Of a stretch of DNA of 38,440 nucleotides, positions 1-38,440 are shown one piece after another; the stretch's first letter is position 1, and every line of letters begins with the position of its first letter. The notes below the pieces were generated by a model. It made no database searches. It saw only the letters and a list, made by a program, of their open reading frames with translations, and was not told where the DNA came from. Source of the stretch: Bacteroidales bacterium (lineage in GTDB: Bacteria; Bacteroidota; Bacteroidia; Bacteroidales; UBA932); assembly GCA_017617495.1 (NCBI GenBank), contig JAFZWD010000049.1, positions 1-38,440 on the forward strand, read 5' to 3'. The translations under genes and the position numbers were made by a program.

Positions 1-927
1 GTGCCCGGAAGTTATATAGAGGTTCTTGCTGCCGATATGAGGAGTCACAACGGGCAGATATCCGTACTCGTCGAGCTTGCGGCGGAGGAAATTCTCCAGC
101 TGCAGGCGCATGACCGCTCCGCGGGGAAGCCAAAGCGGCAGGCCCATGCCCACGCGGTTCGAGAAGGTGAAGAGCTCCATCTCCTTGCCGAGCTTGCGGT
201 GGTCGCGCTTCTTGGCCTCCTCCAGCACCACCAGGTACTCGTCGAGCATGCTCTTCTTGGGGAAGGTGATGCCATAGATGCGGGTGAGCTGCTGACGGCT
301 CTGGTCGCCGCGCCAATATGCTCCCGCGATGGCGGTGAGTTTGACGGCCTTGATGACCTCGGTGTTGCGCAGATGGGGTCCGCGGCAGAGGTCGGTGAAA
401 TGACCGTTGGTATAATAGGTGATGGTGCCGTCCTGCAGCTCGCTTATGAGCTCGCACTTATACTGGTCGCCCTTGCCCTTGAAGTACTCGAGAGCATCTG
501 CTTTAGCCACCTCGATGCGCTTGAAGTCTTCCTTGCCCTGGGCAAGTTCGAGCATCTTCTTTTCGATCTTCACGAGATCGGCATCCGAAATCTGGTGGTC
601 GCCGAGGTCCACATCATAGTAGAAGCCGTTCTCGATGGCCGGGCCGATGCCGAACTTGACACCGGGATACAGGGCTTCGAGGGCTTCCGCCATAAGGTGC
701 GAAGACGAGTGCCAGAACACGTGCTTGGCTTCTTCGTCCTCCCACTTGTGGAGCTTAAGGGTTGCATCCGCCTCGATGGGGCGGTTAAGGTCGTAGATTT
801 CTCCGTTCACGCTTGCCGCGAGAACCTCCGCAGCGAGGCGGGGAGAAATGCTCTGTGCGATTTCATAGGCAGTTACGCCGCTTTCAAAAGGCTTTACGCT
901 GCCGTCGGGAAAAGTAATCTTAATCAT
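1..927 (-). CDS. thrS: Threonyl-tRNA synthetase, N-terminal part (runs off the left edge)
   Basis: Cytoplasmic class II synthetase that charges tRNA-Thr. The start ATG is at 927 and the frame is open to base 1, giving the first 309 residues of a protein normally about 640 long. Residues 1-61 ([10 protein letters not shown]...) are the ubiquitin-like TGS domain. Residues 73-77 (HSSSH) are the zinc-binding/editing motif of the SAD domain, followed by GDHQIS, LCRGPHL and AYWRGD blocks typical of ThrRS. The visible part ends as the catalytic core begins ([24 protein letters not shown]). The promoter at 979-1010 suggests separate transcription from the upstream lpx genes. Family assignment is secure; the C-terminal half and anticodon-binding domain lie outside the window. 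Confidence 0.97.
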
Positions 928-978
928 ATCTTTATGTTACTGCCGGCACCAACAATGTGTCGGTCTTGTTACAGTCTG

Positions 979-1010
979 CAAATATAATCAATTATCAGTG
1001 AATTGTCAAC
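979..1010 (-). promoter_or_regulatory. Probable thrS promoter (-33/-7 type)
   Basis: On the minus strand TATATTTG lies at 986-979, and a near-match GTTG to the TTTG box lies at 1010-1007, 20 nt away. Transcription would start near 973, giving a leader of about 45 nt before thrS. The upstream box overlaps the stop codon of the WbqC-like gene. Confidence 0.55.
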
Positions 1011-1623
1011 GCAGATATCCCAGCGATTCGGGGCCCTCGTTGAACAGCAGATCCAGCACCGACAGCCCTCCCACAAATCCGAACTTCTCGCGGAAAACCT
1101 GCCAGTACGGCCTCCCCACACCCATCTCCGCCATCACATTATTCTCCCTCTTCGGATGTATCACCTCCCTCAGGTCCCAGCACTTCCCTTCCGCTCCAAA
1201 CTCCCGCGTCGGCACTATCTCCGGCGCAATACCGATCTTTGCGCACAAAAACTCTGTCACCTTCGCATTCAAATCCCACAGCTTCTCCGGCTTCCCCTCG
1301 AAAATCCGCCAGAACTCATCCGAATAATATATATAATAAGGAGAGTTGCCGTACGCCGACTCCACCGCCCTGCGGAACTTCGCCACCCACGGAGTCGCAT
1401 ACTCCACCCGCACCTCTCTGACACTCTTTTTCCCACCCACCCCATCATGAATAATCGGAATCACGAAATCCTGCGGCCCGTTGGCGGTAAGGATGCGGCA
1501 GCGGTTGCGCCAGGACTGCTTGGCGTAGGACTCGCAGGCCTCCATATAAACGGAAGAATACCCCGCCAGTACGGCGAAGTATTCTATCGGTGGGCAGAAT
1601 GCCGTTGACAGCAAAGGTGTCAT
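1006..1623 (-). CDS. WbqC-like family protein
   Basis: A 205-residue protein with the hallmarks of the WbqC-like family: the N-terminal PPIEYFAVLAGYSSVYMEACE, then NRCRILTANGPQDFVIPI, and a later SPYYIYYSDEF block. The biochemical role of the family is not settled; members occur in polysaccharide clusters. Here it follows lpxA after 45 nt that contain a palindromic repeat, so it could be cotranscribed with the lipid A genes. Start taken at the ATG at 1623, directly before the conserved N-terminus. Function beyond the family name is unknown. Confidence 0.85.
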   Translation of the reverse strand: MTPLLSTAFCPPIEYFAVLAGYSSVYMEACESYAKQSWRNRCRILTANGPQDFVIPIIHDGVGGKKSVREVRVEYATPWVAKFRRAVESAYGNSPYYIYYSDEFWRIFEGKPEKLWDLNAKVTEFLCAKIGIAPEIVPTREFGAEGKCWDLREVIHPKRENNVMAEMGVGRPYWQVFREKFGFVGGLSVLDLLFNEGPESLGYLR

Positions 1624-1634
1624 AGAGCGGAGGG

Positions 1635-1659
1635 ATTGCCGGTCGGGGCCGGCAATGAC
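1635..1659 (+). repeat. Family I palindromic repeat, single hairpin, intergenic
   Basis: Arms attgccgg (1635-1642) and ccggcaat (1649-1656) around a 6-nt loop, followed by gac. It fills half of the 45-nt gap between lpxA (stop at 1669) and the WbqC-like gene (start at 1623). Same core as the copies at 10573, 19715 and 33229. Confidence 0.85.
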
Positions 1660-1668
1660 GTCGAAAGG

Positions 1669-2481
1669 CTATTCGACAAAACCCTTCTCGTGGCCGTCGT
1701 TCGCACGGACGATACCGCGCTTGGAATTCTGCACGAAATTCAGGATCTCATCGCGCTCTGCGCTGGGAGCAAAACCCTCGCGGATCTTGGCGCAGGCGTC
1801 GGAGATGTTCGCACCCTGGAAATAAAGGGTGTCGTAGATGTCCTTGATATTGCGGATGGCATCGGCATCGAAACCGCGGCGGCGCAGGCCGACCAGGTTG
1901 ATGCCGGCATAGCAGATGGGATCGCGGGCGCAGAGGGAGAACGGAGGGATGTCCTTGTTGACCTTGCTGCCGCCGCCCACCATTGCATGCTTGCCGATGC
2001 GCGAGAACTGATGCACCACGGAACCGCCGCCGATGATGGCCCAGTCGTCCACGTCGGTCTCGCCGGCGATGCCGACATAACTGACGAGGATGCAATGGTT
2101 GCCGACACGGCAGTCGTGAGCAACATGCACGTAGGACATTATGAGGGTGTTGTCGCCCACCTTGGTGACGCCCTTTCCGCTGGCCTTGGTGCCGCGGTTG
2201 ATGGTGGCGCACTCACGGATGGTGACATTGTTGCCGATTTCCACCCAGGTAACCTCGCCTTCGAACTTGAGGTCCTGCGGGATGGCGCCGATGACGGCAC
2301 CGGGGAAAATTTCGCAACCGGAACCGATCTTCACATACGAGAAGATGGTGGCGTGGGGAAGAATCTTGGTGCCCTCGCCGATTTCCACATTATCGTCGAT
2401 GAACGCGTAGGGTCCGACTTCTACGGAGTCCGCGAGCTTCGCGTTGGGGCTGACAGTTGCAAGAGGATGAATTTTTGCCAT
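1669..2481 (-). CDS. lpxA: UDP-N-acetylglucosamine O-acyltransferase (LpxA)
   Basis: First step of lipid A synthesis: moves a 3-hydroxyacyl chain from ACP to the 3-OH of UDP-GlcNAc in the cytoplasm. The protein has 270 residues, close to the usual 255-265. It shows the left-handed beta-helix hexapeptide repeats (IHPLATVSPNAKLADSVEVG, IGEGTKILPHATI), the IGAIPQDLKF signature, and the AHDCRVGNHCILVSYVGIAGE segment carrying the catalytic His. The start at 2481 (MAKIHPLATVS) is chosen over an upstream ATG at 2589 because it matches family N-termini and lies 1 nt after the lpxC stop, which implies tight translational coupling. Order lpxD-lpxC-lpxA as in other Bacteroidota. Confidence 0.97.
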   Translation of the reverse strand: MAKIHPLATVSPNAKLADSVEVGPYAFIDDNVEIGEGTKILPHATIFSYVKIGSGCEIFPGAVIGAIPQDLKFEGEVTWVEIGNNVTIRECATINRGTKASGKGVTKVGDNTLIMSYVHVAHDCRVGNHCILVSYVGIAGETDVDDWAIIGGGSVVHQFSRIGKHAMVGGGSKVNKDIPPFSLCARDPICYAGINLVGLRRRGFDADAIRNIKDIYDTLYFQGANISDACAKIREGFAPSAERDEILNFVQNSKRGIVRANDGHEKGFVE

Positions 2482-2482
2482 T

Positions 2483-3379
2483 TTAAATAAGTTTTTGGAC
2501 GGCCTTCGCCGTATTGGTGTTGATAGTGTGGCCAGGTTTGTACGCTGTGATATGGGCGCGGAGATAGCCTCCGGCGAGGCGCATATCACCTATGAGGTCG
2601 AGCAGCTTGTGGCGTCCGCACTCGTTGGGGAAGCGGAGCACCAGGTTGCTCAGATATCCTTCGGGGGTAACCTTGAGCAGCGGCTGGCCGAAGAGGCGGG
2701 CCATCTGCTCGAGGGTCGCATCGTCCACCGGGTGCTCGACAACGACTATTGCGTTGTCAACGTCGCCGCCCTTCACAAGACCCTGGGCGGCAAGATACTG
2801 CACTTCGTGGAAGAAGCAGAAAGTACGGCAGGGCGCCACCTCGGCGGCATAGGGAGTATGCTCGTCCCAGTGGGCGGTCTGCACTCCCAGCACGCGGGAG
2901 CCGAAATCTACCGTAATATCGTATGAAAGCTCGTCGGCGGGGGTAACCTTCACCCACGAGCCGCTCTTCTCGTCCTTGATTTCTATCTCTTCGGGGACGG
3001 TGAAATACCTGCGCTCCGCTTTCTGCTCCTGAAGTCCGTCGGGGACGATGGCCTCGGCATAGGGTTTGGCGCTGCCGTCGAGGATAGGCACCTCGCCGTT
3101 GTCCAGTTCGACCACGGCGTTGTCCACTCCGAGGCCGGTAAAGGCCGACATCAGATGCTCGATGGTGGAAACGAATGCCTCACCCTTGGAAATGAGGGTG
3201 CAGCGCGCAGTATTGCTCACGTTCTCCGCAAGGGCGGGAATCTGCACGCCAAGGTCGGTACGCACGAAAACGACGCCGGTATTCTCGGCCGCAGGCTTCA
3301 GGGTCATATGCGTATAAACGCCGGTATGAAGGCCCTTGCCTTCGAAGAAATATTCCTTTTTTAGAGTCTGCTGATTCAT
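2483..3379 (-). CDS. lpxC: UDP-3-O-acyl-N-acetylglucosamine deacetylase (LpxC), without FabZ domain
   Basis: Zinc deacetylase of the committed step of lipid A synthesis. The 298-residue protein carries the metal and catalytic residues: E74-H75 (TIEHLMSA), H257 and D261 (HKLLD), and H284 (KPGH). In most Bacteroidota lpxC is fused in frame to the dehydratase fabZ (about 460 residues). Here the protein ends soon after the last catalytic motif (NTNTAKAVQKLI) with a TAA, and lpxA starts 1 nt later, so there is no room for FabZ. Start at 3379 (MNQQTLKKEYFFEGKGLH), as an upstream ATG at 3400 lies before the -7-like box at 3396-3389. LpxC function is secure. Confidence 0.97.
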   Translation of the reverse strand: MNQQTLKKEYFFEGKGLHTGVYTHMTLKPAAENTGVVFVRTDLGVQIPALAENVSNTARCTLISKGEAFVSTIEHLMSAFTGLGVDNAVVELDNGEVPILDGSAKPYAEAIVPDGLQEQKAERRYFTVPEEIEIKDEKSGSWVKVTPADELSYDITVDFGSRVLGVQTAHWDEHTPYAAEVAPCRTFCFFHEVQYLAAQGLVKGGDVDNAIVVVEHPVDDATLEQMARLFGQPLLKVTPEGYLSNLVLRFPNECGRHKLLDLIGDMRLAGGYLRAHITAYKPGHTINTNTAKAVQKLI

Positions 3380-3388
3380 AATAGGCGG

Positions 3389-3396
3389 CAAAGATA
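3389..3396 (-). promoter_or_regulatory. -7-type box upstream of lpxC
   Basis: TATCTTTG on the minus strand, 9 nt before the lpxC ATG, in the 29-nt gap after lpxD. No clear TTTG box at the expected distance. If active it would give a nearly leaderless lpxC message inside the lpx run. Confidence 0.4.
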
Positions 3397-3408
3397 GCAA
3401 TTATTTCC

Positions 3409-4398
3409 TTATTCCTGACCGGCCTGTTTGAACTTGGCGTACGAGCGCATGTAAATCATGTGCGGGATAGCCGGCGAGCCCAGCAGAATCTGACCCGGCT
3501 TGCGCACCGGACCGGCGATTCCGGCCTGCGCGCCGACCGTGGTCTTGTCGGCGATTTTAATATGTCCCATCACTCCCACCTGGCCTCCGAAGATGCAGCC
3601 CTCGCCTATTACGGCGGAACCGGCCACACCCACCTGGGCGGCCATGGCGGTGTTCTTGCCGACCACCACGTTATGGGCGATCTGGCAGAGGTTGTCGATG
3701 CGCACGCCGTCGGCGATAACGGTGGATTCCATCTCGGCGCGGTCCACGGTGGTGCAGGCGCCTATCTCCACGTCGTTGCCGATAATCACGTTGCCCAGAT
3801 GCTCGATCTTCTCCCAGCTGCCGTCCTCCTGAGGGGCGTTGCCGAAGCCGTCCGAGCCGATCACGCAGTTCTCGTGCAGGATCACGTTGTCGCCGATAAT
3901 CGTGCCGGGATAGATGCGTACGCCGGGATAGATGAGGCAGTGGTGCCCGATAACCGTTCCTGCGCCTATCGACACATTGTCGTGGATGATGCCGTAGTCG
4001 CCGATTCTGACCTTCGGTCCGATGACGGTGCAGGAGCCCACGCTGACCTTGCGGCCGAGTTTGGCGCTCCAGGCGATGCGGCATCCGCAGGCGCGGCGGC
4101 GACGGTATTTCTTGCGCTGGTCGCTCACATATTTAAGCAGCTGCGCCACGGCGGTATATGCGTTTTCCACGCGCACCATCGTAGGCGTCACTTCCTGTTT
4201 CGGGGCGAAATCGGCATTTACCAGAAGAATGCTGGCCTTGCTGGTATATACGTATTCCTCGTACTTGGGATTTGCGAAAAAGCTCAACGCGCCCGGCTTT
4301 CCGTTCTCTATCTTTGCAAACTTTGTTATTCTCGCTTCGGGGTTACCGTCCACGGTGCCTCCGAGAATGCGGGCGAGTTGCTGTGCAGTCAATTCCAT
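3409..4398 (-). CDS. lpxD: UDP-3-O-acylglucosamine N-acyltransferase (LpxD)
   Basis: Third acylation step of lipid A: adds a hydroxyacyl chain from ACP to the 2-amine of the LpxC product. The 329-residue protein has the N-terminal uridine-binding domain ([36 protein letters not shown]) and a long left-handed beta-helix of hexapeptide repeats ([20 protein letters not shown]). The region with [20 protein letters not shown] holds the catalytic His, and the C-terminus [10 protein letters not shown] is typical. It follows the OmpP1-like gene after 31 nt and precedes lpxC by 29 nt, so it may be cotranscribed with both. A basic run [13 protein letters not shown] sits between the two domains. Confidence 0.97.
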
Positions 4399-4429
4399 TT
4401 GTCAATTCAGGTTTTAGATGTTCTTGGGA

Positions 4430-6196
4430 CTAGAATCTCCATCCGACGGTAACCACCGCATCCACTATACTCTTGGTCACGCGGGCCTCGGGGGCCGAGA
4501 AACCGTCGATGTATGCCGAATAAGGTGAATAGTAGAACTTGGGATAAGTGGTGCGGCGCACCGCGAAGTCGCCGTAGAAGGCTCCTCCGGAGATATAGCC
4601 GAGACCCACGGAAAGCGAGGAAACGTTATCCTTGAAATACTTCTTGCTGCCCGCGTCGAGTGTAAAGCGGCCGCTGTCGAAATCGTCGAAATAATAATCG
4701 TAGTCGGAGGCAGTCACCTTCTGTCCGTTGCTGGTATAGTAGCGCTCGGGGCATGTCATGAAGTTGTAACCCGCCCTGATGGCGATGAAGGGAACGGGCT
4801 TGACCTCGAGGCCGAGGCGAAGCGTGTGCTGCACACCGCAGAACAGTTTGTTGATCTGGTTCTCGCGATAGTAGGCGTCGTCGATAAAGTTGCCGTCCTC
4901 GTCCACGTCGCTGAACTTCATCACGCTGTAGTCGGTGACCTCCCAGTCGGCGCTTATCATGCCGAGTGTGCCGTAGGTCCATGCAGCACCGAGGTTGAAG
5001 CCCCAGGGAGCGCGGAAGTCATACTCGTTCTTGGCAATGGGCGAAGTCTCCAGTGCGGAGTACGCATCGTCCAGGAAATCCGCTCCTGCGCGCACTCCCC
5101 ACTTCTCCACGATGCTGAAGGATGTAGGAGTCTGGATGGCGCCGCCGAGCCTCAGGCCTTCCAGCGGAAGCCAGATGAAGCCCATCTTGGCGTTGATGCC
5201 GGTCATGCTGACATTGTGCTCGTAACGGTAGAGCGACCCGAGATAGCAGGTCTCGCTGCCGACGTAGGGATCGCCCGCGTTGTAACCGGTGCCGGAGCTT
5301 GTAGCGATATACTCAGGAGTGACCGTAAAGAGCTGGTAGTCGCTGCCGGTGTTCTCCTTGAAGGTCTCCAGATACTTGTTGTAAGCCGATACGAGAGTAA
5401 GGTTGAAGCCCAGATAGAAGCGGTCGTTGAAGTTCATGCCGAAGTTGAAGGCATAGTCGTTCTTGGAGCCGGACTGCTGCACGCTCATCTGCTGGTACAG
5501 GTTACCGGGGACCGCATAATTGAACTCGTTCGGATTGGCGCCGGGAGTTTTCAGCTCGCCGGAGCCATAGTAGGCGTCGTCGACCGCATTGTAGTTGACA
5601 AGTCCTCCTCCGTAAGCCACAAGGCTGTTCCAGTAGACATCCGAATCGTAATAGGGATTGCTGTAGTTGTGGAACACCTTGGGATCCATTCCGGCGCATC
5701 CGGTCGCAAAGGCACCGGTGATGCTGGTGTTGCGATCGATGCCGCTGGACACGTAACGCTCGCCGTAGGAATCGCTGCGGTTAACCGCAAAGCCGTAGTT
5801 GAAGCTGCGCAGGCCGTAGGAACTGCCGGTATCGAAGCGGAAGTTGGCCGCGATGTTGGGGAAAATGAACGTGGTCTTGCTGTCGTTCTTAACCGAACCG
5901 AACTGCTGGCTGCCGTTGTTAAGGTCGTAAGAGGGCGAATAGGCCGCTCCGGTAACCGTGGTGCTGGTTCCGAGGCTGAACTCGAACTGGGAATAACCCG
6001 CCACGGCACCCGCCGCAGGCTGGATGGACATTCCGCCGAGGTCGCCGCCGACTGCAGTAACCGCGTTGCCCATACCGAGCGTACGCGCCGTTCCGTAATA
6101 ATTGGTTCTGCCCCAGGTGAGCGCGTCACCCATAGTCTGGGCATTCAGGCTGGTCGCCGCAAGGGCGAGAATAGCTATTATCGATAATTTCTTCAT
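4430..6196 (-). CDS. OmpP1/FadL-like outer-membrane transport protein
   Basis: A 588-residue protein with a signal peptide (MKKLSIIAILALAATSLNAQ). The motif TARTLGMGNAVTAVGGDLGGMSIQPA resembles the N-terminal plug segment of the OmpP1/FadL/TodX family, which takes up hydrophobic compounds through the outer membrane. Many later strands alternate aromatic and polar residues, and the protein ends SIVDAVVTVGWRF with a terminal Phe, as expected of a beta-barrel. It lies 12 nt after the Tyr-rich lipoprotein gene and 31 nt before lpxD. The substrate cannot be told from the sequence. Confidence 0.85.
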   Translation of the reverse strand: MKKLSIIAILALAATSLNAQTMGDALTWGRTNYYGTARTLGMGNAVTAVGGDLGGMSIQPAAGAVAGYSQFEFSLGTSTTVTGAAYSPSYDLNNGSQQFGSVKNDSKTTFIFPNIAANFRFDTGSSYGLRSFNYGFAVNRSDSYGERYVSSGIDRNTSITGAFATGCAGMDPKVFHNYSNPYYDSDVYWNSLVAYGGGLVNYNAVDDAYYGSGELKTPGANPNEFNYAVPGNLYQQMSVQQSGSKNDYAFNFGMNFNDRFYLGFNLTLVSAYNKYLETFKENTGSDYQLFTVTPEYIATSSGTGYNAGDPYVGSETCYLGSLYRYEHNVSMTGINAKMGFIWLPLEGLRLGGAIQTPTSFSIVEKWGVRAGADFLDDAYSALETSPIAKNEYDFRAPWGFNLGAAWTYGTLGMISADWEVTDYSVMKFSDVDEDGNFIDDAYYRENQINKLFCGVQHTLRLGLEVKPVPFIAIRAGYNFMTCPERYYTSNGQKVTASDYDYYFDDFDSGRFTLDAGSKKYFKDNVSSLSVGLGYISGGAFYGDFAVRRTTYPKFYYSPYSAYIDGFSAPEARVTKSIVDAVVTVGWRF

Positions 6197-6208
6197 AATT
6201 TTCCGTTT

Positions 6209-7249
6209 TTATCTGCCTCCGCGTCCGCCGCCGTGGGAACCGCCGCCACTGTGCGATCCGCCGCTGTAGGAGGAACCGCCGCTGCGGGAGCCTCCGCTGT
6301 AAGACGACGAGCTGCTGTGGGACGAGCTCCTGTAACTGGAGGAGCTGTTGTTTGAAGACGAATTGCGATTCGATGAGCTCTCGGAAGAGCTGCGGTTGTA
6401 GCTGTGGCTGTCCTCGCCGAAGTTGCTTGCGCTGAAGCCGCCGGTGCGGTAGTTCCCGGACCTGGAGCTGGAGGATGTGCGCGGAGCCGCCGAGCCGGAG
6501 CTTCTGGTTGCCGAAGGCGCATTGCTCACCGACGAAGCCTTGTAGCTGCCGGTCTTGCTGCCGGATGACGAGCTGCTTCTGCCAGCGGCGAAACTGCTGC
6601 CGCCGCCCGTGGCGCCTATGCTTGTGCGGGCATAGGAGGATGAGCCGCTGCGCGATGCCGAGCCGGACGCCCTCCTGCTGGTCGAGCCCATTCCACCGCG
6701 CGACACATTGCCGCGTCCGAGGACATTCTGGCGGGTTTCGCCGCGATAGTGGTAGTAGTTGTCGCGGTGATAGTAACCGGCGTAATGATGGCCGTAGCCG
6801 TAATAGTGGTGGTAGTAGCCGGGGTAGTACCAGTAGTCGTAATACCAGGGGTCGTACCAGCCCCAGTACCACGAGCTGTAGAGCCCGCCGTACCAGTAGG
6901 GCGAATACCACGAGTAATAATAAGGATTGTAACCGTAGTAATGGTAGGGATGATGCCAGCCGTAATAGCCGTAGCCGTAGTAAGGCCAGCCGTAGCCGTA
7001 AGACCAGGCGTCGCTATCGCAGATGATTACGATGGTGTCTTTGCCGGAGGCGTTCTTTTTGCGGATGTTTTCGGCCGCACGTGCAGCGATTTCTTCTTCC
7101 GTCAGGATGGTAACTTCCTGCTGCTGCCTGTCGGTAGCCTTATAATAAATGCCATCCTGAAACTCCTGCCTGCCAGCGTACTGGGCCATCTGTCCGCAGG
7201 ATGCGAGCATCAGGACGACGGCAGGAAAAACGAGATATGCTTTATTCAT
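6209..7249 (-). CDS. Low-complexity lipoprotein, Tyr/Trp/His-rich then Ser/Gly-rich
   Basis: About 346 residues. The signal peptide ends in a lipobox (LMLASC), so it is probably membrane-anchored at Cys. After about 60 ordinary residues (a charged stretch [21 protein letters not shown]) comes a region of about 90 residues made largely of Tyr, Trp, His, Gly and Pro, and then about 180 residues dominated by Ser, Gly and Arg, ending in [15 protein letters not shown]. No enzymatic motif is visible. An ATG two codons earlier (7255) is an equally possible start. It heads the run leading into the OmpP1-like gene 12 nt downstream. Similar Tyr-rich proteins occur in gut Bacteroidales as hypothetical proteins; the function is unknown. 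Confidence 0.8.
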
Positions 7250-7271
7250 AACCATAAAATTTGTATATTTG
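7241..7271 (+). promoter_or_regulatory. Probable proS promoter
   Basis: TATATTTG at 7264-7271, with TTTA (one mismatch to TTTG) at 7241-7244, 19 nt upstream. It overlaps the start of the divergent lipoprotein gene and gives a leader of about 85 nt before proS. Confidence 0.5.
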
Positions 7272-7275
7272 CGAC

Positions 7276-7311
7276 GCCTCCCGGAGGCAGTCGATATAAC
7301 CTTGGTTATAT
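7276..7311 (+). promoter_or_regulatory. Two hairpins in the proS leader
   Basis: First hairpin gcctcc/ggaggc (7276-7281 and 7283-7288), second atataacc/ggttatat with a TT loop (7294-7301 and 7304-7311). No T-run follows the first, and the region is not a recognisable riboswitch or T-box. A regulatory role is inference only. Confidence 0.35.
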
Positions 7312-7360
7312 ATTAGATGCAAAAATAGCGAAAAAACGCGGAAATTTTTTCAGTTTTTTT

Positions 7361-8839
7361 ATGGCAAAGGAAATTACACAGCGTGCGGAGAATTATTCCC
7401 AGTGGTACAACGATATAGTGGTCAAAGCCGACCTCGCCGAACAGAGCGCGGTAAGGGGATGCATGGTCATCAAACCCTACGGCTACGCAATCTGGGAAAA
7501 GATGCAGCACATACTGGACGGAATGTTCAAGGAAACCGGCGTACAGAACGCCTATTTCCCGCTTTTCATACCCAAGAGCTTCTTCAGCCGCGAGGCCGAA
7601 CACGTGGCCGGGTTCGCCAAGGAATGCGCGGTGGTCACCCATCACCGCCTCATGAACGATCCCGACGGCAAGGGCGTGGTCGTGGACCCCGAGGCAAAAC
7701 TTGAAGAAGAACTCATCGTCCGCCCCACTTCGGAAACCATCATCTGGAGCGTTTACAAGAATTGGATCAAGAGCTGGAGGGACCTGCCCATCCTCTGCAA
7801 CCAGTGGTGCAACGTAGTCCGCTGGGAGATGCGCACGAGGCCCTTCCTCCGCACGGCGGAATTCCTCTGGCAGGAAGGCCATACGGCCCACGCCACTTCG
7901 GAAGAAGCTCAGGCCAAGGCCGAAGAGATGGTGGGCGTTTACGCCAAATTCGCCCGCGAGGTGATGGCGCTGCCGGTAATCGTGGGCCACAAGAGCCCCA
8001 ACGAGCGTTTCGCCGGAGCACTTGACACCCTCACCATCGAGGCTATGATGCAGGACGGCAAGGCCCTGCAGGCAGGTACTTCCCATTTCCTCGGGCAGAA
8101 CTTCGCCAAGAGCTTCGACGTTCAGTTCGCCGGCCCCGACGGGGCCCTGCAGTACGTGTGGGCTACCTCATGGGGCGTCAGCACCCGTCTGATGGGCGCC
8201 CTGATCATGGCGCACAGCGACGACTCCGGTCTGGTGCTGCCTCCGGCACTCGCCCCCATCCAGGTTGTGATGGTCCCCATCTACCGCACCGACGAGGAGC
8301 GCGACGCAGTGCTGGCGGAATTCGAGATCATCAAGAAGAAACTCGATGCCAAAGGCATCAGCGTGAAGATAGACGCCCGCGACACCCTGCGCCCCGGCTT
8401 CAAGTTTGCCGAGTGGGAAGTCAAGGGAGTGCCCGTGCGCCTCGCAATGGGCGCACGCGACCTGGCCGCTGGCACCGTGGAAGTCGCCCGCCGCGACACT
8501 CTCACCAAGGAAACAATAGCCCTCGAGGGCATCGATGCGCATATCGAGAGCCTTCTCGGCGACATCCAGCAGAACATCTACCAGAAGGCCCTGGACTTCC
8601 GCACCGCCAACATCCGCAAGTGCGACGACTGGGAAGAATTCAAGACCGAAATCGAGAAGGGCGGATTCCTGCTCTGCCATTGGGACGGCACGCCCGAAAC
8701 CGAGCAGGCCATCAAGGACGCCACCAAGGCAACCATCCGCTGCATCCCCGTGGACAGCGTGGTGTGCGAGGAGGAAGGCAAGGACATCTTCTCCGGCAAG
8801 CCTTCGCACCGCAGGGTGGTATTTGCAATAGCTTATTAA
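7361..8839 (+). CDS. proS: Prolyl-tRNA synthetase
   Basis: Class II synthetase that charges tRNA-Pro in the cytoplasm. At 492 residues it is the shorter type without the inserted editing domain found in the E. coli enzyme, and it has the C-terminal zinc-binding-like extension ending in a Tyr (VVFAIAY). Visible blocks: [14 protein letters not shown], the motif 2 region [46 protein letters not shown] (motif 3), and the anticodon-binding [11 protein letters not shown]. The ATG at 7361 follows a T-run and is the only start that leaves out the non-coding leader. DUF3078 follows after 13 nt, suggesting an operon with tilS. Confidence 0.98.
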
Positions 8840-8852
8840 AAACCGAACAGAT

Positions 8853-9905
8853 ATGAAAAAGGTATTTTCGATTATCGCACTTCTGAGCACCTGCGCATTT
8901 GCATACGCCCAGGACGCACAGCAGGCAGCCGCCGACGCGGCAGCCGAAATCGCCAATGCTCCCAAGGAAGAGGCTGCGGCACCCAAGCCCAAGTACTGGA
9001 CTAGTTCCGTGGAGGTGGGTCTCGGCCTCAACCAGACCTATTTCGACAACTGGGCTTCCGGCGGATTCAACAACGTGAACTTCACCAGCTCGCTGGACGC
9101 AAAGGCCGACTATGCCAAGAAGCTCGCCAGCTGGAACAACCGACTGCAGATGCAGTATGCATTCCTCTGGTCCGAGGACAAGGAAGGCATCATCCAGAAG
9201 AGCAACGACGTGGTGTATTTCCAGAGCAAGTTCGGTTACAAGACCGGCGAGGGCTCCAAGTGGAGCTACACCGCTTCCTACGACTTCCGTTCGCAGTTCA
9301 GCAGCGGCTACACCTACAACGCCCCCGACAAGACCAACCCCGCGCTTGACACCTGGAAGAAGGCACGCGTGCTCAAGTCCGGTTTCCTCTCCCCCGCCTA
9401 CAACAATCTGGCACTCGGTATGGAGTGGGTCCCGAACAAATGGTTCAGCATCAACATTGCACCTATCGCGGGTAGTATCACCCAGGTGGACATCGCCGAG
9501 CTCCGCAAGAACTACGGCATGGAGCTCAAGAGCCGTTACGAGAATCCCAAGACTCTCGCCGACACGCTCGCAATCTCCAACGGCACCGCCTACAAGTCCA
9601 GCAAGATGCAGTTCGGTGGTCAGCTCAAGGCCAACCTCAAGTTCACTGTCAACGACAACTTCACTTTCGAGAGCCAGCTCACCCTCTTCTCCGACTATCT
9701 CGACAAGCCGCAGAACCTGCGCGTCAACTGGGATACCGGCATCGCCTGGCAGCTCTCCAAGTACCTCAAGCTCAGCGCAAACACCTGGGTAATCTACGAC
9801 CCCAACGTGCTGATTGCCGCCAAGAACAATCCTGACGACCTCGCTCCGCGCACCCAGTTCAAGGAATTCCTTTCCTTCAGCTTCACCTACACCTTCAAGA
9901 GATAG
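8853..9905 (+). CDS. DUF3078 family outer-membrane protein
   Basis: A 350-residue protein with a signal peptide (MKKVFSIIALLSTCAFAYAQ), an Ala/Glu/Lys-rich linker of about 25 residues, and then a barrel-like domain beginning YWTSSVEVGLGLNQTYFDNWASGGFNN, the signature of DUF3078. It continues with many alternating strands and ends FLSFSFTYTFKR. The family is confined to Bacteroidota and has no settled function. Its TAG stop shares a base with the GTG start of tilS, so the two are translationally coupled. Confidence 0.9.
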   Translation: MKKVFSIIALLSTCAFAYAQDAQQAAADAAAEIANAPKEEAAAPKPKYWTSSVEVGLGLNQTYFDNWASGGFNNVNFTSSLDAKADYAKKLASWNNRLQMQYAFLWSEDKEGIIQKSNDVVYFQSKFGYKTGEGSKWSYTASYDFRSQFSSGYTYNAPDKTNPALDTWKKARVLKSGFLSPAYNNLALGMEWVPNKWFSINIAPIAGSITQVDIAELRKNYGMELKSRYENPKTLADTLAISNGTAYKSSKMQFGGQLKANLKFTVNDNFTFESQLTLFSDYLDKPQNLRVNWDTGIAWQLSKYLKLSANTWVIYDPNVLIAAKNNPDDLAPRTQFKEFLSFSFTYTFKR

Positions 9906-11227
9906 TGAAGATTCTGCTTGCAGTGAGCGGAGGCATCGATTCGATGTACCTCGCACATAGGGCTCCCGAACTTTTTCCGGGAGCCTCTTTTGCTGTGGCC
10001 CACTGCAATTTCCGCCTTCGCGGCGATGAGTCCGACGGCGACGAGGCCTTTGTGCGGGAGTTCTGCGCTTCCGCCGGGTTGGAGTGTTTTGTAAAGCAGT
10101 TTGATACGGAGGCCTACGCCTCGGAGCACGGCATAAGCATCGAGATGGCCGCCCGCGACCTCCGCTACGCCTGGTTTGCAGAGCTTTGCAGCGCGCAGGG
10201 CTTTGATGCCGCGGCGGTGGCGCACAATGCCGACGACAATGCCGAAACGCTGATACTCAACCTGTTGCGCGGCACCGGCACCCGCGGCCTCCGCGGTATG
10301 TCGGCCGACGTTACCGACGGGCGCGGGGTGCGTATCCTGCGGCCTATGCTCGGCGTTTCCCGCGAGGAGATCCGCGGATGGATGAGCTCGAACGGCTTTG
10401 CCTGGCGCGAGGACAGCAGCAATGCTTCCGGCGAGTACAAGCGCAACCGCATCCGCTCCGAAGTCTTCCCCGTCTTCCGCGAGCTCAACCCTTCGTTCCT
10501 CGAGACTTTTGCCGCCGACATGGCGCATATCGCCCAGGTCGACGCCATTGCGGAAGACTACTTCTGGGCGGGATTGCCGGTCGTGGCCGGCAATGACGGT
10601 CCGTCATGCCCGACCGGCCTCCCGTCATGCCGGACCCGATCCGGCATCTCCTTCCCCATCGGGCCCCTGCACGCTCTGAAGCACTGGCGTTACGTGCTCT
10701 ACCGCTTTCTGGAGCCCTACGGCTTCGACTCCGGCACCGTAGATTCCCTGGGCGACCTCCTCGCCGCCTGGTCCGCCTCCCCTGCCGGCACGGTTACCCT
10801 CTCCGGCAAAACCTTCGAGGCGCCAGATTATATCGCAGTCACTTCGGCTTCGGAAATAATCGTATCAGCTAAGAAGGCGGGAACTGCTTCCCCTGGTTTT
10901 ACCACCAAAGTTTACGACAAGCCTTCTGATTTCAATCCGGTAGTGCCCGAAGGGACGTTGGTGGCGGATGCGGACAAACTGCCGCTGCCGTTGAAGGTCC
11001 GGCCCTGGCAGGCGGGCGACTGGATGGTGCCACTGGGCATGAAGGGCCGCAAGAAGCTGTCCGACCTTTTCGTGGACTTGAAATGGAACCTGCTGCAGAA
11101 GCAGGAGGCGCAGGTCGTCGAGCACCCGGACGGCAAACCAGGCCACGTTGCAGCGCTGCTCTGCGTCCGCATTGACGACAGCCTCAAGGTTGACGCCTCA
11201 ACAAAGAAAATCCTGGAAATAAGCTAA
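9905..11227 (+). CDS. tilS: tRNA(Ile)-lysidine synthetase with an in-frame repeat insertion
   Basis: Makes lysidine at the wobble position of the CAU-anticodon tRNA-Ile, so that it reads AUA. The 440-residue protein has the PP-loop SGGIDS at 8-13, HCNFRLRGDESD (33-44), AHNADDNAET (106-115), and a C-terminal domain with RPWQAGDWMVPLGMKGRKKLSD. The GTG start is chosen because the next ATG (9944) would cut through the PP-loop; GTG overlaps the preceding stop by one base. Residues about 224-250 (VVAGNDGPSCPTGLP...) are encoded by a family I palindromic repeat and look like an insertion between two helices of the linker region. The 3' end overlaps the convergent endonuclease gene by 4 nt. Confidence 0.95.
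   Translation: MKILLAVSGGIDSMYLAHRAPELFPGASFAVAHCNFRLRGDESDGDEAFVREFCASAGLECFVKQFDTEAYASEHGISIEMAARDLRYAWFAELCSAQGFDAAAVAHNADDNAETLILNLLRGTGTRGLRGMSADVTDGRGVRILRPMLGVSREEIRGWMSSNGFAWREDSSNASGEYKRNRIRSEVFPVFRELNPSFLETFAADMAHIAQVDAIAEDYFWAGLPVVAGNDGPSCPTGLPSCRTRSGISFPIGPLHALKHWRYVLYRFLEPYGFDSGTVDSLGDLLAAWSASPAGTVTLSGKTFEAPDYIAVTSASEIIVSAKKAGTASPGFTTKVYDKPSDFNPVVPEGTLVADADKLPLPLKVRPWQAGDWMVPLGMKGRKKLSDLFVDLKWNLLQKQEAQVVEHPDGKPGHVAALLCVRIDDSLKVDASTKKILEIS
10573..10647 (+). repeat. Family I palindromic repeat inside tilS
   Basis: First hairpin attgccgg/ccggcaat (10573-10580, 10587-10594; loop of 6), then gac, a partial half-hairpin gtcatgcccgaccgg, then a second hairpin atgccgga/tccggcat (10627-10634, 10640-10647). 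Length and reading frame keep tilS open, and the right arm is read as A-G-N-D. Confidence 0.85.
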
Positions 11228-12729
11228 AGGCCCCAGTCCGAGGGATTCTTTACAGTTTTGGGCGCCTGCGGCACGTTGGCGAAGTAGGTAATGCCGGTAA
11301 TGGCTTCAAGCTCTGCCACCGACATCATCTCGGCAGAGGTTACCTTCTGGCCCTTAAGGTCGTTGGTATGGGCACGCACGAAGGCGGCGCACTTCAGTTC
11401 GCTTGCCGAGCAGTCCTTGATGGCCTTGCGGGAATTGCCGGACTTGGTGCGCAGCAGCACGTAGTAGAACATCGTGGGCATGGCCACGTCGCTGCGGCCC
11501 CAGCCGGAGAGGATGCGGGGCTCCACAGTGTAGTTGTAGCCGTCCTTGAATGTCTTGAAGTAGCAGCCGATCACCACATAGAGGGTGTCGGAGCAGTACT
11601 GGTCGTCTATCCAGTCTTCCAGGGTATTCCAGCCGCCGCCACCGGTATTGAATCCGGCGCTCAGCTGAGGGGCGATGTTGCTGTAGTTGAACACCTGGTG
11701 GTTCGTGGCCGTGGTTTTGTTGCGGTCGGAGGAGCCAAGCATATGGCCCTTGTTGAAGCCGCTGGCATTGCTCGTTCCGGTCCACTGGGGTTCCGCAGGG
11801 ATGTTCGGGTCGGGCTTGTAATTGTCGTGGCGGCCGCTGCCCCTGTACATGCTGTGAAGCGGCGCAGCCACCCATAGAGGGCAGTGATGCTCCGCGCTGA
11901 AGCACACCGTATAGTTGCGTGCGGTCTTGCCGTTGCCGTCCTTCTCGCCGCCGGCACACATATGCATCGCGTAGTAGAGGTTCTGGTCGGTGGAGCTGAC
12001 ATAATAGTTCCCCGACTTCGCAAGGTTCATCACCGGCAGCTCGTACCAGCCCGGCTGCGAACCGGCCACAACCACCGGCTCCGGATCGGGATCCGGCTGA
12101 GGGTCGGGAGTAGGGTCCGGAGTGGGATCAATCCAGGGATCCGGCTCAGGGTCGGGTTCGGTGAAGGTCGCCACGAAGGGCACCGAAATATCCTCGTCGT
12201 CCACGAGGGTCAGCACAGCCATCTTGCTGCCGTAGGTAAACTCACGGATGAGGGGGCGGCAGCGGCCTTCGCTGGGCTTGCCGTACTCCCGCCAGGCATT
12301 CTTCCCCGCAGGGTCGACGCTCCATTTGCCGCTTTCGTATTTAAAAACGGGATACTCGGGCACAAGGGTTCCGCTGGGCTTTTTTCCAATGGTCCATTCG
12401 TACTTTCCGGCGCCTTTCTTCTCTACGCCTACCTCGGGCACAGCCCAACCGTCGAGCTTATACTTCGAATAGAACTGGATCTCCCCGGCGCCCTGCATCA
12501 CCAGGGTTTTGCCAACCGCCTCGCCGTTATCGATCAGATGGTCCACCGCCAGCAGGGAGTCCTTTTCGGTCAGGCTCACTATCAGGCGGTTCATGGATTC
12601 GATGTCGGCATTCAGCCTTTCCGCGGCTATACCAAGTGCCGCGTCGGGGTAAGACGGTTCGTCGTTATGGTTGCAGGCCGCCAGAAGGCAGCAGGCTGCG
12701 AGAATTATCAGTTTAAGTGTCTGCTTCAT
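11224..12729 (-). CDS. Secreted DNA/RNA non-specific endonuclease lipoprotein
   Basis: A 501-residue protein. The signal peptide ends in a lipobox (CCLLAAC). An N-terminal region of about 170 residues with LNADIESMNRLIVSLTEKDS and later GEIQFYSK weakly resembles DUF4988. An acidic Pro-Asp linker (EPDPEPDPWIDPTPDPTPDP) follows, and then an NUC1-type endonuclease domain: SGFNKGHMLGSSDR (equivalent of the DRGH motif, here NKGH with the catalytic His kept), NHQVFNYSNIAPQ and WNTLEDWI. It would degrade extracellular or periplasmic nucleic acid. The start at 12729 is set by the signal peptide. It has its own promoter (12738-12770) and is convergent with tilS, with 4 nt overlap. Confidence 0.88.
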   Translation of the reverse strand: MKQTLKLIILAACCLLAACNHNDEPSYPDAALGIAAERLNADIESMNRLIVSLTEKDSLLAVDHLIDNGEAVGKTLVMQGAGEIQFYSKYKLDGWAVPEVGVEKKGAGKYEWTIGKKPSGTLVPEYPVFKYESGKWSVDPAGKNAWREYGKPSEGRCRPLIREFTYGSKMAVLTLVDDEDISVPFVATFTEPDPEPDPWIDPTPDPTPDPQPDPDPEPVVVAGSQPGWYELPVMNLAKSGNYYVSSTDQNLYYAMHMCAGGEKDGNGKTARNYTVCFSAEHHCPLWVAAPLHSMYRGSGRHDNYKPDPNIPAEPQWTGTSNASGFNKGHMLGSSDRNKTTATNHQVFNYSNIAPQLSAGFNTGGGGWNTLEDWIDDQYCSDTLYVVIGCYFKTFKDGYNYTVEPRILSGWGRSDVAMPTMFYYVLLRTKSGNSRKAIKDCSASELKCAAFVRAHTNDLKGQKVTSAEMMSVAELEAITGITYFANVPQAPKTVKNPSDWGL

Positions 12730-12737
12730 AGCGAGCA

Positions 12738-12770
12738 CAAATATAGCAAAAATTACAGCATGGAGGCAAA
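12738..12770 (-). promoter_or_regulatory. Promoter of the endonuclease lipoprotein gene
   Basis: TATATTTG at 12745-12738 and TTTG at 12770-12767 on the minus strand, 21 nt apart. The upstream box lies inside the last codons of the cardiolipin synthase gene. Transcription would start within a few nt of the ATG at 12729. Confidence 0.65.
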
Positions 12771-14066
12771 GAGACGAAGAACCCGCTGCCAAAGCCTGTC
12801 CCACCAGGGCACAGATTCAAGTTGACCGAGGGTTACTTCTGTACAGTCCTGCTGGTCGACAAGGAATATCTGCCTGTTCAGGAGTGCTGTCTGCCTGTCG
12901 TACATCAAGGCATTGGCCTCATATGCCATCAGCAGGCTTCGGCAGTCGAAATTCGACGATCCTATGCACGAAATCGTATCATCCGCTACGAAAGTCTTCG
13001 AATGCATGAATTCTCCCCTCTTTTCAAACAAGCGAATACCTGCGAGGAGGCATTCCCTGTAGTAGGATTTATGGAGCGGCTTCATAAAAGCCGTTATCTT
13101 TTCGGGTTTCGCAGGAACCATTACCCGTACATCCAATCCGGAACGGGCCGCCTCTTTAATCCTCTCCAGAAGACGCTTAGTAGGCACGAAGTAAGGGCTC
13201 TGCAAGAAAAAATACTCTTTGGACAGCTCCAGAGTCTTCATATAACACTCCTCGATGGGGTGCGGACTGAGCCCGGGTTCATCAGCTACAATCTGGACCC
13301 GGCAGGAGTCCGGCGCGGCCACAAGGCCTTCGTCCGGGAGCGGAAAGAAGGTATTCCAGTCTTTCGGGAGGCGTCCGCCCGAAGTATGCCAACTGTTCAG
13401 GAACAGATACTGCAGCTGGGCGACTGCACCGCCTTCTATCCTCAGATGAGTATCGCGCCAGCGCAGAAAATAGCAGTCGCTGATATTCATTCCTCCGGTA
13501 TAGGCGACGCGGCTGTCTATTACGACTATCTTCCGGTGATTCCGGAAATTAAAACGATGCAGGAGCTCCCACGGCTTGGTGAAGCGCAAAACTTCCACTC
13601 CGCCTTTCTTCAGGACGTGCCTGTAGCGGTAATAGGTCGGGAAGTTCATGAGGTTGTCGCTTATGAAGCGTACCTTGACTCCCTCCGCAGCCTTCTTTAC
13701 AAGCATGTTCACTACATCTCTGGACCCTTTATCGAAACCGAAGAGGAAGTACTCCATATGGATAGTCTCACGGGCGGCAGCCAGGTCGTGCATGAGAAGG
13801 TTGTATTTACGCGCCCCGTCAGTAATGACCTCTACTCTGTTACCCGGAGTGACTCCTGTTCCGGATGCCCCTGCGGCTATATCCGCAATCCCCCGATACT
13901 GTTCCGGGGCTTCCCTGCTGCCCTCAATCCGAAGGCGGACTTCGGGGCCGGTCCCGGATGCGAAGTCAGTCTTGAAGCGGGCATCCAGGATTTCCGGCCG
14001 CCAGTGCGGATGGAGATTCAGCCAGGCTATCAGCCCAAGGACCAGGAGTAAAATGAGAGTGATCAT
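12753..14066 (-). CDS. cls: Cardiolipin synthase (phospholipase D family)
   Basis: Makes cardiolipin from two phosphatidylglycerols at the inner membrane. The 437-residue protein has an N-terminal hydrophobic segment (ITLILLLVLGLIAWL) and two HKD motifs: H177-K179-D184 (NHRKIVVIDSRVAYTGGMN) and H355-K357-D362 (MHSKTFVADDTISCIGSSN), both intact. The spacing and the PYFVPT block fit bacterial Cls rather than a PLD nuclease. Only one membrane segment is obvious, fewer than the usual two. It begins 3 nt after the stop of the DUF4249 gene, which places it at the end of the TonB/DUF4249 operon; whether this has functional meaning is unclear. Confidence 0.92.
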   Translation of the reverse strand: MITLILLLVLGLIAWLNLHPHWRPEILDARFKTDFASGTGPEVRLRIEGSREAPEQYRGIADIAAGASGTGVTPGNRVEVITDGARKYNLLMHDLAAARETIHMEYFLFGFDKGSRDVVNMLVKKAAEGVKVRFISDNLMNFPTYYRYRHVLKKGGVEVLRFTKPWELLHRFNFRNHRKIVVIDSRVAYTGGMNISDCYFLRWRDTHLRIEGGAVAQLQYLFLNSWHTSGGRLPKDWNTFFPLPDEGLVAAPDSCRVQIVADEPGLSPHPIEECYMKTLELSKEYFFLQSPYFVPTKRLLERIKEAARSGLDVRVMVPAKPEKITAFMKPLHKSYYRECLLAGIRLFEKRGEFMHSKTFVADDTISCIGSSNFDCRSLLMAYEANALMYDRQTALLNRQIFLVDQQDCTEVTLGQLESVPWWDRLWQRVLRLFASML

Positions 14067-14069
14067 CAG

Positions 14070-14918
14070 TTACAAGCGTACATCAACCGTATATTCACTG
14101 CTGCCGTATCCTCCCCAGAATCCCAGGGCTCCATGCATATTGGTAGCGACGTTCTCTGTAACAGGGAAGAAAGGGTTGCGGGCGAAGCCGCTCACATCGT
14201 CATAACTTGCCCAATATCTGTAGGATGCGCTGTCTATCGTACAGAACTTGACATGGACCTTCTCCCCAAGGCGGAAAAGCGGCTGGCGGTATTTTTCCAG
14301 GATGCTCCATCCCCTCACCACCGGCACGCTCAGATACTGCCCCTGCACGGTCTCGTCGTCCACGGCCCCCAGGAGGCTCGGTGCCCAGTACGTATTCACA
14401 CCCTCAACCATTGTAAAGCATTTGTAATAATCCTTTGTGGCCGGATTGTCACGGAAACAGGCAGTAATGGTATAAAGCGTATCGGTGCGCTCCGAGACAT
14501 GCACCGCAAGGCTGTCCAGACTCACAGGAGCAGGAACCGTGGTCTCCGCCCAGGCATTGATGCCGGGACAGTTCACTTCCAGCCGGTATTTCTTGCCGGC
14601 CTCTCCTGTGATTGCATCCGTAGTATATACATAAGGAGGGAAGTAATTATCGTCGCGACGGCCCTCGAGCTGTACGCGGGTCTGTCCGTCAATTACGTAA
14701 ACCCGCGCATATTTTACCACCTTCGATGCCACTTCCTCATCGTCCTGCACGGATCCGGTAGGACTGACGCTCTTGCTTACCAGCACCATGGGATGTCCTC
14801 CGGCGTCGATCCATCCGTCCACGACGAGCGGGGTGGACGGCGCCCTGTACTCCAGGTCGGGCTCACAGGCGCACACAAGTGCCGCAACGGCAAAGATTAT
14901 GAATCGGATTCCTCTCAT
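14070..14918 (-). CDS. DUF4249 lipoprotein, copy 1
   Basis: A 282-residue lipoprotein (signal ending ALVCAC) of the DUF4249 family, recognised by STPLVVDGWIDAGGHPMVLVSKS near the N-terminus, and YFPPYVYTTDAITGEAGKKYRLEV. Such proteins sit next to TonB-dependent receptors in Bacteroidota and are thought to be surface or periplasmic partners, though their job is not established. Its ATG overlaps the TGA of the receptor upstream by one base. It is a close paralogue of the gene at 16915-17760, with the conserved ending FFPVTEN...MHGALGFWGGYG. Confidence 0.88.
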   Translation of the reverse strand: MRGIRFIIFAVAALVCACEPDLEYRAPSTPLVVDGWIDAGGHPMVLVSKSVSPTGSVQDDEEVASKVVKYARVYVIDGQTRVQLEGRRDDNYFPPYVYTTDAITGEAGKKYRLEVNCPGINAWAETTVPAPVSLDSLAVHVSERTDTLYTITACFRDNPATKDYYKCFTMVEGVNTYWAPSLLGAVDDETVQGQYLSVPVVRGWSILEKYRQPLFRLGEKVHVKFCTIDSASYRYWASYDDVSGFARNPFFPVTENVATNMHGALGFWGGYGSSEYTVDVRL

Positions 14919-16906
14919 CAGAAGCGGTAGAAATAACCTATGGAAGGCAGGAACATTACCTTATAGAATATCGAACAGTATGTAAACTTGCGGCCCTCTT
15001 CGACATTGACCATATAGAAAATGTCGTTTTTGCGGCCGGTAGCGTTGAAAAGCGAGAAATTAACCCCGTGCCCGCGCCCTCCGGATATGCGTTTGAAGTA
15101 ATAATTCGCGCTGAGATCCAGTCGGATATACGGCTTGAAACGGCCTGCATTATGCCCTCCGAAATTGCAGAGGAGCTGACCCTGGGTAACGTACAACGAT
15201 TCCACAGCAGTGAAGGGCGTGCCGCTTGCAGCCACAAAGCTTCCGCTCAGCTCCCATTTGCGCACAGCCCAGCTGAGCATCGCGTTGAATTCATGGATAC
15301 GTTCGTGATTTGCAGGATACACGTCCGGGTACGCCGGATCGTCGAAGCTTCGCAGTGACCGTCCGACAGTGTAGCCAAGCCAGCCGGTAAGCTTCCCGGC
15401 CTGTTTCCGGAACAATATGCTCAGGCCGTAGTTTCGGCCTTTCCCTTTCAGGAGGGCGTTTTCCAGTGCATAGTCTTCCCTCACGAAATCCAGCACGCTG
15501 CCTTTGTATTCTATCTGGTTGGACAGTTCGCGCCAATAAAGTTCGGCACTCAGGCGATACGCTCCTTCGTCCAGGTCCTTATCATAACCAAGACGGCCGT
15601 ATATGGAGGACTGGGGCTTGTTGTATTTCCCTGCAAGAAGCCAGAACTCATACGGAAGCGCAACGCTGCTGAGGCCCGTCTGCGAAAGGAACTGCCTGCG
15701 GATTCCGGCCGAGGCGCTTATCTGCCCGGGGCGACCTGCATTGAAGGATGCATCAATCTCCGGGCTGAAATATGGATGCAATGCCGTTCCGTCGTGCCAG
15801 AGTTGCCCCTTGGCGGTTGCCGAGACGTTCCACTGCACATTGTAGACGATTGCATAACACAGGGCAAGGCTGGCCTCGACGCCCTTCTGCAACTCCTTTG
15901 GACTGGTCTGGCGGAAGTAACCGCCGACCGAAGATATCCTCTGCGGCCGGCCCCGGTGAATCCCCAGATCCGCCTGCAGTTTCCATCTGCCGATGCCGAG
16001 GTCCGCTTTATATCCCAGCGTCCTGATGCCCGAGGGCATCTTTATTTTGAAAAAGTCATGTTTCACATCCATTCCCAGCCCGAAGGATGTATGATAAAGG
16101 CTCTGTTTGAGGGACCATCCATCCAGTTGACGCTTCCAGTGAAGGGCCCCCATCATATTGTGCCAGTCCATGTCTACATCCATGCCGTTTTCAAAGCTGC
16201 CATAGCCCAGATCGTCCATCCCTGCGTAGGAGTCAAGCCAGAGGATATCCTGTTCCGAGGGACGCCAGAGAAATGTCAGGTTCGCGTCACCGAAACCATA
16301 TTTGAAGGTATTGCCGTCCAGCTTAAGATAACTCCCGTAGAGGAGGTTTATGTAGGATTTACGCAACGACACGAACGCTGCCGCCCTGTTTCCGAGAGGA
16401 AAGGAGAAACTGCCTTCGCTGGAAATCAGTCCGGAGGATACGCTGCCGTGAACCTTGTCCGGCATCTCATCCGGCAGCCTCATCTCGATTGCTCCTCCCA
16501 GGCGGTTGGCACCCTTTTCACCGGTGCGGTATTCCATCGACTTGTAGTGTTTCGGAATGAACACCGAGAACAGTCCGAGAAGATGGGATGCCCCATAAAT
16601 GGGGACTCCTTCGGCGGACACTATGCAGTGCTGATGCTCGGTTCCCTGTATATGGATGCCGGCGTCCAGTTCCGACCCTGTGGTGACACCGGGAAGCATC
16701 CGCACGAAGCGAAGCGGATCCGAGTTGCCCATCAGGGACGGGGCACGGAGCAGGAGTTCGGTTCGGACATTGCTTTCCATGCCGATTCCCGGTACTATAA
16801 GCGAACGGTTGCCTACCGCCGACACCACGGTGCTGTCCAATTTTTCCTGGGCTTCCGCCGACAGGCAGAGGAGCAGCAGCAATATGGCCGGCAAGCGCTT
16901 AGTCAT
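14918..16906 (-). CDS. TonB-dependent outer-membrane receptor, copy 1
   Basis: A 662-residue receptor with a signal peptide (MTKRLPAILLLLLCLSAEAQ), a short segment EKLDSTVVSA that may hold the TonB box, a plug domain (residues about 35-150) and a barrel ending in Phe (PSIGYFYRF). It lacks the carboxypeptidase-like N-terminal domain common in SusC proteins. In the plug, where many receptors read GSPDQNLILLDGVPVY, this one reads E90-H-Q-H-C94 followed by IVSAEGVPIYGASHLLGLFS. Start at 16906 is set by the signal peptide; an earlier in-frame ATG at 17056 lies inside the upstream gene. Paired with the DUF4249 gene downstream; substrate unknown. Confidence 0.92.
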   Translation of the reverse strand: MTKRLPAILLLLLCLSAEAQEKLDSTVVSAVGNRSLIVPGIGMESNVRTELLLRAPSLMGNSDPLRFVRMLPGVTTGSELDAGIHIQGTEHQHCIVSAEGVPIYGASHLLGLFSVFIPKHYKSMEYRTGEKGANRLGGAIEMRLPDEMPDKVHGSVSSGLISSEGSFSFPLGNRAAAFVSLRKSYINLLYGSYLKLDGNTFKYGFGDANLTFLWRPSEQDILWLDSYAGMDDLGYGSFENGMDVDMDWHNMMGALHWKRQLDGWSLKQSLYHTSFGLGMDVKHDFFKIKMPSGIRTLGYKADLGIGRWKLQADLGIHRGRPQRISSVGGYFRQTSPKELQKGVEASLALCYAIVYNVQWNVSATAKGQLWHDGTALHPYFSPEIDASFNAGRPGQISASAGIRRQFLSQTGLSSVALPYEFWLLAGKYNKPQSSIYGRLGYDKDLDEGAYRLSAELYWRELSNQIEYKGSVLDFVREDYALENALLKGKGRNYGLSILFRKQAGKLTGWLGYTVGRSLRSFDDPAYPDVYPANHERIHEFNAMLSWAVRKWELSGSFVAASGTPFTAVESLYVTQGQLLCNFGGHNAGRFKPYIRLDLSANYYFKRISGGRGHGVNFSLFNATGRKNDIFYMVNVEEGRKFTYCSIFYKVMFLPSIGYFYRF

Positions 16907-16914
16907 ATCGACCG

Positions 16915-17760
16915 TTATTGGATGGTAATCTGATAGAAGCTTGCGCCGTAGCCGCCCCAGAAGCCGAGGGCGCCGTGGACGTTGCAGGCGGCGTTTTCGG
17001 TGACGGGGAAGAAGGGATTGCGCGCAAACGCGCTGATGTCGTCGTAGGTCCGCCAATACTCATAGGAGGCCGCGTCGACCGTGCAGAACTTAACATGGAC
17101 TGTTTCCCCTTCGCGGAAGAGCGGCTGGCGATACTTTTCAAGGATGCCCATGCCGCGGGCGACGGGGATCTTGAGATACTGCCCCTGCACCGTTTCGTCA
17201 TCCACGATACCCATGAAGGAGGAATTCCAGGAGGTGTTCAGGCCCTCGACCATCGTGAATACCTTATAATAATCACGCGTAGCGGGATTGTCCTTGAGAT
17301 AGGCGTGAAGCGTGTAGAGCGAATCGTAACGGCTGGATACAGTCGCCACAAGGCTGTCCAGCTGCACCGGCGCGGGTATGGAGGTCTCCGCCCAGGCGTT
17401 GATGCCCGGCGAAACGACCTCCAGGCGGTAGGTCTTGCCCGCTTCGCCCGTAATGGCATCAGTAGTATAGATGTAAGGAGGGAAATAACTGTCGTCGCGG
17501 CGCCCTTCCAACTCCACCCGGGTAGTGCCGTCACTCACGAAAACATGCGCATTGCCCACCATCTTCGAAGCGACGGTAGCTGCTTCCTGAACCACCTCGG
17601 TGGGGCTCAGGGTCTTGCTCACCATCACCACGGGATGACCGCCCGCATCTATCCAGCCGTCCACAACAAGAGGCGTCGTGGATGCGGTATAATCCGCCTC
17701 CATGCAGCCGGCCGCTAAGGCCGCTGCAATCAGGAGCATTATATGACGGAAGATACGCAT
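16915..17760 (-). CDS. DUF4249 lipoprotein, copy 2
   Basis: A 281-residue lipoprotein (signal ending LAAGC) closely similar to the copy at 14070-14918 throughout: STPLVVDGWIDAGGHPVVMVSKT, YFPPYIYTTDAITGEAGKTYRLEV, DDETVQGQYLKIPVARG, ALGFWGGYG. It starts 1 nt after the receptor stop at 17762 and ends 8 nt before the next receptor start. The pair arrangement suggests a tandem duplication of a two-gene unit. Function as for copy 1: presumed partner of the receptor, not established. Confidence 0.88.
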   Translation of the reverse strand: MRIFRHIMLLIAAALAAGCMEADYTASTTPLVVDGWIDAGGHPVVMVSKTLSPTEVVQEAATVASKMVGNAHVFVSDGTTRVELEGRRDDSYFPPYIYTTDAITGEAGKTYRLEVVSPGINAWAETSIPAPVQLDSLVATVSSRYDSLYTLHAYLKDNPATRDYYKVFTMVEGLNTSWNSSFMGIVDDETVQGQYLKIPVARGMGILEKYRQPLFREGETVHVKFCTVDAASYEYWRTYDDISAFARNPFFPVTENAACNVHGALGFWGGYGASFYQITIQ

Positions 17761-17761
17761 A

Positions 17762-19780
17762 CTAGAAACGGTGGAAATAGCCTATCGAGGGGAGGAACAT
17801 TATCTTGTAGGACATCGAACGGTACGAGAACCTGCGGCCTTCCTCCAGCATTATGCGGTAGAAGACATCGTTCTTGCGGCCGGTGGCATTGTAGAGCGAG
17901 AAGTTCAGGCCGTTTTCGCGCCCTCCGGGACGGCGGTGGAAGAAATAATTTGCGCTGAGATCCAGCCGTACGTACGGCCGGAACCGTCCGCCGTTGTGGC
18001 CGCCGAAATTGGTAATCAGCTGATTCTGGGAAACATACATCGACTCCACTGCGGTGAACGGCGTGCCGCTTGCCGCCACGAAACTGCCGCTCAGCTCCCA
18101 TTTGCGGGTGTCCCAGCTGAACATTGCATTGAACTCATGGATGCGCTCGTGGCACGAAGGATATGTCTTGGGGTACGCCGGATTGTCGAAGCTGCGCAGG
18201 CTCCTGCCAAGCGAGTAACCGATCCATCCAGTCAGGCGTCCGGCCTGCTTGCGCAACAGCAGCGACACCCCGTAATTACGCCCGTCGCCCCTCAGCAGGG
18301 AGCTCTCCAGTGCATAATCTTCCCGGACAAAATCCAGGATGCTGCCCTTGTATTCTATCTGGCCGTCCAGCTCGCGCCAGTAGAGTTCAGCGCTCAGGCG
18401 CCAGACTCCCTCGTCCATATCCAGATCGTACCCGAGCCTGCCGAATAACGAGGACTGGGGTTTGCTGTATTTGCCCGCCAGAAGCCAGAATTCGTATGGC
18501 AGCGCCACGCTGGTCAGTCCCGTCTGCGACAGGAACTGGCGGCGTATTCCCGCGGAAGCGTTTATCTTTCCCCACTCCCCGAGGTTGCAGGAAGCGTCCA
18601 GCTCCGGGCTGAAGTAAGGGTGCAGCGAGGAGCCGTCGTGCCAGAGCTGGCCCTTGGCTGTCGCAGACATCTTCCAGACCAGGCCGTCGATAAACTGATA
18701 TCGCAGTGCGAGAGAACCCTCGACGGCATTCTGTATCTCTTCGGGGCTCTCCTGGCTGAAATAGCCCCCCACCGAAGTGATTCTCTGCGGCCGCGCCCGG
18801 TGGATGCCCAGATCCGCCAGTGCCTGCCAGCGCCCCGCCCTGAGGTCTGCCTTGTAGCCGCTGGTCCCGATGCCGGAAGGCACCTTCAGGGTAAAGAAAT
18901 CGTGCCGTACGTCCAGGTTTATGCCAAGGCGCGTATGGTAAAGGCTCTGCTTCAGGCTCCAGTCGCCGGTGTCATGTTTCCAATGGAGCGCGCCCATGGC
19001 ATTATACCAGTCCAGGCTGATGTCCATGCCGTTCTCGTAGCTCGAATAGCCAAGGTTGTCCAGGCCCCCGTACGCGTCCAGCCATATTCTGTCCTTGTCG
19101 GATGGCCTCCAGAGGAAGGAGAAGTTGGCGTCGCCGAAACCGTAATTGAAGGAGTTGTCCTCCAGTTTCATATAGTCCCCGTAAAGGAGGTTCATGTAGG
19201 ATTTCCGGAGCGAAAGGAACGCGGCGGCTTTGCTGCCCAGGGGCGCCGCGATACTGCCTTCGGTGGACACCAGACCCGACGATACCGAGCCTTTAAGCCG
19301 CTCGGGCACGGCATCCGGCAGCTTCATGTCGATGGAGCCTCCAAGGCGGTTGGCCCCCTTTTCGTCCACCTTGTAATCCATCGACGCGTAATGCGTCGGG
19401 ATAAATACCGAGAAGAGTCCGAGCAGATGCGAAGCACCGTAGATGGGCACGCCCTCGGCGGAAACTATGCAGTGCTGATGCTCGGTGCCCTGGATATGGA
19501 TGCCCGAGTCGAGTTCTGAGCCGGTGGACACGCCTGGGAGCATTCGCACGAATCGCAGCGGATCGGCATTACCCAGGATAGACGGAGCCTTCAGCAGCAG
19601 CTCGGTGCGCACGTTACTCTCGGTGCCTACACCGGGAATGATCAGGGAAGTGTTGCGCGCGGCAGAAACAACGGTACTGTCCAAAGTGGTGACTGTGTCC
19701 CTTGGCGCAAAGTCATTGCCGGCCAGACCGGCAATCTCAGGCGCAAACAGCGCCAGCGCTATGAAAAGGCGCCTGATCAT
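17762..19780 (-). CDS. TonB-dependent outer-membrane receptor, copy 2, with repeat at signal peptide
   Basis: A 672-residue paralogue of the receptor at 14918-16906, alignable end to end: LDSTVVSA, ESNVRTELLL.APS, RFVRMLPGV, IHIQGTEHQHCIVSAEGVPIYG. The EHQHC plug motif is conserved (residues 100-104). It is exactly 10 residues longer before LDSTVV, and those residues include IAGLAGND (16-23), encoded by a family I palindromic repeat that now forms the signal-peptide cleavage region. The ATG overlaps the stop of the small secreted protein gene upstream (ATGA), so it is probably in the same operon. Ends GYFHRF as expected for a barrel. Confidence 0.92.
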   Translation of the reverse strand: MIRRLFIALALFAPEIAGLAGNDFAPRDTVTTLDSTVVSAARNTSLIIPGVGTESNVRTELLLKAPSILGNADPLRFVRMLPGVSTGSELDSGIHIQGTEHQHCIVSAEGVPIYGASHLLGLFSVFIPTHYASMDYKVDEKGANRLGGSIDMKLPDAVPERLKGSVSSGLVSTEGSIAAPLGSKAAAFLSLRKSYMNLLYGDYMKLEDNSFNYGFGDANFSFLWRPSDKDRIWLDAYGGLDNLGYSSYENGMDISLDWYNAMGALHWKHDTGDWSLKQSLYHTRLGINLDVRHDFFTLKVPSGIGTSGYKADLRAGRWQALADLGIHRARPQRITSVGGYFSQESPEEIQNAVEGSLALRYQFIDGLVWKMSATAKGQLWHDGSSLHPYFSPELDASCNLGEWGKINASAGIRRQFLSQTGLTSVALPYEFWLLAGKYSKPQSSLFGRLGYDLDMDEGVWRLSAELYWRELDGQIEYKGSILDFVREDYALESSLLRGDGRNYGVSLLLRKQAGRLTGWIGYSLGRSLRSFDNPAYPKTYPSCHERIHEFNAMFSWDTRKWELSGSFVAASGTPFTAVESMYVSQNQLITNFGGHNGGRFRPYVRLDLSANYFFHRRPGGRENGLNFSLYNATGRKNDVFYRIMLEEGRRFSYRSMSYKIMFLPSIGYFHRF
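19715..19735 (-). repeat. Family I palindromic repeat at the signal peptide of TonB receptor copy 2
   Basis: Arms attgccgg and ccggcaat (19715-19722 and 19728-19735) around a 5-nt loop, read on the minus strand as I-A-G-L-A-G-N-D. The paralogue at 14918-16906 lacks it, so it is a true insertion or replacement in this gene. Confidence 0.85.
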
Positions 19781-20370
19781 TCACCAATAATACTGTACAG
19801 CGCATATAAGTCCTCGCGGTACGGTTCGAACTCATGGCTCTTGAAAAAGCCCATTACAGAAACGCTCACACCGCTCCGGAAGCGGAATGACGGCTGATAT
19901 GCGCGGAAGTCGCCGAAAGAATCCCGCAGAATCTTGAGCGTGAGCCCGACTTTGGCGGCCGGCTGACTGTTGCCGTAGTAATACATCCCCACATCGATAC
20001 ACTCCTCCATCTCTGCGAGTACTGCCCTGTAAGCATCTTCGTCCCTGATTTCGTATAGCTTCTCGGCCCTGATCAGCATTTCCTGCAGAGCGACGAAACC
20101 AAGGTATTTTATATTACCCGGTATATCAAGGGATACGTCCACCCAGAGGGTATCCACTCCGGCCTTTATGGAATCTGAAACGGCCTGGAGGCCGTCCTTG
20201 TTCACGCCTTCGGCAAGAGCATCCGCCACTTTCTGACGCTGAATCGCAAGATACCTCTGCTCTTCCGACTCCGGCGCACGTGAGCAGAAACACATCAATA
20301 TAATACAAAGGCCGCAAACCAAAGCGTTGCGGCCCTTGCCAATAAAGTTCTGTCCCTTGCGGGAAAACAT
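19777..20370 (-). CDS. Small secreted or lipoprotein of unknown function
   Basis: A 197-residue protein not recognised. The N-terminus is basic and then hydrophobic (GKGRNALVCGLCIILMCFCSR), consistent with a signal peptide; the Cys-rich end is not a clean lipobox. The rest is a mix of helices (EEQRYLAIQRQKVADALAEG, LQEMLIRAEKLYEIRDEDAY) and a C-terminal FRFRSGVSVSVMGFF. It starts 3 nt after the beta-barrel gene upstream and overlaps the TonB receptor by 4 nt, so it is likely to act with them. Confidence 0.75.
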   Translation of the reverse strand: MFSRKGQNFIGKGRNALVCGLCIILMCFCSRAPESEEQRYLAIQRQKVADALAEGVNKDGLQAVSDSIKAGVDTLWVDVSLDIPGNIKYLGFVALQEMLIRAEKLYEIRDEDAYRAVLAEMEECIDVGMYYYGNSQPAAKVGLTLKILRDSFGDFRAYQPSFRFRSGVSVSVMGFFKSHEFEPYREDLYALYSIIGE

Positions 20371-20373
20371 CTT

Positions 20374-21123
20374 TTAGAAGTGGTACTCTATACCGAATGC
20401 CAGGCCGGAAGTAGCGGCGCTGAATCCGAAACGGGAAATCTCCTCGGCTCCGTCAAACTTCGTGTTGCCCTGGTAAATCTGGGACTTGATGCTCTGGTAA
20501 CCCAGCGAACCGAACCTTGCAACCAGGCGGAAGTTCTTTTCGAGCTTGAGGGCAATACCGGGACGTGCCACAAGTTCGAAGAGAGAGTACTTCTGTCCCT
20601 GCTTAACGACAGTTCCGGTGCCGTCATCTGCAGAGACCTCCTGCTTTAGGTTCTCGATACCGAGCACTGCATCCACAAAGAGGTCGAATGTCTTGTTGGA
20701 GATGAGGTTGTGACGGATAAAGGGAGCAAAGCGAAGACCGACGACGTCGGAATCTCCCTTCCGCATATCCTGCTGCATTCCCTGATAAGCAAGGAGGAAT
20801 TCATTGATATTGACAGGATCCAGGGAACCCATGGCAGCAAGACCGGTGAAATAACCGAGCTGCACACCGATGGAATTCACCTTGTCAAGGTCGTAACCAA
20901 AGTCCACTACCAGTTTGAGGGATGAGCCATCGGTCGTGATTTCGGGATCCAATTTCTGGAAAGTGTCAGGATCAGCTGTCTGCTTCACGGAAGTGCTGGT
21001 GTAACCGACCGTACCGCCGACATAAACCTTCTTCTTGTCGAAACCTCCCTTGGCCATTGCGTCGGAAGAGAATGCTGCTGCAACAAATGCTACTGCTGCA
21101 ATTGCGAGAAATACTTTTTTCAT
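20374..21123 (-). CDS. Outer-membrane beta-barrel protein
   Basis: A 249-residue protein with a signal peptide (MKKVFLAIAAVAFVAAAFSSDAMA) followed by alternating strands (KKVYVGGTVGYTSTSV, LKLVVDFGYDLDKVNSIGVQLGYFTG) and a C-terminal Phe (LAFGIEYHF). The length and pattern fit an 8-strand porin-like or opacity-type barrel. The start at 21123 is set by the signal peptide. A promoter lies at 21160-21190. It is the first gene of the run that continues through the TonB/DUF4249 pairs. Confidence 0.82.
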   Translation of the reverse strand: MKKVFLAIAAVAFVAAAFSSDAMAKGGFDKKKVYVGGTVGYTSTSVKQTADPDTFQKLDPEITTDGSSLKLVVDFGYDLDKVNSIGVQLGYFTGLAAMGSLDPVNINEFLLAYQGMQQDMRKGDSDVVGLRFAPFIRHNLISNKTFDLFVDAVLGIENLKQEVSADDGTGTVVKQGQKYSLFELVARPGIALKLEKNFRLVARFGSLGYQSIKSQIYQGNTKFDGAEEISRFGFSAATSGLAFGIEYHF

Positions 21124-21159
21124 ACTATTGGTGTTTATAAAAATGTTTTCGTTAAAGTG

Positions 21160-21190
21160 CAAATATATGAAATTATTTCATTTACGCAAG
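21160..21190 (-). promoter_or_regulatory. Promoter of the beta-barrel / TonB / DUF4249 operon
   Basis: TATATTTG at 21167-21160 and CTTG (one mismatch) at 21190-21187 on the minus strand, 19 nt apart. Leader of about 30 nt before the ATG at 21123. This is the best candidate promoter for the genes from 21123 down to about 12753. Confidence 0.6.
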
Positions 21191-21198
21191 TCCCAGGG

Positions 21199-22941
21199 CT
21201 ACAGAATTGTGTACTCGTAGGGCGTGCGGGCCAGCACCTGAGGGCGGGAATACTCGCGAAGCTTGACCTTTACGAATTCCTCGGGACGGGTTTTCTGGCC
21301 GAACATCTCCAAAATCATTTCGAGTTCGGTCATCGGCTCCGGCAAGGCTACTACGGATTCGCTGCCGGGGGTGATGCCGGCCGCGACAGCGGCGTAATGA
21401 ATGGCATCCTGGAGGGTGCCGATTTCATCCACGAGGCCTATGCCGAGTGCATCGGCCCCGGCCCAGACGCGGCCCTGTCCGATCTCGTCCACACGTGCCT
21501 TGGGGAGGTCGCGGCCCTCGGACACTATGCTTGTGAACCTGTCGTAGATATCCTCGATGCTGCGCTCCATATAGGCGTATTCCTGCGCGTCGAACGGGCG
21601 CATGCTGCTGAACATATCGCCGTGCTTGTTGGAGTTCACGCTCATAACGCCAATGTGCAGCACATCCTTCGCCGTCTTGCTGAAGTCGGGCACCAGGCCG
21701 AAGACTCCGATGGAGCCGGTGAGGGTGGTGGCGTCGCTGAAGATGTGGCCGCAGTTGTTGGAAATCCAGTATCCGCCCGAAGCGGCGTAGGTGCCGTAGG
21801 AGGCAACGAGAGGCTTAACTGTGCCTAGAAGGTCGAGTTCGTGCTTTATCTTGTCGGATGCAAGCACGCTGCCGCCGGGGGAATTGACGCGCAGCACCAC
21901 CGCCTTGACGGTTGAATCCGCCCGCACCTTGGCGACTGTGCGGGCGAAGCGGTCTCCGTCCACATTCATGGGGTCGTCGCCGTCCACGATACTGCCATCC
22001 GCATAGATGACGGCTATCTTGTTCTTCGGCCTCAGCTGGGGCAGAATCCTCACCTGGACGTAGTCCGGGAAGGGTATCATCTTGACATCGTCGAAAGAAG
22101 CCGCGCCTGCGTAGGTGGCGAGTTTCTCCTTAAGTTCTTCGCGGGAGAGAAGCCCGTCCACGAGCCCTGCGGACAGGAAGTCCTCCGGCAGGCAGAGGGT
22201 AAGGCCGTCGATGGCGGCATTGAGCGCATCCACGGGAATGCCGCGGCTCTCGGCTATCTGTGCCGAAACGGCGCCCCACATCGCATCCACAAGGGCCTGG
22301 TACTGCTCATGGTTCTCGGGGCTCGGGCTGTTGCGGATGAACATTTCGCCGGCCGATTTATATTTTCCGTGGCGGATAAGCTGCATGTGCACTCCAAACT
22401 TGTCCAGCAGGTCCTTTAGGAAGAATGTCTGCATGCTGAGTCCGGTCAGCGTCACCATTCCGCCCGGATACGCCGTCATATATACTTTGTCGGCCACCGA
22501 AGCGAGCCAGTACGACCCGGTCGAAGGCGATTCGGTGAAGGCTACCACCGCTTTGCCGCTGCGGCGGAATTCCGCCAGGGCTACCCTGAATTCTTCGAGG
22601 GAAGCCACCCCGCTGAGATTGCCGTCCGCGCGCAGGAAAACGTATTCCACGCCCGGATCCTTGGCAGCAAGCTGAAGCGCCTTGACAGCCTTGTAGAGGC
22701 TCACGTTGGGCACAGTCTTGCCGTTCAGCGAATTCATGGGGTTGGTGGGCTGCTCGGTCTCGGAAAGCACGAAACGCGACATGTCGATTGCAAGCACCCC
22801 GCTCTTGGGGAGCACTGGCTTCGCGCCTCCGCCCACGGCAGCGGCCGCACCGATGAATCCTGCAATGAGTACAAAGCCGATGAATCCGGCGATAAAGAGG
22901 CCGCAAATCACGGCAAGTAGCATTTTCCAAAAATCTTTCAT
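21199..22941 (-). CDS. sppA: Signal peptide peptidase SppA, long form
   Basis: Inner-membrane serine protease that degrades released signal peptides. The 580-residue protein has an N-terminal membrane segment (residues 6-38) and two tandem protease-fold halves, as in E. coli SppA. The catalytic Lys lies in HGKYKSAGE (K193 or K195) and the nucleophile in [13 protein letters not shown] (S388); [13 protein letters not shown] is the conserved block before it. The start at 22941 is chosen by the -7-type box at 22971-22964; an earlier in-frame ATG at 23034 lies upstream of that box and inside hisS. Confidence 0.95.
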
Positions 22942-22963
22942 CGTTTTTTCTTTTGTATTCACG

Positions 22964-23002
22964 CAAATATACGTAAAAATTGAGGTCAAATTATTATTTT
23001 TG
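22964..23002. promoter_or_regulatory. Divergent promoter region of sppA and hisS
   Basis: Minus strand: TATATTTG at 22971-22964 for sppA. Plus strand: TATTTTTG at 22995-23002 for hisS, only 6 nt before its ATG. The two -7 boxes face apart within 40 nt. Upstream TTTG boxes are not clear at the usual distance. Confidence 0.55.
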
Positions 23003-23008
23003 CAGTCT

Positions 23009-24334
23009 ATGTCACAGAAACCGTCAATACCCAAGGGAACAAGGGACTTCGGATGCCCTGAGATGGCCCGCCGCTATTATATTTTCGACACTCTCAGGGA
23101 CGTTTTCCGCAGTTTCGGTTATGCCCAGATCGAGACCCCCGCGATGGAGGGCCTCGACACCCTGCTGGGCAAGTATGGCGAAGAGGGCGACAAGCTCCTC
23201 TACCGCATCCAGAACAGCGGCGAAAAGGCCGCACTGGCGCCCGAGAAAGGTCTGCGTTACGACCTTACAGTACCCTTCGCGCGTTTCGTGGCACAGCATC
23301 GGGGCGAAATCGCCTTCCCCTTCAAGCGGTTCCAGATTCAGCCGGTATGGCGTGCGGACCGTCCCCAGAAGGGCCGCTACCGCGAGTTTTACCAGTGCGA
23401 CGTGGATGTCATCGGCAGCCCATCGCAGCTTAACGAACTCGAACTGGTGCAGATCACCCAGGAGGTTTTCCGCCGCCTTGGCGTGAGCGTGCTGCTCAAG
23501 ATAAACAACCGCAAGGTCCTCACCGGCCTGGCCGAGATCTGCGGATTCCCCGACAAGGTGGTGGACATCACCGTCGCCATCGACAAGATCGACAAGATAG
23601 GCATCGATGCCGTGGAGGCCGAGATGCTGGAGAAGGGGCTCACCCCCGAGGCCGTCAAGGTCCTTCGCCCGGTGCTTGAGAGCAAGGGCGGTTTCGAGGA
23701 GAAGATGGCACTGATGCGCGGCCTGATGACGGGAGTTTCCGCCGAAGGCGTCCGCGGCCTGGACGAGCTCGACGAGCTCTTCGGCCTGATTGCAGCCGCA
23801 GGCATCTCCATGCCGGTAGAACTCGACCTTTCGCTCGCGCGCGGGCTCAACTATTATACTGGTGCAATCTTCGAGGTAAAGGCCCTCGACTGGCAGATCG
23901 GCAGCATCTGCGGAGGCGGCCGCTACGACAATCTTACCGGCATTTTCGGGCTTCCCGGAGTGTCCGGAGTGGGCATCTCCTTCGGAGCCGACCGCATCTA
24001 CGACGTGCTGGTAGGGCTGGACAAGTTCCCCGCCGGGCTGGAGTCCGTTGCAACCGTGCTCTTCGCCAACATGGGCGCCGCCGAGGCTGCCTGGGTACTG
24101 CCGCTGGCATCTGCCCTTCGCGCCGCAGGCATCTCCGTGGAGATCTACCCCGAAAGCGCCAAACTGCGCAAGCAGTTCGACTATGCCGACGCCAAGGGCA
24201 TCCCCTTCATCTCCATCAACGGCGAAAACGAGATGGCCGGTAATAAGCTGAATATCAAGAATCTGGCTTCCGGCGAGCAGAAGGAATTCCCCATCGGCGA
24301 CATCGCCGCGATCTGCAACTTCTTAAGGGTATAA
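23009..24334 (+). CDS. hisS: Histidyl-tRNA synthetase
   Basis: Class II synthetase charging tRNA-His. The 441-residue protein shows [14 protein letters not shown] at the N-terminus, motif 2 ([29 protein letters not shown]), the HisA motif [15 protein letters not shown], and CGGGRYDNL, then motif 3 [11 protein letters not shown], followed by an anticodon-binding domain. The ATG at 23009 is 6 nt after the -7 box, implying an almost leaderless message. It converges with the GNAT gene, with 9 nt between stops. Confidence 0.97.
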
Positions 24335-24343
24335 ATCGGGGGA

Positions 24344-25225
24344 TTATTTCCTCCAGCGTTTGAGCATCGGGAAGAAGCCGCGCATCATATCTTTATACTG
24401 CTCGGCCGTCATAGGTTCCGGCATCATTTTGTTCACTTCGTCCACGAACTGGGCGCAGTGGTCGATCATCTCTTCCATAGTGCATTCCTGCAGGAATTTG
24501 CCACCCTGGTAGCAGTATTGGCAATAGTCAAAATTGATGCTGCCGTCGGCATTGTGCCCGCAGTCTTCATCCTTGGAAAGGGGCATGCCGCAGCTTTGGC
24601 AGAACTGGGGCAACTGGCCGGGAATCAGGTGCTTTTCCTTGAGTGAGAAACCTGCCTCATAAGCGGCAAAGGCCTCCGGCTTCGCATCGGCCACGAAATA
24701 GCCGGCAGGCGGGCAATAAGTGCCTTCGCGATTTCCCCAATATCCCGGGATGAGCTCCTGGGCCAGGAAGTAAGGGACCTCGCTTTCAGCCGGTTCTCCG
24801 TGGTAGTGAATCTTGAGTTTGCTTGCCAGATCAAATCCCGCATGCTTATAAAACTCGATATTGCCCTCCATCTGCAACAGGCCTATGCCCATCTCCCGGG
24901 CCTTTTCCAATGCATACTGAAGCAACTTGAGACCGTAGCCCTTGCGCTTGTAGCCCGGATGGATACTGATAGGGCCGAAGGTCCAGGAAGGAAATTTTGT
25001 TCCGTCGGTCAGCGTGATTTCGGCTTTGGAGAACATGACGTGGCCAATGATGCACCCATCTTCCTCCATTACGAAGTCCAACTCCGGGATGAAGTCCGGA
25101 TTGCTTCTATATTGATTCAGCACAAAATGTTCCTGGCACCCGGGCCTATAAACGTTCCAAAATGCTTCCCTTGTGAGGTTCTCCACTTCCCGCCAGTCTT
25201 GCGGCTGTTCAAGTCTGATATCCAT
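24344..25225 (-). CDS. GNAT acetyltransferase fused to a zinc ribbon
   Basis: A 293-residue protein in two parts. Residues 1-150 are a GNAT fold (MDIRLEQPQDWREVENLTREAF; acetyl-CoA loop IHPGYKRKGYGLKLLQYAL at 88-106; ending EFYKHAGFDLASKLKIHYHG). Residues 205-293 are a putative zinc-ribbon domain with Cys pairs C209-C212 (FCQSCGMPL) and C235-C238 (DYCQYCYQ), then a helical CTMEEMIDHCAQF tail. Each domain is common alone, and the zinc-ribbon part occurs as a free small protein. The substrate of the acetyltransferase is unknown. Its promoter is at 25255-25285. Confidence 0.9.
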   Translation of the reverse strand: MDIRLEQPQDWREVENLTREAFWNVYRPGCQEHFVLNQYRSNPDFIPELDFVMEEDGCIIGHVMFSKAEITLTDGTKFPSWTFGPISIHPGYKRKGYGLKLLQYALEKAREMGIGLLQMEGNIEFYKHAGFDLASKLKIHYHGEPAESEVPYFLAQELIPGYWGNREGTYCPPAGYFVADAKPEAFAAYEAGFSLKEKHLIPGQLPQFCQSCGMPLSKDEDCGHNADGSINFDYCQYCYQGGKFLQECTMEEMIDHCAQFVDEVNKMMPEPMTAEQYKDMMRGFFPMLKRWRK

Positions 25226-25254
25226 TCTTCTTAGTAAGTTTATGTTTATAGGTA

Positions 25255-25285
25255 TAAAGATACGAGTTTTAAAGAAATCGACAAA
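25255..25285 (-). promoter_or_regulatory. Promoter of the GNAT-zinc-ribbon gene
   Basis: TATCTTTA at 25262-25255 and TTTG at 25285-25282 on the minus strand with exactly 19 nt between. Leader of about 25 nt to the ATG at 25225. Confidence 0.65.
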
Positions 25286-25330
25286 ACACAGATTACGTGG
25301 GAGCCCTGAGACACAAGGATCGTCCTCCCC

Positions 25331-25453
25331 TCAGGGGGGGGGGACTCGAACCCGGACTTTGGGAACCGTCTTTCCAGGATTAGCCGCCCGTGCCGACTGA
25401 GTGGCAAGGAGAATACTTATTATCAGTCTAATAATCAGCAATAAACGTTTCAT
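25331..25453 (-). CDS. Possible 40-residue mini-ORF with signal peptide, ending at a C10 run (remnant or phase-variable)
   Basis: On the minus strand an ATG at 25453, preceded by AAGGAAACAAT, opens a 40-residue frame. It has a convincing signal peptide (MKRLLLIIRLIISILLATQS, then ARAANPGK) and a basic tail RVRVPPP, and stops at TGA directly after ten consecutive C (25343-25334). Losing one C or gaining two would extend the frame about 30 codons (beginning PEGRTILVSQGSHV); gaining one would add about 14. It may be a gene fragment or a slippage-controlled small gene. No family is recognised. The segment GGGTTCGAGTCC also resembles a tRNA T-arm, but no complete tRNA can be folded. Confidence 0.35.
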   Translation of the reverse strand: MKRLLLIIRLIISILLATQSARAANPGKTVPKVRVRVPPP

Positions 25454-25625
25454 ATTGTTTCCTTATACCGATAATAAGACTGATTCGTTTCAAAATTGTT
25501 AACGAATATAGTGAATAATACGGTAATAATCCTCCTCGCGGAAGAAAGAAGAGATTAGCAACAGGATTAGTCGAATCAACCAGAAGCGGGTGGATATGAA
25601 AGAATTATGCGATTTAAACAAAAAA

Positions 25626-25656
25626 TTTGCTTTTTGTAAAAAAAAGCCTACCTTTG
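25626..25656 (+). promoter_or_regulatory. tRNA-fMet promoter
   Basis: TTTG at 25626-25629 and TACCTTTG at 25649-25656, separated by exactly 19 nt: a full match to the Bacteroidota consensus, 13 nt before the tRNA. Confidence 0.8.
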
Positions 25657-25669
25657 CAGTCCCTAACAC

Positions 25670-25742
<73 letters not shown>

Positions 25743-25752
25743 CGAAGCAATT

Positions 25753-25780
25753 AAAAAGTCAGCCAATCGGCTGACTTTTT
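25753..25780 (+). terminator. Terminator after tRNA-fMet
   Basis: A 12-bp stem AAAAAGTCAGCC / GGCTGACTTTTT with a 4-nt loop, ending in a T-run. It could also work on the minus strand for the toxin-antitoxin operon. Confidence 0.85.
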
Positions 25781-25800
25781 GCTTCTTGCGGGTGGAAGAC

Positions 25801-25908
25801 CTGGCGGCTAAAACATTGTAAATCAATATTTTAAGCAATTCCTTCTACCCGAAAATCAGGATAGAAGGAATCAATCATTTTACTGACAATCAACTAGTTA
25901 GCCGCCAG
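25801..25908. repeat. 108-nt nested inverted repeat, MITE-like
   Basis: Outer arms CTGGCGGCTAA (25801-25811) and TTAGCCGCCAG (25898-25908) are perfect 11-nt inverted repeats. Inside, ATTCCTTCTA (25838-25847) and TAGAAGGAAT (25862-25871) are perfect 10-nt arms. No ORF, no evident target-site duplication. It lies between tRNA-fMet and the HepT/MNT pair. Confidence 0.5.
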
Positions 25909-25961
25909 CACTATGCTATCTGGGTTATCGCATATATCTATTTCGCACCCAAAATTACCAA

Positions 25962-26318
25962 TCATCCTTGAACTTCAGCACTCTTGATAATTGCCTGTAT
26001 CTGCTGTTTGAGCTTTGGGACATCATTCAAAGCGACATCCCAGAGAATCTCCGGAAGAATGCTGGCATATCCATGAACCAGCACGTGACGCATACCTATT
26101 ACATCACTCCACGGTATTTCCGAATGCTTATCCTTAAAATCCTGCGTCAGCATATAGGCAGCTTCTCCTATTATCTCCACATTGCGAGAAACTGCGTGAT
26201 AGCGCAATTTGTCAGCAAGCAATTCTTCCCTGGTAAACCCTTCGGTATAAGAGGCAATACAATCGGCCGCTTCTATCATATCCACCAGTCTCCCCGGATC
26301 TCTTTCAGGCTCTCTCAT
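25962..26318 (-). CDS. hepT: HepT-like toxin (HEPN RNase)
   Basis: A 118-residue all-helical protein of the HepT/DUF86 family. The active-site motif R-x4-H-x-Y is intact as R77-HVLV-H82-G-Y84. HepT toxins are HEPN ribonucleases neutralised by their MNT partner, which adds AMP to the Tyr of this motif. The start ATG at 26318 lies within the last codons of the MNT gene (14-nt overlap), so the two are translated together. The gene is AT-richer than its neighbours, consistent with horizontal acquisition. Confidence 0.9.
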   Translation of the reverse strand: MREPERDPGRLVDMIEAADCIASYTEGFTREELLADKLRYHAVSRNVEIIGEAAYMLTQDFKDKHSEIPWSDVIGMRHVLVHGYASILPEILWDVALNDVPKLKQQIQAIIKSAEVQG

Positions 26319-27072
26319 ATACCAACATTTTATCGCGGTTAATATTTGCTTGTGCGAAAGGTTTAACAGAACCGTTTGCTACCAAATCGACTTTTCGGCC
26401 AAGCAATTCTTGCAGATTATTTATCATCCCGGCATACCTCAACCCTATAGGCACGGACAAGTCCAGGTCCACAAGAATATCTATATCACTGTCTTTTCTT
26501 TCCTCCATACGCGAGAACGAACCAAACAGCCACGCCCTCTCCACCGGCTCATTGACGAAAAAGTCTTGAATAGTATGAACAATGTCCACCCGTTCCCGGT
26601 TAATTCGCCCGATCCTGTTACTTATCTCTTCTTTCTTACCCTTTCTGGCTGCGTATCTGAGTAGACGCGAAGTGTTAACCGAATACAATTCAAAAGCCTT
26701 TTGGAATTCCTTTTGAATCTCGGAATCCGTCATGGCTGCGTATTCTTTATCCGCCTCGTGGTCGACCAGAATCTTCTCAAGTTCCGGCACAGATACTCCC
26801 TCCTTGACAGCAAGTGGGGATTCACTGATAATAGGTTTAACAAGAATAAAGTCGTGCAAATCTTCGACCATAGCATATGCATTCTTTATCAATGCGACAT
26901 CCGGGAACTTTGACTTCAACAATGTACGCACCTCATCACACGAGCTCCTTGGGACCTCAACCACGAGATTGCGCCCGGTGTCAGTAATACAATGGTTCAT
27001 ACCAACGCAGCCATCGAGCAGCACATTCTCAACAGCCAGCATCTTAGGCGATATAATACTTCTATAATCCAT
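26305..27072 (-). CDS. mntA: MNT-type antitoxin with an N-terminal AbiEi-like/DUF6577-like domain
   Basis: A 255-residue protein. Residues 155-255 are a minimal nucleotidyltransferase with the exact signature GS-x10-D-x-D (G184-S185, D196, D198; ERAWLFGSFSRMEERKDSD). Stand-alone MntA antitoxins are about 100-140 residues. The extra residues 1-150 (SIISPKMLAVENVLLDG, LVKPIISESPLAVKEGVSVP, LEKILVD, LLRYAARKGKKEEI) resemble, from memory, the C-terminal part of DUF6577/AbiEi-like antitoxins, without their usual N-terminal DNA-binding helix-turn-helix. MNT partner role with HepT is well supported; the N-terminal assignment is inference. Own promoter at 27085-27115. Confidence 0.85.
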   Translation of the reverse strand: MDYRSIISPKMLAVENVLLDGCVGMNHCITDTGRNLVVEVPRSSCDEVRTLLKSKFPDVALIKNAYAMVEDLHDFILVKPIISESPLAVKEGVSVPELEKILVDHEADKEYAAMTDSEIQKEFQKAFELYSVNTSRLLRYAARKGKKEEISNRIGRINRERVDIVHTIQDFFVNEPVERAWLFGSFSRMEERKDSDIDILVDLDLSVPIGLRYAGMINNLQELLGRKVDLVANGSVKPFAQANINRDKMLVYERA

Positions 27073-27084
27073 ATTCTACAATCG

Positions 27085-27115
27085 CAAATATACACCATTT
27101 CGGCAATATCCCAAA
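27085..27115 (-). promoter_or_regulatory. Promoter of the MNT/HepT operon
   Basis: TATATTTG at 27092-27085 and TTTG at 27115-27112 on the minus strand, exactly 19 nt apart. Start of transcription about 5-10 nt before the ATG at 27072. Confidence 0.7.
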
Positions 27116-27141
27116 GAAATTGCCAAAAATATATCAGTGTC

Positions 27142-27174
27142 TTTGAGAGTTTATACTAGAAATAATTACCTTTG
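27142..27174 (+). promoter_or_regulatory. Nitroreductase promoter, leaderless arrangement
   Basis: TTTG at 27142-27145 and TACCTTTG at 27167-27174, 21 nt apart, with the ATG only 4 nt after the -7 box. Confidence 0.65.
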
Positions 27175-27178
27175 CAGT

Positions 27179-27709
27179 ATGGATAACATTGTTTTGCAGG
27201 CGCTACGCGCTCGTAGAAGTATAAGGAAGTATAAACCCGAGCAGATAAGCAACGAGGAACTGAAGGCAGTGCTGGAGGCAGGTACATGGGCGCCGACGGG
27301 CAAGGGGTTGCAGGATCCCTGGATTGTGGCGGTGCAGGACGAGGCCTTGAGGGCCCGGATTTCCAGGATGAATGCAGAGATTCTCGGCAAGGATGTCGAC
27401 CCGTTCTATGGCGCGCCGACCTTCGTGCTGGTGTTCGGCTCCGACCCTGAGGTCTGGAAGAATTCGGTTCCCGACGGCAGCCTGGTGCTGGGCAACATGA
27501 TGCTTGCCGCCCACGCCATAGGGCTCGGCTCGTGCTGGATCAACCGCGAGCGCGAGATGTTCGCCACCCCGGAGGGCAAAGCCCTGATGAAAGAACTCGG
27601 CCTGCCCGAGGGCCTCATCGGCATCGGCGCCCTCGCCCTGGGCTACCCCGACGGCCCCGCCCGCGAGCCCAAACCCCGCAAGGCGGATTACTACCGCATC
27701 ATTAAGTAG
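27179..27709 (+). CDS. Nitroreductase family protein
   Basis: An FMN-dependent oxidoreductase of 176 residues using NAD(P)H. It shows the N-terminal FMN-binding RRSIRKYKPEQIS, the AGTWAPTGKGLQDPW block, LGNMMLAAHAIGLGSCWI and a C-terminal ALALGYPDG. An earlier in-frame ATG at 27137 lies upstream of the promoter and is excluded. The physiological substrate cannot be told. The gene ends about 80 nt before tRNA-Gln. Confidence 0.93.
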   Translation: MDNIVLQALRARRSIRKYKPEQISNEELKAVLEAGTWAPTGKGLQDPWIVAVQDEALRARISRMNAEILGKDVDPFYGAPTFVLVFGSDPEVWKNSVPDGSLVLGNMMLAAHAIGLGSCWINREREMFATPEGKALMKELGLPEGLIGIGALALGYPDGPAREPKPRKADYYRIIK

Positions 27710-27725
27710 ATTCACATTTTTTTGC

Positions 27726-27733
27726 TACCTTTG
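27726..27733 (+). promoter_or_regulatory. -7 box of the tRNA-Gln promoter
   Basis: TACCTTTG, 58 nt upstream of the tRNA, with no clear TTTG box at the expected place. A family I repeat lies between this box and the tRNA, so it would be in the primary transcript. Confidence 0.5.
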
Positions 27734-27750
27734 CACCGCAAAAATCGGTG

Positions 27751-27778
27751 GAGATGCCCGATCAGGTCGGGCATGACG
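27751..27778 (-). repeat. Family I palindromic repeat (second hairpin) in the tRNA-Gln leader
   Basis: Arms atgcccga/tcgggcat (27754-27761 and 27767-27774), loop of 5. Read on the minus strand, 28 consecutive bases are identical to the second hairpin of the copy in the methyltransferase gene (33255-33282). Confidence 0.85.
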
Positions 27779-27791
27779 AGAAAGGCAATTT

Positions 27792-27862
27792 TGAGGTATG
27801 GTGTAATGGTAGCACTACAGATTTTGGTTCTGTCTGCCCAGGTTCGAATCCTGGTACCTCAA
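27792..27862 (+). tRNA. tRNA-Gln, anticodon TTG
   Basis: A 71-nt cloverleaf: acceptor TGAGGTA/TACCTCA, D-arm GTG/CAC, anticodon stem ACAGA/TCTGT with loop TTTTGGT (anticodon TTG), T-arm CCAGG-TTCGAAT-CCTGG, discriminator A. CCA is not encoded. Confidence 0.95.
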
Positions 27863-27863
27863 C

Positions 27864-27893
27864 AAAAAAGACCACGTCGCCGTGGTCTTTTTT
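27864..27893. terminator. Bidirectional terminator between tRNA-Gln and infB
   Basis: A 13-bp stem AAAAAAGACCACG / CGTGGTCTTTTTT with loop TCGC. The A-run and T-run make it a terminator on both strands, serving tRNA-Gln (plus) and infB (minus, stop at 27897). Confidence 0.9.
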
Positions 27894-27896
27894 CGT

Positions 27897-30626
27897 TTAT
27901 AAGGTGCGTTTGATTTCTACAATCTTGTAGGCCTCTATCGTATCGCCTTCCTTGATGTCGTTGTATCCGGCGATGCTCATGCCGCACTCCTTGCCGGCTG
28001 CAACCTCGCTGACGTTGTCCTTGCCGATGCGCAGCGATCCGAGCTCGCCCTCGTACACCACGATGCCGTCGCGGATGAGGCGCACCTTGGCTTTGGGCAC
28101 CATCTTGCCCTCGCGCATGATACAACCGGCGATTGTGCCGACCTTGCTGATGTGGAAGCACTGCTTGACCTCGGCGGTAGCGATGACCTCCTCCTTCTTT
28201 TCGGGCTCGAGCATACCCTCGATACCGTCCTTGACCTCGTTGATGGCATCGTAGATGACCGAGTAGAGGCGGATTTCGATGCCTTCCTTCTCAGCCGACT
28301 TGCGGGCGTCCACCGAAGGACGCACGTTGAAGCCGATGATGACTGCGTCGGATGCCTCGGCCAGCAGGATATCGCTCTCGGAGATGGCTCCCACGGCCTT
28401 GTGAATCACGTTCACTCGCACCTGCTCGGTGCTGAGTTTGATGAGGGAGTCGGAAAGTGCCTCCACGGAGCCGTCCACGTCGGCCTTGACGATGATATTG
28501 AGTTCCTTGAAGTTGCCGATGCTGATGCGGCGGCCGATCTCTTCGAGGGTCATGTGCTTCTGCGTCTTGATGCCCTGGATGCGGATGAGCTGTTCCCGCT
28601 TCGCGGCGATGTTCTTGGCCTCCCTTTCGTCGGCCATGACGTTAAACTTTTCGCCGGCGGCGGGAGCTCCGTTGAGTCCGAGGATGCTCACAGGCGTGGA
28701 AGGACCTGCCTCGGTAACCTTCTGGCCGCGCTCGTTGAACATGCTCTTGACGCGTCCGTAGAAGCTTCCGGTGAGGATTACGTCGCCCGGATGGAGGGTT
28801 CCGTTCTGCACCAGAATGGTGGCAAGATAGCCACGGCCCTTATCCAGCGAAGACTCGATGACCGCACCGCTCGCAAGCTTCTTGGGATTGGCCTTGAGGT
28901 CGAGCATATCGGCCTCGAGGAGCACCTTTTCGAGAAGTTTTTCAACATTCAGGCCCTTCTTGGCCGAAATTTCCTGACACTGGTATTTACCGCCCCAGTT
29001 TTCGGTGAGGATGTTCATCTGCGAAAGCTGCTGGTAGATGCGGTCGGGCAGTGCGCCGGGCTTATCTATCTTGTTGATAGCAAACACCATAGGCACGCCT
29101 GCTGCCTGCGCATGGTTGATGGCCTCGACGGTCTGCGGCATCACGGCGTCGTCCGCCGCGATTATGATGATGGCGAGGTCGGTCATCTGCGCACCGCGGG
29201 CACGCATGGCGGTAAATGCCTCGTGACCCGGGGTGTCGAGGAAGGTGATGCGGCGGCCGTCTTCCAACTGCACGTTGTACGCGCCGATATGCTGGGTGAT
29301 ACCGCCGGCTTCGCCTGCGATGACGTTGGTCTTGCGGATATAGTCCAGGAGCGAAGTCTTACCATGGTCGACGTGACCCATGACGGTGATGACAGGGGGA
29401 CGGGGCTGGAGATCTTCGGGCTTGTCTGCCTCCTCGTTGGAAGCGATTTCCTCGCTGATTTCGGCACCCACGAACTCTATCTTGTAACCGAATTCCTCGG
29501 CCACCAGCACGAGGGCCTCGGCGTCGAGCCTCTGGTTGATGGAAACCATCAGGCCCAGGCTCATGCAAGCCGCGATGACGTTGTTCACCGGGGTGTTGTT
29601 CATGAGGGTGGCGAGGTCGTTGACGGTCACGAACTCGGTGACTTTCAGCACCTTGCTGCCTGCTGCCGCCTGCTCAAGCTCTTCCTGGGTACGCTGCGCC
29701 GCGAGTTCACGCTTTTCCTTACGGTACTTGGCTCCGAAGTTATTCTTCTTGCCTTCGTTCATCTTGGCGTAGGTTTCCTTCACCTGCTTCTGGATCTCCT
29801 TCTGCATCTCCTCGATTTCGGCCTCGGTCATTGCAGGCTTGAAACGCTCGCCGCGCTTGCGCTTACCGGTGCCCGGAGCGGGCTGCTGGGCCTGCTTGGC
29901 CTTCTTGGAGCTCTTCTCGATGCTGGCTCCCGCCTTGGCCACATCCACCTTCTGGCTGCCCTTGGTGATGCGTTCGCGCTTCTTGGGCTTCTTGTCGAAC
30001 TGCGAAAGGTCGATTTTGCCGAGGACCTTCAGGCTGCTTTCCGCCGGCTGCTCAGGCTGAGGCGCAGCAACGGGTTCGGGTTCTGCCTGCACGGCTTCGG
30101 GTTCGGCCTTTTCGGGCTCGGGTTCGGATTTTTCCGGCTCCTTGGCGGGCTCGGCTTCGGCCTTCGGCTCCGCCTTCGCAGGCTTCTCGGCCTCGGGCTT
30201 CGGCTCGGGCTTCGGCTTCTCCTCCTTTACGGGAGCGGGCTTCTCCGGCTCCGGTTTGGGCTCGGACTTAGGCTCGGGTTTGGGCTCGGGTGCCGGCTCC
30301 GGCTTGGGCTCGGACTTCGCGGGACGCGAGGAAAGCGTATTGCTCCTGATGATGATGGCGCTCTCGGGTTCCTCGTCCTCGGCCTCTTCCTTGTGCTTGC
30401 CGGATTTCTCGAGGATGTCGGACATCTTTATCGCACGGTCCTCAGCCTCCTTAGCGGCCTTGAGGTCCGCTCCGAACTGCTTTTCGAGTGCGGGAAGGAA
30501 TTCGTCCGACACCTTCTCGTTGGGGTTTTCTTCGATACTGGCGCCCTGGGAGTTGAGGAACTCCACAAGGTCCTGCAGTCCGATATTGAACTGCTTCATT
30601 AATTTATTCAGCCTGATTTCTGCCAT
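27897..30626 (-). CDS. infB: Translation initiation factor IF-2
   Basis: GTPase that brings fMet-tRNA to the ribosome. The 909-residue protein starts with an IF2 N-terminal domain ([24 protein letters not shown]). A long low-complexity linker of Pro, Glu, Lys and Ala follows (about residues 100-200, [14 protein letters not shown] repeats). The conserved G domain has [14 protein letters not shown] (G1), DTPGHEAF (G3) and NKIDKPGA (G4). Domains II to IV complete the protein, with a typical end ([17 protein letters not shown]). Stop at 27897 is 3 nt from the bidirectional terminator. It lies 15 nt after nusA, as in the conserved nusA-infB pair. Confidence 0.98.
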
Positions 30627-30641
30627 TGTCTGCCTGGGTTT

Positions 30642-31931
30642 TTAGTCTTCGAATTCCGCTGCAAGGATGGAACGTACTTCTTCCACGGTCTCGATGTCGA
30701 GGTCAGCCCTCTTGGCGAGGTCTTCGGGATCTATAGCGAGAACGCTCTTTGCGGTGTCGCAACCAATCTTCTTGAGGTTGTCGATGACCCACTGGTCGAT
30801 GGTGCGGCCATATTCGGGATCGGTGAACTCGTCGAGTGCCACATCGTCCTCTTCCTGGATGCTGCCACCCTTCGGGAGTTCGCGCCAGACCTCGATTTCG
30901 CGTCCGATGAGCTGGCCTGCGAGCTGCACGTTGCAACCGCCGTGGCCGATACCCTTCTGCACCTCGTCGGCGGGCATGTACACCTTCACCTTGTCCTCGG
31001 GAGTCTCGCCCATGTCGATGCTGGACACGTGTGCGGGAGTAAGGGCCCTCTGGATGAGGAGCTTGGGATTCGAGGTCCAGGGAAGGACGTCGATGTTCTC
31101 GTTATGAAGCTCACGCACGATGCCGATGATGCGTCCGCCCTTCACGCCGATGCAGGCCCCTATCGGGTCGATGCGCTCGTCGTAGGACTCAACGGCCACC
31201 TTAGCACGCTCGCCGGGGATGCGGACCACCTTCTTGACGGTGATGAGGCCGTCGGCGATCTCGGGCACTTCCATCTCGAAGAGCTTCTCGAGGAACTCGG
31301 GAGACGTACGGCTGAGGGTGATGTAAGGAGTGGTATTGTTGCGCATCTCCACGCTCTTGATGATTGCGCGGACGGTGTCGTTTTTCTTGAAGTGCTCGCC
31401 GGGAATCTGCTCCTCCTTGGGGATATGGAGCTCGTTGCCGTCCTCGTCGAGAACGAGAGCCTCGCGCGACCAGGTCTGGTAGACTTCGCCTGCGAAGATG
31501 TCGCCCACCTTCTCGGAGTACTTCTTGAACACATTGGCCTTCTCGATGTCCATGATGCGGCCCTGCAGGTTCTGGCGGATGTTCAGGATGCCGCGGCGTC
31601 CGAATGCGGAAAGCTCGAGCTTCTTGGTGTAGATGTCGCCGAGTTCGTAATCGTCGTCGCCGCTGTCGGCCTTGACCTGCTCGAGAGTCATCTGGGCGTA
31701 GGGGACCTCTACCTCTTCCACGATCTCGAAGTTCTGGTAGATTTCGCAGGTACCCTTGTCCACGTTCACGATGACGTCGAAGTTGTCGGAGCTGCCGTAG
31801 GTCTTGGCAATCTGGGTAAGGAAAACATCCTTGAGCACACCCATCATAACCGGGCGGTCGATGTTCTTTTCTTCCTTAAAGTCCTTGAAAGCGTCAATCA
31901 AGGTTACTTTTTCTTCTTTTTTCTTTTCCAT
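30642..31931 (-). CDS. nusA: Transcription elongation factor NusA
   Basis: Binds RNA polymerase and nascent RNA and affects pausing, termination and antitermination. The 429-residue protein has the N-terminal polymerase-binding domain (LIDAFKDFKEEKNIDRPVMM), an S1 domain (about 140-200), and two KH domains (SPEFLEKLFEMEVPEIADGLI, then GVKGGRIIGIVRELHNENIDVLPW). The C-terminal end is an acidic helical region with LAKRADLDIETVEEVRSIL. It has its own promoter right after rimP (32017-32048), with a leader of about 80 nt. Confidence 0.97.
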   Translation of the reverse strand: MEKKKEEKVTLIDAFKDFKEEKNIDRPVMMGVLKDVFLTQIAKTYGSSDNFDVIVNVDKGTCEIYQNFEIVEEVEVPYAQMTLEQVKADSGDDDYELGDIYTKKLELSAFGRRGILNIRQNLQGRIMDIEKANVFKKYSEKVGDIFAGEVYQTWSREALVLDEDGNELHIPKEEQIPGEHFKKNDTVRAIIKSVEMRNNTTPYITLSRTSPEFLEKLFEMEVPEIADGLITVKKVVRIPGERAKVAVESYDERIDPIGACIGVKGGRIIGIVRELHNENIDVLPWTSNPKLLIQRALTPAHVSSIDMGETPEDKVKVYMPADEVQKGIGHGGCNVQLAGQLIGREIEVWRELPKGGSIQEEDDVALDEFTDPEYGRTIDQWVIDNLKKIGCDTAKSVLAIDPEDLAKRADLDIETVEEVRSILAAEFED

Positions 31932-32016
31932 TTGGATTATATGATGTATTTGTTTTCTTGCTGCATATAAAACGAAAAATAGAAGCCCTGCGGCCTCTAT
32001 CTCTCATTCACCGGTG

Positions 32017-32048
32017 CAAAGATAATACTTTGTATTATATTTTCCAAA
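32017..32048 (-). promoter_or_regulatory. nusA promoter abutting the rimP stop codon
   Basis: TATCTTTG at 32024-32017 and TTTG at 32048-32045 on the minus strand, 20 nt apart. The TTTG box starts on the base after the rimP TAA. nusA-infB can therefore be transcribed apart from rimP. Confidence 0.7.
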
Positions 32049-32309
32049 TTATTCTCCAAGAAGCGAATCCGCCTCTTCGCCGCTGATTCCCTGCGACCCT
32101 ACGGTGAGGGCATAGTCCTCGATATCGCGGTCGTAAGCCGCCAGGATTGCCCTGTGCACGAACTCGCAGTCGTCCAGGTCCACAGGGCCGTCCGCCTTTG
32201 CAAGAATCACTTCGAAATTGTTGTCGTCGTCGCCCTTTACATCGACGATGCTGCATCCGCGCTCTGCCGCTGCGGCCTGTGCCACCTTAAGAATTTCAGC
32301 TGTTTCCAT
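32049..32309 (-). CDS. rimP: RimP-like ribosome maturation factor, N-terminal domain only
   Basis: An 86-residue protein upstream of nusA, the usual place of rimP, with the N-terminal alpha/beta domain recognisable: AAAERGCSIVDVKGDDDNNFEVILAKADGPVDLDDCEFVHRAI, then AAYDRDIEDYALTVGSQGIS. RimP proteins are normally about 150 residues with a C-terminal SH3-like domain, preceded by the G-L-x-x-P-F segment. Here the frame runs to a TAA only 10 residues after GIS, and the following DNA is promoter rather than a shifted C-terminal domain. So this is a genuine short form or a lost domain. Confidence 0.8.
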   Translation of the reverse strand: METAEILKVAQAAAAERGCSIVDVKGDDDNNFEVILAKADGPVDLDDCEFVHRAILAAYDRDIEDYALTVGSQGISGEEADSLLGE

Positions 32310-32313
32310 AGCG

Positions 32314-32342
32314 CAAAGATAAGTAAAAAAGCACTATCTTCG
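32314..32342. promoter_or_regulatory. Divergent promoters of rimP and the methyltransferase
   Basis: Minus: TATCTTTG at 32321-32314, 4 nt before the rimP ATG. Plus: TATCTTCG (one mismatch) at 32335-32342, 4 nt before the methyltransferase ATG at 32347. Both messages would be nearly leaderless; the whole divergent gap is 37 nt. Confidence 0.55.
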
Positions 32343-32346
32343 CCAT

Positions 32347-33654
32347 ATGGATCTGCAGGAGTTCATAGCGGAACACTTGAACGACGACCCCGCCTCCCTG
32401 GTGCTCCAGCGGCACCGCTGGCCCGGCATCGATGTGGCCCTTGCGGCCGAGGGCATCGCCGCAAAGCGCAAACTCCGGAGCAAAGTGCCCGAGTGGTATG
32501 CCGACGAGCGCCTGCTCTTCCCCTCCGCCCTCTCGGCCGAACAGTGCAGCAGCACCGTCACAGCCCGGCACAAGGCGCATCTGGCGCTGGAATTCGGAGG
32601 CACGCGCATAGCAGATCTTACCGGTGGCCTGGGGGTTGACGCCTGGCAGTTCGCCCTCGCCGGAGCGACCGTCCTTTACAACGAGATGAACCCCGCCCTG
32701 GCCGATGCCGCAAAGCGGAATTTCGACCTGCTCGGCTGCTCCGGGGTGAGCGTTTCCAACTGCGAAATCACCTCCGGGAACCTGGGCGCAATACTGGACG
32801 GTTTCCGGCCGGACCTGGTGTATCTCGATCCCGCCCGCAGGGGTTCCGGCGGCCGAAAAGTCTTCCGCCTGGAGGACTGCTCGCCCAATCTTCTTGAGAT
32901 TCAGGACATAGTGCTCGGCCGGGGCATCCGCCTCATGGCCAAGCTCTCCCCCATCGCCGATATCAGCCTGCTGGGCAGGACTTTACATAATCTTAAGGAG
33001 ATACACATAGTCGAGGCCTCCGGCGAGTGCAAGGAGCTGCTCGCCCTCTGCGAACCGGGTTTCGACGGGGAGTACACGGTCGTTGCGGAGATTGCCGGTC
33101 AAGGCGACGCTGTCGCCAGGCAGCCCTTCGGCTGCATTATTAGGGGCGCCGCCCCTAATGTACCCCGCCGGTGCCTTGCACCGGTTGAAATGCCTTTCGT
33201 TTTTTCTTTTCTTCCATCCGAGGAGAAGATTGCCGGTCAAGCCGGCAATGACACCGTCATGCCCGACCTGATCGGGCATCTCTTCGCCCCCGGCCCGGCG
33301 CTGATGAAAAGCGGCGCCTTCAAGCTCATCGCGCAACGCTTCGGCCTCCGCCCCCTGGGCCCTTCCGCGCATCTTTATCTGGTTCCCGAAAACGCCGGCA
33401 CAGGCGCCTTTGCTCCTTTTGGAAAACTATTTGAAATTCAGGAAGTTGCACCCCTCAGCAAAGCATCGCTCAAACGCTTTGCCGCCCTCTGGCCCGACGC
33501 CGAAATCACCGCCCGCGCCCTGCCTCTCTCCAGCGACGAACTCCGCCGCAAAATGGCCCTCCGCGGTGGCGGCAGCACTCACATCTTCGCCTTCGGCACC
33601 CCCGGCGGCAAATACCTCATCGCCGCCAAGATTCCTTCGCTTCGCTCGGATTGA
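32347..33654 (+). CDS. Class I SAM-dependent methyltransferase with THUMP-like domain, carrying several repeat insertions
   Basis: A 435-residue protein. The Rossmann core has IADLTGGLGVDAWQFALAG (SAM-binding), YNEMNPALADAAKRN (acidic loop) and LVYLDPARRGSGGRK (DPPY-like catalytic motif), so it is probably an RNA or protein methyltransferase. The C-terminal part (PALMKSGAFKLIAQRFGL, SAHLYL) matches the THUMP-like domain. Between them, about residues 248-312, the coding sequence is built from palindromic repeats (33091-33282). The last codons (KIPSLRSD) and the stop fall inside another repeat (33629-33657). The target is unknown, and whether the insertions leave it active is untested. Confidence 0.88.
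   Translation: MDLQEFIAEHLNDDPASLVLQRHRWPGIDVALAAEGIAAKRKLRSKVPEWYADERLLFPSALSAEQCSSTVTARHKAHLALEFGGTRIADLTGGLGVDAWQFALAGATVLYNEMNPALADAAKRNFDLLGCSGVSVSNCEITSGNLGAILDGFRPDLVYLDPARRGSGGRKVFRLEDCSPNLLEIQDIVLGRGIRLMAKLSPIADISLLGRTLHNLKEIHIVEASGECKELLALCEPGFDGEYTVVAEIAGQGDAVARQPFGCIIRGAAPNVPRRCLAPVEMPFVFSFLPSEEKIAGQAGNDTVMPDLIGHLFAPGPALMKSGAFKLIAQRFGLRPLGPSAHLYLVPENAGTGAFAPFGKLFEIQEVAPLSKASLKRFAALWPDAEITARALPLSSDELRRKMALRGGGSTHIFAFGTPGGKYLIAAKIPSLRSD
33091..33184 (+). repeat. Chain of palindromes, including family II, inside the methyltransferase gene
   Basis: In order: a family I left arm attgccgg (33091-33098) without its partner; ggcgac/gtcgcc (33103-33108, 33112-33117); gcagcc/ggctgc (33120-33125, 33130-33135); attaggggc/gcccctaat (33139-33147, 33151-33159); ccggtgc/gcaccgg (33168-33174, 33178-33184). 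The last two form a family II element, 43 of 45 bases identical (reverse strand) to 38021-38065. Confidence 0.85.
33229..33282 (+). repeat. Full two-hairpin family I repeat inside the methyltransferase gene
   Basis: Hairpin 1 attgccgg/ccggcaat (33229-33236, 33242-33249), spacer gacaccgtc, hairpin 2 atgcccga/tcgggcat (33259-33266, 33272-33279), then ctc. Read in frame as I-A-G-Q-A-G-N-D-T-V-M-P-D-L-I-G-H-L. The cleanest complete copy in the window. Confidence 0.88.
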
Positions 33655-33657
33655 CAG
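33629..33657 (+). repeat. Family III dispersed repeat at the 3' end of the methyltransferase gene
   Basis: On the minus strand it contains tccgagcgaagcgaaggaat preceded by tgtcaa. I recall a near-identical dispersed element with tgtcattccgagcgaagcg in many Bacteroidota genomes. It supplies the last codons and the TGA stop. Only one clear copy in this window. Confidence 0.55.
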
Positions 33658-33667
33658 TAAATATTGC

Positions 33668-33675
33668 TATATTTG
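33668..33675 (+). promoter_or_regulatory. -7 box before the DUF4199 gene
   Basis: TATATTTG, ending 6 nt before the ATG at 33682; no convincing TTTG box upstream. Likely start for the DUF4199-GT2-SIMPL run. Confidence 0.5.
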
Positions 33676-33681
33676 TGAACT

Positions 33682-34212
33682 ATGTCAGAAATTGAACAGA
33701 AATCTGTGTGGAGCGAAGCGGGAAGGACCGGGCTGGTGCTCGGAGGGATTTCCATTGCGTACTTCCTGCTGACTATCGTAGTTCCCAAGATTGGCAATGC
33801 ATTTGCGGTCAGCGTAATCAGCTTCCTGCTGTGGGGCCTCAAGCTATTCCTTTGTATATATATGCTGCACCGCTTCCTCAAGACCGAGGCGGCGGAAAAC
33901 GGCGGGGAGCGCAAGCGGACCTTCCGTTACGGAATGGCTATAGCCGTATGCTCGGCGCTGCTGTATTCGGGCTTCTGCCTTGCCTGGACCACCTTCGTGC
34001 AGCCGGACTTCTATGCGGACGCCTTCGAAGCGGCAATCCAGATGTACTCCGGCTTCATGCCGCAGGAAACCCTCGACATGATGGCGAACATGGAGAGCTC
34101 CATGCCGACGCTGACCTTCTTTACGAACCTCATCTGGTGCTGGCTCTTCGGCACGGTGGCGTCCGCAATAATCTCTTCGTCCATCTGCAAGCAGGACGAT
34201 CCTTTCGCTTAA
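33682..34212 (+). CDS. DUF4199 family membrane protein
   Basis: A 176-residue inner-membrane protein with about four hydrophobic segments (around residues 15-35, 40-62, 83-105, 143-165) and the family layout: a short polar N-terminus, GLVLGGISIAYFLLTIVV, a basic loop TFRYGMAIAVCSALLYSGF, and a long soluble loop QPDFYADAFEAAIQMYSGFMPQET before the last helix. The family is typical of Bacteroidota and often precedes a GT2 glycosyltransferase, as here (15 nt gap). No function is established. Confidence 0.88.
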   Translation: MSEIEQKSVWSEAGRTGLVLGGISIAYFLLTIVVPKIGNAFAVSVISFLLWGLKLFLCIYMLHRFLKTEAAENGGERKRTFRYGMAIAVCSALLYSGFCLAWTTFVQPDFYADAFEAAIQMYSGFMPQETLDMMANMESSMPTLTFFTNLIWCWLFGTVASAIISSSICKQDDPFA

Positions 34213-34227
34213 AATCAGACAGAAACA

Positions 34228-35178
34228 ATGGATATTTCAGTTGTAATACCTCTTCTTAACGAGGCTGAATCCCTGCCGGAGCTCCATTCCTGGATAGCCC
34301 GCGTGATGGAGGCTAACGGCTTCTCCTACGAAGTGATATTTGTGGACGACGGCAGCACCGACGCCTCCTGGGAGGTAATTTCGGGCCTCGCCAAAGAGGA
34401 TGCCCGCGTTCACGGCATCCGCTTCCGCCGCAACTACGGCAAGAGCGCTGCGCTTTACTGCGGCTTCGACAAGGCCCAGGGAGACGTGGTCATCACCATG
34501 GACGCCGACCTCCAGGACAGCCCCGACGAGATTCCCGGCCTTTTCAAGATGATCAAGGAGGACGGCTACGACGTGGTTTCGGGCTGGAAGCAGAAACGCA
34601 AGGACAACGTGGTTACCAAGAACCTGCCCTCCAAGCTTTTCAACGCGACGGCCCGCCTTATTACCGGCATCAAACTGCACGACATGAACTGCGGCCTCAA
34701 GGCGTACGCCAAAGATGTGGTCAAGAATATCGAGGTTTACGGCGAGATGCACCGCTATATCCCCTATCTTGCAAAGAATGCAGGATTCTCGAAGATCGGC
34801 GAGATGCCGGTGCATCACCAGAAGCGCAAATACGGCAAGAGCAAGTTCGGGATGAACCGTTTCATCAACGGCTTCCTCGACCTGCTCTCGATCTGGTTCC
34901 TGTCGACTTTCGGCAAGAAGCCTATGCATTTCTTCGGCTACTCGGGCATCTTTATGTTCCTCGTCGGAACCGTGATGACCTGCTGGATTATCATAACCAA
35001 ACTCGTGCGCCAGGCGGCCGGCACCTACTACCGCGCCGTTACCGACCAGCCGCTGTTCTACCTTGCCCTGCTCACCGTGGTGCTGGGTGTGATGCTTTTC
35101 CTCGCGGGCTTTATCGGAGAGATGGTATCGCGTTCCTCGGGCGAACGTAACAAGTACAATATCAAAGACTTACTTTAG
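34228..35178 (+). CDS. GT2 family glycosyltransferase with C-terminal membrane helices
   Basis: A 316-residue protein like polyprenyl-phosphate sugar transferases (GtrB/ArnC/DPM1 group): ISVVIPLLNEAESLPEL at the N-terminus, VDDGSTD, a DADLQDSPDEI metal-binding block, and KYGKSKFGMNRFINGFLDLL before two hydrophobic segments (about 236-262 and 276-302). Such enzymes load a sugar onto undecaprenyl phosphate at the cytoplasmic face for later transfer to envelope glycans. The exact sugar cannot be told. Likely cotranscribed with the DUF4199 gene and the SIMPL gene 3 nt downstream. Confidence 0.93.
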   Translation: MDISVVIPLLNEAESLPELHSWIARVMEANGFSYEVIFVDDGSTDASWEVISGLAKEDARVHGIRFRRNYGKSAALYCGFDKAQGDVVITMDADLQDSPDEIPGLFKMIKEDGYDVVSGWKQKRKDNVVTKNLPSKLFNATARLITGIKLHDMNCGLKAYAKDVVKNIEVYGEMHRYIPYLAKNAGFSKIGEMPVHHQKRKYGKSKFGMNRFINGFLDLLSIWFLSTFGKKPMHFFGYSGIFMFLVGTVMTCWIIITKLVRQAAGTYYRAVTDQPLFYLALLTVVLGVMLFLAGFIGEMVSRSSGERNKYNIKDLL

Positions 35179-35181
35179 ATT

Positions 35182-35883
35182 ATGGAATCGAAGTTCAAAT
35201 TCGGCGGAGTATTCATAATGATAGGGCTCATAGTCCTTGGTGTAATGCTTCCGAAAACTGCGAAAGTGTTCAGATCATTCGACAGGACAGTCGAAGTGCG
35301 CGGACTTTGCGAACGCGAAGTCGCGGCGGACAAACTCATCTGGCCCATCCAGTTCAAGGTGGTGGGCAACGAACTCGGCGATGTTTACCGCGAGGTCGAG
35401 ACCAAGAATGCCAAGATCCGCAAGTTCCTTGCAGACGGCGGCATAAGCGCGGAGGAAATCAGCACCGCCACACCTTCGGTATCCGACAAGTATTCGCAGG
35501 AATACGGCTCGAACGACCGCATGTACAGGTATCTCGCGACTTCTACCATAACCGTTTCGACAAAGAACGTCCAGCAGGCGCAGGCCCTTATGGAGAAGCA
35601 GCGCAACCTCATCAAGGACGGCATCGTGCCCGAAAACGGCTGGGACTGCACGCCCACCTTCCTTTTCGAAGGCCTGAACGAGATCAAGCCCGAGATGATC
35701 CAGGAGGCAACGCGCAACGCCCGTGAGGTCGCCCAGAAGTTTGCGGACGATTCCGAAAGCAAACTCGGCAAGATCAAGAACGCAACCCAGGGTTACTTCA
35801 GCATCGAGAATCGCGACAGCAACACCCCGAGCATCAAGAAAGTACGCGTGGTGACGAATGTCTGCTACTACCTTACGAAGTAG
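35182..35883 (+). CDS. SIMPL domain protein
   Basis: A 233-residue protein with one N-terminal hydrophobic segment (FGGVFIMIGLIVLGVMLP), then a periplasmic SIMPL (DUF541) domain: RTVEVRGLCEREVAADKLIWPIQF, STATPSVSDKYSQEYG, YRYLATSTITVSTKNV, ATRNAREVAQKFADDSESKLGKI, and the end VRVVTNVCYYL. The family forms oligomeric periplasmic assemblies; its role is not well known. It closes the run that starts with the DUF4199 gene and is followed by a terminator. Confidence 0.9.
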   Translation: MESKFKFGGVFIMIGLIVLGVMLPKTAKVFRSFDRTVEVRGLCEREVAADKLIWPIQFKVVGNELGDVYREVETKNAKIRKFLADGGISAEEISTATPSVSDKYSQEYGSNDRMYRYLATSTITVSTKNVQQAQALMEKQRNLIKDGIVPENGWDCTPTFLFEGLNEIKPEMIQEATRNAREVAQKFADDSESKLGKIKNATQGYFSIENRDSNTPSIKKVRVVTNVCYYLTK

Positions 35884-35904
35884 CTTGAGCCCAATATACG
35901 AAGA

Positions 35905-35936
35905 AGCCCGGCTGGACTGCCAGTCGGGCTCTTTTT
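35905..35936 (+). terminator. Terminator after the SIMPL gene
   Basis: An 11-bp stem (one G-T pair) AGCCCGGCTGG / CCAGTCGGGCT with loop ACTG, followed by CTTTTTG. It ends the plus-strand run and faces the minus-strand lipoprotein gene. Confidence 0.85.
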
Positions 35937-35957
35937 GCCTTTAAGCAAGGGGGAAAT

Positions 35958-36185
35958 CTACTTGAGAGCTTCCTTTGCAGCGTCGGCACCGGCGGCGATA
36001 GCTTCCTGAGCAACCTCAGCAGCAGCCTCGACGGCAGCGTCCTTAACTTCCTCTGCAGCGTCCTTAACCTCGGCCTGCTCGCAAGCGGCGGGTTCCTGGG
36101 CGGCTTCCTTTGCTTTCTTGTTACCGCAAGATGCAGCGAAAAGTGCGATAGCGGCTACAGCAATAATTACATAAATCTTCTTCAT
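35958..36185 (-). CDS. Small Ala-rich lipoprotein
   Basis: A 75-residue protein: signal peptide with lipobox (LFAASC) at residue 20, then a soluble part made mostly of Ala, Glu, Lys, Val and Asp in heptad-like spacing (EVKDAAEEVKDAAVEAAAEV), suggesting an amphipathic helix or coiled coil, in the manner of small envelope lipoproteins. No family is recognised. A -7-type box TATTTTTG lies at 36228-36221. Convergent with the SIMPL gene. Confidence 0.8.
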   Translation of the reverse strand: MKKIYVIIAVAAIALFAASCGNKKAKEAAQEPAACEQAEVKDAAEEVKDAAVEAAAEVAQEAIAAGADAAKEALK

Positions 36186-36220
36186 AAGGCTAAAACTTTA
36201 AAGTTTGTTATTTAACGACG

Positions 36221-36228
36221 CAAAAATA
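36221..36228 (-). promoter_or_regulatory. -7 box of the small lipoprotein gene
   Basis: TATTTTTG on the minus strand, with the ATG at 36185 (leader about 30 nt). No clear TTTG box at the expected distance. Confidence 0.45.
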
Positions 36229-36280
36229 GGAAATATTCTGGAATATTGTCCTGATACAGACCGCTTTGTGGAATAATGAT

Positions 36281-36288
36281 TATCTTTG
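36281..36288 (+). promoter_or_regulatory. -7 box of the cysK-cysE operon
   Basis: TATCTTTG ending 5 nt before the ATG at 36294. This decides the cysK start: an in-frame ATG at 36276 is upstream of the box and cannot be in the message. Confidence 0.5.
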
Positions 36289-36293
36289 TTAAT

Positions 36294-37229
36294 ATGAAAG
36301 TAGTAAAGCAACTTACCGAATTGATAGGCCGTACGCCCCTGCTGGAGGTGGCCGGCTTCGAAGGGCAGAACGCCCGCATTCTCCTGAAACTGGAATACTT
36401 CAACCCCGGCGGTAGCGTCAAGGACCGCATCGCCCTCGCCATGATCGAGGACGCCGAAGCGAAGGGCCTCCTCAAGCCCGGAGCCACCATTATCGAGCCT
36501 ACCAGCGGCAATACCGGCGTAGGCATTGCCTGGGTGGCGGCTTCCAAGGGCTACAAGGCTATCCTCACGATGCCCGAAACCATGAGCCTCGAGCGTCGCA
36601 ACCTGCTTAAAGCGCTCGGCGCCAAGCTTGAACTCACCCCAGGCGCCGAAGGAATGAAGGGCGCCATCCGCAAGGCGGAAGAACTGCGCGACAGCATCCC
36701 CGGAGCCATCATCCTGGGGCAGTTTACCAACCCGGCAAATCCCGCGATGCACGAGCGCACTACCGGAGTGGAAGTCTGGGAAGATACCGACGGCGCGGTG
36801 GATATCTTCGTGGCCGGAGTGGGCACAGGAGGCACCGTGAGCGGCGTCGGCAAGGCCCTCAAGGCCCGCAAGCCCGGGGTGAAGATAGTGGCGGTGGAGC
36901 CTGCCTCGTCGGCGGTGCTTTCCACCGGAGTCGCGGGCAAGCACAAGATTCAGGGAATCGGCGCGGGCTTCGTGCCGCAGACATATAATGCAGAAGTGAT
37001 AGACGAGATTCTGCCGGTGGCCGACGACGATGCCATCAGGGCGTCGCGCAGTCTTGCGGCAAAAGAGGGCCTGCTGGTGGGCATCTCCTCAGGAGCCTCC
37101 TTCCATGCGGCGCTGGAGCTCTCGCGCCGCCCCGAGAATGCCGGCAAAGTGATAGTGGCCCTGCTGCCAGACACCGGCGAGCGCTATCTCTCGACCGTAC
37201 TTTACGCTTTTGAAGATTATCCTCTATGA
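36294..37229 (+). CDS. cysK: Cysteine synthase (O-acetylserine sulfhydrylase)
   Basis: PLP enzyme that makes cysteine from O-acetylserine and sulfide. About 311 residues: LTELIGRTPLLEV at the N-terminus, the PLP-lysine in NPGGSVKDRIA (K43), TSGNTGVGIAW (substrate loop), VAGVGTGGTVSGVGKAL (phosphate-binding loop) and a C-terminal ISSGASFHAAL. Starts at 36294, as set by the promoter. Its stop overlaps the cysE ATG (ATGA), so both enzymes of cysteine synthesis are made together. Confidence 0.97.
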   Translation: MKVVKQLTELIGRTPLLEVAGFEGQNARILLKLEYFNPGGSVKDRIALAMIEDAEAKGLLKPGATIIEPTSGNTGVGIAWVAASKGYKAILTMPETMSLERRNLLKALGAKLELTPGAEGMKGAIRKAEELRDSIPGAIILGQFTNPANPAMHERTTGVEVWEDTDGAVDIFVAGVGTGGTVSGVGKALKARKPGVKIVAVEPASSAVLSTGVAGKHKIQGIGAGFVPQTYNAEVIDEILPVADDDAIRASRSLAAKEGLLVGISSGASFHAALELSRRPENAGKVIVALLPDTGERYLSTVLYAFEDYPL

Positions 37230-37963
37230 GATCTATTAAGCAGACGAATGAACTCCTCGAGCGCCTGATGGCAGCTGTGAAGGATGCGGTGTTCCCGCTT
37301 TACAGCGATGAGAGTACAGAGGATGCCGTAGCGGCGATTTTCGACAGTCTCCGAGAGCTTGCCGGCGAGGATGTCGCCAAGGCTTTCCTGGAACAGCTAC
37401 CCGAAGTTAAACGACTGATAGTCACCGATGTAGAGGCTATTGCAGAGAATGACCCGGCCGTTACTGATGTGCGGGAGATAGTCTTTTGCTATCCCGCCCT
37501 TACGGCTATGTTGCATTACCGCACCGCACACGTCCTGCTCGGCCTTGGGGTGGAGGTGCTGCCCCGTATGCTTACCGAAATTGCGCACTCGCAGACGGGA
37601 ATCGACATCCATCCGGGCGCCAAGATCGGGGCGTATTTTGCAATCGACCACGGCACCGGAGTGGTGATCGGTGCGACCTGCGTTATCGGGGAGCATGTGA
37701 TGCTGTATCAGGGAGTAACGCTCGGCGCAAAGAATTTCCGCTACGACGAGTGCGGGCGACCGATCGACACGCCCCGTCATCCTATCCTGGAGGACAACGT
37801 CACAGTCTATTCCAATACTTCAATTCTCGGCCGCGTACGCATCGGTCACGATACCGTCATCGGCGGTAACGTCTGGCTCACCCACGATGTCCCGGCCAAT
37901 TCCCGCATCCTGCAGCGCAAAGCCGTCACCGAACCCCACTTCATCGACGGTGCCGGCATTTAG
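37226..37963 (+). CDS. cysE: Serine O-acetyltransferase
   Basis: Makes O-acetylserine from serine and acetyl-CoA, feeding CysK. The 245-residue protein has an N-terminal helical domain and a left-handed beta-helix with hexapeptide repeats (TGIDIHPGAKIGAYFAIDHGTGVVIGATCVIGEHV). The catalytic His lies in the DIHPGAKIG and FAIDHGTG regions, and DTPRHPILEDNVTVYSNTSILG is a conserved block. The C-terminus (HFIDGAGI) ends in Ile, as in CysE proteins that bind CysK through this residue. It overlaps cysK by 4 nt. Confidence 0.96.
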   Translation: MRSIKQTNELLERLMAAVKDAVFPLYSDESTEDAVAAIFDSLRELAGEDVAKAFLEQLPEVKRLIVTDVEAIAENDPAVTDVREIVFCYPALTAMLHYRTAHVLLGLGVEVLPRMLTEIAHSQTGIDIHPGAKIGAYFAIDHGTGVVIGATCVIGEHVMLYQGVTLGAKNFRYDECGRPIDTPRHPILEDNVTVYSNTSILGRVRIGHDTVIGGNVWLTHDVPANSRILQRKAVTEPHFIDGAGI

Positions 37964-38020
37964 TCCTGGCGCCCTTTCTTCCGCGTAAGGCAAAGGGCCG
38001 TCACCGGAGCGAAGCGACTA

Positions 38021-38065
38021 CCGGTGCAAGGCACCGGCGGGGTACATTAGGGGCAGAGCCCCTAA
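38021..38065 (+). repeat. Family II palindromic repeat, intergenic
   Basis: Two hairpins: ccggtgc/gcaccgg (38021-38027, 38031-38037) and ttaggggc/gcccctaa (38047-38054, 38058-38065), joined by cggggtaca. Matches the copy inside the methyltransferase gene on the other strand at 43 of 45 bases. The surrounding 37964-38116 has no gene. Confidence 0.85.
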
Positions 38066-38107
38066 CAGATGCCGGTAGGCGCCGTTTTTAGTTTTTGCGC
38101 CGAAGGC

Positions 38108-38142
38108 ACAAAAAAAGGACGGAGTCATTGCTGACTCCGTCC
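38108..38142 (-). terminator. Terminator of the rRNA operon
   Basis: An 11-bp stem GGACGGAGTCA / TGACTCCGTCC with a 4-nt loop; on the minus strand it is followed by seven T. It lies 9 nt after the 5S gene. Confidence 0.9.
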
Positions 38143-38150
38143 CTAAAAAC

Positions 38151-38258
38151 GGCGGCTACCTACTCTCCCACCTGGTGGGGCAGTACCATCGGCGTGAGTG
38201 CGTTTAACTTCTCTGTTCGGAATGGGTAGAGGTGGGTCCACACTGCTAAAACCACCGC
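38151..38258 (-). rRNA. rrf: 5S ribosomal RNA
   Basis: On the minus strand the gene shows the conserved core CCGAACAGAGAAGTTAAACG and GATGGTACTGC, with GGTGGGAGAGTAGGTAGCCGCC at the 3' end, all typical of 5S rRNA. The terminal helix pairs GGTGGT with GCCGCC. Ends are set by that helix and may be off by a few bases. Confidence 0.93.
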
Positions 38259-38332
38259 AGTATTTTGCTTGAAAGACACAATCAGTTAGAATTAGGATGC
38301 GCAATCTCTCGTTCCGGCAATGTCCGAAGGAA

Positions 38333-38440
38333 AGATTTCGGGCTATTAGTACAGGTCGACTCAAACCGTTACCGGCCTTACATCTCCTGCCTATCAACGT
38401 GGTAGTCTCCCACGACCCTCTGAGGAAGTCTCATCTTGAA
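38333..38440 (-). rRNA. rrl: 23S ribosomal RNA, 3' end (partial)
   Basis: The minus strand carries the conserved 3' end of 23S rRNA: TTCAAGATGAGACTTCCTCA, GTCGTGGGAGACTACCACG, TTGATAGGC and TAATAGCCCGAAAT. The spacer to 5S (about 38259-38332) holds a processing-type stem (TCCGG...CCGAAGG). The rest of the gene is outside the window. Confidence 0.95.

Follow-up and report, generated by a model that had tools for sequence, protein, structure and literature searches.

Rickettsia offers the best-known examples of palindromes that lie in frame within housekeeping genes, and genome decay is frequently put forward there as the background. In the portions available to us of a 2024 review of MITEs (PMC10969869), the Rickettsia palindromic elements (RPEs) are given a length of about 150 bp, nearly half of 44 copies are placed in ORFs, and a similar process in other prokaryotes is called "conceivable". 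A second group of described repeats is the CGTC-tagged REPs, which carry a CGTC or TGTC head, an 8–9 bp stem starting with AT, a loop of 4–5 nt and a tail that is mostly CCA; head-to-head (HH) dimers predominate, tail-to-tail (TT) dimers are rare, clusters are likewise rare, and most copies are intergenic (Di Nocera 2013, PMC3733652, in the sections accessible to us). The same sections describe these REPs as lacking an association with a transposase, note intragenic members in the form of RPE-4 and RPE-6 of R. conorii, and already list UvrA, DNA polymerase I and TruB as REP hosts in other phyla.

Here we analyze a window of 38,440 nucleotides, the whole of one contig (C19), from a gut-type Bacteroidales genome of 1.51 Mb in 61 contigs that is 74% complete. 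The initial annotation proposed a palindromic unit of two hairpins at five places in the window, and copies are indeed present at all five: ATTGCCGG..CCGGCAAT occurs four times (0.00 expected in 100 shuffles) and ATGCCCGA..TCGGGCAT twice (again 0.00 expected in shuffles). The fixed pair itself was not borne out. The repeating unit is a single hairpin of 27–28 nt, GTCAT-stem-loop-stem-ATCTC or -ATCCC, mostly with a C in front, and positions 33226–33282 hold a head-to-head dimer of it. The two 27-mers of this dimer (33226–33253, minus strand, tail ATCTT; 33255–33282, plus strand) are read as KIAGQAGND and VMPDLIGHL in the frame of a PG_1098-type methyltransferase gene (32347–33654, plus strand), which has PG_1098 ferredoxin-like and THUMP-like domains and a structural relative in PDB 3ll7; the dimer lies directly ahead of the ferredoxin-like domain. 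The tilS gene (tRNA lysidine(34) synthetase; 9905–11227, plus strand) holds, between its N- and C-domain matches, a 28-mer at 10570–10598 (minus strand, read GLPVVAGND) and, head-to-head with it, a 27-mer at 10623–10650 (plus strand). The second intact hairpin at this site is ATGCCGGA..TCCGGCAT, and a truncated copy lies between the two. The third host is a receptor-like protein of 672 residues (17762–19780, minus strand) without a Pfam or NCBIfam match, the N-terminus of which we take to be TonB-plug-like; here a 27-mer at 19711–19738 (plus strand, its GTC head antisense to the host) is read as EIAGLAGND right after a signal-peptide-like start. The last two copies are outside protein genes. 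One is a 28-mer at 1632–1660 (minus strand), intergenic and just downstream of an lpxA-type gene (1669–2589, minus strand); the other, a 27-mer at 27751–27778 (minus strand), is in the leader of a downstream tRNA-Gln (TTG) gene (27792–27863, plus strand). The latter unit stands close behind the promoter-like TAccTTTG, which presumably represents a Bacteroidetes-like promoter motif, upstream of the tRNA.

An alignment of 26 units gives the consensus CGTCATTGCCGRC-loop-YCGGCAATCTC with an 8-bp stem. Both sides change in four of the eight stem pairs, 207 of 208 cells are paired, and the first two pairs are A-U and U-A in all 26 units, AC in place of AT at the stem start being seen in a few of the 109 genomic matches to a covariance model. 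Among 75 perfect-stem units, chosen with an nGTC head as a requirement, the unpaired head is CGTC in 67, TGTC in 7 and AGTC in 1. Their tails (CTC 51, CCC 16, CTG 4, CTT 3, CTA 1) were left free, but most of the stretches had been picked for a CYC tail; a CCA tail appears once, at C24:3112, among the covariance-model matches printed. The hairpins come in two sizes, 27-mers with a 5-nt loop and 28-mers with a 6-nt loop that is mostly CNNCGA. Counted with the tag, the 109 matches divide into 60 of 28 nt, 45 of 29 nt and 4 others, and the loops have as a rule 5 nt in the 28-nt class and 6 nt in the 29-nt class; at least one member of the latter, C5:673, has a 5-nt loop and owes its length to the tail. 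Close pairs number nine among the 76 units of a strict set (GTCAT and AT[CGT]NC ends, at least 6 of 8 stem matches), eight head-to-head and one tail-to-tail.

These features resemble those of the CGTC REPs in the head, the AT-first 8-bp stem, the 5-nt loop of the 27-mers and the HH dimers, and the two groups also share some genic copies, the lack of a linked transposase and a presence in Bacteroidetes (PMC3733652, accessible sections). They differ in the tail, which is CTC or CCC instead of mostly CCA (a weak criterion, as the paper says "most"), in the 6-nt loops that prevail in the 29-nt class (45 of 109 copies), in the share of genic copies, and in the local clustering of the 28-mers. The hairpins fit the CGTC REP superfamily by their head, stem and type of dimer, in part by their loop, and not by their tail. 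Like the enterobacterial RU sequences, they are short, putatively mobile elements with a sequence that is read within genes, and unlike them they are far from the 103–168 bp of RU elements, which were described gene by gene (PMC2759123, in the part accessible to us).

The prediction that copies would exceed expectation genome-wide was upheld. The exact first hairpin is found at 34 places in the genome against none for a reversed-pattern control, and the looser GTCATN{13,18}ATCYC matches 103 times, as opposed to 8 times in the control; some of these 103 lack a stem and are due to chance. At E<=0.01 the covariance model returns 109 matches, from an assembly that is 74% complete. Insertion into protein genes holds for 81 of these, which lie in a coding frame (78 according to our own codon-usage gene caller, run on the stretches examined, and three by a two-sided coding test), and not for the other 28, the two window copies at 1632–1660 and 27751–27778 included. 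In the strict set, the gene caller placed 18 of the 76 units outside genes, and three of these with coding signal on both sides were reassigned, which leaves 61 genic units after rereading; one unit, C58:45036, is genic as a C-terminal extension in the set of 76 and was counted outside genes in the set of 109. Since the coding share of the DNA examined around the strict units is 0.864 of 268,762 bases, 61 genic units of 76 represent a mild depletion from genes.

The genic share depends on size class: 42 of the 45 copies of 29 nt lie in genes, compared with 37 of the 60 copies of 28 nt (Fisher p 1.8e-4). The 6-nt loop of the 28-mers is usually free of the TGA that is common in 5-nt loops, and this provides one extra open frame. 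The 28-mers are also clustered, with 14 pairs at 101–2000 bp where uniform placement predicts 1.4, compared with 2 pairs of 27-mers where 2.1 are expected, and five strict units lie in the neighboring rsmE and apbE genes.

The hosts are unrelated to one another. A Pfam family match was obtained for 20 of 20 proteins in a first set, including a TsaB/TsaD-type protein, ApbE, DNA gyrase/topoisomerase IV subunit A, a PurL-type protein, TruB, RNase H, an FGGY kinase, a peptidase U32, an M20 peptidase and a beta-galactosidase. A second set added DNA polymerase I, an RsmF-type methyltransferase, CYTH, a second U32, MatE and a formyltransferase, one of its eight hosts from outside the window having no match and one (OmpA) falling under the cut-off. 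ATP synthase gamma and subunit A came from a third set, in which L130 and L133 match weakly only, and LpxK, a 2-hydroxyacid dehydrogenase, a P-type ATPase, UvrA and an aminotransferase from a fourth, the sixth member of which (AsmA-like) is under the cut-off. Other hosts are aspartate-semialdehyde dehydrogenase (ASD), IleRS, RsmE, FtsY and an MFS transporter.

Several lines of evidence bear on whether these copies were inserted or are ancestral to their genes. First, in ASD the peptide VIAGGDRQS sits between conserved blocks and the motif is missing from 80 of 80 aligned relatives; among those named, the eight closest come from uncultured Bacteroidales or Bacteroidia, with sheep-omasum and roe-deer-rumen isolates represented. 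The corresponding stretch has 77 residues in the source genome and 61–68 in the 80 relatives, a net gain of about 12 residues relative to L149, L151 and L153. Second, the nearby paralogue of the receptor-like gene (14918–17056, minus strand) lacks the peptide EIAGLAGND and so provides an empty counterpart within the window. Third, the three REP peptides of RsmE are missing from 12 of 12 aligned relatives, several of which have other inserts at those sites, and a net gain of about 9 residues is inferred for site 1. The closest relative's rsmE (G116, L136) carries a repeated peptide, PHSREVAxxR, at two of the RsmE sites that hold REPs in the source genome. Two further hosts are less clear. The IleRS peptide is missing from 29 of 29 relatives and amounts to a net gain of about 7 residues over the closest one, and the loop varies in length; the FtsY peptide fills a linker of nearly equal length in PDB 6cy1. 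Because the IleRS site is naturally length-variable and the FtsY linker is nearly unchanged in length, neither is a clean insertion.

Of the 29 same-genus relatives aligned with the window methyltransferase, 28 have no hairpin, and neither this dimer nor a second insert (termed Family II, below) is present in PDB 3ll7. The exception is the methyltransferase of G044 (L089), which has a single hairpin, ATTGCCGGTCAGTCCGGCAATGAC, that shares codon position, orientation and frame (IAGQSGND) with the window copy but has no second half; G044 is a distant species of the same genus. Either an old shared insertion was lost elsewhere or one site was hit twice, and the shared codon weakens the view that copies are always new. 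Judged by their absence from nearly all homologues (ASD, methyltransferase, paralogue), the hairpin copies are insertions, as the initial annotation held, with G044 as the one exception. It could be supposed instead that these palindromes arose by chance, are ancestral coding sequence or are artefacts of assembly. Some palindromes do arise in GC-rich coding DNA, the genomes are metagenome assemblies to judge by related records, and the methyltransferase site is common to one relative; yet 0.00 copies are expected in shuffles, nearly all aligned relatives lack them, and matches recur across the genus. For the set as a whole this explanation is refuted, and we consider it exceedingly improbable.

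At least one match to the model is found in 80 of 121 genomes of the genus, the source genome included. Pattern counts in the relatives were rejected, since the matches listed from other species proved to be ordinary stretches that lack the stem, and the covariance model was used for this reason. Among the matches listed, with 62 candidates scored per genome, counts range from 1 to at least 68; fuller scoring at E<=0.001 gives 130 for G066, 45 for G085, 22 for G017 and 43 for G224, so that copy number across the genus runs from none found to over 100. In the 15 best-scoring loci of each, the units are genic in 22 of 24 cases in G066 (the 24 including one doubtful match) and in 9 of 17 in G085 (the 17 including two of another palindrome type). 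In the order, 14 of 149 genomes have a match, 13 besides the source genome. As named from sequence, truB-like and PG_1098-like genes of G085 (L232, L253) and a superoxide-dismutase-like gene of G066 (L238) carry REP units; truB and PG_1098 are hosts in the source genome as well as in G085.

The initial annotation had noted that all genic copies of the first hairpin in the window are read as A-G-N-D. This is correct for these three copies, in the sense of their genes, and does not extend to the genome, in which 21 of 61 genic units use frames of the -GND type. Frame use is nonetheless far from random: against a uniform distribution over open frames, the 61 units give a chi2 of 43.6, which 0 of 20000 random draws reach. 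The 27-mers prefer antisense frame 0 (EIADQVGND; 15 versus 6.6 expected) and the 28-mers sense frame 0 (VIAGxDRQS; 17 versus 6.9), and hardly any unit uses a frame that yields an H-C-R-x peptide (1 versus 6.6 and 0 versus 5.9). Frames of the H-C-R-x type occur a few times in G066 and G085. Thus, a bias exists and is not fixed to A-G-N-D. It is simply explained by selection on the predicted peptide, and a codon-phase preference at insertion would be a possible alternative source.

A comparison of sister species offers a view of turnover. G017 and G224 are 91.9% identical over a 4.9-kb IleRS locus. In a transporter-like gene that is 93.7% identical between them, G017 has a REP hairpin, read GIAGQAGND, and the matching loop of G224 has a different palindrome, GTCATCCTGAGCGAAACGAAGAATCC, also in frame; in the source genome a 28-mer (VIADPDRQSP) lies between the corresponding stretches of its MFS transporter, the correspondence being assigned by reading. 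Further REP sites are common to both species (L265/L278). An empty site at the nucleotide level was not found in this close pair, the two different repeats being its sole clear difference.

The strong frame bias raises the question of whether the hairpins are kept for a function, be it a structural role in the DNA or RNA of the gene or a useful peptide module, selected site by site. In keeping with this idea, stems are intact in 67 of the 76 strict units, UvrA, DNA polymerase I and TruB are hosts in other phyla too (PMC3733652, accessible sections), and G044 has its hairpin at the matching methyltransferase codon. Recent arrival alone, however, could leave stems intact. Moreover, the lack of relationship among the hosts, the different repeats at one site in sister species and the apparently intact genes of the relatives, most of which are without copies, all argue against site-by-site retention, and we judge such a function very unlikely. 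We favor instead the hypothesis that the hairpins are inserted repeats that persist where the reading frame stays open.

The hairpins are not the only palindromes in these genes. Two of the 109 REPs (L309:1982–2048 on C50 and L312:2056–2123 on C43) have an extra 39 nt in the loop, which are one and the same second palindrome (TGGGGCCCCCGCAAATT...AATTTGTGGGG); the hosts are lpxK and the 2-hydroxyacid dehydrogenase gene, and both insertions are in frame. This palindrome was not found elsewhere among the 313 loci examined. In a third REP the loop contains TTGCTGAGCCTGTCGAAGCA; the gene caller places this unit outside genes. The window methyltransferase also contains, in frame at 33140–33185, a second and unrelated palindromic repeat, Family II, and this segment is missing from 29 of 29 aligned relatives. 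The repeat (TTAGGGGC..GCCCCTAATGTACCCC with GCCGGTGCCTTGCACCGGT) is seen at 33140–33185 and 38020–38065 of the window and at C28:86031–86105 and C50:2255–2320. Protein-level matches suggest that it may be in frame in other ORFs as well. One reading of these patterns is that the 28-mer subtype is a palindromic element adapted to intragenic life and spreading locally, that REP loops act as docking sites for a second palindrome, and that together they would form a layered, protein-diversifying palindrome system in Bacteroidota; we put this forward tentatively, as a possibility that we rather doubt.

The initial annotation further suggested mobilization by a REP-associated tyrosine transposase. 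Under that proposal, a RAYT-type (Y1 tyrosine) enzyme of the host would recognize the hairpin and move dimers, that is, REPINs. Like REPINs, the dimers described here are two REP hairpins adjacent in inverted orientation; unlike REPINs and their RAYTs, they have a CGTC instead of a GTAG head, are mostly genic and have no cognate RAYT that we could find (PMC3116915 and PMC8049555, in the parts accessible to us). The genome does encode four Y1_Tnp proteins of about 300–320 residues with long C-terminal parts (L028, L029, L030, L031), and one of the genes is about 0.4 kb from a REP dimer within tsaB. However, three of the four match the RAYT model NF047646 at 30–46 bits, below its cut-off of 80, and the fourth has no score. 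Furthermore, the genes adjoin dispersed repeats other than the CGTC hairpin: L030 lies between ATCGATGCTCC hairpins, L029 and L031 have repeats on both sides, one copy being 0.4–1.2 kb away, and L028 has them on one side only. It is possible that all four are REPtron-like elements, and no cognate RAYT flanked by the hairpin was found among them. Y1 and REP counts show no correlation over 19 genomes (Spearman 0.21, p 0.40), in a comparison for which the genomes are incomplete, high REP counts are lower bounds and Y1 scores are weak. There are exceptions both ways, in that G001 and G014 bear REPs without a Y1 match and G009 and G010 bear Y1 genes without REP matches. Together with the reported lack of a transposase association for CGTC REPs (PMC3733652, accessible sections), these results count against the proposal despite the HH dimers, and we regard movement by the resident RAYT-like proteins as unlikely.

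The surroundings of the units were searched for a mover as well. Of 681 ORFs in their vicinity, the 20 that recur most often include no transposase, and no recurrent coding neighbor was found, the most frequent being dispersed DNA repeats and common families; neither the Y1 genes of the genome nor these neighbors yielded a mobilizing enzyme. Several intergenic REPs (L045, L033, L047, L053, L038, L067) are embedded in patchworks of dispersed repeats, each about 100–330 bp long, and some of these repeats resemble the flanks of the L029 Y1 gene.

We therefore propose, as a probable account, that the hairpins belong to the CGTC REP family, are mobilized in trans by an enzyme other than the resident RAYT-like proteins, and are kept where reading stays open. 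They would constitute one non-autonomous CGTC-tagged family of 28–29 nt with the tag, which may still be moving at present through a single-stranded hairpin intermediate. Copies would land genome-wide and hardly avoid genes; the genic survivors would be those that preserve the frame, often at length-variable sites of proteins such as linkers and loops, where they would be read as predicted short peptides, for example, EIADQVGND and VIAGxDRQS. The frame bias would then stem from purifying selection and not from target choice.

The likeness to the Rickettsia palindromic elements that had been pointed out at the outset stands: as with RPE-1, palindromes lie in frame in many unrelated housekeeping genes, and here they are missing from nearly all aligned homologues and are probably kept where reading stays open. 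The differences are in the host phylum and in the RPE length of about 150 bp (PMC10969869, accessible portions). In the literature searched, in which RPE work is represented through the accessible parts of PMC3733652 and PMC10969869, we found no report of mostly genic REPs in Bacteroidetes, and as far as that literature goes a Bacteroidota lineage with mostly genic copies, a gene-biased 28-mer subtype and palindromes nested in loops are new. In-frame palindromes match or exceed the Rickettsia scale in a Bacteroidales genus of many species. In this genus, the mover of CGTC REPs can be sought by comparing REP-rich with REP-free sister species, and the tolerance of proteins to insertions of 9–20 residues can be tested on dozens of natural cases for which unmodified relatives exist.
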